A DNA stretch of 64,000 nucleotides from Leptospirales bacterium (GTDB lineage: Bacteria; Spirochaetota; Leptospiria; Leptospirales; Leptonemataceae), in assembly GCA_019694655.1 (NCBI GenBank), contig JAIBBN010000001.1, forward strand, positions 1-64,000, read 5' to 3'. Positions 1 through 64,000 of the stretch are shown piece after piece. Numbering within the stretch: position 1 is the first letter of the stretch; each line of letters opens with the position of its first letter. The notes beneath the pieces were generated by a model that worked only from the letters and a program-made list of their open reading frames with translations, searched no databases and was not told the origin of the DNA. Both the position numbers and the translations under genes were made by a program.

Positions 1-1
1 T

Positions 2-358
2 CTGTCCAGTCTGGCGCCGGAGCAGGCGACTGCTACAATCCCCTATGCGCAGGAAAATCGCGCCCTGCATGGCCTGATGCACGGCGGCTGCCTGTTTACA
101 GTGGGCGACACCATTACGGCCATTATGTGCATGTTTCATGTGGAGCATCGCGACGAACGAATGCTGACGATCAGCGCTTCCATTCGCTATTTGCGGCCCG
201 TGGATCGCGACACGGTGCGCGCCGAGGCGCGCCTTCTTCGAAAGCGCGGCAGGCAGCTGGAGTTTGTTTGCGACTTCTTCAATGAAGCCGGCAAACGCAG
301 CGCCCAGGGAAAGTACCGCTACGTTCTGGCGCGGCTGCCGGGCAGCGGCGCGGCCTGA
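2..358 (+). CDS. Hotdog-fold (PaaI-type) thioesterase, 5' end cut off by window
   Basis: The frame is open from base 2 and its start codon lies outside the window. The visible 118 residues fit the second half of a PaaI/acyl-CoA thioesterase hotdog domain. A Leu-Met-His-Gly-Gly stretch (bases 71-85) opens the long central helix, and the strands that follow carry a SASIRYLRPV segment typical of the family. Such enzymes hydrolyse acyl-CoA thioesters in the cytoplasm; the substrate cannot be read from sequence. The internal ATG at 77 is an unlikely start because the conserved HGG motif begins right there. The gene runs in the same direction as the chemoreceptor gene 100 bp downstream, which has its own promoter. 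Confidence 0.75.
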   Translation: MSSLAPEQATATIPYAQENRALHGLMHGGCLFTVGDTITAIMCMFHVEHRDERMLTISASIRYLRPVDRDTVRAEARLLRKRGRQLEFVCDFFNEAGKRSAQGKYRYVLARLPGSGAA

Positions 359-420
359 GCCGCCGATCTATTGGACCGCCGGATGCCCTCAGTTGGCCGG
401 CGCCAGGGCGCTGGCAATTA

Positions 421-449
421 TTGACAGGGCGGAGGAATGCTTGTAAACT
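421..449 (+). promoter_or_regulatory. Sigma70-type promoter of the chemoreceptor gene
   Basis: TTGACA at 421-426 is a perfect -35 box. It is followed by a 17-nt spacer and TAAACT at 444-449, a good -10 box. The predicted transcription start, about 7 nt further on, falls at 456-457, just before the ATG at 458. The GGAGG at 431-435 lies inside the spacer and would not be transcribed. Confidence 0.65.
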
Positions 450-457
450 GCTAAAAG

Positions 458-2089
458 ATGTTTCGTAGAAATGCCCTGTTGGCGCTCGTCACTTCCTTGA
501 TCGGGATTGTACTGAGCATGGCTGCGATCCTGCTGAATGCCTGGCATTTCCCGCTTTTGCTTGCGGCGATCGGTCTGCAGAGCCTTACAGCAGCATTCAT
601 TTTCTTGCAAAAGCGGCGCATGGCGCAGGACCTCCGGGCGCTGACGCCCTGGGCGCGACAGGCGGTTTCAGGCAAGGCTCTGTCGGAGCGGACTGGACTG
701 GTTGCCACCGATGAGCTGGGATTCCTCGGCGGTCATCTGGACTTCTTCCTCGATCGACTTTCTTCAAATATCGTGCAGCTGCGCGACGTAGCCCGCGGCC
801 TGGCTCAGCTGCTGGCAGAACTGCGTAACGCCTCCGAACGACTTTCTGGCAGCATCGAAAATGCTGCGGCAATTACCGAGCAACTGACACAGACCTCGGA
901 ACAGGTGCTGGCGGCCGTAGACAGCATCACCGATTCCGTAGGCGCACAACAGAAGAACATTGCACAGATCACAGCGCACACTACAGAGCTGCGCCAGCAG
1001 GTGCGCAGTGCGAACAGCGCCCTGGCCGAAGGCGCGGGGACAGCGCGCAGCCTGGAAACGCAGGCCGCCGGCAGCGAGTCGGATCTGAGTACGCTGACTG
1101 GATCTCTTTCGCACGCCCTGCGCAATGCGCGCGAGGTGGCTTCCATTGCCGCATTCATCTCCGAAGTGACCGAACGGATGACGCTGCTGGCGCTCAATGC
1201 CTCCATTGAGGCGGCGCGCGCCGGCGAGTCCGGGCGAGGCTTTGCCGTGGTCGCCGATGAGATCAGCAAACTGGCCGGGACGACTGCCGGGCGGATGGGC
1301 GAAATCAATCGCCTGGCCGACGACACGCGCAATACAAGCAAAGGCGCGGAACTGGCTGGGCGTAAAATCGAAATCGCGCTGCGTGAGATCGTGACCAGCG
1401 CCGGCGCCATGCGCGTTCAGTTTACCGCAGCGCAAGAAGCGGGACAGATGGTAGATCAATTTGCTGCAAACGCCGACAGTGCGGCGCGTACTGTCTTTGA
1501 GGAAGGCGCCGGAATCGGTCAGGCAGCCGCGGAGCAGAAGGCGGCTATTGAAGAGATCGTCGATGCTGTGCAATCGCTTTCGCTGGATGCCGAGTCGCTG
1601 GCGCGCGCCTCCGATATGCTGGTTCGCGGCATCCACCAGATCGAGATGACTGGCACGCTGGTGTCCGGAATGAGCGCACGTTTCCGGCTCAAAGACGGCG
1701 ATCTGCTGCCCTGGAGCCCGCTCTTTGTGCTGGGGATTGTTGAAATCGATGCGCAGCATCAGCGGTTGGTGCAGATGATCAATGAGTTGTATCGATCGAT
1801 GTCATCTGGCAGCGAGGCCGAAGACATTGCCAGGCTGGTGGACGGTCTGCTGGAATACACAGTGAATCATTTTCACTACGAAGAAGAACTATTTGCCAAA
1901 CGCAAGTATCCCCAGGCGACAGAGCACACAGCAGAACATGAAGCATTTCGTGATCGCGCTCTCGAGTTTCGCGAGGCCCTTGGCCAGGGCGACCCCACTC
2001 TGGGGCCGCGCTTGATGACGCTCTTGACTGAGTGGCTGACTCACCACATCATGGAATCGGATCGCGCATATGTTCCCTATCTGCGCTAA
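458..2089 (+). CDS. Membrane methyl-accepting chemotaxis-type protein with C-terminal hemerythrin domain
   Basis: 543 residues. Two hydrophobic segments at about residues 7-28 and 33-50 are separated by a very short loop, so there is no periplasmic sensor domain. A long coiled-coil cytoplasmic region follows. At about residues 244-272 it contains the MCP signalling hairpin, with [20 protein letters not shown] as a close match to the consensus. The last about 120 residues form a bacteriohemerythrin domain: His in DAQHQRL, His and Glu in HFHYEEE, His residues in TEHTAEHE, then HH and Asp in THHIMESD. These are the usual ligands of an oxygen-binding di-iron site. The likely role is sensing oxygen or redox state in the cytoplasm and passing it to CheA/CheW. 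Its promoter puts +1 almost on the ATG. Confidence 0.85.
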
Positions 2090-2775
2090 GTCGCAGCTTC
2101 ATCATCCAGCAGCAGGTCTTCATAGAATGCGCCAAACTTTGCCGCGGGGTGCCGAATCTGAATTTCAAGCACCCAGGCGCCGGAGTCGGGGACAAAGTCG
2201 ATATCGCCAAGACTGCCGCGAAAATGATGATGATGCGGGAACATTGAGATGCGGTGCCCGTCCACTTGCAGATTCAATTGCCACCCTCGTCGGCGCGCAG
2301 ATTCCGCTGCCAACTGATAGAGTTCGCGACCGCTGATGCGACCGAGCAGCCAGTGCCGGCGCACCTCGCCAAAAATCCGGCGTACATCGCGTACACAGCG
2401 GCGCTGTTCTTCGTTTTCTCCCACTGCAAAGCTATCGCCAGCGTCGCCTTCGAAGCCATCGAACACTGGAGCGATATCAAGAAAGAAGATTCCCTCCTTA
2501 TCCAGGCGAAGATCCGGCGCCGATCGCATTCCGCAGGCCAGCAGCGTGTTTTCACCGAAACGGACCTGCGGAGGGTGCCAGCAGCGCTCCGCGCCAGACT
2601 CCTGCAGCAGCGCTTCAGCCATGGCTACAGCCTCCGCTTCCAGCATGCCCGGTGCAATGGATCTGGCAATCTGTTGCAGGCAGCGACGGGTTTGCTGACG
2701 CGCCGCAAGCAGACCGCGCAACTGAAAGCCCTTTCCGTGCGCCTGCAAGCGGCGCCGGGTGAACCAATTGAGCAT
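2086..2775 (-). CDS. M24-family metallopeptidase-like protein (pita-bread fold)
   Basis: 229 residues from the ATG at 2775, which has GAGG 8 nt upstream; a longer upstream reading has low-quality, shadow-like sequence. The fold resembles methionine aminopeptidase/Xaa-Pro peptidase. Candidate metal-ligand Asp residues lie in [20 protein letters not shown], a His cluster lies in [10 protein letters not shown], and acidic residues follow in VLEIQIRHP and FYEDLLL. It is shorter than true MetAP-like enzymes with N-terminal extensions, and ligand spacing is not fully canonical, so activity is inferred. It converges on the chemoreceptor gene, and the two stop codons overlap by 4 nt. Confidence 0.6.
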
Positions 2776-2845
2776 TGTCTTATCCTCGCCCCTGGATGAG
2801 TAGCCGCCGCTTCTTTCTGTCGCCAGCCTCTTTTGCTTTGACCTT

Positions 2846-2863
2846 TGCACAGCGAAATGTGCA
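2846..2863. promoter_or_regulatory. Inverted repeat upstream of the 2873 gene
   Basis: TGCACA and TGTGCA are separated by 6 nt and form a perfect dyad ending 9 nt before the ATG at 2873. A TTGACC sits just upstream at 2838-2843. The position between divergent genes suits an operator, but it could be chance. Confidence 0.3.
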
Positions 2864-2872
2864 GACTGGTCC

Positions 2873-3820
2873 ATGGCAGAGGAAGACGGCTTGCAAAATG
2901 AATCGGCCCCGCCGGCCAGCGGCTTCAGCAGCGGCGTCGACGCTGTGGAGGAGACGGCGCCGGAGGCGGAGCAGTTGCCCGATTGCGTTACGCCGGTTGC
3001 CGAACTCCAGCAATTGCAGTCCGGCGCAATTGTGCGCCGGCGCGCGCCCGGCAAGGATCAGCAGGGACGCTTTGTTCGCTTGCAGGAAGACGGCCAGAGC
3101 TTCGTGGTCGAGGATGTCATCGATCTGGTTCAACATGAGTACCTGGCAGAGGCCGGTATCATTCGACCCGGTCCCGGCGAGCAATTGTATCAGTATGATT
3201 CAGTATTTGGCGAAGATCCGCTTTCTCGCGAGGCTCTGGATACTCTATCCGGCTGGAGTCTGTACAAAGAACATCCAGAGTTGCGCAATGAAATAACGCA
3301 ATTTGTGCGCCGCGCCTTTTCCCCCTCGCAGATTAAGGACTGGAAAAGGAAGGAAAGCTTGCGCTCGCTATTCGTGACCATCCAGCATCGTTTCCGCATT
3401 GGTCGTCATCGCGAGAAGACCGACTGGAATAAGGTGCGCCTGGAACGATTTGGCGAGGCGCTGCGCTCTTTGCATAGCGGCAAACACATGACCTATGTGG
3501 CCTTTATTCCGCGCGACAGCAGCCACGAACCGATGTACTTCACCATTGGCACCAAGCCGCACCTTGAAACATCCAAGCAGCTGGAACGCGAACCCTTCGC
3601 CTTTCGGCCCAATCATGGCGGTCACATCAAGTGCGTAGAAGAAGTCGATGGGGTCAAGGTTGTGCTGGTAGATGCCGGCTCCAATGATCTGGGAGCTGGC
3701 ATGCATACGCCGCTGGCCATCGCCGAGATGGTGGCCGAGGGTCTGAAGCGCCTGTATCCTGATCTCGATTACCGGCCGGTTCCGGGGCGCGAGGCTTTTG
3801 GACTGCAGCAGAGCTACTGA
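2873..3820 (+). CDS. Conserved hypothetical protein
   Basis: 315 residues, and I do not recognise a family. The first about 40 residues are acidic and low-complexity. The rest is soluble, with a mix of helices and strands and no signal peptide or membrane segment. A basic stretch around residues 145-185 is followed by a strand-rich C-terminal half (residues 190-290), containing HGGHIKCVEEVDGVKVVLVD, that may be a small ligand-binding or PilZ-like beta domain. That is only a guess. It is transcribed divergently from the M24 peptidase gene, and the downstream small gene begins 34 bp after its stop, so the two may be cotranscribed. Confidence 0.6.
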   Translation: MAEEDGLQNESAPPASGFSSGVDAVEETAPEAEQLPDCVTPVAELQQLQSGAIVRRRAPGKDQQGRFVRLQEDGQSFVVEDVIDLVQHEYLAEAGIIRPGPGEQLYQYDSVFGEDPLSREALDTLSGWSLYKEHPELRNEITQFVRRAFSPSQIKDWKRKESLRSLFVTIQHRFRIGRHREKTDWNKVRLERFGEALRSLHSGKHMTYVAFIPRDSSHEPMYFTIGTKPHLETSKQLEREPFAFRPNHGGHIKCVEEVDGVKVVLVDAGSNDLGAGMHTPLAIAEMVAEGLKRLYPDLDYRPVPGREAFGLQQSY

Positions 3821-3854
3821 AAATGTGCGCAGTCGTCCCGCCGCCCGACCGAAA

Positions 3855-4265
3855 ATGAAGCATATGGATTCTTCGCAGCGCGCCGAACTGGTTCGACAGG
3901 GCAACCAGGCCTTCAACGAAGGCGACTATACGAAAGCGCGCGATTTGTTTACGCGGGCCGCTTACAAGGACGGCCTGATCCGGCTGGGCGACTACTATAT
4001 GTACGAACGAAGGCTGCCGCTGCTGGCTTACGGTTACTACCGTCGGGCGGGCGCGGAGGCCAAGATTGCTGATCTGCATCGGCGCATGATCGGGGCCCTT
4101 GGCGAATGGTTGGGAAAAGACAAGCTCCGTCCGGAATCAGTCCGCAGTCTCGGTCTGGGCCAACGAGCAGAGGTTCAAGTGGATGCCAGCGGGATGATTC
4201 CAGTCTCCGTGGCGCCGGAGCTGCGCGAGGCTGCCCTGCGCATTTTGCAATCTTCTGGAAAATAA
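3855..4265 (+). CDS. Small TPR-like helical protein
   Basis: 136 residues from the ATG at 3855; a second in-frame ATG lies 9 nt further on. The first about 80 residues read as tetratricopeptide-type helix pairs, with GNQAFNEGDYTKARDLFTRA as a near-standard TPR helix pair. A later helix is rich in Tyr and Arg. No signal peptide is visible, so it is probably cytoplasmic and binds protein. It follows the 2873 gene closely and likely shares its transcript. The adenylate cyclase gene downstream has its own promoter. Confidence 0.65.
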   Translation: MKHMDSSQRAELVRQGNQAFNEGDYTKARDLFTRAAYKDGLIRLGDYYMYERRLPLLAYGYYRRAGAEAKIADLHRRMIGALGEWLGKDKLRPESVRSLGLGQRAEVQVDASGMIPVSVAPELREAALRILQSSGK

Positions 4266-4280
4266 GCGGGCGATCCTTTC

Positions 4281-4309
4281 TGGACAGAAACGGTTACTGT
4301 TGATACTAT
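4281..4309 (+). promoter_or_regulatory. Promoter of the adenylate cyclase gene
   Basis: TGGACA at 4281-4286 is followed by a 17-nt spacer and TACTAT at 4304-4309. This gives an expected start near 4316, inside the following inverted repeat. Confidence 0.5.
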
Positions 4310-4311
4310 GA

Positions 4312-4346
4312 CAGTAGCACGAAACGATTCCCCCGTACTGCTACTG
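4312..4346 (+). promoter_or_regulatory. Inverted repeat over the +1/leader of the cyclase gene
   Basis: CAGTAGC at 4312-4318 pairs with GCTACTG at 4340-4346. An inner ACG/CGT extends the stem with a 3-nt bulge. It lies between the -10 box and the ATG at 4351, where no clear Shine-Dalgarno sequence is visible. It could be an operator or an RNA hairpin limiting translation. Confidence 0.45.
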
Positions 4347-4350
4347 AGCT

Positions 4351-5919
4351 ATGAGCAACGAAATCCTTGATACGCTGTTGGAGGCGATGCCGGACGCAGT
4401 GTTTGTCAAAGACGGTCAGGGTCGCTGGCTGTTGGCCAATGCGCAGGCCCTGAGAATTTTTGATCTTGAGAATCAAGATTACAGGGGAAAGAGCGACCTG
4501 GAACTGGCGGCGCTGGTTCCTTTTTTCGGTCCGGCGCTGGAGTATTGCGGAACAAGCGACGAAGCCGCCTGGCGCTCGGGAGAGCTGACTCGCGGCGACG
4601 AGACCATCGTCCGGCCGGATGGCAGCTCGCGTTCTTTTGATGTATTAAAGGCGCCGATGTTCAATGCCGATGGCAGCCGGCAGATCCTTGTCATTCTGGG
4701 GCGCGATATAACCGAGCGCATCGCGATGGAGCGGCAGATTGCCGATAGCGAGCTGAAGTACCGCACCATTGCCAATTTCACATACGACTGGGAATACTGG
4801 CTGGGCGCTGACGGTCGTGTTGTCTACAATTCGCCTTCGTGCGAGCGCATTACCGGACACAGTCCCGAAGATTTCATGGAGAACCCCAGACTGGTGGTGG
4901 AAATCGCACACCCAGAGGATCAGCAAAAGGTTCGCGCACACTTGTTGAGCAGTTTTGACAGCGAGCGCGATGATCCCCTTGCTCTGGTTTATCGCATTAT
5001 TCGACCGGATGGCGAGGTGCGCTGGCTGGAGCATGTCTGCCAGCCGGTGTACTCCTCGGACGGGGAGTGGATTGGACGTCGCGGCAGCAATCGCGATATC
5101 ACCGATCGCAAGAGCGTGGAACTCGAACTGGCGCAGACCGTCGAGGCCCTGAAAAAGAGCATCAAAGAGCGAAAGACTCTGGAGCGCTTCTTCTCGCGAG
5201 ATATCCTGGACCAGGTGCTGGAGAAGAAAATCTCCGATCGGCTCGGCGGCAAACGCTGCAATGCTACTACGCTCTTTTTTGATCTGCGCGGCTCCACCGG
5301 CATTGCCGAGCAGCTAGACCCGGATGTCTTTGCCGAATTTCTCAGTATGATCCATACTGATGTTATGGACTTGATCTATGGCAATCATGGTTCGGTGAAC
5401 AAGCTGATCGGCGATGGCATATTGGCCACCTTTGGCGTGCCCACTGCCACCGGCGATGACGCTATGAATGCCGTGCGCTGTGCCGAGCAGGTGCGTTCTT
5501 ACATGCAGGTCTTCAATGAAGTGCGTCCCGACTACCTGCCGACGCCCGTGGAATTTGGCATCGGCATTGCCACCGGCGAAGTTTTTGCCGGAAACACCGG
5601 TTCCGTGCGACGCATGGAATTTACGGTGCTTGGCGATTCTGTGAATCTAGCGGCGCGCCTGGAGTCGATCGCCAAGATGGCGCGCGTAGACATCCTGCTG
5701 GACGGAGAAACACGCCGATTGCTGGGCGATCGCGTTCGTTTGCAGCGAGTTCGATTGGACCGCGTTCGTGGCAAGATGCAAAAGGTCGAAATCTTCTATA
5801 TGAAAGAGATCCGTACATCGCCGGCCGCGTCGGCGCCTGCGACCCCGCCGTCGCCGCTCATGCCGGCTGGCGCGCCGGTGAATCCGCTGCCAGGCGCGGC
5901 AGCGAAGCCGTTACCGTAA
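4351..5919 (+). CDS. PAS-PAS class III adenylate cyclase
   Basis: 522 residues, soluble. PAS1 spans about residues 5-125 and PAS2 about 135-255, each ending in the typical RDITER/RDITDR motif. A short coiled coil leads into the class III cyclase domain (about 300-485). Catalytic residues are visible: metal-binding Asp311 and Asp355, substrate-specifying Lys351 and Asp429, and transition-state Asn432 and Arg436. The Lys/Asp pair indicates ATP rather than GTP as substrate, so the product should be cAMP. The last about 35 residues are Pro/Ala-rich. The 3' end overlaps the convergent kinase gene by 62 nt. The cyclase is probably controlled by a small ligand or cofactor bound to the PAS domains. 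Confidence 0.88.
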   Translation: MSNEILDTLLEAMPDAVFVKDGQGRWLLANAQALRIFDLENQDYRGKSDLELAALVPFFGPALEYCGTSDEAAWRSGELTRGDETIVRPDGSSRSFDVLKAPMFNADGSRQILVILGRDITERIAMERQIADSELKYRTIANFTYDWEYWLGADGRVVYNSPSCERITGHSPEDFMENPRLVVEIAHPEDQQKVRAHLLSSFDSERDDPLALVYRIIRPDGEVRWLEHVCQPVYSSDGEWIGRRGSNRDITDRKSVELELAQTVEALKKSIKERKTLERFFSRDILDQVLEKKISDRLGGKRCNATTLFFDLRGSTGIAEQLDPDVFAEFLSMIHTDVMDLIYGNHGSVNKLIGDGILATFGVPTATGDDAMNAVRCAEQVRSYMQVFNEVRPDYLPTPVEFGIGIATGEVFAGNTGSVRRMEFTVLGDSVNLAARLESIAKMARVDILLDGETRRLLGDRVRLQRVRLDRVRGKMQKVEIFYMKEIRTSPAASAPATPPSPLMPAGAPVNPLPGAAAKPLP

Positions 5920-7816
5920 GCCCCCGCCCGGTCGACGAACGCAGTCGCAGCTTGCCGCCCATGGCGCGCACAATTTCACGGATCATCGGCATGCCCACGC
6001 CGCGCCCTGCATGCAGGTGCGCCTTCTCAGCGCTGGAAACGCCTGAGCGAAAAATCAGGGCAGCCGCCTGACGATCGCTGAGTTCGCTGGCGCGCGCCGT
6101 GCTGAGCAGTCCAGATTCAACAGCGACGCGGCGCAAACGCGCCGGGTCCAGTCCGCGCCCGTCATCGCTAACCGAAATTTCCAGGCGGTCGTCATGAATG
6201 GCAGAACTCAGGCGAATGGAACCCGGCAGTGGTTTGCCAACTTTCAGCCGTTCCTCGGGACTTTCAACGCCGTGAGCAAGCGCATTCTTTAGCAGCTGGA
6301 CGATCAGCCCCTTGGCAGGCATACGTTGCGCACTGGCCAGCAGCGAGGCCTCAAATGCGCTGCAGTCAAAACTGACCTGCTTGCCCAGCTCTTCGCTGAT
6401 TTTCTGTACAAGGCCCTGAAAAGAGCGCTGAAGGGTATCCGTTCCCTCTCGTTGTGGCTGCCTTTCGCCAAAGCGATCGCGAAAGTCCAGCAAGCGTTCG
6501 GTCAGCTGGCTGGTTTCGTCGATCAAACCGACAATCTCGCCAAAGGCCACAAGGAACGGAAAAAAATCGCCGGCATTCAGGTCTGGTTTGCGGATCGCCT
6601 GTGAAACCTTTTCTTCCACCTGATGCAATCGCTGCGCCAGAAATTCCAGTCCCAGAAGGTCGGCGTCGCCTTTTATCTTGTGCACGGAGCGAAAGATCGC
6701 CTGCAGCCTGGCAGGCAGACTTCGATTGTTGTCGGCCTCTTTCAGGATGCCATCGATCAGATCAAGCTCGATGCGCGCCTCATCGATGAACTCTGCAAGC
6801 ATCGCCGAATCGACGTGCAAAATACGGAAGAGCAGCTCCATCTGCGACTGGGCCTTGCGCTCATTGGCCTTGAGCTGTTCGCGCAGCGCCGCTTCGGCAG
6901 TAACATCGATGACCGTAGCCATCAGGTGGGCGATCGATTCGTTTTCCGATACTCGGCGAAAGCTGAAGCGCAGCAATCGCGATTCCGGGGCTTCGCCTGG
7001 CGCGCCATGGCTGAAGGAAATTTCAGACAGCGGATTGAGCTGCTCCAGACTGCCGGCGAAGACCTTCTGGTCAAACATCAGCTTTAGATAACTCTGTGCG
7101 CTTTTCAACGCCGCTTCCGAAATATGCGCGGAAATCAGCTTCAAGAAATCGCGCTCCGACGGATCCTCGCCCAGCAAAGAAGCTGTCGCCTGCGAGTATT
7201 GCCCGCTCACAAAATAATCTCCTTCACGCTGGTAGATCAGGAAGAGGCCCTGATCGATAGCGTTCAGAATTTTGTCCGTTTCCTGCTTGGCGGCGGCCTG
7301 AGCGACCAGCTGTTCGGCCTGCTTCTGTTCAGTGATGTCGCGGACGATCGCCGTAAACATCAGACTGCCCTCAAATTGCAGGCGGGCGATTGCCAGGTGC
7401 GCCGGAAAAACTGCGCTATCGACGCGACGCCCGCGCAGCTCGCGGCTGGATGCGCCGCTCTCCGCCGCCAGACGCAAGGCTTCGCCAAACTCCTTTACAT
7501 CTGCAAAGAATTCGGCAAGTTCCCGCCCCGTGACCCGTCCATTGTCGCTGCCAAAAATCTGGACTGCCGCCGCATTGGCCGACTGGATGCGCCCCGCTTG
7601 ATCCAGACTGATGATGCCATCCGCCGCCGTATCGACAATAGCGCGAATGCGGTGTTCGCTTCGTTCCAGATCGCCGATGACGCTGGCCAGATAGGTCAGG
7701 AGTTCATTGATCAGCTTTTCGCGGTGCTTGTAGAGCGTGATTTCGCCCAGCGCCCGGTAGTACTCTTCATCGCGCGCGTAGCGCGGATCGCTTGCTACAT
7801 GCAGCAAGGAGGCCAT
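5858..7816 (-). CDS. PAS-PAS-Hpt-CheA-type histidine kinase
   Basis: 652 residues, soluble. A helical N-terminus is followed by PAS1 (about 55-165, ending RDITEQK) and a PAS-like second domain (about 180-310). The Hpt domain (about 340-445) has phosphoacceptor His379 in SVHKIKGDA. The ATPase is of CheA type: N-box at Asn511 in NALAHGVESPEER, G1 box DDGRGLD at 551-557, and G2 box GRGVGM near 605. There is no C-terminal CheW-like coupling domain and no P2 domain, so it is not a standard CheA. It follows the ODP gene by 2 nt in a four-gene operon and probably phosphorylates the CheY-like protein encoded first in that operon. Confidence 0.85.
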   Translation of the reverse strand: MASLLHVASDPRYARDEEYYRALGEITLYKHREKLINELLTYLASVIGDLERSEHRIRAIVDTAADGIISLDQAGRIQSANAAAVQIFGSDNGRVTGRELAEFFADVKEFGEALRLAAESGASSRELRGRRVDSAVFPAHLAIARLQFEGSLMFTAIVRDITEQKQAEQLVAQAAAKQETDKILNAIDQGLFLIYQREGDYFVSGQYSQATASLLGEDPSERDFLKLISAHISEAALKSAQSYLKLMFDQKVFAGSLEQLNPLSEISFSHGAPGEAPESRLLRFSFRRVSENESIAHLMATVIDVTAEAALREQLKANERKAQSQMELLFRILHVDSAMLAEFIDEARIELDLIDGILKEADNNRSLPARLQAIFRSVHKIKGDADLLGLEFLAQRLHQVEEKVSQAIRKPDLNAGDFFPFLVAFGEIVGLIDETSQLTERLLDFRDRFGERQPQREGTDTLQRSFQGLVQKISEELGKQVSFDCSAFEASLLASAQRMPAKGLIVQLLKNALAHGVESPEERLKVGKPLPGSIRLSSAIHDDRLEISVSDDGRGLDPARLRRVAVESGLLSTARASELSDRQAAALIFRSGVSSAEKAHLHAGRGVGMPMIREIVRAMGGKLRLRSSTGRGLTVTASLPRLAADSPARQPA

Positions 7817-7818
7817 GA

Positions 7819-8592
7819 TCAGGCGGACCTGGCCTTCTGCATCATTGGATCATCGATTAAATCCAAACCGCAAGGCAGGTTCCACAGTGCCTCGACAATC
7901 GAATTCAACTGGGCGCGCGGAATAACCTGGCCATGCTGCGGAGCGTAGACCTCGGCATCCACGCTCTGGATTTTCTGCAGCGCGTAGCGCAAAGCAACGT
8001 TGGAGGGCATGAAGCCCTGCATGAAAGCGATGGTATTCTTCAAGGCCGCCTCCGTATGGTAGAGCTCCCAGTCCGGGCCGACGCCGCCCAGAATGTCTCC
8101 GGTAAAGAGCGTCCGCGACTTGATGTCATAGGTCATAACGGCGCCCGCAAAATGGGCGAAGGGCGTCACAATGAATTGTAGCTCGCGGCCGCCCGGCGTC
8201 GTGTAGTGGAGGTAGTCCTCTTGAATGCGATAGAACTCGCCCTGTATTCCATAGTGTTTCAGCAAGTAGACCGTCTTGGCATGGGCGATCACCCGATAGT
8301 CATAGGATCCGCGCAGGCTTTCGAAAATGGGAACCGAGGCGCAAAGATCAGGGTCCTGGTGATTCAATATGATCGTGCTGATCCATTGCGGCTTCACAAT
8401 CGAAAACAATTTCCGTCCGACGACGGGAAAATCCGGAACCGAACCGGGATCGATCAGGATGGAATCCTCGCCGTTCTTGATCAGGTAGGGATTGCAATGC
8501 AGCGCCTCATCGGCCATGAAGTAGCCGGCCCAGAATACATCGGGCGCAATCTCGATGGCCTGATTGGTGTCCAGTTCAACGGGCAGCTGCAT
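7819..8592 (-). CDS. Di-iron metallo-beta-lactamase-fold sensor (ODP/flavodiiron type)
   Basis: 257 residues from the ATG at 8592, which shares one base with the cheX-like stop (TGATG) and has AGGA upstream; an in-frame codon at 8634 would lie inside the upstream gene. The MBL fold carries a flavodiiron-type ligand set: His78, Asp80 and Asp82 in NHQDPDL, His147, Asp166 in TGDI and His220 in PQHGQ. The flavodoxin domain of true flavodiiron oxidases is absent. The family includes the Treponema denticola ODP protein, a di-iron oxygen/iron sensor that works with CheA. Its place between CheX-like and CheA-type genes supports a sensor role rather than a hydrolase role. Confidence 0.82.
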   Translation of the reverse strand: MQLPVELDTNQAIEIAPDVFWAGYFMADEALHCNPYLIKNGEDSILIDPGSVPDFPVVGRKLFSIVKPQWISTIILNHQDPDLCASVPIFESLRGSYDYRVIAHAKTVYLLKHYGIQGEFYRIQEDYLHYTTPGGRELQFIVTPFAHFAGAVMTYDIKSRTLFTGDILGGVGPDWELYHTEAALKNTIAFMQGFMPSNVALRYALQKIQSVDAEVYAPQHGQVIPRAQLNSIVEALWNLPCGLDLIDDPMMQKARSA

Positions 8593-9041
8593 CACTGAAT
8601 TCCTATGACCAGATAGGCGGTGTAGCTTCGCCATTTGATGGGCGCTACATACACGGGGACGTCATTGGGCGTGGTGATATTTTTCAGGGCGCCCTCGACG
8701 ACGACCGGAATGGAAATCATGAAGTCCGCTCCAAATTGTTCGCGAGCATTGCCGGCAATGGTGTTGGCAATCTCGCCGGCCAGGTCGATGCGCGCTGCTG
8801 CGTCGTCGCCGCTGCCGCCCAGAATGGAATGCACCAGTTCGCCAAGCATCGCATTGCCGGAGGTGAAATAGATCATGCCTTTGCGATTGCCGGAAATGCC
8901 AATGACGCCCGTGCAATCAAGGGCCACGGTTTCGCCTGGCTTTTTCAAGAAGGGAACCGCCATTTCCACGCGGTCGCCGGCAATCTGCGAAAAGTAGCGC
9001 ACCGCTCCTTCAACAAAGATCTTCAGATCGACGTCTTTCAT
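8592..9041 (-). CDS. CheX-like CheY-P phosphatase
   Basis: 149 residues. The central helix DLAGEIANTIAGNAREQFG carries the ExxN pair (Glu90, Asn93) used by the CheC/CheX/FliY family to dephosphorylate CheY-P. The surrounding strand-helix-strand pattern (MIYFTSGNAMLGELV, FMISIPVVVEG) fits CheX. It overlaps the regulator stop and the ODP start by one base each, so the three genes are translationally coupled. It probably sets the lifetime of the signal on the adjacent CheY-like protein. Confidence 0.82.
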   Translation of the reverse strand: MKDVDLKIFVEGAVRYFSQIAGDRVEMAVPFLKKPGETVALDCTGVIGISGNRKGMIYFTSGNAMLGELVHSILGGSGDDAAARIDLAGEIANTIAGNAREQFGADFMISIPVVVEGALKNITTPNDVPVYVAPIKWRSYTAYLVIGIQ

Positions 9042-9403
9042 CAGGCCTCCTGGATCAAACGGGCGATCTCGCCGCGCAACTGTTCTGCAGTGAAGGGTTT
9101 GCCCAGAAAACCGCTGGCGCCCTTCTGCAATGCTTCCAGCGCAGTGTCCTTATCGCGCAGTGCGGTGACGATCAAGATACGGGCGGCAGGATTGATAGAG
9201 CGCATTGCTTCCAGCGCGGCCAGCCCGTCCATTTCCGGCATTGTGATGTCCATTGTGACCAGATCCGGCGAATGGCTGCGGAACATCTCCACCGCGATTT
9301 TGCCGTCGCCGGCCTCGCCGACAATCTCCAGCTTAAATTCGTCCAGGTACTTCTGCACAGCGCGGCGGATGATACTGGAATCATCGACGATCAAGAGCTT
9401 CAC
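9041..9403 (-). CDS. CheY-like single-domain response regulator
   Basis: 120 residues. Acidic pocket Asp7 and Asp8, phosphoacceptor Asp52 in VTMDITMPEMDG, Thr80 and Lys102 in LGKPF are all present, so phosphorylation should work. There is no output domain, so it signals by protein contact. The start is GTG at 9403, with a GGGGG run about 7 nt upstream; the ATG overlapping it (ATGTGA) is immediately closed by a stop. It is the first gene of the minus-strand operon regulator-cheX-ODP-kinase. It may act on the flagellar switch or in a separate pathway. Confidence 0.85.
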   Translation of the reverse strand: MKLLIVDDSSIIRRAVQKYLDEFKLEIVGEAGDGKIAVEMFRSHSPDLVTMDITMPEMDGLAALEAMRSINPAARILIVTALRDKDTALEALQKGASGFLGKPFTAEQLRGEIARLIQEA

Positions 9404-9432
9404 ATGAGCCCCCTTAGAATTTGCGATTGCGA

Positions 9433-9461
9433 ATCAAATTTCATTGCATTCTGCCGGACAA
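9433..9461 (-). promoter_or_regulatory. Candidate promoter of the regulator-CheX-ODP-kinase operon
   Basis: On the minus strand TTGTCC (9461-9456) is followed by a 17-nt spacer and TTTGAT (9438-9433). Each box matches the consensus at four of six positions. The rest of the 9404-9628 gap holds only a 12-bp palindrome, CGTAGCGCTACG at 9601-9612. Confidence 0.3.
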
Positions 9462-9628
9462 CCCTCGCAGCAGTTTTAACCGCCTGCGGAGCTGCAAGCT
9501 AATGCGCAATCGAATTACAAAAAACGAAGCGTGCAACGCGGAGGCGCCGCCTCACATTTGCAGAGTGCTACAAGATGGAGACAGAATGTTCCTGCGTCTC
9601 CGTAGCGCTACGCAGATGCGTCGCTGGC

Positions 9629-10840
9629 TCAGCTGTTGCGCAGGATCTCGTGGCCCAGTTTGTCGCGCTTGGTGCGTAAGTAATTGGCATTGTGCACGTT
9701 GGGCGGCGTCTCCAGCGCGACGCGCTCTGCGATTTCCAGTCCATAACCGGTGATGCCAGCGCGCTTTGCGGGATTGTTGGAGATCAATTTCATGCGCTGT
9801 ACGCCCAGGTCTTTAAGGATTTGCGCGCCCACTCCATAGTCGCGTTCGTCCATCTTGAAACCGAGCTTCAGGTTCGCTTCGACCGTGTCCATGCCGCCTT
9901 CCTGCAAGCGGTAAGCGCGCAGCTTATTGACCAGACCGATGCCGCGACCTTCCTGTTGCATGTAGAGCACCACGCCCTGTCCGGCTTGCTCGACCATCTG
10001 CATCGCAGCGTGCAATTGCTGGCCGCAGTCGCAGCGACACGATCCGAAAATATCGCCGGTAACGCAGCTGGAATGAACGCGCACCAGCACCGCTTCGCCC
10101 TCGCGCCATTCGCCCTTGATCAATGCCAGATGAATCTCGTCGCTGTTTTTCTGACGATAGGCGCGCAGTCGAAAAGAACCGTATTCGGTTGGCATCTCGA
10201 CTTCTTCGACGCGCTCAATCAGGCTCTCATTGCGCAGACGGTATTCAATCAGGTCCTTGATGCTAACGATCTTGAGCTGGAACCTTTCTGCTATCTGCAG
10301 CAGGTCCGGCAGACGCGCCATGGAGCCGTCTTCATTCATGATTTCCACCAGCACGCCGGCCGGCTGCTTGCCAGCCAGCCGCGCCAGGTCGCAGGCCGCT
10401 TCGGTATGACCGGCGCGACGCAAGACGCCGCCATCGCGAGCGCGCAGCGGAAAGATGTGCCCCGGTCGACCAAGATCCTCCGGTCGCGTCGTTTCGTCGA
10501 CGAGCGCCCGAATCGTCCGCGAGCGGTCGGCGGCGCTGATGCCGGTAGTATTTCCGTGAGTGAGCAAATCAACGGACACCGTAAAGGGCGTTGCATAGGC
10601 GGCGGTATTGGCCTGCTCCTGGACCATCATTTGCAGATTGAGTTCACGACAGCGTAAATCGGTGAGCGGCGCACAGATCAATCCTCGCCCGTGAGTGGCC
10701 ATGAAGTTCACGATCTCCGGCGTAACATTCTCGGCGGCGGTGACAAAGTCGCCTTCGTTTTCGCGGTCTTCATCATCGACCACGATGATCAACTTGCCCT
10801 GTTTGATTTCTTCGATCGCTTCCGGAATGGTATGGAGCAT
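9629..10840 (-). CDS. ribBA: Bifunctional DHBP synthase / GTP cyclohydrolase II
   Basis: 403 residues, the normal length for the fused enzyme. The N-terminal half is 3,4-dihydroxy-2-butanone-4-phosphate synthase, with [12 protein letters not shown] and the GHTEAACDL motif. The C-terminal half is GTP cyclohydrolase II, with the zinc cysteines in [17 protein letters not shown] and the [10 protein letters not shown] and ISNNPAKR motifs. Together they feed both branches of riboflavin synthesis. The ATG at 10840 has AGGA just upstream. It lies 108 bp after the hisC-like gene on the same strand. No FMN riboswitch core is visible in that gap. Confidence 0.95.
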
Positions 10841-10948
10841 AGGATCCTGCCTGAATACAAGGACGCAACTGGACGGCTGCTGACGGCAGTTTTTTTGGGG
10901 TGCGGTCGCTCTGTCAATGCCGGGCTAGAGTCTGCGCGAGGGCGCTTC

Positions 10949-12085
10949 TCAGTTGCGTGAAAGGCTGTAGAGCAGCCGCAGGATACGATCCATCTGCGGC
11001 CAGGTTCCAATGGAAATCCGTATGCGCTTCTGACAGGGCGCTTCGCGAAAATAGCGCACCAGAATGTCCTCGGTACGCAGCAACAAAAGGATCAGTTCGG
11101 CGCAGCTGGCCTCCGGCGGGGCCGCCGCACCGCGTACCTGCAGTGCAGAAAGCAAGCCGCTGCGCATCGAATCGGGCGGCTCGCTGAAGACAAAGTTGGC
11201 GCTCGAAGGCAGCGTGTCAAAGCCCAGGCTGGCAAGCTCGCTGACAAAGCGGTCGCGGTTCTCCCGGATCGCGTGCAGGCGGCGTGACTGCTCTGCTTCG
11301 TCGTTGAGCGCGGCCAGCGCCGCCGCCTGGCCCAGTCGGCTTACGTTGTAAGAATCGCGAAGCTTATCAAATTGCTGATTCAAACTGGCATGCGAAAACA
11401 TCCAGCCGATGCGCTGGCCGGCGAGGCTGGCCCATTTGCTGAAAGTGTTCATCACCAACAGCCGCGGGTAGCTTTCCGTTCCGGCAAAGGCGGCACAACT
11501 CTGTCCGCCAAAGGCTACGTAGGCTTCATCAATCAGCGTCAACCCGGGATTCTGGCCGGCAAAATCCAGCAGTGCTTCGCGATCTTCGGCGATGCCAGTG
11601 GGCGCATTGGGATTGGCAAGAATCGTAAGTCGGGCCTCCCGGCTGAGCTGACGCAACGCTACAAAATCCATCCGCCAGTCTTCACCTAACGGCGCCTCAA
11701 TATGCCGCGCCTGTTGCATTGCCGCCAGGATTGGATAGAGCGAATAACTTGGGCGAGCGCTGAGCATTGCATTGCCTGGTTCGAGCACGGTCCGAAACAG
11801 CAGGCTCAGCCCTTCATCGGAGCCGTTGGTTACAATGCAGCGTTCGGCCTGCTGTCCATACACTTCGGCCAATCGCTTGCGGAGCGCGCTGGAACGAGGA
11901 TCTGGATATTTTTCCAGGTGATCGTGATCGATCGCGTTGTGCAGCGCCTGCAGCACCGCCGGCGAAGGCGGAAAGGGATTCTCATTGCTGTTCAGCTTGA
12001 TGACATCCGGGCTGTTGATCTGCAGCCCCGGCGTGTAACTCTGCATGGAGCGGATATGCGCCCTTGCAAACTCAACCGGTTCCAT
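10949..12085 (-). CDS. hisC: Histidinol-phosphate aminotransferase-type PLP enzyme
   Basis: 378 residues, fold-type I class II aminotransferase. It shows LNSNENPFPPSP at the N-terminus, TNGSDEGLSLLF in the cofactor-binding loop, ANPNAPTGI, DEAYVAFGG, and the PLP lysine in NTFSKWASLAGQRIG. This pattern is standard for HisC, which converts imidazole-acetol phosphate and glutamate to histidinol phosphate. No other his gene is in the window, so an aromatic or related amino acid substrate cannot be excluded. It starts 18 bp after the thioredoxin-TPR gene on the same strand. Confidence 0.82.
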   Translation of the reverse strand: MEPVEFARAHIRSMQSYTPGLQINSPDVIKLNSNENPFPPSPAVLQALHNAIDHDHLEKYPDPRSSALRKRLAEVYGQQAERCIVTNGSDEGLSLLFRTVLEPGNAMLSARPSYSLYPILAAMQQARHIEAPLGEDWRMDFVALRQLSREARLTILANPNAPTGIAEDREALLDFAGQNPGLTLIDEAYVAFGGQSCAAFAGTESYPRLLVMNTFSKWASLAGQRIGWMFSHASLNQQFDKLRDSYNVSRLGQAAALAALNDEAEQSRRLHAIRENRDRFVSELASLGFDTLPSSANFVFSEPPDSMRSGLLSALQVRGAAAPPEASCAELILLLLRTEDILVRYFREAPCQKRIRISIGTWPQMDRILRLLYSLSRN

Positions 12086-12103
12086 GTCGGTCAGGCCACG
12101 GTC

Positions 12104-12964
12104 TCAGTGCAGGTCGGCAAGCAACATCTCCGCTTGCTGGCGCTCGCGACCGGGCCGCAGCGCGCGCAATGCAACAAACAGGTCGGCGCGTGCATCGGCG
12201 CTGCGTCCAAGGGCATGGAAGCTGCTGGCCCGGTACAATCGCGCGAGACCATGCTGGTGATCGCCCTGCGGTCGTAGCGCCAAATAGGCGCTCCACAACG
12301 AGACTGCTTGCTGGTCGCGATCCAGTTGCATGGAGCTTACGGCGGCATTGAACAGCGCTTCCTGGCGCAGCGTTGTTGCTCCCGCTTCCGCCCGACGATG
12401 GGCCTGCATAAAAAGATCGTAGGCGACTTGCCATTCGTGGCGTTGAAAAGCCGTCTCGCCGCGGGCCAGCAGACCGGCGGCATCGTCCGGGGAGCTTGCG
12501 CCTCCCGCATTTTGTAGGCCGCTGGCGGCGGCTGCACTGCGTGCGTAGATTTGCCGCAGACGGCGGGCAAATTCGCCGGCCGGCAAGTAGCCATCGATAC
12601 GATCGATCTCGCTGCCGTCGGCATTCAAGAAGACCTGCGTGGGAAATCCTTGCACGCGGTAGCGACGGCTGATGGCCCGGAAGCGATCGCCATTTACGCG
12701 CAGTTGCAAAAATCGAACGCTGATTTCGCGGACGACCGGATTGGGATAAACATCCTCCACCAGTCGCCGACAGTAGCCGCACCAATCAGCATAAAAGTCG
12801 AGCATCAGTGGCTGTTGATTCCGGCCCGCCTGCTCCAGGGCTTCCTTGATCTGCCCGTCTGCATCTTGCGGCCGGCTGTTCAGGGAAAGCGGGGAGAGGC
12901 CGGCCATCGCCACGACTAGCAGGAGCCGCGGGAAGATACATCTGGCTGCTGGAGCGCTATCCAT
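12104..12964 (-). CDS. Secreted thioredoxin-like protein with TPR-like C-terminus
   Basis: 286 residues from the ATG at 12964, with GGAG about 8 nt upstream; the reading upstream of it looks non-coding. A hydrophobic N-terminal segment after a short basic stretch is a likely signal peptide. The thioredoxin domain has LMLDFYADWCGYCRRL with the active CxxC (WCGYC) and the cis-Pro in GFPTQVFLN. The C-terminal about 130 residues contain TPR-like helix pairs (RGETAFQRHEWQVAYDLFMQ). A periplasmic thiol-disulfide role is likely, with the TPR part binding partner proteins. The hisC-like gene follows at 18 bp. Confidence 0.75.
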   Translation of the reverse strand: MDSAPAARCIFPRLLLVVAMAGLSPLSLNSRPQDADGQIKEALEQAGRNQQPLMLDFYADWCGYCRRLVEDVYPNPVVREISVRFLQLRVNGDRFRAISRRYRVQGFPTQVFLNADGSEIDRIDGYLPAGEFARRLRQIYARSAAAASGLQNAGGASSPDDAAGLLARGETAFQRHEWQVAYDLFMQAHRRAEAGATTLRQEALFNAAVSSMQLDRDQQAVSLWSAYLALRPQGDHQHGLARLYRASSFHALGRSADARADLFVALRALRPGRERQQAEMLLADLH

Positions 12965-13042
12965 GACTGTTCTCCTGCAGATTAGATAACAACCCGCCGC
13001 CCTGGGTAGAATTTTTTGTTCAATCCCCGACAATCTGGTTTA

Positions 13043-13086
13043 GAGCCGGTCCCAAAACCCTACGGATGGGGTTTTGGGACGCGCTC
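13043..13086. repeat. 44-nt imperfect palindrome
   Basis: A perfect 12-bp stem (13049-13060 with 13069-13080, GTCCCAAAACCC/GGGTTTTGGGAC) has an 8-nt loop. Beyond a 2x2 mismatch it is extended by GAGC/GCTC (13043-13046 with 13083-13086). It lies in the 169-bp gap between the J-domain gene and the thioredoxin gene. No T-run follows on either strand, so it is not a classical terminator. It may be a dispersed repeat or RNA-processing element. Confidence 0.6.
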
Positions 13087-13126
13087 CTATGGACAACGGC
13101 CTGGCGCTGTTCCCCGGCCTGGATCG

Positions 13127-13957
13127 CTAGCGGCGCGCCTGGTCCGGGTAGACGCTGATAACGTGGGCGTATGCGGCGATGATCGCCTGGCAGCGGTCCT
13201 TGCCCATGGCATTGACGTCCGGATGGTACTTTTTCAGCAGCGTTCGATAGCGTTGCTTCAGATCTTCGCGATCAGGCAGTTCTGATCCGGAGTATTCCAT
13301 TTCGCGTAAAGCGGCGCTCAATTCCGGAGGCAGAAGTAAGAGACGACGTTCGTCGGCGTCAACGATTGGGATTTCCCAGAATTCGGCGCGCTGACGCAGT
13401 CGATCATACAACCCAAGACAGACGTCTTCCCAGCGCATGGTACGTCGTTTGAATTGTTCTCCGAGATAGCCATGCAACAACGCACGACTCAGGTGGTGGT
13501 CCTGTACATGCAGCTGTTTCAGGTAGAGTCCGCTGGCAAAGCGAACGTATTCGTCCAGATCAAATCGACTCAAACAATAGAACTCGGCGGCGTCGCTAAA
13601 ACGCTGGCAGCCTGCGACGGCCGTCTCCAGAAGATCGCGGTCGATTTCGTCGCTTTGCATGCGACTCATGCTGACTGATTGGAAGAATTCAATCCATTCC
13701 AGCAGACGCTCCTCTTCAAAGTGGAAGCCGGCGCTCTGAAAGGCGGCGGCAGCGCCAGGCAGGCCCAGGGCGGCGGCAAAATCTACCAGGTCGGCGACAT
13801 TCTCCGGACCGAAAAAATCAACAAGCTCTTCCGACCAGCCAGGCGTATGCCGTCGAGAGTAGAGGAAGCGGTAGTAGCGCTGACGATCCGTTCCAAGCAA
13901 TTCGAGCGCGTAGTCGAGTTCTAGCTGCCAGCTTTCGCCGGCGCGCACCGACTCCAT
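13127..13957 (-). CDS. Protein with C-terminal DnaJ (J) domain
   Basis: 276 residues from the ATG at 13957, which lies 4 nt after the hflX stop and suggests coupling; a longer reading into hflX looks like shadow sequence. The last about 70 residues form a J domain, with LKQRYRTLLKKYHPDVNA carrying the essential HPD tripeptide. The first about 190 residues are helical and of unknown function. J domains stimulate DnaK ATPase and deliver clients. A C-terminal J domain with no Gly/Phe or zinc region marks a specialised class III type J-protein. Its client is unknown. Confidence 0.72.
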   Translation of the reverse strand: MESVRAGESWQLELDYALELLGTDRQRYYRFLYSRRHTPGWSEELVDFFGPENVADLVDFAAALGLPGAAAAFQSAGFHFEEERLLEWIEFFQSVSMSRMQSDEIDRDLLETAVAGCQRFSDAAEFYCLSRFDLDEYVRFASGLYLKQLHVQDHHLSRALLHGYLGEQFKRRTMRWEDVCLGLYDRLRQRAEFWEIPIVDADERRLLLLPPELSAALREMEYSGSELPDREDLKQRYRTLLKKYHPDVNAMGKDRCQAIIAAYAHVISVYPDQARR

Positions 13958-13961
13958 CTCT

Positions 13962-15692
13962 TCAAGCAATTCCTGAAGTGGCTCCAAACCGACCCGGCCT
14001 TCGATTCTCGCTCTTATCCGCCAATTGTAAATCTTCGCCCTGCGCCTGGCCGGCTGCGCCAGTCGCTTTTGAACGCGCGGCAAAGACCGCCGCTTCAATG
14101 ACTTCCAGCAGATGATCGAGGTTGCGACGAGCCTGAGCGGAAATCAAAGCGTCTCCCGGTCGTTCCAGAAAGCGCAGCGCGTCGGCATCAAGCATATCGC
14201 ATTTGTTGTAAACGCGAATGGTTGGAATGCCCAGCAAGCCCAGGTCGCCAAGAATTTCCTCGACGGCCGCGATCTTTTGTTCGCGCGCATCGTCGGCCGC
14301 ATCGATGCAATGCAGAAGCAAACTGGAATCGCGCAACTCTTCCAGGGTGGCCTGAAAAGCGCGTCCCAGTTCCGGCGGCAGGTCATGGATGAAGCCGACC
14401 GTATCGGCCAGAATGATTTCCCGCTCTTTTGGAAAACGCACGCGTCGCGTCGTGGGATCCAGCGTGGCAAAGAGGCGGTTTTCGGCCCTCGTCTCGCTGC
14501 GCGTCAGGGCGTTGAGCAGCGTCGACTTGCCAGCGTTCGTGTAGCCAACGATGGAAACGACGGGAATATCATTATCAGCGCGCGTTCGACGGTTCAACTC
14601 GCGCCGCTGGCGTAGTCCGCCAAGTTCCTTTTCCAGGCGAGCCAGTCGCTCATTCACGCGACGCCGTCCGATCTCCAGTTTGGTCTCCCCGGGTCCGCGG
14701 CCGCCAATGCCGCCGGTCAGGCGCGACATGTTGTCGTCCTTTTCGGACAGTCGTCCCTTGAGGTAGCGCAGCTGCGCCAGCTCAACCTGCAGCTTTCCGT
14801 CGCGGCTGCGCGCATTTCTGGCGAAGATATCCAGGATCAGCTGGGTTCGATCCAGAATCTTCAAGTCCGTGATTTGTGAAAAGCGTCGAGCCTGCGCCGG
14901 ACTCAGTTCCAGGTCGAAGAGGATCATCTCCGCGTCGCGCTGCACGGCCTCGATGGAGATCTCCCGCGCCTTTCCGGAGCCGACGAGCGTCAAGGGATCC
15001 AGGGCGTTGCGCCGCTGTGAGATCGCGCCGACTACATCAACGCCTGCGGTGCGACAAAGCTCTTGTAGTTCAGCCTGCGATTGTTCAGGATTGCGGCGGC
15101 GTCGCATCGCCGGCGTATACACGCCAACCAGCAATGCTCGCGGCGCGCCGCTGGCGCGTTTCAGCTGAGCGTCGTGTTCGCGAAAGGCGCGCTCCATGTC
15201 TTCAATGGTTTCGCGCAGATTCTCAGGCAACTGGCCGGGCAGGGCAGGTTCCTCCCTGATATAACCATGCGCCTGGCCCGGCATAAGGTGAGCGCTGTGG
15301 AACCGAGCGGGCAGGCCCTCCTCGTCGATAGCCACGGCCGTGATGTAATCCAGGCGCAACAAGGTCAGGTCGTAGAGATCTTCCTGACTGAGTTCTTCTC
15401 CCCGGAGGTGAGTGTGCACGAGGCGCAAACCTCGCAGGCGCGCTGCGCGCGAGCGGTCCAGCTCCGGAATGAAAATGCGACCCGCGTCGCCTACCATCAG
15501 GTGTGTAATGTAGCCGGAGCGGTCGATCAACACGCCAAGCTGGCGTCCGATCTCCCGTGAAAGTTCGCCGAGGGCGCGAGCAAACTCCTGTGTAATGACG
15601 GCATTGCCGCGGATCCGACGATCGGCCAGGCGCTCCAGGCGCTGACGTTGATTGCTCTTGAGATCTTGGACGTTGCCGCTGATGCTACTGAT
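13962..15692 (-). CDS. hflX: Ribosome-associated GTPase HflX, probable non-canonical start
   Basis: 576 residues if started at 15692. Family signatures are clear: the glycine-rich [16 protein letters not shown]1 [10 protein letters not shown]3 DTVGF, and G4 NKCD. HflX splits stalled ribosomes. The GTG at 15533 would give 523 residues, but it begins mid-domain. The frame upstream encodes another 53 residues, including [14 protein letters not shown] and [18 protein letters not shown], that match the usual HflX N-terminus. No ATG, GTG or TTG occurs in frame between those residues and an upstream TGA (15740-15738). ATC at 15692-15690 lies 7 nt after GAGG, downstream of a strong promoter, and is the best candidate. 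The J-domain gene follows. Confidence 0.85.
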
Positions 15693-15710
15693 GGCGTGGC
15701 CTCGATCAGA

Positions 15711-15738
15711 AGTATAGGTTGCGTCGCCGAATTGTCAA
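15711..15738 (-). promoter_or_regulatory. Near-consensus promoter of hflX
   Basis: On the minus strand TTGACA (15738-15733) is followed by a 16-nt spacer and TATACT (15716-15711). The expected start near 15704 leaves a leader of about 12 nt, with GAGG at 15703-15700. It lies in the divergent gap with the transporter gene at 15827. Confidence 0.7.
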
Positions 15739-15826
15739 GCGCGGAAGCAGAGGCCGTTCGTTTTCGCAATCTTGGCGGACTTCGCGCTTGCCGAATGGGA
15801 AGCAGGCTGCGCCCTGAGCCATCGCT

Positions 15827-16513
15827 ATGCAGCCCGAAGGACGTCACTACCGCTACTTTGACCTGGTTATGGCCGGTTTTGTGATCGTCCTGGTGTGCTC
15901 CGGCGTAATCGGCGCGCCTAAGATTTCGCAGCTCTTTGGCTTCACCTTCGGCGCCGCCGTCGTATTCTTTCCCTTCAGCTATATCTTTGGCGATATCCTT
16001 ACTGAAGTCTATGGCTATGCTCGCGCCCGGCGCGTGGTCTGGGCGGGATTTGCCGGCCTCGGCTTTGCCTCGCTGATGAGCGCGATCGTTGTGGCTATGC
16101 CGCCTGCGCCGGGCTGGAACGATCAGCAAGCTTTTGTTACTGTTCTCGGTCAGACGCCGCGCATTGCGCTGGCTTCATTGATCGCCTACTGGGCCGGGGA
16201 GTTTGCCAATTCCTTTGTCCTGGCAAAGATCAAGGTTCGGATGGAAGGCCGCGTTCTCTGGGTACGGACCATTGGCTCTACTATCGTAGGCCAGGCGGTC
16301 GATTCGCTGTTGTTTTATCCGCTGGCCTTTTGGGCCCTCTGGACGCCGGCCCAGGTCTTCGAAGTAATGATCGTGAATTACTTTCTCAAAGTGGGCGTCG
16401 AGGCGCTGATGACGCCGGTCACTTACATTGCCGTACGCTTTTTGAAGCGCGTTGAAAACGAGGACTATTACGATCGCGATACGCGCTTCACGCCCTTTTC
16501 GCTTGAGGAGTGA
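15827..16513 (+). CDS. Queuosine precursor transporter (YhhQ/VUT family)
   Basis: 228 residues and about six membrane helices. The family pattern is visible in VCSGVIGAPKI, FPFSYIFGDILTEVYGYARAR (written here in part), and GSTIVGQAVDSLLFYPLAFW. YhhQ proteins import preQ0/preQ1 for queuosine modification of tRNA. No queuosine synthesis gene is in the window. It is transcribed divergently from hflX and convergently with the OmpA-like lipoprotein gene 12 bp away. Confidence 0.88.
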   Translation: MQPEGRHYRYFDLVMAGFVIVLVCSGVIGAPKISQLFGFTFGAAVVFFPFSYIFGDILTEVYGYARARRVVWAGFAGLGFASLMSAIVVAMPPAPGWNDQQAFVTVLGQTPRIALASLIAYWAGEFANSFVLAKIKVRMEGRVLWVRTIGSTIVGQAVDSLLFYPLAFWALWTPAQVFEVMIVNYFLKVGVEALMTPVTYIAVRFLKRVENEDYYDRDTRFTPFSLEE

Positions 16514-16525
16514 GGTAGTTCCCAC

Positions 16526-17587
16526 TCAGTCTTCGTATTGCGCCAGAAGGCAAATGGCTCGTGCAATTTCCACATACTTCAAGCGCGCCAGGTCTTCCAG
16601 ATTGCGAATGCCAAAGGCTTCCTCCAGCAAGCGGGCATGCCGCGGGGTGAGACCCTCCAGTGCATGCACCGGGCTGCCGGCCAACTGTTTGAGCGTCATG
16701 GACTCAAAGGGCTTGTCCACTGCGCCCCGAATGGAAATTGGCGTAATCTTCGCCGCGCGAGTTGCGCTTTTCTTCTTCTTTGCCGCCATGGCTTCTTTCT
16801 CCCTCATTTGATTCATGATTCCGCGAACGCCTTCGCTGCGAGTCAGACGGCCGTGGCGCGCGCCTTCGCCCGCTTCGGGTTCGGCGGCCGCCAGTGGAAC
16901 GATCTGACCTCCGGTAAGCGCGGCGATCGATTGGGCTTCCGCCACACTCAGCTGATGCCGCAAGCGTTTGGCGTCGCGCTTGCCAGCCAACAGCCAGACG
17001 ACGATCAGTACGACCAGGGCCGCAATCAACAGAGCGACCAGAAGCCAGATCCAGAAGGGCGGTCCCGCTTCCCGGCCCGCGCTCTCGCCTGTTTGCGCCC
17101 GCCGATTGGCATCGGCCGCAGCCTGGTTAGCCGCCTGCAGCGCAAGACGCAGGTCGGCGGCGCTGGCGTAGGCGCGAAGTTCGATGCGACGGTGCGGCTC
17201 CCTTGGCGTTTCAATAAGAACGGCGCCATTGGCGCTTGATGCAATTGCCGCCTGCACTCCGCCGCGTTGAGCTTCTGCCAGAACGATCTCGGCCCCGCGT
17301 CGCGCTCGACGATCGGCAATGGATCGGCTGGCAGCGAAGCCGCCGGTGTCGCATGCAAAGCCGCTGACCAGAAAGTAGGTCTTCCCTTCGGCCGCCGCGG
17401 CGACGGCTGCATTGCGCAGCGCCTGGCGATCGCGGCTTAGCGGTTCGTACTGCGTGAGTTGAAACCGAATTGTGACCAGAGCCGTCTCAGCTGGCTGCGG
17501 CTGGCAGGCGCTCAGCGTCAGCAGAAAGGGCAGCATCCATTTCAGACCGGCCCCTCGTGGCGCCTTGCTGCTCCTGCGGCCCTTCAT
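16526..17587 (-). CDS. OmpA-like lipoprotein with a transmembrane segment and HhH-like tail
   Basis: 353 residues. The N-terminus is a signal sequence with a lipobox-like LTLSAC (Cys28). Residues about 40-145 resemble an OmpA C-terminal peptidoglycan-binding domain: VSGFACDTGGFAASRSIADRRA and, at its end, PHRRIELRA. One strong membrane helix (about 176-200, rich in Leu, Ile, Val and Trp) follows, then a charged linker containing a KKKK run. The C-terminus (about 300-350) reads as a helix-hairpin-helix-like repeat, with EGLTPRHARLLEEAFGIRNL. The combination would place the OmpA part in the periplasm and the tail in the cytoplasm. The 17587 start has no clear Shine-Dalgarno; an ATG 17 codons later is possible. 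Confidence 0.65.
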   Translation of the reverse strand: MKGRRSSKAPRGAGLKWMLPFLLTLSACQPQPAETALVTIRFQLTQYEPLSRDRQALRNAAVAAAAEGKTYFLVSGFACDTGGFAASRSIADRRARRGAEIVLAEAQRGGVQAAIASSANGAVLIETPREPHRRIELRAYASAADLRLALQAANQAAADANRRAQTGESAGREAGPPFWIWLLVALLIAALVVLIVVWLLAGKRDAKRLRHQLSVAEAQSIAALTGGQIVPLAAAEPEAGEGARHGRLTRSEGVRGIMNQMREKEAMAAKKKKSATRAAKITPISIRGAVDKPFESMTLKQLAGSPVHALEGLTPRHARLLEEAFGIRNLEDLARLKYVEIARAICLLAQYED

Positions 17588-17668
17588 TGGTAAATTTTCG
17601 GCGAGCGTCGGACTTCGACCGATAATTTCCCTGGACCCTCTGCTCTCTGGAGGCCGCGCATTTTTTCC

Positions 17669-18316
17669 ATGCAGAATGTGGATTTCAGTCCTCGCTTGCG
17701 GCGCGCATCATCCATCCGTAGCCTGCCGGAGGCGCCCGCCGCGCCTTCATCCGCTCTGGACTTGCGTCGCAGCAATCGTAGCATTGTGGCGCTTGCTGCC
17801 GGCGGAATACTGATCTTTACGCTCGGACTGGTGGCCGGCATCCAGATTGGTCGCTTGAAAAACCTGGACGAGACCGTAGTCCGCTATCCCGACGGCAGAC
17901 GAAACTCAGCCCCGCCGCCGCATGCGACGCCAGCCCCGGAGCGCTCTGCCCCGCAACCGGCTGCTGTCAATGACCGACCAGGCGGCGCCCAAAGCGTACT
18001 TGCCAACCAGCCAGAAGCCGGACGCTTTATCATCAAACTGGGATCGTTTCGTAGTAGCGAGGCGGCGAGGCTTAGCGATCGGCTGAATGCCATTGCCGGC
18101 CTGGAAAGCGTAGCGACGACGCCCTGCAGGGGAGTTCAGGAACCCGCCCGTCAGCGCGGCGCTGCTTTTCGGGTGGGGGCGGCAGGACGCCGCGAGTTGG
18201 AGAATGTTTTCGCCGGCTGCTTTCGAAGCGCCGCGACTGCACAGGCCGCCCTGGAGCAAATCCAACGGTCCGGAGTGCCCGGAGCTTCGCGCGCGCGAGT
18301 CTACGAAATTGAGTGA
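17669..18316 (+). CDS. Single-pass membrane protein with SPOR-like domain
   Basis: 215 residues. A basic N-terminus is followed by one membrane helix (about residues 38-60, VALAAGGILIFTLGLVAGIQ), a Pro/Ala-rich linker (65-110) and a C-terminal domain of about 100 residues. That domain starts RFIIKLGSFRSSEAARLSDRL, as SPOR domains do, and has a second half-repeat near GCFRSAATAQAALEQI. SPOR domains bind denuded septal peptidoglycan, so it should act in the periplasm at the division site. It is transcribed divergently from the OmpA-like lipoprotein gene. Confidence 0.75.
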   Translation: MQNVDFSPRLRRASSIRSLPEAPAAPSSALDLRRSNRSIVALAAGGILIFTLGLVAGIQIGRLKNLDETVVRYPDGRRNSAPPPHATPAPERSAPQPAAVNDRPGGAQSVLANQPEAGRFIIKLGSFRSSEAARLSDRLNAIAGLESVATTPCRGVQEPARQRGAAFRVGAAGRRELENVFAGCFRSAATAQAALEQIQRSGVPGASRARVYEIE

Positions 18317-18403
18317 TTTTCGGCCCTTTTCTCTGGACCAAAAAATATTCTTGCCCTCCTTGAAGTACTCGCTTTGGTAACGCCACGACAGGAGATCGCC
18401 TGC

Positions 18404-18802
18404 ATGGCAAAGAAAAAAACGGCCAAGAAAGCATCCAAGAAATCAAGCTCAAGAAGCTCCAGCGGGAAGTTCTCCTTCCTCGACGAGGTTCTGGCCAGTA
18501 TTCTGGACTCAGCTGAAGTAACTCGCAAGGGCGAGGTGAAGCTCAAGCGTAGCGATGTGAAGCTGGCGCTGGAAGCGGCCTTCGAGAAGGGCGCCGTAGC
18601 TGCAGCTGGCGGCGAACGCGTAAAGGTTCCGTTTCTTGGAACTCTGGCCTTTCGCGAAGTAAAGGCGCGCAAGGCCGGCATGCAGATGAATCCCTTCACC
18701 AAACAGCCGGCGATGGTTGCCGCCCGTCCGGCCAGCCGCAAGCCTCGTTTCAGTTTCTCCCGGCTCAGCAAAGACGTTTTCAGCGCCAAAAAGAACTGGT
18801 GA
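18404..18802 (+). CDS. HU/IHF-like DNA-binding protein with basic N-terminal tail
   Basis: 132 residues from the ATG at 18404, with AGGAG about 9 nt upstream. The first about 22 residues are almost only Lys, Ser and Ala. The remainder matches the HU fold: a helical part (VKLALEAAFEKGAVAAA), then KVPFLGTLAFREVKARKAG and a MNPFTKQPA arm that corresponds to the Arg-Asn-Pro DNA-bending arm of HU. The basic tail resembles histone-like extensions. It lies between the SPOR-like and bactofilin genes, with a 23-nt hairpin before the latter. Confidence 0.78.
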   Translation: MAKKKTAKKASKKSSSRSSSGKFSFLDEVLASILDSAEVTRKGEVKLKRSDVKLALEAAFEKGAVAAAGGERVKVPFLGTLAFREVKARKAGMQMNPFTKQPAMVAARPASRKPRFSFSRLSKDVFSAKKNW

Positions 18803-18859
18803 AGTTGCCGGTCGTTTTCGAAAAGAGTTTCCAAAATCGATCGGTTGATCTCCTTCTGG

Positions 18860-18882
18860 CCCCGGGAGCTTCCATCCCGGGG
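18860..18882 (+). promoter_or_regulatory. Strong hairpin before the bactofilin start
   Basis: CCCCGGGA (18860-18867) and TCCCGGGG (18875-18882) form a perfect 8-bp GC stem around a 7-nt loop. It ends 9 nt before the ATG at 18892 and includes the only G-rich stretch that could be a ribosome binding site. No T-run follows. It may terminate weakly, protect mRNA ends or hide the ribosome binding site. Confidence 0.5.
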
Positions 18883-18891
18883 TACTAACAC

Positions 18892-19227
18892 ATGATCGAA
18901 ACACAAAAACGACAGATCCGCCTCTTGAAGACGATCACGCTGAACGGCGGAGACATCGTAGCGGAAGACGACCTCCTGATTTACGGCAAGGTCAACGTAT
19001 CGCGCATCGAGGCCAGCGGCAAGACAGTCGTCATTGGCATAGGCGCAGACGTCAGCGCCGATATCCGCGGCGGCACTGTGCAGGTCATCGGCACTTTGAA
19101 TGGCAACATAACCGCCTCGGAACTCATTTCCGTCGCCGAAACGGCCACGCTCAATGGCGACATCGCAGCCCCGCACATCGAGCTGGCCAAACGCTGCCGC
19201 TTCAGCGGTCGCCTCACCTATATCTAA
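18892..19227 (+). CDS. Bactofilin
   Basis: 111 residues, the length of a minimal bactofilin. Repeating short beta strands (KVNVSRIEASGKTVVIGIGA, VQVIGTLNGNITASELISV, ATLNGDIAAPHIELA) form the right-handed beta-helix of the family, with Gly at the turns. There is no membrane segment. Bactofilins polymerise without nucleotide at the inner membrane and position cell-wall enzymes; in spirochaetes they influence helical shape. Its stop lies 3 bp from the convergent dusA stop. Neighbouring SPOR-like and OmpA-like genes support an envelope role. Confidence 0.9.
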   Translation: MIETQKRQIRLLKTITLNGGDIVAEDDLLIYGKVNVSRIEASGKTVVIGIGADVSADIRGGTVQVIGTLNGNITASELISVAETATLNGDIAAPHIELAKRCRFSGRLTYI

Positions 19228-19230
19228 GCC

Positions 19231-20259
19231 TCAAGCTGTAGCTGACTGCCGCGAGGGTGCGGCAGTTGGCTCCAATGCAGATATGCTGTAGCTCAGCGCA
19301 GACTGCAGCGGCGCCGCCGGATCGGCGCTGCGCGCTGCGGCGTTCAGCGCCCGGCGCCATTGAGCAGCGCCGCGAATGCCGTGAAAAAAGCCAGCTGCAT
19401 GTCGCAGCAGCGCCCGTTGTTCCGCTGGCGCCTTGAGCTCTGCAAGCAACTGCAGCATGTACCCGGCAAACGATCGGCGGCGTTGCTCGATCGAATCATA
19501 TTGTATTGTACTATCATAGAATCGAGCGTCGGCTTCGGCAAAGATCCAGGGATTGTTGTAGGCGGCGCGCCCAATCATAACGCCATCCACCATGCGCAAC
19601 TGTTCGGCGGCGGCATCCAGGTCGGTTATGCCGCCATTGATCTCCACCGGCAAATCTGCAAAGGCCTGCTTGACGGCGTGCACAAGCTCGTACTGCAGCG
19701 GCGGAACGCTGCGATTCTGCCGCGGACTGAGGCCGCTGAGAATTGCAATGCGGGAGTGGATGATCACCCGGTCTACGCCAGCGGAGCGCAAAGCGGCAAC
19801 AAAACGCAGCAAAGCCGGGAGACCCTGCAGACTGTCGATACCTGTGCGGTGCTTTACGGTAACCGGAAGCGCTACCGCAGCGCGCATGGCGGCCGCCAGT
19901 TCCGCACAACGCTGCGGGTCCGCCATCAGGCAGGCCCCAAAGGCGCCGCTCTGGACGCGTTCGCTGGGGCAGCCGGCATTCAGATTGATTTCATCGTAGC
20001 CCGCATCGGCGCCAATGCGAGCCGCTTCAGCCAGTTCGCGCGGCGAGTCGCCCCCCAATTGCAGGGCAATGGGATGCTCCTGCTCCGAAAAACGCAGCAG
20101 TCGCTGGCGATCGCGACCCAGAACGGCGCGACAGTGCAGCATCTCGGTATAGAGCAGCGTGCGTTGACTGACTTGACGGAACAGCTGCCGAAATAGTCTG
20201 TCGGTACAATCCATCATCGGCGCTACTGACAGCGGCCCGGTTGTTGGTCGCCGCGCCAC
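19231..20259 (-). CDS. dusA: tRNA-dihydrouridine synthase, DusA type
   Basis: 342 residues, FMN-binding TIM barrel. APMMDCTDRLFRQLFR lies at the start. NLNAGCPSERVQSGAFGACLM (in part) holds the catalytic Cys and the DusA-type continuation, VTVKHRTGID follows, and NGGI and GVMIGRAAYNNPW make up the phosphate-binding end. The enzyme reduces U20/U20a in tRNA. It follows the M28 peptidase gene by 2 bp in a minus-strand operon with the MFS transporter gene. Confidence 0.92.
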   Translation of the reverse strand: MARRPTTGPLSVAPMMDCTDRLFRQLFRQVSQRTLLYTEMLHCRAVLGRDRQRLLRFSEQEHPIALQLGGDSPRELAEAARIGADAGYDEINLNAGCPSERVQSGAFGACLMADPQRCAELAAAMRAAVALPVTVKHRTGIDSLQGLPALLRFVAALRSAGVDRVIIHSRIAILSGLSPRQNRSVPPLQYELVHAVKQAFADLPVEINGGITDLDAAAEQLRMVDGVMIGRAAYNNPWIFAEADARFYDSTIQYDSIEQRRRSFAGYMLQLLAELKAPAEQRALLRHAAGFFHGIRGAAQWRRALNAAARSADPAAPLQSALSYSISALEPTAAPSRQSATA

Positions 20260-20261
20260 GA

Positions 20262-22052
20262 TCAGTCCTCACCGGCAATCAAGGCGGTTTCGCCGCTGAT
20301 ACGACGTCCGTCGCGGACAAAAACAATTCGGTAGCTGCGACCGCCGCGGGCGTCCTCAAGGAAGCGCATGTAGTCATCAATGGTGCGCACCTCGACATCT
20401 CCGAGCTGGACAATATGATCGCCAGCACGCAGGCCGGTGCGCGCCACCGGCGCCTCGGGATGGACGTCGCCGACTTCAACGCCGTCGCCGCGGCGATCAT
20501 AGTTAGCCGGCATGATACCCAGACGCAGTTTGAATTCAAAGCCGCTGCGCGCAGGCTCCGCCGGCGCTCGCTGAAATACTGGCGCCGGATTCAGGCGACT
20601 GGCAGCGCTGCCAAGGTTGGCGGCCATTTGTGCAATCCTGGCAATGCCATCGTAGTTGAGCGTATCGGGACGATCGGCAGCGGTATGATACTCGCGATGG
20701 CCGCCAGTAAAGAACATCGCCACCGGAATGTGGCGAGCATAGAAGACGCTGTGATCACTTGGCCCGCTGCCGCCCGGCAGCAGTCGCAGTTCCAGTGCGC
20801 CGGGGAAACCGGCGTTCTGAAAAGAATGCTCAATCGCCGCACGCCAGGAAGGGTCTGCGCTCTGGGCGCCCTGCAACATCAGACCCTTGCCCTTGCGCAG
20901 TCGGCCGACCATATCCAGGTTGAGCATTGCAGCAAAAGAAGCGCTGCGAAATTCGTGAGATGCTGCAAAGGCCGTGGCGCCCAACAGGCCGCGCTCCTCG
21001 GCGTCAAAATGGATGAACAGTACATTACTTTCGGCGGCCACCGCACTGTCACTGTGCTGGTTGTCGCGCCATTGTAGCTCGCCGGCGGCCTCCATCACAG
21101 CAGCGACTCCGGAGGCATTATCATCGGCGCCCGGGTGGACAGCGTTGCTCTGATCCAGCGCGGCAAAGTTTCCGTAGCCAAGGTGGTCAAAATGCGCTGC
21201 AATCATGATGTTGCGCTGTCCCTCGCGCGGCGGTCTCAACCAGGCGCCGACATTGCGGCCCTGCTGACGTCGCAGAGCATACTCCGAGCGAACCGTGGCC
21301 GGGCCAAGCCGCTGGCCCAGGCGTTGCTCCAGGACGCGATCATCAGCGCTGGCCGAGGTCAACCAGGGCAACGATTGTTCCAGCAATTCCGATTCGACAA
21401 AAACCGCCGGCGGTCCGCTGGAAATGCGCGGGGCAAAGGCGCCAGGCTCGACGGGCGGGCCAGCAGGCAAATTCAAGAAGACAACGGCCGCCGCGCCGGC
21501 CGCGCGCGCTGCACGGTACTTTTCGTTGAAGCTCATCGAGCGAACGAATTGTGAATTCCCCCGTCCGCCAGGCGCGTAGCGCAGACAGAAGATAATTGCT
21601 CCCTGCAGATCACGCCCGGCAAAATCGTCGCGCTGTTGCGTCTCATCTTTCAGACAGAAGCCCAGGAACACGGCCTTGCCGCTCTGTTTGCCTGGCGCCG
21701 AAAGCGGAAAGGGCTGGGCCGGGATTTGCACTGTGCCAGAGGAACTTTGCCATTGCAGCATACTTTCCGTCGATGGGATCAGGCCGGCGTCAAAGGGGAA
21801 TGATTGCATGAAACTGCCGCCAAAAGCCGGAAAAAATCCATGCTGCCGATAGAAGTCGGCGATCCATTGAGCGGCGCGTCGTCCGCTGATATCGCCAGAG
21901 AGCCGGCCGCCTGCCGAATTGGAAGCAAGCTGGCTAACGATCCAGGCGGAATCGCTGGCATCTGGCTGCGGGGAAAGCCGCGGCTGACAGGAAATAACGC
22001 TCACAGCGAGGAGAACAGGCAGCAGATGCAACGCTGCAGGCTTAGCTGCCAT
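20262..22052 (-). CDS. M28-family zinc peptidase lipoprotein with PA and PDZ domains
   Basis: 596 residues. A signal peptide ends in a lipobox-like VSVISC. A PA-type insert lies at about residues 110-240. The M28 catalytic core shows metal ligands in AAHFDHLGYG, GADDNASGV, FDAEERGLLG, NLDMVGR and REYHTAADRPD. A C-terminal PDZ domain (about 505-590) includes GVEVGDVHPEAPVARTGLR (19 residues). It is probably an outer-envelope aminopeptidase. Its start overlaps the 3' end of the MFS gene by 11 bp and dusA follows by 2 bp. Confidence 0.9.
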   Translation of the reverse strand: MAAKPAALHLLPVLLAVSVISCQPRLSPQPDASDSAWIVSQLASNSAGGRLSGDISGRRAAQWIADFYRQHGFFPAFGGSFMQSFPFDAGLIPSTESMLQWQSSSGTVQIPAQPFPLSAPGKQSGKAVFLGFCLKDETQQRDDFAGRDLQGAIIFCLRYAPGGRGNSQFVRSMSFNEKYRAARAAGAAAVVFLNLPAGPPVEPGAFAPRISSGPPAVFVESELLEQSLPWLTSASADDRVLEQRLGQRLGPATVRSEYALRRQQGRNVGAWLRPPREGQRNIMIAAHFDHLGYGNFAALDQSNAVHPGADDNASGVAAVMEAAGELQWRDNQHSDSAVAAESNVLFIHFDAEERGLLGATAFAASHEFRSASFAAMLNLDMVGRLRKGKGLMLQGAQSADPSWRAAIEHSFQNAGFPGALELRLLPGGSGPSDHSVFYARHIPVAMFFTGGHREYHTAADRPDTLNYDGIARIAQMAANLGSAASRLNPAPVFQRAPAEPARSGFEFKLRLGIMPANYDRRGDGVEVGDVHPEAPVARTGLRAGDHIVQLGDVEVRTIDDYMRFLEDARGGRSYRIVFVRDGRRISGETALIAGED

Positions 22053-23361
22053 GGCCTTCTCCGTCCGGCATCTTGAACTCAGGAAGTTTCAGCGAGAGCG
22101 CCAGCGCGATTGCCATCAGCAAAGCCAGCACGGCATATGCATTGCGTACGCCTAAGTAGAAATAGAGCAACGCGCCGATGGCCGGACCGGCAAAGCGTCC
22201 AAGCGAGCCCGCCGATCGCAAGAGTGAGAGATTGTAACCTTGCTCCTGCTCCTCGCTGGCCAGACTGGTCAGGCCAGCGACGGCCGGCTGAACCAGCGAC
22301 GAGCCCAGGGCGATGGGAAGCAGGCAGAGCATTGCCAGCGGCCAGTCCGGCGCCGTAAATGCCAGCAGCGCCGCCGGTAGCGGCAGGAGCAGCAATCCGA
22401 TGCGCAAGATGCGCAGCGCCGGCATGCGCTTGCTCAGCGTGCGCACCAGGCCTCCCTGACCAAGAACCAGTACGACGCCAATGTAAAGAAATACCATGCC
22501 TATTTGAAAGGGACTGAGACCAAAAGCGAGGTCGAAGAAAAAAGTGAAGGTGAATTCAAAGGCGGAGAATGCAAATATAAAGAGCAGATTCAGTCCCAGG
22601 ATCGGGCCCAGGCCAGGTCGACGCAGACGGCTGGACAGCGCGCGGATCGGATGCTCCACCCAATGACCTCTGCTTTTTCCGGCGCGTGTTTCCACAAAAA
22701 ACAGGGCATTGAGCGCCGCGCTGCTCAGCGATAGCAGCAGTGCAAGTGCAGCTGGCCAGACGAAGGGATGCGTTCCGACCAGCGGCATCGAGGCGGCATC
22801 CAGGCGCGCTGAAAGGCCGCCCAGCGCCGGACCCAGGATAAAGCCCATCCCAAAGGCCGCGCCCACTAAACCCATGGCCCTCGTGCGCTGCTCGGGCGCG
22901 CTGATATCAGCCATGGCAGCGCTGGCGACGCCCATGTTGCCGGCCATCAATCCCCCGAAAAGGCGGGCGGCAATGAACCAGTGAAAATTGGGGGCCAGAA
23001 GCCAGGCCAGATGCGAGAGGGCAAGGCCAGTGCTGGTCAACAGCAAGACCGGCCGGCGCCCAATGCGGTCGGAAAGCCTGCCCCAGTAGGGGGCGGCCAG
23101 GAATTGGAACAAGGCATAGACCGCAGAGAGAGCGCCGCCAAGCAGCACAATGGCCGCGCGATTATCGGTCTGTGCGCCGGGCACAGCATGCATGATGCGC
23201 TCCAGCGCGTCGAGCCAGAGCACGCCCTGGGCGCGCGTTTCCTCCAGGTAGTGCGTGAGCAAGCGCGGAATGAGCGGAAAGATTACGGTGAACCCGACCA
23301 GGTCCAGAAACAGGATCAAAAGAAGTAGGAGCCGATTGCCGGCGCCGGCAGCGTTACGCAT
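22042..23361 (-). CDS. MFS transporter (TetA/multidrug type)
   Basis: 439 residues from the ATG at 23361; the reading upstream lacks membrane character. Twelve hydrophobic segments are visible. The loop 2-3 signature is GRLSDRIGRRPVLL, and motif C-like LGPALGG follows in helix 5. The N-terminus LILFLDLVGFTVIFPLIPRL is typical of the DHA1/TetA group. It is a proton-driven exporter with unknown substrate. It is the first gene of the MFS-M28-dusA run and is divergent from the GHKL-like gene at 23442. Confidence 0.85.
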   Translation of the reverse strand: MRNAAGAGNRLLLLLILFLDLVGFTVIFPLIPRLLTHYLEETRAQGVLWLDALERIMHAVPGAQTDNRAAIVLLGGALSAVYALFQFLAAPYWGRLSDRIGRRPVLLLTSTGLALSHLAWLLAPNFHWFIAARLFGGLMAGNMGVASAAMADISAPEQRTRAMGLVGAAFGMGFILGPALGGLSARLDAASMPLVGTHPFVWPAALALLLSLSSAALNALFFVETRAGKSRGHWVEHPIRALSSRLRRPGLGPILGLNLLFIFAFSAFEFTFTFFFDLAFGLSPFQIGMVFLYIGVVLVLGQGGLVRTLSKRMPALRILRIGLLLLPLPAALLAFTAPDWPLAMLCLLPIALGSSLVQPAVAGLTSLASEEQEQGYNLSLLRSAGSLGRFAGPAIGALLYFYLGVRNAYAVLALLMAIALALSLKLPEFKMPDGEGHGS

Positions 23362-23441
23362 GGCCCATGATTCGCAGCGCCGGGGCCACAAATAGAAAAA
23401 AATGGTTGTGGCGCCATCACTTTTAGCGTTTGATTCCGGCA

Positions 23442-24254
23442 ATGGGTGCGGTCGACCTGATTCAGGCGGAAGAGCTGGAGGCGCAGGACCAGGCTCTTGC
23501 CATCGGCCGCGACTACATTCCCGGGATCGAGCGCCGCTTGCGCAATACGATCTACTCGCTGTTTCAGGGCGACCAATCGGACCAGAGTGCAATCACGGAT
23601 CGTGAACTACTGGCCGAAGCCGTCTTCTGGTCGATTGGCGAACTGATCAACAATGCGAACAAGGCTAACAATCGCTGGGCGGTCTTGCGGCAGGCGCTGC
23701 ACCAGCGCATCAAGAAGGATAACCCGTCCGCCGAGGACGACGCACTCTACCGCGATATTGACTATGCCATTCAGCACAACCAGACGGACCTGCTCAAAAA
23801 GTACGGTCTGGAAAAGGTGGATCTGACCGCTTCTATCTTGAAGCTGATTGAGATGCACAAGACCAACTCCTTTGCGCTATCCGAGAAATTCAACAAGCGC
23901 ATCGACTTGACCCTCCGCGTTCGGCGCAAAGCGGAACGGCGTCAGCTGGTCATAAACGTCATCAACAACTCGCCGATTACTGTGATCGACCGCGATCGAG
24001 TTGAATACAACCTGGACAAGATCAAGCAGGATTTAATCGACGCCCAGAAGAGCCAGTACGAGGCCTCCGTCCAGCTCTACGATCGACACGAAGATCACAG
24101 CGGCGGCGGCTTTGGCGCCGGCCTGCGCAGCATCGTCCTTTTTCTCAAAGAAGGCTACCGACCCTTTCAATCTGAAATCGTCTTTTCCCGATTGATTCAG
24201 TACCGATCCGCCGGGGCTTCGACCATCTTCAGCATTGAGATTCCGATTCCCTGA
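23442..24254 (+). CDS. Stand-alone GHKL-ATPase-like protein
   Basis: 270 residues from the ATG at 23442; a TTG four codons earlier is possible. No membrane segment, His phosphoacceptor or sensor domain is seen. AVFWSIGELINNANKANNR looks like a histidine-kinase N-box with Glu67 and Asn70/71. VINVINNSPITVIDRDR and GGGFGAGLRSIVLFLKEGY lie where D/G boxes would be, but the DxGxG motif is degenerate. It may be a diverged regulatory ATPase of anti-sigma or kinase type, or an inactive relative. It is divergent from the MFS gene. Confidence 0.55.
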   Translation: MGAVDLIQAEELEAQDQALAIGRDYIPGIERRLRNTIYSLFQGDQSDQSAITDRELLAEAVFWSIGELINNANKANNRWAVLRQALHQRIKKDNPSAEDDALYRDIDYAIQHNQTDLLKKYGLEKVDLTASILKLIEMHKTNSFALSEKFNKRIDLTLRVRRKAERRQLVINVINNSPITVIDRDRVEYNLDKIKQDLIDAQKSQYEASVQLYDRHEDHSGGGFGAGLRSIVLFLKEGYRPFQSEIVFSRLIQYRSAGASTIFSIEIPIP

Positions 24255-24272
24255 CCGGAAGCAAGCCCTTCT

Positions 24273-25085
24273 TCATTGGCCGCTCAAGTCAACGAGCAGG
24301 CGTAGCAGCGCCGCAGAGCAAACGATAATTAACAAGGTGCGAATCCAGCGATTGGCAGCGCTGCTGATTGCCGCAAACTTCGCGCCATACCAGGCCCCGG
24401 CCATCTGACCCACGCCCAGCGCCAATCCCGGCGCAAAGCGCACCTGATCGTAGTAGAGAAAGATAGCCAGCGACGGCGCCGTGAAGAAGGGAACCATCAG
24501 CAATTTGTAACCGTTGCCCTGACTCAACGTTTTTCGGAGGCCAAGGCTCATCAATGCCAGAATCATTACGCCGGCGCCGGCCTGCAGGAAGCCGCCATAG
24601 AAGCCAATCAACAGGCAGGAAAGCAGAGTGAGCGGCGAGCGGTGGCGCAGGTTGGCCTCGCTGTGCGATCGCAACCACTGCGCCGGATTGAAGAGCAGGA
24701 GAAATAGCAAGAAGGCCATCACTGCAGCGATGGCGTAGCTCAACTGACGGGCGCCAAGCGCCGCCGCCAGCCATGCCCCCAGGGTCGCACCGACTGCGCT
24801 GATCGGGATGAACCACGGCCACTGTTCTAGACTGTCGCCGCCATGCCGACGATACGAAATGACTCCGGTTACGCTTTGCATCATTACGCCGATGCGATTG
24901 GAGGCATTTGCTTCGTGCGGACTGAGGCCCATCAACAGCAACACTGGCAGCGTGAGCAAGGAACCGGAACCGGCCAGGGTATTGATGACGCCAGCCAGAA
25001 GTCCAACGAGGGCCGCCAGGGCAAACAACAAGAGCTGCGAGGCCGGCGGCGAACGCAGCCATTCCAGAAGACTGTTTAGATCCAC
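24273..25085 (-). CDS. TauE/SafE-family permease
   Basis: 270 residues and about eight membrane helices. The family repeat is visible: GLLAGVINTLAGSGSLLTLP in the first half and GFYGGFLQAGAGVMILALM in the second. Members export sulfite, sulfoacetate or related organic anions. It starts with GTG at 25085 immediately after the cimA stop, so it is cotranscribed with cimA. That pairing does not by itself reveal the substrate. Confidence 0.85.
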   Translation of the reverse strand: MDLNSLLEWLRSPPASQLLLFALAALVGLLAGVINTLAGSGSLLTLPVLLLMGLSPHEANASNRIGVMMQSVTGVISYRRHGGDSLEQWPWFIPISAVGATLGAWLAAALGARQLSYAIAAVMAFLLFLLLFNPAQWLRSHSEANLRHRSPLTLLSCLLIGFYGGFLQAGAGVMILALMSLGLRKTLSQGNGYKLLMVPFFTAPSLAIFLYYDQVRFAPGLALGVGQMAGAWYGAKFAAISSAANRWIRTLLIIVCSAALLRLLVDLSGQ

Positions 25086-26630
25086 CTAGCTTTTGGCCGC
25101 GACCATGAACGGCGTCAGCGTACGGTTTATCATTTTCTCCGTCGCTTTGATTGCCGCCTTGACCTGATCCGGATCCACGCCGCTGGTACGCAGGCTGCGA
25201 CCGTCTCCGCCGCGCTGCCAGGTAATAACTGCTTCTACCAGGGCATCCGTTTTTCCGCCCGGCGGAATCCGAACTTCATAGTCGGTTAACTGTGGCAGGG
25301 CAATGCCCAGCGATTGCAGGAGCGGAGTCAGAGCATTCATGAATGCATCGTAGCCGCCATCGCCCTCGGCGGCCCCTTGCAATTTTTGTCCGCGAAACTC
25401 GACGCTCAGCGTGGCTCGCGGGCGACCCTGCCAGGGCGTCTGTACTTCCGCATCTACAATGCGAAAACTCTGCTCGGTATCGAGACCAAAAAGATCCTGG
25501 ATCAAGAAGGGCAGATCGTCGGCGGATACCATTTTCTTCTGGTCGCCAAGTTGCTTGATGCGCTCCAGCAATGCTTGCTCCTGCTCGGCGGGCAGTTCGA
25601 TGCCAAGGGTCTTCAGGTTGTTGGTTATGGAAGCCTTGCCGGCCAGCTTGCCTAAGGCGTAAACTCGCTGGCGGCCAAAGCGCTCGGGCAGGATCGGATT
25701 GGCGTAGAGGTTATTCTTACGATCGCCGTCGGCATGGATGCCGGCAGTCTGCGTATAGACGTCCTGTCCAACAATTGGATAGTTTGCCTGCACGCGCTTG
25801 CCACTGAAAGTTTCCACCAGGCGCGAAGCTGCCATCATCGCTTTTTCGTCTACGCCGGTGCGGACGCCCAGCTTATCGTGGAGGGCGGTGACTACTGATT
25901 CCAGCGGGGAGTTTCCGGCGCGTTCGCCAAGCCCGTTCACAGCAACATGGACGCCAGCGGCGCCAGCGCGCACGGCCGCCAGACAATTTGCGGTCGCCAA
26001 TGCGTAGTCGTTGTGACCGTGAAAATCCACCTCAATTCCCGGATTGCGCTGCAAAGCGTCTTCAATGCCGGCATAGGTTTCCTCGGGCGCCAGGATGCCG
26101 AGCGTATCCGGCAACAAGAAGCGATGCACGTTCATTGATTTCAGAGCCCGCAACATCTCGCGGACATGTTCCGGCGAATGCAGCAGACCGTTGGACCAAT
26201 CCTCCAGATATACATTCACGCGCAGCCCCTGGTCGTGGGCAATGCCAATGGTCTTTTCGATATCGCTGAGGTGCTCGGCGACGGTCTTGCCCAGCTGCAG
26301 TCTACAGTGCCGCTCGCTACCCTTCGTCAGAAGATTGAGCACATGGCCGCCCGCCTGTCGGATCCAGTCCACAGAACGCCCGCCATCGACAAATCCGAGT
26401 ATTTCAACGCGCTGGTCCAGCCCTCGCTCGGCGGCCCAGCGAAATATGTCGCTTACCGCGTCAAGTTCGCCTGCCGACACGCGCGCTGAGGCAACCTCGA
26501 TACGGTCGACGCGAAGCTGCTCCAGAAGGATGCGCGCAATTTGCAGCTTCTCGAAGGCCGAAAAGCTGACGCCATCGGTCTGCTCGCCGTCGCGCAGCGT
26601 AGTATCCATTATTTCAATCGTATCGCGCAT
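25086..26630 (-). CDS. cimA: (R)-citramalate synthase
   Basis: 514 residues, close in length and sequence to the Leptospira interrogans enzyme. The TIM-barrel start MDTTLRDGEQTDGVSFS and HGHNDYALATAN belong to the isopropylmalate-synthase family. HADGD near residue 300 is a catalytic linker motif. The C-terminal about 130 residues form the LeuA-type allosteric domain, the site of isoleucine feedback in the L. interrogans enzyme. It condenses pyruvate and acetyl-CoA to citramalate, the threonine-independent route to isoleucine. The ATG has GGGAAG just upstream. No leader peptide was identified in the 183-bp divergent gap. Confidence 0.93.
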   Translation of the reverse strand: MRDTIEIMDTTLRDGEQTDGVSFSAFEKLQIARILLEQLRVDRIEVASARVSAGELDAVSDIFRWAAERGLDQRVEILGFVDGGRSVDWIRQAGGHVLNLLTKGSERHCRLQLGKTVAEHLSDIEKTIGIAHDQGLRVNVYLEDWSNGLLHSPEHVREMLRALKSMNVHRFLLPDTLGILAPEETYAGIEDALQRNPGIEVDFHGHNDYALATANCLAAVRAGAAGVHVAVNGLGERAGNSPLESVVTALHDKLGVRTGVDEKAMMAASRLVETFSGKRVQANYPIVGQDVYTQTAGIHADGDRKNNLYANPILPERFGRQRVYALGKLAGKASITNNLKTLGIELPAEQEQALLERIKQLGDQKKMVSADDLPFLIQDLFGLDTEQSFRIVDAEVQTPWQGRPRATLSVEFRGQKLQGAAEGDGGYDAFMNALTPLLQSLGIALPQLTDYEVRIPPGGKTDALVEAVITWQRGGDGRSLRTSGVDPDQVKAAIKATEKMINRTLTPFMVAAKS

Positions 26631-26813
26631 TCTTCCCTTCCGCGGGATGTCCAGCCGGAGGCTTCCTACTACAGTAATGTCGCAGGCCCTCTGCCGTAAA
26701 ACAAAAAGGCCCGTCCGTCACAATTTTGAGATTGGTTTCCTTCCAAAAAAAGGGGATAGAGAGAGCTTGCATCTGGCCGCCTGCGACGCCGAAACTGAAG
26801 ATAAGGCAATTCT

Positions 26814-27713
26814 GTGCGCGGCTCGAATCTAATCATCTCTCTGGCAGTGCTATTGGCCTGCCTGGCTGTTGCCGTCGCCTTCCGATTGACGCCAGGGCTC
26901 GTTGGAGGGTCGCCGGCCGATACACTCCTGGCATCCGGCGGCGAATCAAGCGGTGCGCGCTTTCATCTGGCGCCGGTGCTCTGCTTTCACAACGTCGACG
27001 GGCCTGGACCCTACGCTGTTACCAGACAGGAGTTTCGCGCCTACATGGAGTCGATTCGCCGCGCCGGCGTGCGCGTAATCGAGCTACGCACTCTATTCGA
27101 ACACGCCCGCCACAATCGGCTCTTCGACCATCCCTCGATTGTCATTACCATCGATGACGACTACAAAAACATTGCCCGGGTTGCGGCGCCCATTCTGCGC
27201 GAGTACGGCTATCCGGCCACTTTCTTCTTTTACATCTCGCAGATCGCTGACGATCCGCGGGAGGGCGCCAGCTGGGCCGACCTGCAGCGTATGCATCGCG
27301 AGGGATTTGATATTCAAAACCATTCCTGGACGCATACGCGCTTCGATCATCCCGCTGCAGGCGAAAGCGCTGCCGCCTACAGTGCGCGGGTGAATCGCGA
27401 AGTCGTACTCTCCCGTGAATCGCTGGAGCGCAACATTCCCGGGCTGAAAATCTGGACCTTTGCTTATCCCTTTGGTTACCACAGTCCTGATTTGCAAAGC
27501 CGCATCGATCGCGCCGGCTACGAATTGGTTCTAACTACGGACGCGCGCCCGGTTGACGTGACGCAGACCTTTCGGCCCATCTTTGATCGCTATACGATTC
27601 AGAAGCGTTTGGTGCGCGATCCCGACGCCATGTTTCGGCGGCAATTGACCTACGCTCTGAAGCCTTATAGCGCTGCCACAGCCCTGCAAGACAGCGAGCA
27701 GTCGCAACCTTGA
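26814..27713 (+). CDS. Polysaccharide deacetylase (NodB domain)
   Basis: 299 residues from a GTG at 26814 with AAGG upstream. One N-terminal hydrophobic segment (about 5-25) is a signal anchor or signal peptide. The NodB domain has motif 1 as VITIDDDYKN (Asp-Asp) and motif 2 as NHSWTH, with two metal-binding His. The C-terminal WTFAYPFGYHSPD corresponds to motif 3. It probably removes acetyl groups from an envelope polysaccharide or peptidoglycan. It is divergent from cimA; the hybrid kinase gene follows 43 bp downstream. Confidence 0.87.
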   Translation: MRGSNLIISLAVLLACLAVAVAFRLTPGLVGGSPADTLLASGGESSGARFHLAPVLCFHNVDGPGPYAVTRQEFRAYMESIRRAGVRVIELRTLFEHARHNRLFDHPSIVITIDDDYKNIARVAAPILREYGYPATFFFYISQIADDPREGASWADLQRMHREGFDIQNHSWTHTRFDHPAAGESAAAYSARVNREVVLSRESLERNIPGLKIWTFAYPFGYHSPDLQSRIDRAGYELVLTTDARPVDVTQTFRPIFDRYTIQKRLVRDPDAMFRRQLTYALKPYSAATALQDSEQSQP

Positions 27714-27756
27714 GCAGACGCCTCAACCGGAAAAGCGAATAGCGTTAGTGCAGAAG

Positions 27757-30195
27757 ATGCGAGGCCGACGACTCATACAAATCTGCGCGAGTGTTTGCTG
27801 GCTGGGATTGTTGAGCTTTGGCTGCTCTCCATTGCTGGCGAGGCCGACGACAGAATCCGATTGCATAGAACTGCAACGAGACCAGCGACCCCGGCTAGCA
27901 GGCGTCCTTCGTTACCGCGAAGACCAGCACAGCAGACAATCGGCGCCACTGGAAGAATCGGCGAATTTTGCGCCGCTGGATCGCGCGGCGCTGAATAGCG
28001 GCTTTCGCAGCGGCGCTACCTGGCTCTCGCTTTGTGTGCGCGCGGCAGAGGCCGGCGAATACCGACTAACGATTCGCAATTCCTTTCTGGAGACTGTGGA
28101 CTTTCTGGTTTTTCCTCCCGGGGCCCAGCAAACGCCGCAAATTGTGCATGCCGGGCTGCGCTCCCGTCGCAACGATCGAGTTCCGGCCCTGGACCTCGAT
28201 CTGCAGCGCGGCGAAGAGCGCCATATGCTGGTGCGCGTTGAATCGCGATCGCCCATTCGCGGATCCATCTCGCTCTTGCCGCGTCTCGTGGCGCAGCGCG
28301 AGTCGCGTATCGAAAACTACTTTTTCGGTTTGAGCCTGGGGCTTACGGGCGGCGTTGCGCTATGGACCATTCTGCTGGCGCTTCGCGCACGCATTGAAGG
28401 CGGCTTCTGGTTCTTGATATTTCTCTTGCTGTTTGGAATTTATCGCAGCTTTTATCAAGGCTTCCCTTTGCTCTTAAGCGATTCATCCATTTTACGTCAG
28501 GAGTATTTGCGGCTGTCCATTGCCCTGGCCCTTGGATCGCTGCTCAGCCTGGCTCGTTGGCAGCTCATGTTTCTGGACCTCGAGCGAATCTCGGCTGTTG
28601 CGGCGCGCATTGTCGGCGCTCTATTCTGGACCTCGATTGCTCTATTGTTATTCAACCTGTTGCAACCCTACACGGCAAATCGAATCGTCTACATCTGGGC
28701 TACAGCCGCGCCCGTCGCTGCCAGCCTGGCTGCGTGGCTTTACTGGCGCGGCGGCGGAGATCACGGCCGCTCCTTCTTTCTGGCCAGCATTGTGACCATG
28801 GGTCTCTCGCTGTACTTTGTTCTGACCAATATCGGTTTCGCTCGCCAGAGTCTGCTCTCCGACCTGGCCATCGAGGCGGCGACGCTGGTCCAGGCGGCCA
28901 TCATCGCGATCATGATGGGGGATCGGATGCGCCGCTTGCAGACGCTTCGGCAGCACGAGCTGGAGCGCGAGGTAAGCGCGCGCACCGAGGCGCTGGCCGT
29001 CGAAGTCAATGAGCGGGTTGCAGCGCAGCGACGTGCGGAAGAGGCGGCGCGATCTCAAGCTCGCTTTCTGGCTAACATGTCTCACGAGATTCGCACGCCG
29101 ATGAATTCCATCCTGGGCATGGTTGAGCTGCTGCAAGAAACGACGCTCAGCGAGGAACAGAAGCGCTATGTTGAGGCGGTGCGCGGCGGCGGCAGCGCTT
29201 TGCTGCGCATTCTCAACGATGTCCTGGACATTTCGCGCATCGAGGCCGGGCGCATGGAAGTTCAGCCGGAGGAGGTAGACCTCAGGAAAATCATTCCAGC
29301 TCTGGCCACCATGCACGAGGCGGCATTTCGAGCGCGGCGCATAGGGCTTGAAGTTCATTTTGACGCGGACGCTCCGGGTAGCCTGGTTACGGACCCGGGG
29401 AGGCTGGGGCAGATTCTGATCAATCTGTTGAACAATGCTCTCAAATTTACGGAGCGCGGCGCCGTGTCGCTCCGCGTTTCAATGGCAGAAAGGAAGGGCG
29501 CGCCAGCCGCTGCCATCGCCGTAAGCGATACCGGCGAAGGCATCTCCGTCGAAATGCAGACTAGAATTTTTGAGCGTTTTCAGCAGGGGGCGGGCGAACC
29601 GCGCGGCGGCGCCGGCCTGGGTCTATCGATTGCCCGCGAGCTAACCGCCTTGCTTGGCGGCGAGCTTGAACTAAAAAGCGAGCCGGGAAAAGGCAGCGTC
29701 TTTACCCTTTGTCTGCCTCTGGCCTGGCAGGGGCGGGGCGGCGCCCTGCAGGCCTCCGCGGTTTCTCTTGCTGGTAATGATGCCAGCCTGCTCCAGGGGC
29801 GCCGCATTCTGATTGTCGACGATGCGGTAGACAATCGCGCCCTGTTCAGTCGCTTCCTTGAAAAATGCGGAGCGGAGTGCGTTCTGGCCAGCGATGGCGA
29901 AGAAGCCCTTCAGGCGCTGCTTGCGCAGCGCATCGATCTGGCGCTGATGGATCTGCAAATGCCGGGCATGGACGGATTTGAATGCCTCAGCCGATTGCGC
30001 GAACTGCAGAGGTCCGGCAGCATTGCGCCGCTGCCGGTGCTGGCAATCACCGCCTTTGCCATGGGCGATGAGTACGAACGCGCGAAGCGCAGCGATTTTC
30101 AGGAAATACTTACCAAGCCAACCCCGCGCGTCGCCCTTGTCTCCGCTGTGCATCATGCTCTGCGCGGCGCCAGCGCAGCGTCGCCGGGCGCTTGA
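27757..30195 (+). CDS. 7TMR-DISM hybrid histidine kinase with receiver domain
   Basis: 812 residues from the ATG at 27757; a GTG three codons earlier is possible. A signal peptide is followed by an extracytoplasmic 7TMR-DISM sensor (about 35-170), seven membrane helices (about 185-395) and a short coiled coil. The HisKA domain has phosphoacceptor His in NMSHEIRTPMNSILG, and the HATPase has NLLNNALKFTE, SDTGEGIS and GGAGLGLSIA. A C-terminal receiver has Asp in ALMDLQMPGMDGFE and Lys in ILTKPT. 7TMR-DISM sensors bind carbohydrate-like or other small ligands outside the membrane. No partner regulator is adjacent. Confidence 0.9.
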   Translation: MRGRRLIQICASVCWLGLLSFGCSPLLARPTTESDCIELQRDQRPRLAGVLRYREDQHSRQSAPLEESANFAPLDRAALNSGFRSGATWLSLCVRAAEAGEYRLTIRNSFLETVDFLVFPPGAQQTPQIVHAGLRSRRNDRVPALDLDLQRGEERHMLVRVESRSPIRGSISLLPRLVAQRESRIENYFFGLSLGLTGGVALWTILLALRARIEGGFWFLIFLLLFGIYRSFYQGFPLLLSDSSILRQEYLRLSIALALGSLLSLARWQLMFLDLERISAVAARIVGALFWTSIALLLFNLLQPYTANRIVYIWATAAPVAASLAAWLYWRGGGDHGRSFFLASIVTMGLSLYFVLTNIGFARQSLLSDLAIEAATLVQAAIIAIMMGDRMRRLQTLRQHELEREVSARTEALAVEVNERVAAQRRAEEAARSQARFLANMSHEIRTPMNSILGMVELLQETTLSEEQKRYVEAVRGGGSALLRILNDVLDISRIEAGRMEVQPEEVDLRKIIPALATMHEAAFRARRIGLEVHFDADAPGSLVTDPGRLGQILINLLNNALKFTERGAVSLRVSMAERKGAPAAAIAVSDTGEGISVEMQTRIFERFQQGAGEPRGGAGLGLSIARELTALLGGELELKSEPGKGSVFTLCLPLAWQGRGGALQASAVSLAGNDASLLQGRRILIVDDAVDNRALFSRFLEKCGAECVLASDGEEALQALLAQRIDLALMDLQMPGMDGFECLSRLRELQRSGSIAPLPVLAITAFAMGDEYERAKRSDFQEILTKPTPRVALVSAVHHALRGASAASPGA

Positions 30196-30206
30196 GCGCC
30201 ACGCTG

Positions 30207-31232
30207 CTATTCGCCACGACTGGTGCGGGCCAATGATTCGGCAATTTGCCGTCGACGTTCAATTTCGCGGCGACCATGGCGGAGGAAGAAGGGGTCTTCA
30301 GGATGGGCCAGCAATCGCCCGTACTGCTCTACGGCTACTGCGTAGTCTCGCTCTTCAATAGCGATCTGCGCCAGATAAAGATGCAGCTCGCGATTGTAGC
30401 CGGTCTTCTCCTGTCCGTCTAGCTCGACCGTCTCAATGCTCTCCAGAATGACGCGCGCGCTGGGCCAATCCCGGCGTCGCATGGCCAGGCGCGCCAGGCC
30501 CAATCGAGCATCGACGCTATCCGGCATCAGGCGCTGGACCAGCACATAGTAACGTTCGGCTTGCGTTGGCTGATCTTTCTCCAGGTAGAAATCGCCCAGC
30601 GCGATCAGCGGTCTCAAATCGCCGGGGTCGCGCCTGGCTGCTTCGCGATAGGAAGCGATGGCTGCCTGCTCCTCGCCGGCCAGTTCATAGGCCTGCGCCA
30701 GATAGTAGTGCGCCGCCGCCAGGCGCGGCAGCAGGGCGCGAGCGCGCCGCAAGCGACTGATCGCCTTCTGCGGCTGGTTGAGAATCAGATAAAGACGACC
30801 GGCATTGAAGGCGAAGGGAAAAAAGTGGGCGTCCTGGCGCAGGCCATTTTCCAGCGATGCCGCAGCTTGTTGCAACAGGTCTTTGCTGGCAAGGTCGACG
30901 GCGCCCAGTTGTTCGACCAGACGATTGTTGAAGCTTCCCGGATTGGTCTCTAGGCCGCCTGACTGCACTACGCGAAACCAGCGCGAATCAGGGGGCTCGC
31001 CCTGCCAGCGTGCGCCTCGACAGATAACAAAATCGCGCCCATCGAGCAGGAAGGTTCCCGCTGTCGCCTGTTCGCCAGGGGCAAGGTCAAGCGGCCGGAC
31101 CAGGGTGTCAGCATCAGGCTCATCGCTGGAAAGACTCTGTGCGGCAGCAACGTGTATGGCGCAGAGAAGCAGGCTCGATGCTAGAAGCAGTGGCGCGGCG
31201 CCAGATCGGAACAGGCGGGAGGGTACGCTCAT
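30207..31232 (-). CDS. Secreted TPR-repeat protein
   Basis: 341 residues. The N-terminal signal peptide ends at about residue 31 (HVAAAQS). A short strand-rich region follows (residues 40-90), then at least five TPR units from about residue 115 to 320. One example is AAHYYLAQAYELAGEEQAAI. It is a periplasmic protein-protein interaction scaffold; the partner is not visible. It converges on the hybrid kinase gene (11 bp apart) and is divergent from the CsgG-like lipoprotein gene. Confidence 0.8.
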   Translation of the reverse strand: MSVPSRLFRSGAAPLLLASSLLLCAIHVAAAQSLSSDEPDADTLVRPLDLAPGEQATAGTFLLDGRDFVICRGARWQGEPPDSRWFRVVQSGGLETNPGSFNNRLVEQLGAVDLASKDLLQQAAASLENGLRQDAHFFPFAFNAGRLYLILNQPQKAISRLRRARALLPRLAAAHYYLAQAYELAGEEQAAIASYREAARRDPGDLRPLIALGDFYLEKDQPTQAERYYVLVQRLMPDSVDARLGLARLAMRRRDWPSARVILESIETVELDGQEKTGYNRELHLYLAQIAIEERDYAVAVEQYGRLLAHPEDPFFLRHGRREIERRRQIAESLARTSRGE

Positions 31233-31241
31233 AGATCTCTT

Positions 31242-31275
31242 CTTATATATTTCGGCAAATTGGAGAACCGGTCAA
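31242..31275 (-). promoter_or_regulatory. Candidate promoter of the TPR gene
   Basis: On the minus strand TTGACC (31275-31270) is followed by an AT-rich ATATATAAG block (31250-31242) 19-22 nt further on. The block lies only 9-18 nt before the ATG at 31232, so the leader would be very short. The exact -10 hexamer is ambiguous. Confidence 0.35.
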
Positions 31276-31331
31276 GCCCGCGCGGCGTCAAAAAGGCTTG
31301 TCCGCACTTTTATGCGAGGGAAGAAGGAACC

Positions 31332-32012
31332 ATGCCTGTCAAGCTTCAGCATCTTACGATCTGCCTGCTGTTGTCGTCGCCGTTACTTTTGCCGGCCTGC
31401 TTGCTGACTCCGGAGCCCACGCAGTATGAGACGGTGGAAAGCAGCATAGAGCCGCCAATTGCGCCGCCTGGCACGCCGCGCGTCAAAGTGGCGCTGATCA
31501 ATTTTCGCAACCTGACCAACCGCGACTTCCTGGTATCGCCGGCTACGGCACAACTGACCACGCTGATGTTTCGCAGCGGCTATTTTGATGTGATTGAGCC
31601 CTCGCTGGTTGATTCTGTGATTCGCAATCAGCAGGATATCACGCCTGAGAAACTGGCCATTTTACAAGAGCGCTTCGGAGCGCAGTACTTTCTCACCGGG
31701 ACCTTGACCAACTTTGAAATACGGGAGCAAAAGTCGGGTTGGTGCGTACTGTTCTTTCTCGCCCAGCGACAGAGCCGCGAGTACATTGTCGAAACGGGAA
31801 TCGACTACCGGCTGGTCTCCGTGCCCGATGCAAGGCTGCTGGATGCCGATTCGATCGAGAATCGTCGCACCGATTCGTCCGGCGCAGCGCACGTACTGTT
31901 CATTGGCGGCGGCACGGAAACTCGCGTCCTGCAGTCCAGCGGCGGTCAGCTCTTGCGCTACGCGATGCGTGATCTGGTCGAGCGAATGGTTCAGCGGATT
32001 CCACGTAACTGA
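31332..32012 (+). CDS. CsgG-like lipoprotein 1
   Basis: 226 residues from the ATG at 31332, with AAGGA just upstream. The signal peptide ends in the lipobox LLPAC. The mature part begins with an unstructured Pro/Glu-rich stretch, then VKVALINFRNLTNRDFL, SGYFDVIEPSLVDSVI and GAQYFLTGTLTNFEI. This is the alternating pattern of CsgG and related outer-membrane assembly proteins. It lacks the CsgG transmembrane hairpins that I can recognise. The next gene, 11 bp downstream, encodes a related protein, so the two may form one complex. Confidence 0.68.
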   Translation: MPVKLQHLTICLLLSSPLLLPACLLTPEPTQYETVESSIEPPIAPPGTPRVKVALINFRNLTNRDFLVSPATAQLTTLMFRSGYFDVIEPSLVDSVIRNQQDITPEKLAILQERFGAQYFLTGTLTNFEIREQKSGWCVLFFLAQRQSREYIVETGIDYRLVSVPDARLLDADSIENRRTDSSGAAHVLFIGGGTETRVLQSSGGQLLRYAMRDLVERMVQRIPRN

Positions 32013-32023
32013 GCAGGGCCGTG

Positions 32024-33025
32024 ATGGAAGCCCTGGCTCGGCGCGGTCTGTCTGTACTGCTTTTGCTGCTCTCTGCTTGCGCTTCGGCGGCGGATACAAG
32101 CTATGAGCAACTGGAGGCCGAGGTTCAAGCTCAGCCGCCGGTCCCTGAGTCGTATCGCAAGTTGCGCGTTTTCGTTGCCGACTTCAGCAATTCCGCTAAC
32201 ATAGAAAGCTTCTCCATCCTCCCGGATGGAGACTATACCGGGCTCGTCCTGGACCGCGGGCAGAAGCCGGGCGGCCTTCAGGCCCCGCCTGCATCCGCCG
32301 GGAGTGCGCCGGCCACAGGCAGTGAGACGAACGATGCAGCAGAGCCTCCGACCAGCGCCGGACCGGAGAGCGAACAGACGCCGGCCAGGCAGGATGCGGC
32401 GCTGATCCTGCGTGAAACCATGGAAACGGAGCTATTTCAATCGGGTCGTTTTGAGATCGTACCAACTTTTGCCATGCAGGCTGCTATGCATACTGCGCAG
32501 GCGGAAGGACTCGATGCGGCGCAGGCAATGCTACGAGCCGCACACACGCTCCACATTGACTTGATCGTACTTGGCGACCTGACTGATTTCGAGATTCGCA
32601 ACGAACGCAGTTACTGGAAGGTTCCGCTCTGGGCAATCGTCCTCGTCGGATCATTTTTTATTCGCAATGACGATTTGCGCAACCACGTCTGGTCCGCTTT
32701 GCTACGCGCCGCTTTCTGGGTTCCGCTCAACTCGCCCTTCTGGGGCTACGGTCTGGAATGGGAAAATCTGGAACTGATCGTTGATATGGGTCTTGATGTT
32801 CGCGCCATCGACCCCAACAACGGTGTTGTTCAGTTTTCCGATTCGTTGTCCATTTCACGCAAAGATCGGGTGAAGAACCTGAATCTTTTGATCTGGGCCT
32901 CCGACAACAGCGTGCGCATCACCCGGTCCAACGCCGGACGCCAAATGCGCTTCGGCGCCCGCGAAATGGCCGTGCGCCTATCGCGTTTTGCCGAAGCCCA
33001 ACAAGGATTGCACTCCGGACTCTGA
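32024..33025 (+). CDS. CsgG-like lipoprotein 2 with low-complexity insert
   Basis: 333 residues from the ATG at 32024; a GTG directly before it is an alternative. The lipobox is LLSAC. It shares with its neighbour the LRVFVADFSN start, an SGRFEIVPTFAMQAAM segment and IDLIVLGDLTDFEIRNERSYW. A Pro/Ala/Gly/Glu-rich insert of about 55 residues (80-135) separates the first strand from the rest. A hydrophobic stretch (VPLWAIVLVGSFF) sits where the first protein has its LFFLAQ segment. The pair probably arose by duplication and may act together at the outer membrane. Confidence 0.65.
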   Translation: MEALARRGLSVLLLLLSACASAADTSYEQLEAEVQAQPPVPESYRKLRVFVADFSNSANIESFSILPDGDYTGLVLDRGQKPGGLQAPPASAGSAPATGSETNDAAEPPTSAGPESEQTPARQDAALILRETMETELFQSGRFEIVPTFAMQAAMHTAQAEGLDAAQAMLRAAHTLHIDLIVLGDLTDFEIRNERSYWKVPLWAIVLVGSFFIRNDDLRNHVWSALLRAAFWVPLNSPFWGYGLEWENLELIVDMGLDVRAIDPNNGVVQFSDSLSISRKDRVKNLNLLIWASDNSVRITRSNAGRQMRFGAREMAVRLSRFAEAQQGLHSGL

Positions 33026-33029
33026 ATTG

Positions 33030-33083
33030 CGGCCCGCGCCGCTGGCGGACAGAGTAGAGTCCGGGAAGCGAAGCAGCGGGCCG
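33030..33083. terminator. Long-loop inverted repeat between convergent genes
   Basis: CGGCCCGC (33030-33037) pairs with GCGGGCCG (33076-33083). It fills almost the whole gap between the stops at 33025 and 33088. A bidirectional terminator is plausible from position, but the 38-nt loop and lack of T-runs make it uncertain. Confidence 0.3.
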
Positions 33084-33087
33084 TCGC

Positions 33088-33456
33088 TTAAAATGGACGG
33101 TAGATGCCCAGGTAGGCGGCCAGCGCAGCAATCAGCGGCAAAGCAAACAGCAGGGCTTTTGCCAGCGAAGCTTTACGGCCGGCCATCGCCAGCGCGCCGC
33201 CGAGGAGCAGCCACAGTACTATTTTCAACCACGCCCAGAGCGGCGGCATTCCGCCAAGGCCCAGTTTATGCAACATGCCAAAGCCGCTGACAATCAGGAG
33301 CGCCAGGCCAATGCCGTGCAAGAGTGCAATCGGTCGACGCCAGGCGTTGTTGGCTTTTTGGCCGCCATTGATTGTAAACAGCGCCACGCCTCCGAGGGCC
33401 GCGCAGACGCCGACGACAGAGGCAATGTGCAAGATACGGTAGACTTCCAGATCCAT
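33088..33456 (-). CDS. Small four-helix membrane protein
   Basis: 122 residues from the ATG at 33456, which has AGGA 7 nt upstream; ten further upstream residues look non-coding. Four hydrophobic helices fill nearly the whole protein. The first starts LEVYRILHIASVVGVCAALG, and a His also sits in the second helix (ALLHGIGLALL). The pattern resembles small haem- or quinone-associated membrane proteins, but no family is certain. It is divergent from the TANGO2-type gene. Confidence 0.6.
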   Translation of the reverse strand: MDLEVYRILHIASVVGVCAALGGVALFTINGGQKANNAWRRPIALLHGIGLALLIVSGFGMLHKLGLGGMPPLWAWLKIVLWLLLGGALAMAGRKASLAKALLFALPLIAALAAYLGIYRPF

Positions 33457-33586
33457 GGGCATTCCTACTGTCGGCGCGGGGTCCAAGCGTCAAACCAAGC
33501 AAGGGCGCATCTCAAAAAAAGAAACCAGTGCACAGCGCCAGCGACCAAAATAGGCAGGCGCAGTCGCTGGGCCTCGAAGCAAAGAA

Positions 33587-34408
33587 ATGTGTCTGATCTT
33601 CGTTTCCCATGATCCAGAAGGGCCCTGGCCGCTGGTCGTGGCCGCCAATCGTGACGAGTTTTTCGCTCGCCCCGCGCTGGCTGCGGATTTCTGGACCTCA
33701 GACCCTGGGATTCTGGGCGGACGTGATTTGAAAGAGGGCGGGGGCTGGCTTGCGCTACGGCGCGACGGCCGTTTTGCCTGTGTCACCAACTATCGTGATC
33801 CACAACTGCACAAAGATGGAAGAAAATCGCGCGGGGCTATTGTAGCCAATCTACTCCGGTCAAAGGATTCGCTTTCGTCGCTGCTGAGTGCACTGCGCGC
33901 CGAGCGCCGCGAATACAACGCGTTCAACCTGCTGGCAGGGGAGGGCGATGCCCTCTGGTTTTACGGCAGCGAAGATGATGATTTGCGCAAATTGACGCCT
34001 GGCCTTTACGGATTGAGCAATGCCAGTCTGGATACGCCGTGGCCAAAAGTTGAGCACGGCAAAGCGGAGATGGCGCTTGCGCTGCAGGCTGCCAGCGTCG
34101 GGCAGGGCGGGCCCCTGGAGTCCAATCGCCTCGCCTTACGTTCCGCATTGCTAACTTTACTCTCCAATGAACAGCGCGCGGCAGACTCGGAGCTGCCTGG
34201 AACCGGAATTCCGCTGGAGGCTGAAAGGGCCCTGTCTGCCCGTTTCATTCGCCTGCCGGGCTATGGTACGCGGGCCAGCACGACCGTGATCAAGGGCGAC
34301 GGTCGTCTCGAGTTTTTTGAACGCAGCTTCGACGCCGATGGCAAGATCAGTGATGAACGCCGCCACGAACTGCAATCTTCGGCGACGGCCTTCAGACCCG
34401 GTCGTTGA
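33587..34408 (+). CDS. TANGO2/NRDE-family protein
   Basis: 273 residues. The N-terminal Cys2 (MCLIFVS), the namesake ANRDEFFARP motif and SRGAIVANLL are diagnostic of the NRDE (TANGO2) family, an Ntn-hydrolase-like fold. Cellular roles proposed for the family include haem trafficking and lipid homeostasis; the bacterial role is not settled. There is no signal peptide, so it is cytoplasmic. Its 3' end overlaps the convergent oxoprolinase gene by 17 bp. Confidence 0.85.
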   Translation: MCLIFVSHDPEGPWPLVVAANRDEFFARPALAADFWTSDPGILGGRDLKEGGGWLALRRDGRFACVTNYRDPQLHKDGRKSRGAIVANLLRSKDSLSSLLSALRAERREYNAFNLLAGEGDALWFYGSEDDDLRKLTPGLYGLSNASLDTPWPKVEHGKAEMALALQAASVGQGGPLESNRLALRSALLTLLSNEQRAADSELPGTGIPLEAERALSARFIRLPGYGTRASTTVIKGDGRLEFFERSFDADGKISDERRHELQSSATAFRPGR

Positions 34409-37400
34409 ATCCGTTTCCGTAGCCGCCTCCGCCTGGCGTTCGGATCTCCAGCGTTTCGCCAGGTTCGAAGACGCGCTCGACGGATGCTGGCAAAGACGAC
34501 CTTTCGCCGTTGGCCGTCGTCAGCCAGTTTTCACCAGGCAGAGCGCTCCCGCCGCCATGCAGTCCTGGAGGCCCTTTGGCGCGCATGCTGGAGAGCATCG
34601 AAACTTGCATCCGGCGCAGGAAGCGCAAGCGGCGGATGACGCCGTCGCCGCCGCGCTGTTTTCCTGCTCCGCCGCTGCCGCGGCGCAGGGAAAATTCTTC
34701 AACCAGCACAGGGAAGCGCGCCTCCAGGATCTCAACGTCGGTGATTCGGGAATTGGTCATGTGTGTCTGCACGGCGCTTTGCCCGTCGTAGCCGGGTCCG
34801 GCGCCTGCGCCTCCACAGATGGTCTCGTAGTACTGAAGCGACGCATCGCCAAAGCTGAGATTGTTCATGGTTCCCTGGGAGGCAGCCTGCAGACCCATGG
34901 CCAGCAGGGCGGCGTTGACAATCGCCTGTGAGACTTCTACGTTCCCGGCGACGACTGCTGCCGGCGGTCTTGGCTGCAGCAAGCAGTCCTCCGGCAAAAC
35001 CATCCGAAAGGCGCGCAAAAAGCCGGCGTTGAGCGGCGCATCGTGGCCGCTTGCCAGGCGAAGGACGTACATCAAAGCGGCGCGCACCACAGGCAGCGGG
35101 GCATTGAAATTGCCCGCATCCATCGGCGAGGATCCTCGAAAATCAAAGATCATCTTTCGGGTTTGCGGGTCAAGGCGACAGCTGACCGCAATGCGCCGGG
35201 CTTCATCTATTTCGATGAGCGATGTTCCTGGTAGAACACCGGACAATGCAGTCAGCGCCAGGCGCTCGGCGGCGTCGATGCTTTCCTTCATGCGCAGCTG
35301 CACCAGCTGCGATCCTTCGCGGGCTGCGAGGTCGGTCAGCATTGCTGCGCCGCGCTCACAGGCGGCCAGCTGTGCTTTCAGATCGCCCAAGTTCTGTTCA
35401 ATGTTGCGCGCCGGCCAGGGCCCGGCGCCCAGAGCAGCGCGCAAATCTTCCTCCAACCATCGACCCTGATCGCGGATCTTCAGTCCATTGAGAAGGACTC
35501 CCTCCTCTTCGATGGTGCGGCTGCTGGCCGGCATTGAGCCAGGGCTGATGCCGCCTACATCGGCATGGTGTCCGCGCGCTGCTACAAAAGCGAAAAGTTG
35601 TCCGGAAACAAAGATAGGTGCAACCACAGTAATGTCAGGAAGATGTGTGCCGCCCTGGTAGGGGGCATTGATGGCAAAGGCCTGGCCGCGCCGGAATACG
35701 CCGCCCTGGATGCGAATCACGCTCTGAACGCTATCCGCCATGGATCCCAGGTGCACGGGAATGTGCGGCGCATTGGCGATCAACTCGCCGTCGGCGTCGA
35801 ATATCGCGCAGGAAAAATCCAGACGCTCGCGAATGTTGACCGAAACGGCGCTGCGTTGCAGCGCCGCTCCCATTTCCTCGGCAATGAATTGAAAGCGACG
35901 GACAAATAGCTGCAGCTGCGCTGGATTGGCCGGGCGCGGTCCTTTTTGCCGGCGGCGCGCCATGTCGGTCGACAGCATGCCGCCGCCTGGATCGATTTTC
36001 GGTCTTTTCATCCGAAGCAGCATTGCGCCATCCTCCTGTACTGCTCCGCTCCAGTCGGGGGTCAGAAAAACAGTATCCAGCGCAGAGACTATCAAGGCAG
36101 GACCTTGGATTACGTTGCCGGGCTTTAGATTTTCCCGTTGCAGGCGCTTTGCTGGAAGCCAGGCGTCTTTGAAATAGATCTGCCAGTCTGCTTCGATTTT
36201 GGCCTGCAACACAATCGGATCGAACGGCGTGGCGGAGGTAGGTACAGGCGGCCGGGCGCCCTCCAGGCTTTCATGTTGCAACCGCTGCAGTCGAAGTTTG
36301 CGCTGGTCCTGGGTAAAGCCAAAGCGCCGGGCGTGTTCAGCTTCAAAAGCAATGCGCATGCTTCCGGCAGACTGAAGTTCGACCGAAATCTCCTGGTCGC
36401 CGCCGTCGTAGGACAGGAATGCGCGTAAGCGATGTTCCTTGCCGTCTTCCGTGACCCAGTTGCCGAAGCCACGACGCAACTCTGCCGCCAGATCTTCATC
36501 GAGCAACCGATCGACGACTATTTCCTTGATCGAAGCATTGCGCGCCAGACCGGCCCCCAGTGCAGATAAGGCGCCGGCCAGCGGGTGGCACAGGATCTGT
36601 TTGATCCCAAGCGCTTCGGCGACCTGGCAGCAATGTTGACCGCCGGCGCCGCCAAAGGAAAGCAGAGTGTGCTGTGCTGCGTCGAAGCCGCGCGCCAGAC
36701 AGACTCGTCGGATGGCGTTGGCCATTTGATCGTTGGCCAGCTCGAGGGCGCTCTCAGCAATTTGTTCGACGCTCATCGACTGTTTGCCAGCCTCCGCGAT
36801 ACGATCGGCCAGCGCGGAATAGGCGGAGCGCGAGCTCTCAAGCTGGAGCGCCTGATCGCCGCTCTGGCCGAAATGCTTTCCAACAAGTTCTGCCGCCAAT
36901 CGGCCCAGCAGTAGATTGGCATCGCTCAAGGTGGCCGGCCCGCCGCGTCCGTAGGCTGCCGGGCCGGGCTCGGCGCCCGCCGAACGAGGCCCGGCCAACA
37001 GGCGCTCGCCGTCGAAACTGACCACTGAGCCTCCGCCGGCGGCAACGGTATGAATCCAGAGCATCGGTCGTTGCAGGCGCAATCCGCTGATCTCACTCTC
37101 TTCGATGCGCTCGTACTCTCCTTCGTAGCGCCAGACGTCGGTCGATGTTCCTCCCATGTCGAAGCCAATGACCGGAAGCAGGTCGCGCTCACTGGCCACG
37201 GCGGCGCCGCCAATTACGCCGCCGGCCGGACCGGAGAGCAGCGAGTCGCAGCCGCGGAATTGCTCCGCAGCACACAATCCGCCATGGCTTTGCAGGAAGG
37301 AGAGCGGCGAGCGGGGCAGCGCCGTTTGCAGGGCGTTCCGATAGGCCGCAATGGGCGACTGTAGATAGGCATCAATGGCGGCCGTGTCGCCCCGCCGAAC

Positions 37401-38012
37401 AAAGCCCATCGCCGCACTTGCCTGATGGGAGAGCGTCAGCGAGGTAAATCCCAGCCGTGCTGCAAGCTGCGCAAAGCGCAGTTCATGTTCTGGATTGCGC
37501 CAGGAATGTACAAAGAGCGCGAGGCCATGACTGTAACCGGCGTCCAAGGCGCGCTGCACGGCGGCGCCAGCTGAGGCCTCATCCAACGGCTTCAAGATTT
37601 CGCCGCTGGCGCCGATTCGTTCGGAGATCTCGAAGCAATCCAGGCAGAGCGACTCAGTACGCTGGATCTCAAGCGCAAAGATGTCCGGGCGATTCTGAAA
37701 GCCGATGGAAAGAGCGTCGCCGAAGCCAGCGGTAGTGAACAAAGCCAGGCGATCGCCTTGCCGTTCCAGCAGTGCATTGGTTCCAATCGTCGTGCCAACG
37801 CGTATTTCAGAGATCGCCTCAGGCGGCAAGGGCGCCTCTTCTGGTATTCCCAGAAGCTGACGTATCCCTGGCAGCGCTGCATCAGCATAGCGGCCGGGAA
37901 ATACGGAAGGCAGCTTCAGGCAATGCAGCTGATTGTCGGGCGCCAGAGCCACGAAATCGGTGAAGGTGCCGCCACGATCAATCCAGATCCGCCAACCCTT
38001 TGCTTCAGACAT
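34392..38012 (-). CDS. Fused HyuA-HyuB 5-oxoprolinase/hydantoinase
   Basis: 1206 residues, the full length of ATP-dependent 5-oxoprolinase. The N-terminal HyuA half (1 to about 690) has the ASKHA-type phosphate motifs [12 protein letters not shown] and [12 protein letters not shown], and [11 protein letters not shown]. The HyuB half (about 700-1206) starts [18 protein letters not shown] and includes [20 protein letters not shown] and GTMNNLSFG. It probably opens 5-oxoproline to glutamate with ATP hydrolysis, although N-methylhydantoinase activity cannot be excluded. GGAG lies just before the ATG. It is divergent from the beta-propeller gene. Confidence 0.92.
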
Positions 38013-38147
38013 GCGACTCCCTGCGCGGACCTTTCCGGCCTGGACTTCATCATATTTTCAATCCGAGCGTGCGGCGGCCAGCGCTTTCAGCTTGAGGATG
38101 CCTGCTCTTAAGGCCAAATGGTCCGAAAGCTTGGACCTGATCGATCC

Positions 38148-39290
38148 ATGATGTGCAGAATTGTCCGAAATGCCTGGAGCTACCGCGGCAGAATTGCGCT
38201 CTGCCTTTGCTTGAGTTCCTGCTACGACGCCCGGACTGACTCAAAGCCAGAATTGAGCCTGTTCTTGCTGGACTATTTCCCGCTCTACAGTAGATTCGTA
38301 TTTGCTGTTTCGACGACCAACGCCACGCTGCACGCTTACCGCATTGATGCTGGCAGCGGCGCATTGAACGAAGTCTCCAGCGCGCTGGTAAGCGGCGCCC
38401 CGCCGCTCTGGGTGGCAACCAATCCGATCTATCGCGCTGTCTATGTGAGCCGCAATCAAACTCCCGGCGGAATCTCCAGCTACCGCTACGACAACGAAAG
38501 CGGCGCTCTCAGCTTTGCCAATACGCAGCTGCTGGGTCCGGGCAATGATTTCTCGCATCGTGTCTTTGCAACGCCAGCAGGCGATGCTGTGTACTTCAGT
38601 CGCGTTCAGGGCGCCACGGATTTTTATCGCAGCATGCTGGATGCACAGGGAATTCCAACGGGAAATGTTCTGGCGCTGGCAACCGGCTTCGCAGGCAACT
38701 CGCAGGCCTCGGCCATCAGCCCGCGCGGCGATCTTGTGCTCAGCGCTGACTTTGGCGTCAAGGGTATCCGACGCCTGGCCATTGATGGCAGCGGCGCGAT
38801 GAGCGATCTGGGCGCGACCAACCTTGGCGGCGCCTATACCGTATCGCCGATCTCCTTTACTCCGGATGGGAACCTGGCCCTGGCCGGCACGGACAACAGT
38901 CAGCACATTGCCGTGCTGCGAGTGGAGAGCGACCGGAGCCTGACGCTGCTCAATCTCTTTACGCCGGGCTTCAATGTTTCGCACGGGATCATTGATCCGC
39001 GCGGGCGCTTCTATTTTGCGATCAGCGGCGGGAATAGGATCGTATCCTACCGTATTTTTTCGGATGGTACGCTCAGCGCTATTGCCGAATTGCCTATCAG
39101 CAATGACCTCCAGAGTGCCTGTGTGGAAGCAGGCGGTCGCTTTCTTTATCTGACGGCTTACGACGATGGCGCAGTTGCGGAGCAAATCTACGCCTTCCGT
39201 GTTAGCACGGCGGGCGTGGTTAGCTTTGTGGCGTCGGCGCCGCTTGGCGATCTTGGACGCAGCTGTGCGGCAAGCGTTGACCGCTACTGA
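38148..39290 (+). CDS. Beta-propeller lipoprotein (lactonase-like)
   Basis: 380 residues from the ATG at 38148; the next codon is also ATG and another start lies 30 bp upstream. The lipobox is LCLSSC. The mature protein is built of repeated four-strand blades ([49 protein letters not shown]). This is the YncE/6-phosphogluconolactonase-like seven-blade pattern. Catalytic residues of a true lactonase were not identified. It is an envelope lipoprotein, probably binding or scaffolding. Confidence 0.75.
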
Positions 39291-39421
39291 TCGGACCCTG
39301 GCGTCGCGTCTGTTGCCTGGCCCACTTCAGCTTCCTGGTTGACCCCACGCTGCTTGCACAGGACTTTGCCGAGTTTTCAGGTCGCCGGCCTTGGCTCCGG
39401 CTGCAGGACAATCACAGTACT

Positions 39422-40729
39422 ATGAAAGAAATCAAGACCGTAACCATCCTTGGCGTCAATGGTACAATGGGCGCCGGTTCCGCCTCCATTGTAGCCGCCT
39501 TTGGCGACGCGAAAGTCTATGCCCTGGCGCGCACCGTGGAAAAGGCCAGGGAAGGCATCAACGCGGCCGTTGCTTCGGTGCGCTCCGACGTGATTGCCAC
39601 GCGCATGATCCCGGGCAGCTACGATGCCGACCTTGCCCGGGCCGTTGCTGAAAGCGACTGGGTCTTTGAATGTGTGGCCGAAAGTTACGAGGTCAAGGAG
39701 CCGTTGAACAAGGCCATTGCCGCCGCGCGCAAGCCGGGAACCATCGTCTCTACGGTAAGCTCCGGCCTGTCTATCGCCCGTCTTGCTTCACACTTCGACG
39801 CCGATGGACAAAAACACTATTATGGCACCCACTTCTTCAATCCGCCTTACAAGCTGACGCTCTGCGAACTGGTGACCCACCCCGGCAATGATCCGAAACT
39901 CAGCCAGGAACTCAGCGAGTACCTCACGAAAAAGCTCCTTCGGTACGTAGTACTTACTAACGATACTCCGGCCTTCGCCGGCAATCGCATCGGCTTCCAG
40001 CTGATGAACGAGGCCGCTCAGCTGGCCGAGACCCATCAAGACAAAGGCGGCATCCATTTGATAGATTCTATTCTGGGCGGCTATACCGGGCGGGCCATGA
40101 GCCCGCTGGCCACCGTCGACCTGGTGGGCCTGGATGTGCACAAGGCCATTGTGGACAATATCTACGAGAATACAAAAGATGGGGCCCACGCCACCTTCCA
40201 GATGCCGGGCTACTTTCAAAAGCTGATGGATCAAGGCGCTATGGGCGATAAGGCCGGCAAGGGCCTCTACCGTCGCAGCAAGACCGCGGACGGCAAGCGT
40301 CTGAAACATGTTTACGACATCAAGAAGAACGACTATGTCGATTTGCCGGCGCTGAGCGTACCCTTCAAGAAGGATGCAGTGGCGGCCATCAAGGATTCCG
40401 ACTACCAGGGTCTGGGGCGCGTGTTTCTGGAGGCGAAGGGATTCGAGGCCGACTTGCTCCGCCACTTTCTGGCGCGCTACGTCGCCTATTCGCTTTCACT
40501 GATTCCAGAGGTGACGGACCAGAATGGCGTAGACGGCGCCATGGGCTTTGGCTTCAGTTGGGTTCCAGCATCGGCCTGGGTCGATTTGCTGGGCGGCGCC
40601 GCCGCAACGCGCAAGTTCATCGAATCGCAGAAGCTGGAGGTCCCGCCCTTTCTGGCCGGGAACAATGGAGTTCCCTTCTACCAGTTGCGCGATCGACTGG
40701 ACTTCCGTCAGCTGTTCCGCGCCGGCTGA
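39422..40729 (+). CDS. 3-hydroxyacyl-CoA dehydrogenase (no crotonase domain)
   Basis: 435 residues. The Rossmann start is [17 protein letters not shown]. The catalytic His lies in [10 protein letters not shown], and the C-terminal 3HCDH domain shows [15 protein letters not shown] and [16 protein letters not shown]. The long second C-terminal domain (about 330-430) matches FadB/FadJ-type enzymes that have lost, or never had, the enoyl-CoA hydratase part. It oxidises 3-hydroxyacyl-CoA with NAD in beta-oxidation. It stands alone; a hydratase and a thiolase must be encoded elsewhere. Confidence 0.9.
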
Positions 40730-40799
40730 TTGTAGCCTTGCGCTTCCTGCGGCGGCGTGCGGCTGAAAAGGTGCGCAGAACCGCAGAGGAGGGATTGGC

Positions 40800-41714
40800 A
40801 TGAGCAGGAAATTGCAGCGCCTGATTCTGGCAGGCGCCTTGTGCTCGACTCCCTTTGCGGCGCTAGCTGCGCGTGAAGTTCCCTACCTGAGCGGACGGGT
40901 CAATGATACCGCTCATATGATGAGCGCGGCGCAAGTTGAAAAGCTTGAAGCCCAGCTTGCAGAACAGGAAAAGCAAACTTCCAACCAGGTAGCGATTCTT
41001 ACCATCGACTCTTTGCAGGGCGAGATCCTGGAAACATACTCGCTGAAGGTGGCCGAGACCTGGAAGCTTGGTCGCGCTGACGTGGACAATGGCGTTCTCT
41101 TTCTGATTGTCCGCGATGAACGCTTGATGCGCATTGAAGTAGGTCAGGGGCTCGAGGGCGCACTGGGCGACGCTATCTGTCGTCGCATCCTGGATCTGGT
41201 GGTCAAACCGCATTTCAAACAGGGCGATTTTGACGGCGGCGTGCAGGCCGGCGTGGATGCAATTCTTGGCGTCATCAAGGGCGAGTACACTCCTCCGGAT
41301 GAAAGCGAGCAGTCAGACAGCGGTTTTGGCGACATCCCGATCCTGGTGCGAATTCTCTCCGGACTCTTGATCTTCTTTGTGCTCGGGATCTTCACCTGGG
41401 TTCTCATTATCATGAAAGAGTTCACCTGGTTTCTGTATCTCTTTCTGATTCCCTTCTACGCCATATTTCCAGCCATCCCGCTCGGTGTTCCGGGTAACTT
41501 CATAGCTCTGGCAATCTATCTGCTGGGCGTCCCCTTGCTGCGCTTGATTATTCCAAAAACAAAAGCCGGCGCGCGCTGGCGATCCAATGCCGGAAACTGG
41601 GTCTCTACAAGTTCGGGAGGCTCAGGGGGCTGGTCCAGCAGCAGCTCCTCCGGTTCCAGTTTTAGCGGCGGAGGCGGGGGCTTCTCCGGAGGCGGGGCCT
41701 CCAGCAGCTGGTAA
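40800..41714 (+). CDS. TPM-domain membrane protein (YgcG family)
   Basis: 304 residues. A cleavable signal peptide ends FAALAAREVP. The TPM domain (about 28-165) is recognised by YLSGRVNDTAHMMSAAQVEKL, SNQVAILTIDSL and RIEVGQGLEGALGDA. Two or three membrane helices follow (about 180-250), then a basic stretch and a Ser/Gly-rich tail of about 35 residues typical of YgcG proteins. GGAGG lies 7-12 nt upstream of the ATG. TPM domains are periplasmic. The exact role is unknown; photosystem repair and acid phosphatase links are known only in plants. Confidence 0.87.
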   Translation: MSRKLQRLILAGALCSTPFAALAAREVPYLSGRVNDTAHMMSAAQVEKLEAQLAEQEKQTSNQVAILTIDSLQGEILETYSLKVAETWKLGRADVDNGVLFLIVRDERLMRIEVGQGLEGALGDAICRRILDLVVKPHFKQGDFDGGVQAGVDAILGVIKGEYTPPDESEQSDSGFGDIPILVRILSGLLIFFVLGIFTWVLIIMKEFTWFLYLFLIPFYAIFPAIPLGVPGNFIALAIYLLGVPLLRLIIPKTKAGARWRSNAGNWVSTSSGGSGGWSSSSSSGSSFSGGGGGFSGGGASSSW

Positions 41715-41731
41715 GGATCGCATTGCAAATT

Positions 41732-41749
41732 ACGGCGCCTGGCCGCCGT
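41732..41749. terminator. Hairpin between convergent genes
   Basis: ACGGCG (41732-41737) and CGCCGT (41744-41749) enclose a 6-nt loop, overlapping the stop of the minus-strand gene. On the minus strand AATTTG follows, which is weakly terminator-like. Confidence 0.35.
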
Positions 41750-42504
41750 TAGAAGCGAGCGCTCAACTGCAGGCGGAGCACAGGCGCGCCTTGTTCGTCA
41801 AATGCGACCGGCGCGCTGAATGTCCAGACCGCATCCGCCAGGCTGATGGCGTAAATTCCTGCGCTCAGCAGCAGAAACCTTTGTGTTCGCAGTCGAGCGG
41901 ATTGGTACTGCGCTTGATGATCAAAATAGGACAGGTCCAGCGTGCTCGCCTGCGAGCGCAGACTCTGTTCCTGCGAATAGGACCAGAGCGTCAACGCGCT
42001 GCTGAGACCAAAGCCGATGGCATAACCCCAGCCGCGCCATTCATAGTCGCGACGAATGTGACCCATGCCAGGATAGAGTGCGTTCCAACGAATCGCCTCG
42101 GCGTCGGTCGTCCCGCTCTGCGGCGCCGGGGTGATGTTGAGGCTGCCGCCGGACGAGGGCGCACCCGCTCCGGCTGGCGCCCGGCCGTTCGAGCGTCGAA
42201 GAATCTGCACTTCTCGTTCCAGCGTCGTCAGCGCCTGCCGCGTCTGGTTCAGCTCGCTCCGCTGGCGAACATTCAATTCCCGCTCCTGCTGGAGCTGGCG
42301 TTCCAGGGAACGCAGGCTTTCAATTTCGCCTTCCAGACGTTCCAGTCGTCGGCGCAACTGCTGGTCGCCGCTGCTGGATGCGGGCAGAAAAATATCAGTC
42401 CAATCAAAATATCCGGATTCGCCTTCCGCTGCCAGCGCGCTTTGCCAGAAAAAGAGCGTTAGCAGTGCAATCGTCGCCGACAGCCGCCAGAAATCGCGGG
42501 GCAT
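41749..42504 (-). CDS. Secreted coiled-coil protein with small membrane-type C-terminal domain
   Basis: 251 residues from the ATG at 42504, where a clean signal peptide begins (ALLTLFFWQSALA). A TTG at 42561 overlapping the upstream stop is the alternative. Residues about 42-110 form a coiled coil (RRRLERLEGEIESLRSLERQ). The C-terminal part has ALYPGMGHIRRDYEWRGWGY followed by two hydrophobic segments, the pattern of DUF5683-type domains. It is probably an envelope protein. The small upstream gene on the same strand ends 54 bp before this start. Confidence 0.6.
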   Translation of the reverse strand: MPRDFWRLSATIALLTLFFWQSALAAEGESGYFDWTDIFLPASSSGDQQLRRRLERLEGEIESLRSLERQLQQERELNVRQRSELNQTRQALTTLEREVQILRRSNGRAPAGAGAPSSGGSLNITPAPQSGTTDAEAIRWNALYPGMGHIRRDYEWRGWGYAIGFGLSSALTLWSYSQEQSLRSQASTLDLSYFDHQAQYQSARLRTQRFLLLSAGIYAISLADAVWTFSAPVAFDEQGAPVLRLQLSARF

Positions 42505-42557
42505 TTTGACAGTGCGCGGCGGACAGCTTGCGGCGTCCAGAGCAACACAGCGACGGA

Positions 42558-42866
42558 TCAAGGGCGTTTCAGGCTGGCAGCAACGAACTTCTCCAGCTCT
42601 TCAATAAGAAACTCGCAGATGATCAAGTCGCGGCGATCGGGCGAAGGCCCATCCAGCAGGCGCTTTTGAACCTCGGCCAGCAGATAGTTGATCAGTTTGT
42701 CTTTGGGGCGCGATTTTACGTTGTTACGAGCAAAGAGCGTTTGCATCTTCAGCGCGCCGTCATTGGCTTCCAGTAGACGCGTCTTCAAATGGATCTCCAG
42801 AAAGCGGGCCAGGCGCTGCTTCAGCAATAGCAGCTCCTCGGACTCGGGGCGCCCCTTGCTATTCAT
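42558..42866 (-). CDS. Small helical hypothetical protein
   Basis: 102 residues from the ATG at 42866, with AAGG upstream; the longer reading runs into the divergent symporter start. It is soluble, highly charged and almost wholly helical (SEELLLLKQRLARFLEIHL, DLIICEFLIEELEKFVAA). No family is recognised. It precedes the coiled-coil gene and may share its transcript. Confidence 0.55.
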   Translation of the reverse strand: MNSKGRPESEELLLLKQRLARFLEIHLKTRLLEANDGALKMQTLFARNNVKSRPKDKLINYLLAEVQKRLLDGPSPDRRDLIICEFLIEELEKFVAASLKRP

Positions 42867-42948
42867 AAGCCTTGAGCGACTTCTGAACCTGGCGCGCTCG
42901 CAAGTTCTTTTTTGAGTGACGTCCCTGTCTGGCGCGCATCCATCGCGC

Positions 42949-44307
42949 ATGGATGCAAATGCATTTGGCGCGCTTTTGAAAGGCGCCGCCGACGCGCTGT
43001 GGGGTCCGCCGCTGGTCCTGATGCTGGGCGGAGTCGGAATCTTCCTGAGCGTTCGTCTGCGGCTGGTTCAATTTACTCATTTCATTCACGCCTTTTATCT
43101 TGGCTTTGTCAAACGTAAGGAATCCGATGATCGCCCCGGCGATATCACCCATTTTCAGGCCCTGATGACCGCGCTCAGCGCAACCGTTGGCGTCGGCAAC
43201 ATTGCCGGTGTTGCAATTGCATTGAAGGCCGGAGGTCCCGGCGCCCTGTTCTGGATGTGGCTGACGGGCCTGCTGGGCATGGCTACAAAATACGCCGAAG
43301 CAGTGCTGGCGGTTCATTTTCGGGTGCAGGCCGCGGACGGTCGCATGCTTGGCGGACCCATGTATTATCTGAGTCGCGGGCTGTCCTGGGGCAAGGCGCC
43401 CGCTCTGGCTTTTGCGATCTTTGGCGCTCTGGCCTCCTTCGGCATAGGCAATATGTCGCAGGCCCACCAGACAGCCAGCGCATTGGCCGGCGTTTTTGGA
43501 ACTCCGGTGCTGCTGACGGCAATCGTGATTGCCCTGGCCACCGGCGCCGTGCTGATCGGCGGGATTCGTTCACTGGCTCGCGTAACGCAGGTCATAACAC
43601 CGGCAATGATTATCCTCTATGTAGCCGGCGGAGTTGGCGTGCTTGCAATCTTTGCCGACCGCATTCCCGGCGCCTTTGCCAGGATCCTTGGCGAGGCCTT
43701 CTCGCCTTCGGCTGCAGGCGGCGGAATTCTTGGCGGCGCGTTTTTGCAAGCGCTGTATCATGGAATGCGACGGGGAATGTTTTCCAACGAGTCCGGCCTC
43801 GGTTCCGCTCCTATCGCTGCAGCCGCGGCGCGCACCAATCATCCCGTCGCCCAGGCGCTGGTATCAATGACGCAAACCTTTATTGATACGATCGTGGTCT
43901 GCACCATCACCGGCCTGGTGATTCTGGTCAGCGGCGTTTCGCTGAACGACAATCTGCAAGGAGAGGCGCTAACGCGTGCGGCGTTCAGCGCTGGGCTTGG
44001 CGCCACTGCGGGCGGCTGGATAGTCGCCATCAGTCTCTCGCTATTTGCTTATTCAACGCTGCTTGGTTGGAGCTACTATGGCGAGAAGTGCGCCGAGTAT
44101 GTATTTGGAATGAAGGTCCGATTCATTTACCGCACGGCTTTTACAATTCTGGCTTTCACCGGTTGCCTGCTTCAGCTGGATTCTGTTATCAACTTTTCCG
44201 ACGCCATGAATGCCCTGATGGCCATTCCCAATTTGATTGGCTTGCTTGCGCTGTCTGGGGTTGCGGCGACGATCACCAGGCAGTACGATCGCAAACAGAC
44301 CGCGTGA
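42949..44307 (+). CDS. Sodium:alanine/glycine symporter (AGCS family)
   Basis: 452 residues from the ATG at 42949; a GTG 33 bp upstream is possible, and neither has a strong Shine-Dalgarno. About eleven membrane helices. AGCS signatures include ALSATVGVGNIAGVAIAL, GPGALFWMW, GGPMYYLSRGL and MFSNESGLGSAPIAAAAAR (19 residues). It takes up alanine or glycine with sodium. A strong hairpin follows the stop. Confidence 0.93.
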   Translation: MDANAFGALLKGAADALWGPPLVLMLGGVGIFLSVRLRLVQFTHFIHAFYLGFVKRKESDDRPGDITHFQALMTALSATVGVGNIAGVAIALKAGGPGALFWMWLTGLLGMATKYAEAVLAVHFRVQAADGRMLGGPMYYLSRGLSWGKAPALAFAIFGALASFGIGNMSQAHQTASALAGVFGTPVLLTAIVIALATGAVLIGGIRSLARVTQVITPAMIILYVAGGVGVLAIFADRIPGAFARILGEAFSPSAAGGGILGGAFLQALYHGMRRGMFSNESGLGSAPIAAAAARTNHPVAQALVSMTQTFIDTIVVCTITGLVILVSGVSLNDNLQGEALTRAAFSAGLGATAGGWIVAISLSLFAYSTLLGWSYYGEKCAEYVFGMKVRFIYRTAFTILAFTGCLLQLDSVINFSDAMNALMAIPNLIGLLALSGVAATITRQYDRKQTA

Positions 44308-44324
44308 ATCGCAAAAAGAATGGT

Positions 44325-44349
44325 CTGCGGCTGGCCGGACCAGCCGCAG
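44325..44349 (-). terminator. Intrinsic terminator of the small secreted-protein gene
   Basis: CTGCGGCTGG (44325-44334) and CCAGCCGCAG (44340-44349) form a perfect 10-bp stem with a 5-nt loop. On the minus strand it is followed by ATTCTTTTTGC, a T-run, so it terminates the gene ending at 44363. By position it may also stop the symporter transcript. Confidence 0.75.
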
Positions 44350-44362
44350 CCAGAGGGGAGCC

Positions 44363-44692
44363 TTATTCGGTGATGTTAATCACGTTGACCTGGCAGAGGT
44401 TCACGTTACGCAGATAGTACTCTTCGCCATTGCTATCAACAGCTTTGAAGTCCCACATGCATGAACTTGGATCGTATCCGTTGAAGGTAATGTTGATACG
44501 TGCGCCGGGGGCCAGTGTTTGGCTTGCACCCATCACATCATCTTCCCAGCTATCGTTGGAAACTTCAGAGACGTAGATGTAGTCAATTCTCTGAGAAGTT
44601 TTGTTCACAACCGTGAGACGCTTCGGGGCAGCTACCAGTGCGGTGGTAGCAATCGCCAGCAGCGCAACAATTCCCACTATACGGGTTTTCAT
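44363..44692 (-). CDS. Small secreted protein with one predicted disulfide
   Basis: 109 residues. Signal peptide MKTRIVGIVALLAIATTALVA is cleaved before APKRL. The mature about 88 residues are strand-rich: LTVVNKTSQRIDYIYVSEV, SWEDDVMGASQTLAPG, INITFNGYD and two cysteines in SSCMWDF and NLCQVN. A similar small family is often labelled argininosuccinate lyase by mistake in other genomes. The function is unknown. GGAG lies 10 nt before the ATG, and an intrinsic terminator follows. Confidence 0.8.
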   Translation of the reverse strand: MKTRIVGIVALLAIATTALVAAPKRLTVVNKTSQRIDYIYVSEVSNDSWEDDVMGASQTLAPGARINITFNGYDPSSCMWDFKAVDSNGEEYYLRNVNLCQVNVINITE

Positions 44693-45085
44693 CTGATTTG
44701 TTTCTCCGTTGGTCGACGCCCTTGGGGGCGACGCTCTGGAATCAGACGTGGCACATTGAAGAAGAGCGCAAAGAATTTATTTCCTTTTCAAAAACAATTT
44801 TTGGTGTGCGCCGCAAAACTGAGCGCCGCGCTGATCGTATTCGGCGTCGCTGCAAGAAGAATCAGGCGTGCAGTTTCTGGTGCGCCAATCTCGCTTCATC
44901 GAAGCAGAGAATTCAGATTTTGCTGCGCCAGAGCTTTGTCCGCTCTGTCGCCTCCTGACTGCCGATGCGACGAAAAAAATGCAAGAAACCATTACAAAGT
45001 TCGGTCGACTTTATCTGACCGGCGCCAGATGCTCTGGCCTGCGCCAGTTTTGAACTGTAAATCTGGCGAATCGTCAAAGAATCGT
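44693..45085. other. 393-bp divergent intergenic region
   Basis: No gene seen. It is AT-rich at 44745-44820 and again at 44970-45000, unlike its surroundings. It must hold promoters for the small secreted-protein gene and the M64 peptidase gene, but no convincing -35/-10 pair stands out. An imperfect hairpin, GGCGCCAG paired with CTG and GCGCC at 45021-45045, is followed by AGTTTT and could be a weak plus-strand terminator. Confidence 0.5.
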
Positions 45086-46576
45086 ATGCGACAAAGCGCT
45101 TCCTATTTTTGCTCCCGCTGGCCGCTTGCTTTTGCCGCTGGCGCAGGCCTGGTCCTGCTCATGCCGTTAGCGTTTTCCTGCGCCCATGCGTCGCCGCAGG
45201 CACAGGCAGATTTCAGCTACCTGGAGGCGGAACTGAATCTGCCGACGGAGTCCCTGGCCGAAGAGCGAGCATGGAGCGGCGAGGTTTCAGATCTTACGTC
45301 TCCTTCGGCGTCCGCCGGTCAGACGGCCAATCCGCCAGCGGCGCAGGGATCAGCACAGTCTGGCGTTCAAGGTATTCGACTGGAAGCTTCACAAAGCATG
45401 CGCATCCTTGCGTCGGGCGCAGGTCGAGCGCCTTCCTTTGCACATCCCGATGATCCGGGCGCCTTGCTGGTGCGCGCTGAAAACGATCGTGGCGAGGTAT
45501 TTGCCCAGGCGGTGGTTCTGGATCCGCGCTGGTTGTGGTTGGAGCAGCCGCTTGAAAATGGCGACAGGAATGCGCCATCGTCGCGGACGCGCCTGGCTAC
45601 CGGCTACCGAACGCTGCGCTTTGCTCTGGACTGGCCCGGAACGCCGGAGCAGCTGGCGCGACACGCAACTACGCTTGTAATCTACGAGCATGGCCGCGAG
45701 GGATATGGCTGGCGCGCGATCCAGCGCATTCGTTTGCCTGCAACTCAAGCGCAGTCGCTGCAGCGTGGCCGGACCAACAATTTTTCAGCGCCGCTGAGCC
45801 GGGATTCAAGCGCGTCGACCGAATGGCTGCATCGCAGCGGCGCGCCGGATCAAAAGCTCGATGTCTTGCTTGTTGGCGAAGGCTACACGCGAGAAGAACA
45901 ACAGCGCTGGCATGCGGACGCCGAACAGCTGATGGAGCAACTGTTCCAGCAAAATCCATTCTGCATGTTTCGCGACTATTTTAATGTGCACCGAATGGAC
46001 CTGGTCAGCGCTGAGAGCGGCGCTGGTTGGGGCAGGCCCTGGACAAAGCAGAATTCGCTGGGCGCTTATTTGAACTGCCAGGGGTTGAGTCGACTTGCTT
46101 GCCTGGATTACCGGAGGGCCTGGGACACGATCCGCGCGCGCAGCCCGTACAATCAGCGTGACATTGTGATTGTATTGATCAATGACCAGCGCTTTGGCGG
46201 ATCAGGCGGGGCGATGGCCATCGCAACGCACAACTGGGCGACGCCCGGGGTCATCACCCATGAGCTGGGGCATACCTACGCCGGCCTGGCTGACGAATAC
46301 GAATATGGCAAGGAACACTGCACCCCGGAGCGCGAACCGCCGGCGGCCAACATTACCATGGAGAGCAGCCCTGCGAGAGTCAAATGGCGCGAGCTAAGCG
46401 GCGCAGGAGTGATTGAAGGCGCTAATTACTGCAAGCACGGATACTATCGCGCTTATTCAAACTCTATCATGCGTTCGCTCAACGCGCCATGGCGGGAACT
46501 ACACCTTCGCGCCTGGTACAGCCGCATGTCCGCTCGCGCCAGCGGCGAAATCAATGTCAGCTGTCCGAGCGATTGA
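45086..46576 (+). CDS. M64-type (IgA-peptidase-like) metallopeptidase, secreted
   Basis: 496 residues from the ATG at 45086; the open frame upstream has no coding character. The N-terminal hydrophobic segment ends near LAFSCAHA, so it is secreted and possibly a lipoprotein. Residues about 60-250 form a strand-rich N-domain. The catalytic part starts KLDVLLVGEGYTREEQQRW and contains CMFRDYFNVHRMDLVSAESG and the zinc motif HELGHTYAGLADEY (His392, Glu393, His396). M64 enzymes include an IgA-cleaving peptidase of Clostridium ramosum, but most members act on unknown targets. Confidence 0.87.
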   Translation: MRQSASYFCSRWPLAFAAGAGLVLLMPLAFSCAHASPQAQADFSYLEAELNLPTESLAEERAWSGEVSDLTSPSASAGQTANPPAAQGSAQSGVQGIRLEASQSMRILASGAGRAPSFAHPDDPGALLVRAENDRGEVFAQAVVLDPRWLWLEQPLENGDRNAPSSRTRLATGYRTLRFALDWPGTPEQLARHATTLVIYEHGREGYGWRAIQRIRLPATQAQSLQRGRTNNFSAPLSRDSSASTEWLHRSGAPDQKLDVLLVGEGYTREEQQRWHADAEQLMEQLFQQNPFCMFRDYFNVHRMDLVSAESGAGWGRPWTKQNSLGAYLNCQGLSRLACLDYRRAWDTIRARSPYNQRDIVIVLINDQRFGGSGGAMAIATHNWATPGVITHELGHTYAGLADEYEYGKEHCTPEREPPAANITMESSPARVKWRELSGAGVIEGANYCKHGYYRAYSNSIMRSLNAPWRELHLRAWYSRMSARASGEINVSCPSD

Positions 46577-46632
46577 GCCGCAACTGAGTCGATGTATGCC
46601 GGGCCAGAAGCGACGCCACCGCGCAGCCCGAA

Positions 46633-48276
46633 TCAGTGAAACTCGCGCTGTACATCGCTGTAAGCGCTGGCCTTGTAACGACGCATCAAATAGCTGAGCG
46701 ACTCGGCCAGGCGAGCCCGCGTATCTTCGGGCATTACCACGCTGGAAATCGAGCCCAGCGATAGCGCTTCCTTGGGATTCATCAACTCTCGCTCATAACG
46801 TTGGTTAAGGGATGCCAGCGTCTGATCGAGCGCCTTCTGCGCTTCGGCCTGCGGCGTTCCAGCCTTCAAGGCCTCCCGAAATTTAGCGCGCGCTGCCTGC
46901 ATTTCTTCCTTATATACGTATTCCTTGCCTGCCGGTCCCATCACAGCGACGCGCGCCGTCGGATAGGCAAATACCAGATCGGCGCCTATGAAATGACTGT
47001 TCCAGACGGCGTAGGCGCCGCCAAAGGCGTTGCGCACGATCAGCAAGATGCGCGGCGTGCGCAGATCAATGATCGAATCGAGCAACGCGCGTCCGGCCTG
47101 GACAATGCCATTCGATTCCTGTTCGCGTCCGGGCAGGAAGCCTGTCGTATCCTCCAGGAAAATGACCGGGATATTGTAGAGGTTGCAAAAGCGGACAAAG
47201 CGCGATCCTTTGTAGGCGGACATGATGTCGATCTGACCGGAGGCTTCCGCCGAGTTGTTAGCCATGAATCCGACCACATGGCCATTCAAGCGCCCAAAAG
47301 CGCAGATCAGATTTCGCGCTCGTTGCGGCTGAATTTCAAAGAAAGCGCCATGATCGCATATTTGCTGAATGATCAGCGTCATGTCGAAGGGCGTATTGAA
47401 GCCGCTGGGGCTGGTAAAGGTACGGCGCAGCAATATTTCGATTTCGTAGGTCTTGCGATCGATCGGGTCGCTGGTGGCATGGAAGGGCGCCAGGCTGTGA
47501 TTGTTGTCCGGCAGGTAGCTCATCAAGCGCAACGACTTGCGTAACGCGCCAAGTTCATCCGGAGCGACGATATCGACGACGCCGCTCTTGCCGTGGACCA
47601 TTGGTCCGCCCAGCTCGTCTGGCGTGATGTTCTCGCCAAGCACCTCTTTCACCACGGTAGGACCGGTCAGGCCAAAGAACGTTTCATTGGGCTGAATCAT
47701 GAAAGAGCCCTGGCGCGGTAGATAGGCGCCGCCGCCGGCATTGAAGCCAAACATCAGCATGATGCTTGGAACCTTTCCGGAGATCTTGCGCAGCGCATAG
47801 AATGCTTCGGAGTAGCCGTCCAATCCGCCAACCCCGGCGGGGACGTAGGCGCCGGCGGAATCATTCATGCCAATCAGCGGAATACCGTGCTCGCCGGCCA
47901 TGTGGATCAGGCGCGCCAATTTTGCGCCATTGGTGGCGTCCATCGATCCTGCGCGCTGCGTAAAATCGTGGCCATAGACGGCAACGTCGCGACCCTTTAT
48001 GTTGAGAATTCCGGTAACAATGCTGGCGCCGTCCAGCTGCCGACCCCAGTTCTGGAAAAAAACATTGGGCGCCTGCTCAGTGAGGACCTTGATCCTTTCC
48101 CAGACGGTCATCCGCTTTTTGGCGTGTTGGACAGTAACGCGCGCCTTACCGCCGCCCCGCAAGGGCCGGGCAATCAAGTCGTGGCCCATGGCCAGAGACT
48201 CCTCGTAGGCGTTGGCCGGCGCTGCGGCTGCGGCCGACGGCGATTGGAAGGGGTTATCCAGCGTCACTTTGTTCAT
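46633..48276 (-). CDS. Acyl-CoA carboxylase carboxyltransferase (beta) subunit
   Basis: 547 residues, normal for PccB/MccB-type subunits. It has the two crotonase-fold halves. [19 protein letters not shown] and [14 protein letters not shown] mark the acyl-CoA site, and [20 protein letters not shown] with [11 protein letters not shown] the biotin site. It transfers CO2 from carboxybiotin to propionyl- or another acyl-CoA. No biotin carboxylase or carrier gene is adjacent. A 20-bp perfect palindrome lies 15-34 bp upstream of the ATG and may be an operator. Confidence 0.9.
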
Positions 48277-48290
48277 AAATATCCGACGAG

Positions 48291-48310
48291 CGCCAGTGCG
48301 CGCACTGGCG
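48291..48310. promoter_or_regulatory. 20-bp perfect palindrome upstream of the carboxylase gene
   Basis: CGCCAGTGCG (48291-48300) is followed directly by CGCACTGGCG (48301-48310), a perfect dyad without spacer. It lies 15-34 bp before the carboxyltransferase ATG. That size and place fit a homodimeric repressor site of TetR or GntR type. Confidence 0.6.
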
Positions 48311-48333
48311 GCAAGTCTCCATGTCTTGCAGGG

Positions 48334-48374
48334 AGCGAAATCGATTTTTCGCTTAATACCAGAGCGAAAGCTCT
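48334..48374 (+). promoter_or_regulatory. Two hairpins upstream of the repeat-protein gene
   Basis: AGCGAAA (48334-48340) pairs with TTTCGCT (48347-48353). AGAGC (48361-48365) and GCTCT (48370-48374) flank a GAAA tetraloop. They lie in the region before the 48450 start and could shape its mRNA leader or be binding sites. Confidence 0.35.
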
Positions 48375-48449
48375 AGAAAACGCAGGGCCAGTCCGGCGTC
48401 TGAAATTGCATTGCGTCTTGTGGCCGCAATCGTCAGCTCGTTACCATTG

Positions 48450-50024
48450 ATGGGCGCCGACTGCCAGACCTCTCGACTTTTCCGCCCTGGCCTGTACGGT
48501 CGTCTGGCCCTGGCAATCGTACTGGGAATTGTAGCGCTGGCGCCACAAGCGCTGCTGGCCCGCTTGCCCACGCGCGTCGAAGGTCGGGCGCCGCGCGAAT
48601 ACTGGCAGTTCCTGTTCTTCTATGAATCTACCAGGGCGCCCGGTCAGATCGAGCGCATCTGGCATCCCTTCTACGGCGTCTACGAAAATCAGGAGAAAGC
48701 CTACTCCTATCGGCGTGCGCTCTATCCAATCTTCTATTCGCATGGCACCAATCACTGGAACCACTGGACGATGCTCTACTTCTTCAGCGGCGATGACGTA
48801 TATCGTGAAGAAGCTGACGAGGGCGACAGCGATTGGCTGCTGAGTCCCTTCTTCCAGATGGGCGGCGGCGCCGGCGAAGACTACTGGAGCGTATTCCCTT
48901 TCTACGGGCGGCTGCGCAACAAGCTCGGCTACTCTGAAATCAACTATGTTCTTTTCCCGCTGTATGCCAGCTGGTCCTATCGCGACTACCACGCACGCGG
49001 CATTCTCTGGCCGCTGACCATGTGGGGCGGCGGCGATGATCGCGACGACTTACGTATCTTTCCATTCTACTCGCAAAAAATACACCGCGGCAAGTACGAT
49101 CGCCGCACCTTGCTGTGGCCCTTTTTTCAATGGGGCGATGAAGCGCTCGACAAGGTCGAACCGCGGCACTACTTCTTCAGCTTCCCGCTGGTCGGCCGCA
49201 AGTGGTCCGATCAGGGTCAGTTGAACGCCTGGACCTTTTTGTGGCTGCCTTTTCTGGGCGGCTTTGTCGCCTGGGGCGAGGACAAAAAGACAAACTCATT
49301 CAGCTTCAATGCATTGTGGTTCATCTATCAATACCAGCGCAGCGACGATCCGCACCTGAGCAAGCATGTGATCTTCCCTTTTTACGGCTACTACCGCTTT
49401 GGCAACACGGATGATGATGCAGAAACCTACTACAATGAGGCGCTCTTTATCACGCCGTTGTTCGCGGCGCTACACGCCAGCTCCGCCGTCGTAGATTCTG
49501 AGTATACCTATCTGTTTCCCTTTTACACCAATAACACGCGCCATTTCCGCAAAGAACGGGAGAGCGATTGGCACCTGAAAATCTGGCCCCTCTTCCAGAT
49601 TACAGAGACCAGCGGCGGGCGCAGCGAATTTCGATCGCTGGTACTCTGGCCCTTCCGCGCCGACCAATTTGAACGGGACTGGGGCGTCTTCTACGCGCTG
49701 ACGGAATGGAGTCGCTATGAAAACGGCGACCGCTATTTTTCGCTCTTGTTTCGGCTCTATTCTCGCTACTGGAATGAGAATGAAGAGCATCATTTTTTCA
49801 TTGGCTTTGAATGGCACAATACGCCGGCCTACTGGAACTTTTGTTTCCTGGGCGGTCTGTTTGGCTTGCGTCGCGATTTTCCAGCAGGCGGCGATCCCTA
49901 CTTTACGATGCAACTCTTCTGGATCGATTTGCCGCTTGGCGGTCCGCCGCCGGCAACTACAGAAACGCTGTTGCGGCCGCTGGGCGCGCCTGCGGAGTTG
50001 CGTCTGGCCATTGGCGATCTATGA
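48450..50024 (+). CDS. Aromatic [W/F]PF-repeat protein preceding the lipid-transport genes
   Basis: 524 residues from the ATG at 48450; in-frame TTG/GTG codons exist up to 39 bp upstream. A signal-like hydrophobic segment ([18 protein letters not shown]) leads into about 14 repeats spaced 20-40 residues. Each is centred on an aromatic-Pro-aromatic unit: HPFYG, YPIFY, SPFFQ, FPFYG, FPLYA, FPFYS, WPFFQ, FPFYG, FPFYT, WPLFQ, WPFRA. Many Tyr/Trp alternate with charged turns, suggesting a large beta structure. No named family is recognised. Its stop overlaps the MlaE start (ATGA), so it is translated together with the lipid transporter. Confidence 0.72.
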
Positions 50025-50803
50025 ACTATTTGCGCTCCAAACTGGAACAAGCAATGCAGCCCATCCGCGGCGCCGGGGATGCGCTGATTTTGCTGGGGCG
50101 GGCGGCGCTGGCGGCGCCACACCTGTGGTTCAAGCGACACGAGACCCTGCGCCAGATGTATGTTGCCGGGGTGAAGTCGCTCTTTGTAGTCAGTATCGTT
50201 GCCGCGTTTTCGGGGATGATCATCAGCCTGCAAGCCGGCCTGGCCTTGCGCGATTTCGGCCAGCAGGACCTGATCGGCCAGGGAATTGTCATCACGCTGA
50301 CCCGCGAATTCAGTCCCTTCATGACGGCTCTGATTCTGGCGGCGGCAGTGGGCTCCTCCATTGCGGCTGAGATTGGAACAATGACGGTCTCCGAGGAAAT
50401 TGACGCGCTGGAAGTGATGTCCATTGACCCTGTGCGCTACCTGATTTTGCCGCGCATCTACGGCTTTACCATAATGGTGCCGGTGCTCTCCGCTTATGCA
50501 ACGCTGGTGGGCGTGCTGGGCGGCGGTTTGGTCGCCAATACCCAGCTCAATGTCGAATATGTAACCTATTTCAATATCGTAACGGATGTGCTCAAGAGTA
50601 AGACGGGACTCAAGGATATCTGGGTTGGAGAATTGAAGGCGTTGATCTTCGGCATTACCGTTTCTACAATTTCCTGCTACCATGGCCTGGCGGCGCGCGG
50701 CGGCGCTATTGGCGTGGGCATTGCGGTACGCAAATCGGTAGTGCAGTCCTTTTTGTTTGTACTGGTGCTTGGTTATTTTGTGACAACCCTCTTCTACCGG
50801 TGA
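50021..50803 (+). CDS. mlaE: MlaE-type ABC permease
   Basis: 260 residues from the ATG at 50021, overlapping the previous stop by 4 nt. The MlaE family is clear: about five membrane helices, [34 protein letters not shown] and [13 protein letters not shown]. Together with the MlaF ATPase it forms the inner-membrane engine that moves phospholipids or related lipids between the inner membrane and MCE proteins. The next gene starts 6 bp downstream. Confidence 0.92.
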
Positions 50804-50809
50804 CAATTG

Positions 50810-51646
50810 ATGCGAACGCGCATAGAAAAGTTTCGCAGGCAATATGGCTCGCTGCTGGTCGGACTGGCCTTTTACAGTTTCATGGCGGTGATGGGCTTTC
50901 TCACCATCATTGCTTCGGAAATTGGATTGGAGAATCGAGCAACGCGCATACCAGTTCGTCTGTTGAGCGCCGAAGGGATTCGTAGCGGCACGCCGGTATA
51001 TGTAAACGGCGTGGAGGCTGGCAGCGTTCATTCTCTGTACTACGTAACGCTTGGTCCGCGCGGCGAGTTGCGTCCGTGGCGCGAAGCAGGACCCTCGCAC
51101 GGGCAGACGGTCATCGCCATCCTCACATTCAAAGAGCGCCCCACAATCTATCCCAACTACCGTCTCATTTCTCGCTACCTGTCAATTCTGGGCGCCAAAG
51201 TAATCGAACTGAATCCTGGGACAGCTTTTGACGACGGCGCCCCCCGTCATCTGGCGTTGGACTATCTCGAACTGAGCCTCACGGATGTCGCCGCTTACCG
51301 CGCCAGCGGAAAGCTCCCTGAGGACAATCGTCCGATGGTCTCGGCCACGAACTACGATGATCCGATCTATCTGGTGGCGGAGGTGTTGCGTGAAAACCGC
51401 AATGACGTGCTGGCAATTACCACCAGCCTTCGCGAAATTACCGAAAAGCTCAACTACGGCGAACACAACATCGCACTTCTGGTCAATGACGCCCGCCTCG
51501 CGGACGGGACCAATCGCTTCCTGACGGATGTAAATTCGTTGGTTGGCGATGCGCAGGCTGGCGTTGAGGATTTGCGCGAGTCGCGCGCCTACATCGATTT
51601 TCTCAGCGTTCTGGTCACAGTAGCCGGGGCTTTTGTGGGCGGCTAA
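50810..51646 (+). CDS. MCE-domain protein 1 (MlaD type)
   Basis: 278 residues from the ATG at 50810; a TTG precedes it. One N-terminal membrane helix (YGSLLVGLAFYSFMAVMGFL) anchors it. The MCE domain (about 45-150) has VRLLSAEGIRSGTPVYVNGV and YLSILGAKVIELNPG. The C-terminal part is helical and ends in a hydrophobic FLSVLVTVAGAFVGG. MCE proteins form hexameric lipid tunnels in the periplasm. It lies between the permease and ATPase genes, whereas a second MCE gene follows the ATPase gene. Confidence 0.88.
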   Translation: MRTRIEKFRRQYGSLLVGLAFYSFMAVMGFLTIIASEIGLENRATRIPVRLLSAEGIRSGTPVYVNGVEAGSVHSLYYVTLGPRGELRPWREAGPSHGQTVIAILTFKERPTIYPNYRLISRYLSILGAKVIELNPGTAFDDGAPRHLALDYLELSLTDVAAYRASGKLPEDNRPMVSATNYDDPIYLVAEVLRENRNDVLAITTSLREITEKLNYGEHNIALLVNDARLADGTNRFLTDVNSLVGDAQAGVEDLRESRAYIDFLSVLVTVAGAFVGG

Positions 51647-51647
51647 G

Positions 51648-52457
51648 ATGTCAAAAGCCGAAGAAACGATCATTCGAATGCGCGGCGTCAAGAAACGCTT
51701 TGGAGCGCGTGAGATCTTGCGCGGCGTGGACATTGACGTTCGACGCGGCGAGGTCATGGTCTTGCTGGGCGGTTCTGGCACCGGCAAGTCGGTCAGTATC
51801 CGGCACATCGTAGGTTTGCTGGATCCCGACGAAGGCGAAGTGCATGTGTTCAATCAGCAAATGAGCTACAGTCGCAACGATGTGAAGGCTGAATTGCGCG
51901 CACATATGGGCTTATTGTTTCAAAGCGGAGCCTTGATCAACTGGCTCACTGTTTACGAAAATGTCGCACTGCCTTTGCGCGAATTGCATCGGGCGCCGGA
52001 TCATCAAGTGGATGCCGTCGTTACCGAGAAGTTGCGTTGGCTCGGGCTCTTGCCGGCGCGCGACTTGTTGCCTGGCAGCATTTCGGGCGGTATGAAGAAG
52101 CGCGTTGGTCTGGCGCGCGCCTTGACTACCAATCCGGATATTCTGTTGTATGACGAGCCAACCTCCGGTCTGGACCCGGTGATGAGCCAGGTCATCAACG
52201 AACTGGTTCGACGCTTGCAAAAGGAGCTGGGCGTCACCCAGGTCGTCGTAACCCACGACATGAATTCAGCCTACTACATTGCCGATCGCATCACCTTCTT
52301 GTACCAGGGAAAAGTAGAGTTTGTGGGTACGCCCGACGAGGTGCGCAATACCTCCAATGCTATTTTGCAGCAGTTCATCAATGGCCGCACGCAGGGACCG
52401 ATGGTTATCGACGCCGAGGACCCGACTACGCGCAAGGCTCGCAACAATGGCGACTGA
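51648..52457 (+). CDS. mlaF: MlaF-type ABC ATPase
   Basis: 269 residues from the ATG at 51648, one base after the MCE stop. Walker A is GGSGTGKS, followed by the Q-loop in LLFQSGALINWLTV. The signature is SGGMKKRVGLARAL, Walker B is ILLYDEPTSGLDP and the H-loop is VTHDMNSA. The SGALFDSLTV-like Q-loop region and the SGGM signature are typical of MlaF rather than other ABC ATPases. It drives MlaE. Confidence 0.93.
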   Translation: MSKAEETIIRMRGVKKRFGAREILRGVDIDVRRGEVMVLLGGSGTGKSVSIRHIVGLLDPDEGEVHVFNQQMSYSRNDVKAELRAHMGLLFQSGALINWLTVYENVALPLRELHRAPDHQVDAVVTEKLRWLGLLPARDLLPGSISGGMKKRVGLARALTTNPDILLYDEPTSGLDPVMSQVINELVRRLQKELGVTQVVVTHDMNSAYYIADRITFLYQGKVEFVGTPDEVRNTSNAILQQFINGRTQGPMVIDAEDPTTRKARNNGD

Positions 52458-52511
52458 AAAAGGAATTGAAAGACGTTCGGCGGACGCCGAAGGATGCTGG
52501 GGGCTCGGCTC

Positions 52512-53321
52512 ATGAAGTGGCTGCAGAATCTATTGGTCGGGTTACTCTTTTTCGGCGCTTTGATGATGGTCGGTTTTTTCACCATCGTTTCGCAAAGCGG
52601 ACCCTTTGCTGCGCGCGGTCGCCAGTACGTTCTGTTTTTTGACAATGCCGAAGGCGTAAAAACTGGTTCGCGAGTGACCGTGCTTGGCGTTCCATCCGGA
52701 TTGGTGGATTCTGTCGATCTGGTGGCCGTGGATCAGGCCAATCATCCCGTAGCTTCTGATTCCGCAGAGCGCGTCGGCCAGCGCGTCGCAATCACCATCG
52801 AGTTACAGAAAGAAGTGGTGTTCTATCAAAATTTCCGGGTCGCAATCAAGAACGAATCGCTCATTGCCGGCAAGGTGATCTCCATCGACCCCGGATCGGC
52901 GCGCGCCAACGAGCGCGGCGAGTCGGCGGAATTGGTTGAGGTCTTCTCCGCATCGCCAGGCGAGCTCAGCGAAAATGATCAAACAGCGTTGGAGCGCTAT
53001 CTGGCGGCTGGCGAAGGCGGCCGCGTTCGCCTGGAAGGCGTGGCTTCTGGCGATCCCGTGGCCGGCATTGCCGAGCTGATCAGCGAAAACCGCCAGAATG
53101 TACGCGAGACCATCGAGAACATTCGGGATATCACCCAGAAGATCAATACCGGCCAGGGCACATTGGGCTTGCTGGTAAACGATGATGAATTGCATCGCAA
53201 TGCAAATACGCTGGTTACCGACGCGCAAACGGTGGTGAAGGACCTGCGCGAGAGCCTCGAAGATACGCGCGAGCAGGCGCCGGTAACCAGTTTTGTGCGC
53301 GCCGCGTTGACCGCCTGGTAA
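52512..53321 (+). CDS. MCE-domain protein 2 (MlaD type)
   Basis: 269 residues from the ATG at 52512; an ATG 18 bp upstream is also possible. N-terminal membrane helix LLVGLLFFGALMMVGFF. The MCE domain has YVLFFDNAEGVKTGSRVTVL and FRVAIKNESLIAGKVISIDP. The helical C-terminus (RETIENIRDITQKINTGQGT, DLRESLEDTREQAP) resembles that of the first MCE protein, so they are paralogues and may form mixed or stacked rings. The MBOAT gene starts 6 bp downstream. Confidence 0.88.
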   Translation: MKWLQNLLVGLLFFGALMMVGFFTIVSQSGPFAARGRQYVLFFDNAEGVKTGSRVTVLGVPSGLVDSVDLVAVDQANHPVASDSAERVGQRVAITIELQKEVVFYQNFRVAIKNESLIAGKVISIDPGSARANERGESAELVEVFSASPGELSENDQTALERYLAAGEGGRVRLEGVASGDPVAGIAELISENRQNVRETIENIRDITQKINTGQGTLGLLVNDDELHRNANTLVTDAQTVVKDLRESLEDTREQAPVTSFVRAALTAW

Positions 53322-53327
53322 GGCTTC

Positions 53328-54794
53328 ATGCTCTTTAACAGTATCCTGTATTTTGTCTTTTTGCTGATTGTTTTGCTATGCTACTGGGCCCTGCCGCATC
53401 GCGCGCGCAAGTGGGCGCTGCTGCTCGCTTCCATTCTGTTCTATTTGAGCTGGGATTGGAAATTTCTGCTGCATTTCGCCTTTGTACTGGCTCTCAATTA
53501 TCCGTTCTTTGTTCAGATTTACGAGAAGCGCAGCAAGGCCTGGCTGACACTCGCGCTCTTGCTGAACTTTCTCAATCTCAGCTTCTTCAAGTACTTCTAC
53601 TTTGCGGCCGAGACCACGGGTCGTCTCTTGCATGATCCCTCGGTCCTTGCCATTGGATTGCATAAGAACAGCGCCTTCCCGGAAATCATTCTGCCGCTGG
53701 CCATCTCCTTCTATACCTTTCAGCTCGCCGCCATGCATATTGACGCCTACCGCGGCGAGCTGCCAGAGCGTCCGAGCTTTGTTAACTTTTCGCTCTTTAT
53801 CATTTTCTTTCCGCAGTTGATCGCCGGGCCTATCGTGCGGCACAATGAACTTCTGCCGCACCTCGACGCTCCCAAAGACCCGGATAAGATTGATGTTTCA
53901 CGAGGCCTGGCGCTGATCGCCGTGGGCATCATCAAAAAGGCGATCATAGCCGACTACCTGGCAGCGCCAGTGGCGGCCATCACAACGCAGCCGCTGCAGT
54001 ACGACGCAGTTTCTGTTTTCACGGCCTGCCTCTTTTTTGGCGTTCAGGTCTATTGCGATTTCTCTGGCTACACTGACCTGGCGCGCGGTTCTGGCTTGCT
54101 GCTGGGCTTTGATTTTCCAGTCAATTTTCGCGGCCCGTTCTTTGCGCTATCCTTTCAGGACTACTGGCGGCGCTGGCATATTACGTTGACCAACTGGCTG
54201 CGCGACTACCTCTACATTTCGCTTGGCGGAAGTCGGGTATCAGAGTGGCGCACCTACTTCAACCTCTCTGCCACCTTCTTGCTGGGCGGATTGTGGCACG
54301 GCGCAGGCTGGGGCTTTGCCCTCTGGGGGGGCTTTCATGGCGTAGCGTTAGCCGTGGAACGGGCGCTCTACCGCAGCGGGAAGCTTGGACAACCGGCGCA
54401 GTGGTCGCTCTATCCTGGCGAAACCAATCCCGCTTTTGCGGTACGCACGGCTTACAATGTTGTAAAATGTTTTCTTTTGTTTTCCGGCATGTGCCTGGTG
54501 GGCGTCTTCTTCAATGCTGGCGTCGATCCGGATCGCGGCGTCGATATGCTGCGCGCTATTTTTCTCGCTCCAGGCGCCAAACGCTTTGCCTTTCATAGCG
54601 GCCACCTGGCGACAATCGCCTTGTATCTGGGCCTGCACTTTGTCGAATTCAACGACTATTTTCCGGGCAGCGCTCGCTATGCAAAATTCAGCCAGATACG
54701 TCTCTGGTGGACGGCGCCGGCGGCAATCCTTTTGCTGTTTTACTGCAGCTGGAAGGTTGGCGGCGATATTCCCTTCGTGTATTTCGTATTCTAA
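53328..54794 (+). CDS. MBOAT-family membrane O-acyltransferase (AlgI/DltB type)
   Basis: 488 residues and about eleven membrane segments. Family signatures are FPQLIAGPIVRHNELLPHL, CDFSGYTDLARGSGLLLGF (19 residues), FQDYWRRWHITLTNWLRDY and the catalytic His in LLGGLWHGAGWGF. It transfers acyl groups, usually acetyl, to an extracytoplasmic polymer. It follows the Mla-type operon by 6 bp, so lipid-related cotranscription is likely. The partner is the DUF1574-like gene 20 bp downstream. Confidence 0.92.
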   Translation: MLFNSILYFVFLLIVLLCYWALPHRARKWALLLASILFYLSWDWKFLLHFAFVLALNYPFFVQIYEKRSKAWLTLALLLNFLNLSFFKYFYFAAETTGRLLHDPSVLAIGLHKNSAFPEIILPLAISFYTFQLAAMHIDAYRGELPERPSFVNFSLFIIFFPQLIAGPIVRHNELLPHLDAPKDPDKIDVSRGLALIAVGIIKKAIIADYLAAPVAAITTQPLQYDAVSVFTACLFFGVQVYCDFSGYTDLARGSGLLLGFDFPVNFRGPFFALSFQDYWRRWHITLTNWLRDYLYISLGGSRVSEWRTYFNLSATFLLGGLWHGAGWGFALWGGFHGVALAVERALYRSGKLGQPAQWSLYPGETNPAFAVRTAYNVVKCFLLFSGMCLVGVFFNAGVDPDRGVDMLRAIFLAPGAKRFAFHSGHLATIALYLGLHFVEFNDYFPGSARYAKFSQIRLWWTAPAAILLLFYCSWKVGGDIPFVYFVF

Positions 54795-54814
54795 TCCGGA
54801 GGCGATGTCGCGCT

Positions 54815-55924
54815 ATGTTCGCAGGAAAAAAAAAGGTCTGGTTGCCCGTGGCGCTGGCGGCATTGCTGATTGCCGTCGACAAAATCGTATATATCCCCGC
54901 TGTACGCCAATGCTGCACGGTCGCAGGATCGGCGCAGACTTTTCAGTCAGTTCTTGAGTCGCGTTTTGATCAATCAGCAATGATTGAGCGCGCCCGCCGC
55001 CAGGGGCGACGCATCGCGATGAACTTTGGCTCCTCGCGATCGCTGGTATTTTACGCCGCGCCTACGCGCAAACAGCTGGCATCGGATCCTTTTCTCTCGC
55101 CGCGAGAGAAGGACTTTCTGGATCGCTGGGAACTGGTAAACAATGCCTACCCCGGCGCCTCGCTGCTCACCTCCTACGTGCGCTTTACGCAGTGGACCGA
55201 CCATGGACTGCGACCGGACGCCGTGCTGGTGGAGCTGGACCCGGCTCTGATGAATGGTCGCACGCGCTGGTCAGTGACAGAATTGAAATTTGGCGTGCCC
55301 GTTGCTTTTGCCGTTGATCACGCCCTGCAGATGCCCTGGGAACACTTCCATACCATTCTGGGCAGCCGCCTCTTTGCCATGTCGCGCTATCGCCTTGGCA
55401 GATCTGAATCCAGAGCCGATGTCTGGGACGAAGCAATGAGGCAACTCAGCGCCGCCTCCACTGCCGAGCGTGACGAGAATCTTGTACTTTCGCACGGCTT
55501 TGTTCCGGGCGCCGAGCCCCCGCTGCAGAGAATGATTTTTCTGCGAGCCTCGCAGATTTTAGAAGTAGAACTTTTCGCCGCCTTTCGAATTGATCCAAAC
55601 CTGGCTCGCTACGCGCAGCTGATTGCCGAGCGCTGCCGGGAGCTTGGAATTCCGCTGTTTTTCTGGTCCCCCCCGCAGCATCCAGCCTGGCGTGAAGTTG
55701 CCGAACGCAGCGTTGATCCCACGCAGTGGGAGCGACTGGAGCGCAGCCTTGGCGACCGCGGCGCACACTTTCTGCGCTTGAACCAGACAGGGCGCATGCA
55801 CTGCAACGAGTATATAGATCCAATCCACTTTGCGCAGAGTTGCGCACCGGAGGCGGCGGCGCGTTTGATATATTCCGTGGAAGCCACGATGGGTCGCGGG
55901 GCTTTCCAGAATCCGCCGCAGTAA
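54815..55924 (+). CDS. DUF1574-like SGNH-type protein paired with MBOAT
   Basis: 369 residues from the ATG at 54815. GGAGG lies 13-17 nt upstream, rather far, and a competing out-of-frame ATG sits at 54805. A membrane anchor or signal segment spans about residues 8-25. MNFGSSRSLVFYA carries a candidate nucleophile Ser, and EYIDPIHFAQ near the end supplies Asp/His, as in SGNH hydrolases such as AlgJ/AlgX and DltD-type partners. The family DUF1574 was defined in Leptospira. It probably prepares or transfers acyl groups for the adjacent MBOAT. A run of nine A (54826-54834) follows the start. Confidence 0.7.
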   Translation: MFAGKKKVWLPVALAALLIAVDKIVYIPAVRQCCTVAGSAQTFQSVLESRFDQSAMIERARRQGRRIAMNFGSSRSLVFYAAPTRKQLASDPFLSPREKDFLDRWELVNNAYPGASLLTSYVRFTQWTDHGLRPDAVLVELDPALMNGRTRWSVTELKFGVPVAFAVDHALQMPWEHFHTILGSRLFAMSRYRLGRSESRADVWDEAMRQLSAASTAERDENLVLSHGFVPGAEPPLQRMIFLRASQILEVELFAAFRIDPNLARYAQLIAERCRELGIPLFFWSPPQHPAWREVAERSVDPTQWERLERSLGDRGAHFLRLNQTGRMHCNEYIDPIHFAQSCAPEAAARLIYSVEATMGRGAFQNPPQ

Positions 55925-55928
55925 CTTT

Positions 55929-56597
55929 GTGCGTTCGCTTTTGCTGTGTGGCGCCTTTGGCGGCGAAATCGATCGCCTGCAAGCGTGGAATGGGCGCAGC
56001 GTATTGGTCGGCGGCGAAGCGACAGCAATCCACGTGGCCGAATGTGGAATCGGCAATATCGACGCGGCGCTTGCCTGGCAGCGCTGGCAGTGTGAACGGG
56101 GGCTGAGCTCGGAATGTGAAACGCTCTTTCTGGGCTCCGCCGGGGCCTGCGACCAGCAGTTTCCCGCTCCCTGGCTGGGGGGCGCGGTGATCCCAACGCA
56201 CATCCACAAGCGCGAGGCTGGCTTGCTGCTAGGTCATTCGAAGCTGCCGCCGCGGCTCTTTGCAGCGATTCCGGAAAATCCGGGAAACTTTGCGCGACGC
56301 CTGCGTAGCTTGAAATTTGAATCATTCATCTTGCACGAAGGGACAGTCAATTGTCCGGATGCAGTATCGCTCGATCACGCCGAGCTCTATTTGCAGGAAG
56401 GTCTTCAATTTGAAAATCTTGAGTGTTATGGACTGGCGCGGGCCGCAGAACTCCACGGCGCCGCCTTCAGCGCACTTCTGGCAATCACCAACCACGTCGG
56501 TCCGAAGGGCAGCGAACAGTGGCGGCGGAACTACGCTGCGTGCTCCGCCGCGCTACAGAACATCGTGCTCCAAACGCTCCAGCAACTGGCGACATAA
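55929..56597 (+). CDS. Nucleoside phosphorylase/hydrolase-fold protein (MTAN/futalosine-hydrolase type)
   Basis: 222 residues from a GTG at 55929, 4 nt after the DUF1574-like stop. The pattern fits the PNP/MTAN superfamily: HVAECGIGNIDAALAW, ETLFLGSAGACD in the phosphate/base loop, and NLECYGLARAAELHGAAF, where the MTAN ME(x)AA region lies. Possible substrates are methylthioadenosine/S-adenosylhomocysteine or futalosine (menaquinone synthesis). The key catalytic Asp near the C-terminus is not obvious. Confidence 0.6.
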   Translation: MRSLLLCGAFGGEIDRLQAWNGRSVLVGGEATAIHVAECGIGNIDAALAWQRWQCERGLSSECETLFLGSAGACDQQFPAPWLGGAVIPTHIHKREAGLLLGHSKLPPRLFAAIPENPGNFARRLRSLKFESFILHEGTVNCPDAVSLDHAELYLQEGLQFENLECYGLARAAELHGAAFSALLAITNHVGPKGSEQWRRNYAACSAALQNIVLQTLQQLAT

Positions 56598-56709
56598 AGC
56601 GGCGAGTCGCCCCCGGCGATAAACGCCCGCCGAACAGAGAAAGCGACAATCGTCATTTCAATTCACAGCCGGTCGGCGACGATACCTGTACAGCACCGGG
56701 GATTGAGGA

Positions 56710-57060
56710 ATGCTCACGTCACTGTCCACGCGCTTTCGAATCAAACTCACAGTCGCCGTCTACAAAGACAAGAAGTTGGTTTACCGGAATGACATGCTTG
56801 TTCCGACTACATACCACCGAAGATCGGAAGCCCGCGCTCACATCAAACGAGAAATACGCGAACGCCTGCGCGCCTCCAATTTTTTTATTTCGCCGCGCGT
56901 CGACTTTGATCTTGTGCGCTACACACAAGAAGCCAGCTGCAACACCTACCTCCGCTATCGTATCGTTGAGGAAGCGCTGGAGTCGCCAGCGGATGTTGCG
57001 CCTGCTTCGCTGGAAATGAGCGAAGTTCGCAGCGAATCGCTGGGCGAGGTCGAAGGCTGA
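56710..57060 (+). CDS. Small hypothetical protein
   Basis: 116 residues, soluble and basic. The first about 85 residues may be a small alpha-beta domain (FRIKLTVAVYKDKKLVYRND, then a helix EARAHIKREIRERLRA). The C-terminal about 30 residues are acidic. No family is recognised. It lies between the nucleosidase-like gene (112 bp gap) and the 57142 gene on the same strand. Confidence 0.5.
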   Translation: MLTSLSTRFRIKLTVAVYKDKKLVYRNDMLVPTTYHRRSEARAHIKREIRERLRASNFFISPRVDFDLVRYTQEASCNTYLRYRIVEEALESPADVAPASLEMSEVRSESLGEVEG

Positions 57061-57141
57061 TCGCAGGCGCGCAATCCTTCGCTCTGCACTGGCCGGGCGA
57101 AAGGGCTTGACCAGGCGCTCTGCCTGCTATCTCCCTGCGTG

Positions 57142-58689
57142 ATGTCCGCAGCCGGCGGCGCCGACCGCGAAGAACTGGAAGCTCATTTCCGCGCCTATTT
57201 GCAGATTTTTCGCGCCGTGCTGAAGAAGCGCTCGTTGCCTCCAGATCAAGAGGCCTCGGCGCTTGCCCGGGTCAAGGCTATCGCACAGGACCTTGCCAGG
57301 CCCGACGACTATCTCGAACGAATACCAGATTTTGCCCGCGAGCTTGGCGTGCGACAGGAAGCCCTGGCCCAATTCATTGGCGCCAACCTGTTGACGGCGC
57401 TTGACGCAGTGCAGCGCCAGTTGCGCGAAAAACGTCATGCGGAGGCCTCGCTTCCAGCAGCAGAGCCTTCGGCGCCAGCAAAGTCGCCGGCCGTCCCGCC
57501 GCAAGCCAGGGGCGATCTATTCCTGCAGGAGTTGCTCAACGTCTGTGGTACGCTGATGCAGCAATCGGATCGCTTTGAAGAACTGGAAATGGGCGCTCTT
57601 AAACTGCTGCGGCCGGCAGGCGAGGCGCTGAGTCGCTACGCGTCCGAATTGCAGGGGCAGGCTGTGGCGCCCGCAGAGGCGGCAACAGCGGATACGGCAG
57701 CCAGGTCCCCGGCGCCACAGGCAAAACCTGGCGTCGCTCCGCTTGCGCGCACTGCAACGCCTGCTCCGTCGGTCGCGCCGCCTCCGGTGGAGCAATCAAT
57801 CCTTCAAGAAGTCCTGGACCGCTTCAGCAGGGACTTGAAGGCGGAAGGGACGCTTGTTCCGCGCGACTACGCTGAAGAGAGCGGGGCCGAGGAATCGCCG
57901 ACAGCGCCTTCGGACCGGCCGGCTGCCAGGCCAACGGTGCAGAGCGTCGCTGCGCGCAGCCCGCCGCAAGCCGAAGCCACAGTTGCCGTGAAGGAAGCCT
58001 CTATTCTTGAGCAAGTAATCAAGCTTTATGGCGGCGTCTTGACTGCTCAAGGACGGCTGGCGCCTCAGAGCGGCGTTCCAGAGACTTCGGGTGAGGCGCC
58101 GCTTCTGTCGGACCAAAGCGAAGCCGATGAAGATCCCTCGGAAGTCGATGAGATTGACCTTGAACCAATTCCTTTTATTTTTCAGGAGTACCTTGCAGTG
58201 CTTCGCCTGCTGCAGGAGTTTCAAAGCAAGGGCGATCAAGACGGATACAAGCGCTGGTTTGCCACCCTGGGCGAGGGGGCTCGCGCTCAGGTAGGTCTGC
58301 GCAACCTTGAGGCGCGGCATCGTCAGTCGCCGCTTCAATGGAGCAGCGAATACAGCAACCTTGCCGGCCGCATGGGGTTGGAAGCCGGACAAGTGGCGGA
58401 ATTGCATCAGCGCTTGAGGCGCTTCCAGCAGATGCAACAGGCGCTCAATGAATTTACTGTCAGAATACGCAGCAATCCGCCGCCGGTCGTAGAAGCCCTG
58501 AAACGTATCTGGCCGCAGATTCGACTGCTTTTCAATGACGACGTCTGGGACGCGGAAAGCATGATGTCCCGTTTGAAAATCCCGCTGCTGCAGATCACCG
58601 ACGCGGCATTGAAGCAGCGAATCATGGACCTCCTTGCTCCGGTGTTTGAGTATTCCGAGAAATTGATGGCGTCTTCCTATGCACCCTGA
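57142..58689 (+). CDS. Hypothetical protein with internal helical repeats
   Basis: 515 residues from the ATG at 57142; GTG precedes it. There is no signal peptide or membrane segment. An N-terminal helical domain (about 1-105) is followed by four related helix units set in Pro/Ala/Glu-rich linkers: LFLQELLNVCGTLM (about 127), SILQEVLDRFSRDLKAEGTL (219), SILEQVIKLYGGVLTAQGRL (289) and IFQEYLAVLRLLQEFQSKGD (352). A helical C-terminal domain ends the protein. The layout suggests a cytoplasmic scaffold. No family is recognised. Confidence 0.62.
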   Translation: MSAAGGADREELEAHFRAYLQIFRAVLKKRSLPPDQEASALARVKAIAQDLARPDDYLERIPDFARELGVRQEALAQFIGANLLTALDAVQRQLREKRHAEASLPAAEPSAPAKSPAVPPQARGDLFLQELLNVCGTLMQQSDRFEELEMGALKLLRPAGEALSRYASELQGQAVAPAEAATADTAARSPAPQAKPGVAPLARTATPAPSVAPPPVEQSILQEVLDRFSRDLKAEGTLVPRDYAEESGAEESPTAPSDRPAARPTVQSVAARSPPQAEATVAVKEASILEQVIKLYGGVLTAQGRLAPQSGVPETSGEAPLLSDQSEADEDPSEVDEIDLEPIPFIFQEYLAVLRLLQEFQSKGDQDGYKRWFATLGEGARAQVGLRNLEARHRQSPLQWSSEYSNLAGRMGLEAGQVAELHQRLRRFQQMQQALNEFTVRIRSNPPPVVEALKRIWPQIRLLFNDDVWDAESMMSRLKIPLLQITDAALKQRIMDLLAPVFEYSEKLMASSYAP

Positions 58690-58793
58690 GCGGCGCTGGC
58701 CGGGGCTTGCGTCTAATTATCATTTGACCAGGCGCCCCAGCGCCCAAACATGGGCCCCTTAGCCCTCGCGCCCATGGGCGGAGGTATCCGGCT

Positions 58794-58866
58794 GCCCTCT
58801 TAGCTCAGTAGGTAGAGCGCATCCATGGTAAGGATGAGGTCACCAGTTCGATCCTGGTAGAGGGCT
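58794..58866 (+). tRNA. tRNA-Thr (GGT)
   Basis: The acceptor stem GCCCTCT (58794-58800) pairs with AGAGGGC (58859-58865). D-arm, anticodon stem CATCC/GGATG with loop ATGGTAA (anticodon GGT) and T-arm ACCAG/CTGGT with TTCGATC are all present. 73 nt including discriminator T; the 3' CCA is not encoded. Confidence 0.95.
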
Positions 58867-58874
58867 CAGAGAAC

Positions 58875-58946
58875 AGGCCGGTCGTATAGTGGTTAGTATA
58901 GGGGTCTCCAAAACCCTTGGCGGGAGTTCGATTCTCCCCCGGCCTG
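58875..58946 (+). tRNA. tRNA-Trp (CCA)
   Basis: The acceptor stem AGGCCGG (58875-58881) pairs with CCGGCCT (58939-58945). The anticodon loop CTCCAAA gives anticodon CCA at 58908-58910. T-arm is GGGAG/CTCCC with TTCGATT, and the D-stem is short. 72 nt with discriminator G; the 3' CCA is not encoded. It lies 8 bp after tRNA-Thr and 27 bp before secE, the classic position. Confidence 0.95.
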
Positions 58947-58973
58947 CAGATTCGCTGGAATGGTGATGTAGAT

Positions 58974-59171
58974 ATGTTGAAATTCCTTCGTGAAAGTCGC
59001 GAAGAACTCAAGAAGGTGGTCTGGCCCCCGCGTGACGAGGTGCTGAATATGACCATCGTAGTGCTGGCGGCAGTGTTTCTGATATCGGCGGTCTTGTTCG
59101 GGATTGATCGTTCCTTTGAGGCGATCTTTGACGGCATACTACGAATGGCCGGCGGAAGCCGTCCGTCGTGA
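58974..59171 (+). CDS. secE: Preprotein translocase subunit SecE
   Basis: 65 residues from the ATG at 58974. It is a minimal SecE: the conserved amphipathic helix FLRESREELKKVVWPPRDEV and one membrane helix (TIVVLAAVFLISAVLFGI). It stabilises SecY in the protein-export channel. rpmG, often found between tRNA-Trp and secE, is not here. nusG starts 11 bp downstream. Confidence 0.94.
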   Translation: MLKFLRESREELKKVVWPPRDEVLNMTIVVLAAVFLISAVLFGIDRSFEAIFDGILRMAGGSRPS

Positions 59172-59182
59172 GGAGCGTAAGC

Positions 59183-59725
59183 ATGGCGGCGCTGAAATGG
59201 TATGTAGTTCGGACCTACTCCGGTCACGAAAATAAGGTCAAGACCAGCATTGAAAAGCTGGTCCAGAATCGCAACCTGCAGGGCCGCATCGGTCAGGTGA
59301 GCATCCCGACAATCAAGGTTGCCGAGATGAAGAACGGCAAGAAGCGCGTCGTCGAAAAGAAATTCATGCCCGGGTATCTGCTGGCCGAAATGGCCATGGA
59401 TGATGAGCTGCAGTACCTGATTTTACGGCTGCCGTCAGTGGCCGGTTTTGTCGGTTCGCCCGATCCGGAGCCTCTCTCCGAAGATGAGGTGCGCAACCTG
59501 ATGCAGGGCGAAGCCTCCATGGAAGAAGAGACGCCCGCTCACGCTCGCATACTCTTCTCAGTAGGCGAGCGGGTCAAGATTGTTGATGGTCCCTTTGCAA
59601 ACTTCACCGGCACAGTGGACGAGATTATGCCGGACAAGGGCAGGTTGCGCGTCAAAGTCGAGATCTTCGGTCAGGCTACGCCAGTAGAACTGGACTATCT
59701 ACAGGTCGCAAGCAACGTCGGCTGA
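59183..59725 (+). CDS. nusG: Transcription termination/antitermination factor NusG
   Basis: 180 residues from the ATG at 59183, which has GAGGAG upstream; a GTG at 59168 overlapping secE is less likely. The NGN domain has KWYVVRTYSGHENKV, FMPGYLLAEM and GFVGSPDPEPLS. The KOW domain has GERVKIVDGPFANFTGTVDE. NusG binds RNA polymerase and couples transcription to Rho or ribosomes. The usual next gene rplK is displaced by a convergent gene. Confidence 0.96.
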   Translation: MAALKWYVVRTYSGHENKVKTSIEKLVQNRNLQGRIGQVSIPTIKVAEMKNGKKRVVEKKFMPGYLLAEMAMDDELQYLILRLPSVAGFVGSPDPEPLSEDEVRNLMQGEASMEEETPAHARILFSVGERVKIVDGPFANFTGTVDEIMPDKGRLRVKVEIFGQATPVELDYLQVASNVG

Positions 59726-59754
59726 TCCAGCGATCGCCCACTGCCAGCCAGGAT

Positions 59755-61134
59755 CTAGAGATTGGCCAGGTCCAGTTCCAGGCGCAGACCCAGAGAATAC
59801 TGACGCTCCAGTTCCTGCGGTTGCAAGATCGGGCTGAGTATCGAGCTGAAGAAGATCTCCTGGAGGACGTTTGGGCCGGTGCCAAGGCGAACTCCACTGC
59901 CCAGATCGAAGTCCGTATTCCCCAGGCTCAGGCTCTGCACATCGTAGTAGGAACGACGATAGCTGTAGCTGCCAAAGGCAGAGAGCCCGTTGCCAATGCG
60001 ATACTGCAGCGCCGCGGAAAGCCCGCTCTCCGTAGTAATAAAGACCAGATCAGTAATTGAGTTATTGACCCGGCCGCGCTGCTCGGCCGGCGTCGTAACT
60101 GCGTAACCTTCAAAGCTAACGCTGTGCATATCGCCGCGGCGTCGGAAGGGCGGCATCCACTCCACACCCAGGCTCCAGTCCGCAATGAACTTCCATTCCC
60201 ACTGTACAGATGGGGCGTAGCCGATCTGATAAACCTGGAAGCTACTGCCCGGCAGGGCGATGGCGCCGACGCCCAGAAGGTTAAGCGTAGCGTCGTAGCC
60301 GCTAACGCCGGTCCATTGGTTGCTGTCGAAGCGGTAGTCCATGCGCATCCAGCTTGCGGCCAGCCGCAAATCATGATCCTCGCTGCGCAAAATAGAGTAC
60401 GACAGACCGATCCTTCGGTTTTGCTGGCGAAGACCAAGCGTCTGCTTCAGGCTGTAATATCCAATGGCGGCAAGCGTCGTTCCGGAGTTCGTTTCAACTC
60501 TGAGCTGTCCGTCTGCAAATTCGCTTTGGCCGCTCATGTCGCTGTAGCTGAAAAATAAGCGCAGATTGCTCCAGGCCGCGCCGCCTTCCAGCTGGTAGCC
60601 GTCCAGGCGGCGGTTACCAAAAGGCGCCCCATACTGCAGTTGTGGGTTATCATTGAGAAAGGTTGAAACGAATTTGATTGTATTGCGAAGTCCATCAAAA
60701 GCGGATTGATAGTCGCTGCGCAGCGGCCCGATGGACGCCCATAAACCCAGGCGCTCTGGCCGGGGATCGCTCCAGAAAGCTCCCGCGACAGACTGCCCCA
60801 TATCGCCCAGTCTTTGCCACCAGGATGGACCCTCTTCAGTGGCGGGCGTTTGGTTAGTTTGCGGCGGCTTTTCCGCGGTTTGCGGCGGTCGCTCTACGGC
60901 CGGCGCCGGCGGCTCGTAAGGTTCAAAAGTAACCCGTGTAACCTCCGTTTTTGGGAAGCTGCGCACGCCTTGCTCGTTGCGTATACTGATGGCGGTGCGG
61001 GTCTGAGCCACGATCTTGCCGCGAACCGTCTGGCCGGAACGCAAGTAGAGCGTATCGGCGGCCAGAGGCGCCCCAAGCAGGATCAGCAATCCCGCCAGCA
61101 AGACTCGTGTGACCGCTGCTTTCGGCCGTCGCAT
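59755..61134 (-). CDS. Outer-membrane beta-barrel-type protein with N-terminal SH3/Sm-like motif
   Basis: 459 residues. The signal peptide ends GAPLAAD. Residues 27-72 form a small strand domain ([20 protein letters not shown], then [15 protein letters not shown]). A Pro/Thr-rich linker follows (75-100), then about 350 residues of alternating hydrophobic strands, with glycine and aromatic girdle residues, typical of an outer-membrane barrel ([29 protein letters not shown]). It sits on the minus strand between nusG and rplK, converging on nusG. The function is unknown. Confidence 0.72.
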
Positions 61135-61360
61135 AATAGTACGTCCATTTCCGGCAAGGGTGCGGGAAGACCAGCATTACGCGCGGGAGCAGCAGAAAAA
61201 AGGCAAAATGTCCCCTGAGGGCCGAGACGGCGTGCAATGGAGCGCTCCTGCCAAAAAAATTGTGCCGGGTACGGCAAAATTCAGGAAATTTTCTTTTCGG
61301 CATGGGCCTTTTGGGAAGAGTGACAGGCTCCGTTGTTTCCCGGATTCAAGAGCCGCTTTC
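61135..61360. promoter_or_regulatory. Divergent leader region of the rplK operon and the barrel gene
   Basis: 226 bp without a gene. It must carry the rplK operon promoter and leader, yet no convincing promoter hexamers are visible. A GGGAA/TTCCC-type pairing (61313-61341) just before rplK could be part of an L1-binding leader, but this is not shown. Confidence 0.4.
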
Positions 61361-61789
61361 ATGGCCCAGAAGAAAATAGTCACCCAAATCAAACTCCAGG
61401 TAGAAGCCGGCAAGGCAAACCCGGCGCCCCCGGTGGGGCCGGCCCTCGGTCAGCACGGCCTGAACATCATGGAGTTCTGCAAGCAATTCAATGAGCGGAC
61501 TAAGGCGCAGGCAGGCATTAAGTTACCGGTGGTAATCACCGTCTATGCCGACCGCAGCTTTACTTTTATCACTAAATCTCCGCCGGCGCCGTTGCTGATT
61601 CTCAAGGAACTCGGGCTGCCCAAGGGCTCCGCGGTTCCAAACAAGACCAAGGTCGGCTCGATCACGGTTGAGCAGCTGAAGAAGATTGCGGAGATCAAAA
61701 AGAAAGATCTCAATTGCAATGATGTCGACGCTGCTGTTCGCGTGCTGGCCGGCACCTGCCGTTCGATGGGCGTGGAGGTTGCGGAATGA
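61361..61789 (+). CDS. rplK: 50S ribosomal protein L11
   Basis: 142 residues, the standard length. It begins [20 protein letters not shown], with [20 protein letters not shown] and the C-terminal RNA-binding domain [13 protein letters not shown] and [10 protein letters not shown]. It forms the GTPase-associated centre with 23S rRNA and L10. The rplA start overlaps its stop (ATGA). Confidence 0.97.
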
Positions 61790-62472
61790 AGCGCGGTAAG
61801 AAGTGGCGTGCTGTAGCGGAAAAAGTGGAGGCGGAACGCGCTTACCTTCCGTCCGAAGCGGTTGAACTGATCAAAGAAGTCAGCTATACGAAGTTCGAAG
61901 GAACAGTAGAAGCCTCCATCAAAGTGGGCTACAAGTCGCTGCAAAACGTTCGCGGAATTGTGCGCCTCCCCCACGGCACCGGCAAGACGGTGCGCGTGCT
62001 GGTATTCTGTCGCGAAGATAAAGCGGCGGAGGCCAAAGAAGCTGGCGCCGATTTTGTTGGCGGCGCCGAGCTCGTTGAAAAGATTCAGAAAGAGGAATGG
62101 ACCGACTTCGACGCCTGTGTGGCCACGCCGGACATGATGAAGGATGTTGGCCGTCTGGGTCCAATCCTTGGTCGTAAGGGGCTGATGCCAAAGCCCAAGG
62201 CCGGCACGGTAACTACCGATGTCGCCACAGCGGTAAAGAACCTCAAGGGCGGCCAATTGGAATACAAGCCGGATAAGACCGGCGTCATCCATCTGCGCGT
62301 CGGAACCGTCGGCTTTGAGCCGGCCAAGCTGGAAGAGAATATTCGGACGCTTTTTCAGTCAGTGATGCGCGACAAGCCATCGGACGCCAAAGGCGAATAC
62401 ATTCGCTCCTTCTACATTGCGCCCACCATGGGGCCCGGTATCAAATTGAACACGCGGTCGCTCGCGTCCTGA
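61786..62472 (+). CDS. rplA: 50S ribosomal protein L1
   Basis: 228 residues. Shows [56 protein letters not shown] and the C-terminal [11 protein letters not shown]. It forms the L1 stalk and in many bacteria represses translation of its own operon. It overlaps rplK by 4 nt; rplJ follows 11 bp downstream. Confidence 0.97.
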
Positions 62473-62483
62473 CGAGGTCTATT

Positions 62484-63014
62484 GTGCCTTCTGCAGCTAA
62501 CATCGCGAAATTCGAAGCCATCGCCAAAGTGCTGGAAAAGAGCCAGGACTTCGTGATTGCAACTTACAGCGGTCTATCTATCGAGCAGATGAATGATTTG
62601 CGCGAGCAGGTGCGCGCCAAGAGCGCCCGTATCCGCGTATTAAAGAACAATCTGTTTCGCAAGGCCCTGGAGGCCAACCCGGCTTTCAAAGACGTTGCGC
62701 CCATGATGAAGGACGTCCTTCACGGTCCGATTGCCGTAGCCTTTACCGAAGGCGATCTGCCGGCAGTCAGCAAGACGATTCTGGAATTCTCCAAGAAGAA
62801 TGACAAAGTCAAGATCATGGCAGGATGCTTCGAGCTCCGCCCGCTGGATCAAAAGGCTGTGGCGCAGATTGCCGACCTGCCATCCCGCGAGCAGCTGCTC
62901 AGCATCATTGGTCGCGGCCTGAACACTCCGGCCACCAAGATCGCAACCGGTATCAATCAAATCATGGCCAGTCTGGCGCGCGGCATCAAAGCTGTCGGCG
63001 AGAAGAACGGCTGA
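62484..63014 (+). CDS. rplJ: 50S ribosomal protein L10
   Basis: 176 residues from a GTG start at 62484, with GAGG 7 nt upstream. Conserved features are VIATYSGLSIEQMNDLREQV, RVLKNNLFRKAL, GPIAVAF and LPSREQLLS. L10 anchors L7/L12 dimers at the stalk. A GNRA-loop hairpin begins at its stop codon. Confidence 0.95.
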   Translation: MPSAANIAKFEAIAKVLEKSQDFVIATYSGLSIEQMNDLREQVRAKSARIRVLKNNLFRKALEANPAFKDVAPMMKDVLHGPIAVAFTEGDLPAVSKTILEFSKKNDKVKIMAGCFELRPLDQKAVAQIADLPSREQLLSIIGRGLNTPATKIATGINQIMASLARGIKAVGEKNG

Positions 63015-63027
63015 GCTGGAAACAGCT
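63014..63027 (+). promoter_or_regulatory. GAAA-tetraloop hairpin after rplJ
   Basis: AGCTG and CAGCT flank a GAAA loop, starting at the last base of the rplJ stop. It may mark an RNA processing or translational control site in the 119-nt rplJ-rplL gap. Confidence 0.35.
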
Positions 63028-63133
63028 AAGTAAGTTAGAGGGACTGATTACAGTCGATATGCATGCAAAACGGCGGGAGAATGGAAGCTGAGCGAAGGGC
63101 TCGGAACCGCCAGGACAGGGAAAGGAAGACACA

Positions 63134-63514
63134 ATGGCAGACGTAAACGCATTGCTCGATCAAATTGGATCGCTGACGCTTGTAGAAGCGGCCGATCTCG
63201 TTAAGAAAATGGAAGATCGCTTCGGCATCTCCACTGCTGCGCCGACCATGGCGTTCGCGGCGGCGCCTGCCGGCGGCGCTGCAGAAGCCGAAGAAGAAAA
63301 GAGCTACAATGTGGTGCTCAAGGCTCACGGCGACAAGAAGATCGATGTGATCAAGATTGTCCGCGAAGCCACCAACCTGGGTCTGAAGGAAGCGAAGGAC
63401 CTCGTGGAAAAGGGCGGCCAGGCTGTGAAAGAAGGGCTCTCCAAAGATGCAGCTGGCGAACTGAAAAAGAAGCTGGAAGACGCTGGCGCCACCGTCGAAC
63501 TGCAAGCAGTTTGA
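63134..63514 (+). CDS. rplL: 50S ribosomal protein L7/L12
   Basis: 126 residues. The N-terminal dimerisation domain has [19 protein letters not shown]. An Ala/Gly hinge follows. The C-terminal domain has [33 protein letters not shown] and the final GATVELQ. It recruits translation factors. AGGAAG lies just before the ATG. rpoB starts 167 bp downstream. Confidence 0.97.
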
Positions 63515-63681
63515 TCGTTGTCGCGCAAATCGCCGGGAGTCGCTATCAAAGGCGGCCCCGGCGTTCTTCGCTTTCAGGCTGCTGCCCGGTGGCGGCCTGC
63601 ATTGCGAAATTTCCGATTCGCTCGCGCAGCTCCCGGAGCTTGCCGAGCCTGCACTGATTACTGGCCGAGGTTCTTGATTCC

Positions 63682-64000
63682 ATGCAGCAGCGCAATGCCC
63701 GTAAAATTGTCAATCTGGGCAGGATCACCGACATCGATCTGATCCCCGATTTGATCGATATCCAGTTTCGGTCCTACGAATGGTTTCTGCAAAAAGATGC
63801 GCCCGCAGGCAAGCGTAAGGCCCAGGGTCTTGAGGCAGTATTTCGCGAGACCTTCCCAATCGAAAGCCCCAATGAAGACATGGTGCTGGAATTCATGTCC
63901 TTCTCCTTCGGCGAACCGAAGTGGGATGTGCAGGAATGCAAGAATCGCGGCGTTACCTACGCTCTGCCGCTCAAGGCAGTCATTCGTTTGATTCCCAAGG
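63682..64000 (+). CDS. rpoB: RNA polymerase beta subunit, N-terminal part, cut by window end
   Basis: 106 codons are visible from the ATG at 63682. GRITDIDLIPDLIDIQFRSY and WFLQKDAP match the beta N-terminus, followed by VFRETFPIESPNEDMVLEFM, where the fork/protrusion region begins. The start is set by the conserved N-terminus; GAGG lies about 12 nt upstream. The frame remains open to base 64000, and rpoC is expected beyond. Confidence 0.95.
   Translation, partial: MQQRNARKIVNLGRITDIDLIPDLIDIQFRSYEWFLQKDAPAGKRKAQGLEAVFRETFPIESPNEDMVLEFMSFSFGEPKWDVQECKNRGVTYALPLKAVIRLIPK

Follow-up and report, generated by a model that had tools for sequence, protein, structure and literature searches.

A predicted array-free CheY-CheX-kinase cassette with a di-iron ODP protein as its probable added input

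In the window (the whole 64,000-nucleotide stretch of Leptospirales DNA, from an uncultured spirochete, that was analysed), four adjoining genes encode a CheY, a CheX, an ODP protein and a CheA-type kinase. Our analysis indicates that they probably make up a chemosensory-type CheY-CheX-kinase cassette which works without a receptor array and has recruited the di-iron ODP sensor as an extra input. A broader reading covers the Spirochaetota, and here the balance tips slightly in its favour: array-free cassettes combining CheY and CheX with a P3-less, CheW-less PAS-Hpt-P4 kinase would be widespread in them, and one ODP lineage would use a portable docking helix to control unrelated effectors in trans, namely the kinase in two genomes and class III adenylate cyclases in another two.

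Open reading frame calls confirmed the four genes of the operon as real, all on the minus strand:
9041..9403, minus strand: CheY-type stand-alone receiver, 120 aa, GTG start (Response_reg, PF00072, 3e-30)
8592..9041, minus strand: predicted CheX-type CheY-P phosphatase, 149 aa (CheX, PF13690, 2e-17)
7819..8592, minus strand: ODP, predicted metallo-beta-lactamase-fold di-iron protein, 257 aa (ODP, PF19583, 5e-52)
5858..7816, minus strand: CheW-less, P3-less CheA-type kinase, 652 aa, with N-terminal helix, PAS, PAS-like 2, Hpt and P4 (Pfam PAS, Hpt and HATPase_c)
The junctions along the operon are a 1-nt overlap, a second 1-nt overlap and a 2-nt gap. The earlier note on this DNA had described four joined genes, and the coordinates, overlaps and gap match. 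It had also put a dedicated CheY and phosphatase beside the ODP/kinase pair, which was borne out by the Pfam matches and the active-site residues. No receptor or coupling-protein gene was found in the four-gene operon. About 4 kb from the operon there is an MCP-hemerythrin gene, and the host genome encodes four CheW-associated CheAs.

Behind its N-terminal helix, the kinase consists of four domains:
7310..7657, minus strand: PAS domain 1, residues ~54-169 (Pfam; low AF2 confidence here)
6902..7291, minus strand: PAS-like domain 2, residues ~176-305, conserved throughout the kinase class
6473..6808, minus strand: Hpt domain, residues ~337-448, phospho-acceptor His379 at 6680-6682
5897..6445, minus strand: P4 ATPase domain of CheA type, residues ~458-640 (T. 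maritima CheA P4, 1.6e-27)
The N, G1, F and G2 boxes are present along with His379, and H379, K382 and G383 of the Hpt domain are invariant in kinase set A2. The protein ends 12 residues past P4 and has no P5 (CheW) domain; all 16 aligned relatives also terminate 2-36 residues past P4. A CheW-like domain had already been noted as missing, and no Pfam CheW match was obtained. The P3 dimerisation domain is missing as well: Pfam gave no match, and in the AF2 model the Hpt helix ends at residue 448 and P4 begins at 458, with a 9-residue gap. The N-terminal part was modelled with low confidence (pLDDT 38-55), and the PAS resembles that of FixL. The kinase thus has P1 (Hpt) and P4 (CheA-type HATPase) of a CheA, and not P3 and P5. 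By the definition used in a census of 13,673 CheAs, every one has P1, P3, P4 and P5 (PMC10782961); the window kinase falls outside this definition. Signalling censuses in which CheA is recognised by its CheW domain would gain a large group if such kinases were counted. The 66 CheW-less kinases were separated from CheW-bearing CheAs, and a single clade for them was not rejected. Judged by its domains, the kinase is not expected to join receptor arrays; without P3 or CheW, it should run beside the four CheW-associated CheAs of the cell and outside their arrays.

The active-site set of the CheY is complete (acidic pair D7 and D8, phospho-acceptor D52, T80 and K102), and no output domain is attached. 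These residues are invariant in 41 of 41 cassettes, with Thr or Ser at position 80, and the best 21 non-self matches among the compared loci were all cassette CheYs. The CheX has D86, E90, N93 and P112, also invariant in 41 of 41 cassettes. It contains the E-x2-N active-site motif (E90, N93) and resembles solved CheX-fold proteins.

Of 198 Spirochaetota genomes, about 40 encode full-length relatives of the kinase, as does one betaproteobacterium. CheY and/or CheX stood in a same-strand chain with the kinase at 46 of the 57 loci examined (both at 34, one of the two at 12), and no MCP or CheW gene was found nearby at any of the 57. The distances of kinase, CheY and CheX were correlated (Mantel r 0.62-0.81, p 2e-4). 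The kinase class was also looked for in 26 genomes from ODP-bearing organisms; one betaproteobacterium has it, next to CheY and CheX, and one Nitrospirota gave a weaker match. Cassette kinases have input domains of their own (HAMP, PilJ, an Amt domain, PAS), and most cassettes are without ODP. The CheY-CheX-kinase set is a widespread cassette rather than an ODP invention, and the ODP is an added input. This cassette suggests that spirochetes often run chemotaxis-type phosphotransfer, ended by CheX, without receptors or arrays. Within the open-access literature, where a null search is no proof of novelty, no report of a CheW-less CheA with CheX or of an ODP-linked enzyme was found.

Only two genomes are known to have the four-gene order itself (loci L032/L177). 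The earlier note had proposed to look for it in relatives, and the identical order was recovered in one other genome of the family (G199/L032). A distant spirochete (G028/L134) has the rearranged order kinase-ODP-CheY-CheX. Recurrence in other genomes rules out a gene order found only here by chance. The picture of a sensor hard-wired to a dedicated kinase, CheY and phosphatase was correct in part: the ODP pairing recurs, but kinase, CheY and CheX form a common cassette that is usually ODP-free.

The ODP matched PF19583 at positions 1-194 with 177 bits (curated cut-off 27.2). The best Foldseek matches of its AF2 model (pLDDT 87.5) were the T. maritima and T. denticola ODPs (6qwo/6qrq/6r9n/6qnm; E 1e-20, TM 0.81), and identity to solved ODPs was 24-29% in structural alignments. 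All six metal residues are there (His78, Asp80, Asp82, His147, Asp166, His220), and across 115 ODPs they hardly vary. Gln219 in PQHG is also present, at the position of the unusual ligand of T. maritima ODP (PMC7785958). The protein therefore shows the ODP pattern, HxDxD without a third His and then His, Asp and Gln-His in PQHG. It shares the metallo-beta-lactamase di-iron fold with flavodiiron proteins (FprA, ROO), but differs in having Leu83 where the third His would stand, Gln in PQHG, and Asp at position 80, as in every sampled ODP, instead of Glu. It stands alone, without a flavodoxin domain or HxExDH, and so does not qualify as a flavodiiron protein. The earlier description of a complete flavodiiron-type ligand set without flavodoxin was right about the residues and the missing domain; the set, however, is of ODP type. 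From its family, we infer a di-iron oxygen/iron sensor.

According to Muok et al. (2019 PNAS), as cited in PMC7666581 and PMC7785958, the ODP of T. denticola and T. maritima works with a cytoplasmic MCP-like receptor. The window ODP resembles these proteins in fold, in HxDxD, in the positions of His147, Asp166, Gln219 and His220, and in the chemotaxis-type phosphotransfer downstream. It is separated from their clade (with 6qnm and 6qrq) by a 100/100 split, so the T. denticola ODP acting on CheA, to which it had been linked, is only an analogy. An MCP homologue adjoins at least 13 of the 21 ODPs of that clade, whereas the window ODP is flanked by CheX and the kinase, with no adjacent MCP. It is very improbable that this ODP feeds a standard chemotaxis array of MCP and CheW-bearing CheA, as in T. 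denticola, with the kinase as a side component. The four CheW-associated CheAs and the MCP-hemerythrin gene would suit such an arrangement, but the clade split, the kinase as neighbour and its missing CheW and P3 argue against it.

Members of the clade of the window ODP are fused to or adjoin kinases, a DNA-binding domain, GGDEF, SpoIIE or class III cyclases; among the covalent fusions, the kinases are of HisKA type and each of the other four partners is represented. For the three ODPs beside Hpt-P4 kinases a single clade was rejected (p 8e-5), whereas one including the two cyclase-linked ODPs was not rejected by the AU test (p 0.18). These results make independent recruitment of ODP to Hpt-P4 kinases likely, not proven. 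A literature search found no published reports on the ODP-HisKA, ODP-GGDEF, ODP-SpoIIE or ODP-cyclase fusions, and no experimental work on this ODP clade or this kinase class.

The N-terminal region of the kinase contains one further element:
7664..7786, minus strand: putative ODP-docking helix, kinase residues 11-51, EEYYRALGEITLYKHREKLINELLTYLAS (profile comparisons)
Two relatives (G190 and G040) have this helix of about 40 residues as well, in the adenylate cyclase that adjoins their ODP. A profile from the two kinases alone had a sole match among 7405 ORFs, the ODP-adjacent cyclase of G190 (2e-5; next 0.34), and the three-sequence profile found that of G040 blind (8e-18), with nothing else below 0.2 in the same four genomes, which encode 43, 60, 68 and 32 class III cyclases. 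The helix comes shortly before PAS in the kinases and shortly before the catalytic region in the cyclases. In four of four members of the window ODP subclade a neighbour carries it, and for this reason it is probably an ODP-docking helix. The two helix-bearing cyclases are alike outside the helix too, so it is common to two lineages rather than four independent ones. When 54 fused ODP proteins were examined by profile comparison, their linkers showed no similarity to the helix. A portable docking helix suggests how one sensor could control unrelated enzymes, and one sensor, one helix and two alternative effectors would be a compact unit for asking how the iron-oxygen state of ODP reaches an enzyme.

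The helix might instead serve the effectors as an ordinary coiled coil for dimerisation or signalling, with ODP acting elsewhere on the kinase (PAS or Hpt), which we regard as unlikely. Signalling coiled coils are common upstream of PAS or catalytic regions, the helix could have travelled along with the locus, and the ODP-adjacent G028 kinase has no helix. Against this, YYRA and ELL are among the helix positions that stay invariant between two effector types with no relation to each other, and in the same genomes neither the remaining class III cyclases nor the remaining kinases have it. Co-transcription without contact is more doubtful still. There, ODP would be a metabolic di-iron protein (e.g. 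an O2/peroxide scavenger, or for iron handling), and a co-expressed stress kinase would sense by its own PAS. The FixL-like PAS, the relation of ODP to flavodiiron O2 reductases and the many ODP-free cassettes of this kinase class fit this idea. However, with no flavodoxin or rubredoxin domain the ODP has no evident electron entry, its clade homologues are fused to signalling and DNA-binding domains as a sensor would be, and the helix is common to ODP neighbours only.

For the preferred reading, ODP as an added input of the cassette, we infer a self-contained redox pathway. By family resemblance, ODP would bind iron and shift its state with O2/redox or iron supply. It would dock in trans on the kinase helix just upstream of the PAS domains, since this helix is the only part common to the kinase and the otherwise unrelated cyclases beside sister ODPs. 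The docking state together with PAS1 would set phosphate transfer from P4 to His379 of Hpt, for which the catalytic residues are intact. The phosphate would pass to Asp52 of CheY and be removed by CheX, both with intact, invariant active sites. CheY-P, having no output domain, would act by binding a target, which could be the flagellar motor or some other protein. As possible outputs we weighed the convergent class III cyclase at 4351-5919, which adjoins the operon, and another behind the G199 kinase, but set both aside: where a genome encodes 43-60 of these cyclases, proximity is weak evidence.

Canonical CheA systems (CheA-CheW-MCP, with CheX in spirochetes) share the Hpt His, the CheA-type P4, CheY and CheX with the window operon, which in contrast has no P3, P5/CheW, receptor or CheW gene and has PAS domains on its kinase. 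In the ODP-HisKA kinases with OmpR regulators (Sulfurimonas and relatives) and the ODP-GGDEF, -SpoIIE and -cyclase fusions, the same ODP clade is predicted to control an enzyme, but by covalent fusion, with another output and no CheX. Hemerythrin-domain sensors (DcrH, VcBhr-DGC; PMC8846402, PMC13401364) also give a non-haem di-iron O2/redox input to receptor, DGC or PDE outputs, although their four-helix fold is unrelated to ODP.

The earlier note had proposed an operon of four minus-strand genes joined by short overlaps and a gap, and all of these were found:

9403-9041, minus strand: CheY, GTG start, Pfam Response_reg
9041-8592, minus strand: CheX, Pfam CheX
8592-7819, minus strand: ODP, the predicted di-iron oxygen/iron sensor, Pfam ODP (177 bits against a cut-off of 27)
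7816-5858, minus strand: kinase, Pfam PAS, Hpt and HATPase_c

The junctions are, in order, a 1-nt overlap, a 1-nt overlap and a 2-nt gap, and the active-site residues are complete in all four proteins. Every protein family in the operon is already known.

NCBIfam and PDB searches tied the last 175 residues of the kinase to CheA P4. In its AlphaFold model, residues 17-47 form an N-terminal helix, PAS1 is poorly predicted, a second PAS-like domain is modelled with confidence (190-304), Hpt consists of four helices (337-448) and P4 starts at residue 458. Hpt and P4 are separated by just 9 residues, too few for P3. The previously claimed lack of a CheW-like domain was confirmed: a Pfam scan detected neither H-kinase_dim nor CheW, and the protein stops 12 residues past P4, so P5 is absent. 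The ATPase and Hpt are CheA-like, whereas P3 and P5 are missing. P1, P3, P4 and P5 were present in all of 13,673 CheAs in a census (PMC10782961), and by that definition the operon kinase is therefore not a CheA. It is a fifth, different kinase beside the four CheW-associated CheA kinases of the window genome. CheW-less kinases were set apart from CheW-bearing CheAs; the AU test did not reject their grouping as one clade, and the constrained tree was better. One CheW-bearing CheA of the window genome (locus L140, 9531-12692, +) weakly matches CheX in the direction of its C-terminus, a feature also described for Leptospirae F1 CheAs (PMC10782961).

A search of 198 Spirochaetota genomes with profile A3, which covers PAS2 and Hpt, gave full-length matches in about 40, counted by hand. 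We examined 57 kinase loci, defining a chain as same-strand genes with gaps below 600 bp. Both CheY and CheX were in the kinase chain at 34 loci, CheY alone at 11 and CheX alone at one; of the remaining 11, several are situated at the end of a contig or have a CheY/CheX pair farther off. The most frequent order was CheY>CheX>kinase, identical to the window, and no MCP or CheW was found near the kinase in the 57 loci. Kinase-CheY-CheX also occurs in one betaproteobacterium. CheX D86/E90/N93/P112 and CheY D7/D8/D52/K102 are invariant in 41 cassettes. Among all collected loci, the proteins nearest to the window's CheY and CheX were all from cassettes, none from the genome's own CheA clusters. The distance matrices of kinase, CheY and CheX were correlated (r 0.62, 0.70, 0.81; p 2e-4), partly due to common species history. 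The kinase inputs vary among HAMP, PilJ, PAS and an entire ammonium-transporter domain. We take CheY-CheX-kinase to be a general cassette that is array-free and whose sensors can be exchanged. At L179 (5216-7918, -), a PAS2-Hpt-P4 kinase carries the ammonium-transporter domain as a fusion and has a CheX and a CheY of its own, making it an Amt-type member of this class of sensor kinases. One cassette contains two tandem CheX genes (L187, 5111-6070, -; L188, 4431-5409, -).

The metal ligands listed in the earlier note are all present in the window ODP, but their flavodiiron-type label did not hold, and the pattern is ODP-type (HQDPDL and PQHG). Flavodiiron proteins have Glu in place of Asp80 and a third His in place of Leu83. 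For T. maritima ODP, the Gln of PQHG has been reported to be an unusual ligand (PMC7785958). The ligand positions are kept in nearly all of 115 aligned ODPs. The AlphaFold model (pLDDT 87.5) was closest to solved ODPs (Foldseek 1e-20, TM 0.81).

The ODP tree divides into two main clades (100/100). The T. denticola and T. maritima ODPs of known structure fall in one of them, where an MCP homologue adjoins at least 13 of the 21 members even when the flanks are limited to 1.5 kb. The window ODP belongs to the other, whose fused or adjacent partners are HisKA kinases accompanied by OmpR regulators, hybrid kinases, GGDEF, GGDEF-REC, SpoIIE, class III cyclases and, in a single case, a DNA-binding domain of the OmpR type. 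ODP stands beside an Hpt-P4 kinase, CheY and CheX in the window and in two other genomes. A check of the four-gene order in relatives found the same order in G199 (L032/L177; ODP 74% and kinase 45% identical) and a rearranged kinase-ODP-CheY-CheX in the distant spirochete G028 (L134). These three ODPs do not form a clade on their own (p 8e-5); a clade was not rejected when cyclase-linked sister ODPs were added (p 0.18).

Several other arrangements were observed. In one Sulfurovum protein (L056, 6977-8059, +), ODP continues directly into a DNA-binding domain of the OmpR type, which makes it a one-component regulator with ODP as its sensor. In one relative, ODP and a class III cyclase sequence share a single open frame (L138, 8433-10211, +), and in another ODP adjoins a REC-like cyclase gene (L136, 7299-9832, -). 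ODP-SpoIIE-type phosphatase fusions (L073, L074, L088, L091, L094, L023-L029), with TPRs in those scanned, are common in the same spirochete family.

The N-terminal helices of the kinases from the window and G199 were combined in a profile. Across 7405 ORFs of the collected loci it matched one further protein, a class III adenylate cyclase whose gene immediately follows that of ODP in genome G190 (2e-5; next 0.34). A three-sequence profile (A4), run on eight whole genomes, matched the cyclase beside the ODP of genome G040 (8e-18), whose sequence was absent from the profile. Nothing further was below 0.2 in the window genome, G199, G190 and G040, which encode 43, 60, 68 and 32 class III cyclases, respectively. 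The consensus is E-[END]-Y-Y-R-A-[LI]-x2-[IL]-x3-[KR]-[HN]-[RK]-E-x-[LM]-[ILV]-x-E-L-L. The ODPs at these four loci group as a single subclade (100/100), split into a window and G199 pair, both by kinases, and a G190 and G040 pair, both by cyclases; sensor and helix are thus kept together, and the enzyme that follows the helix varies. The simplest reading of these sequences is that the helix is a putative site where ODP binds its effector; the main alternative is a coiled coil that travels with the locus. The linkers of fused ODP proteins are unrelated to the helix, as would be expected if fusion takes the place of docking. In the open-access papers searched, which do not include the main ODP paper, we came across no account of the CheW-less CheY-CheX-kinase cassette, enzyme-coupled ODPs or the helix.

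We propose that ODP would bind iron and respond to O2 or redox, and that its docking may alter phosphate transfer from P4 to Hpt His379. CheY Asp52 would receive the phosphate, CheX would terminate the signal, and CheY-P would work through protein binding.

A second sensor of the non-haem-iron O2 type is encoded in the window at a distance of about 4 kb from the operon, a DcrH-like fusion of an MCP signalling domain to a hemerythrin domain (458-2089, +). A PAS-PAS-class III cyclase gene (4351-5919, +) is convergent with the kinase gene, and the two share 62 nt at their 3' ends.
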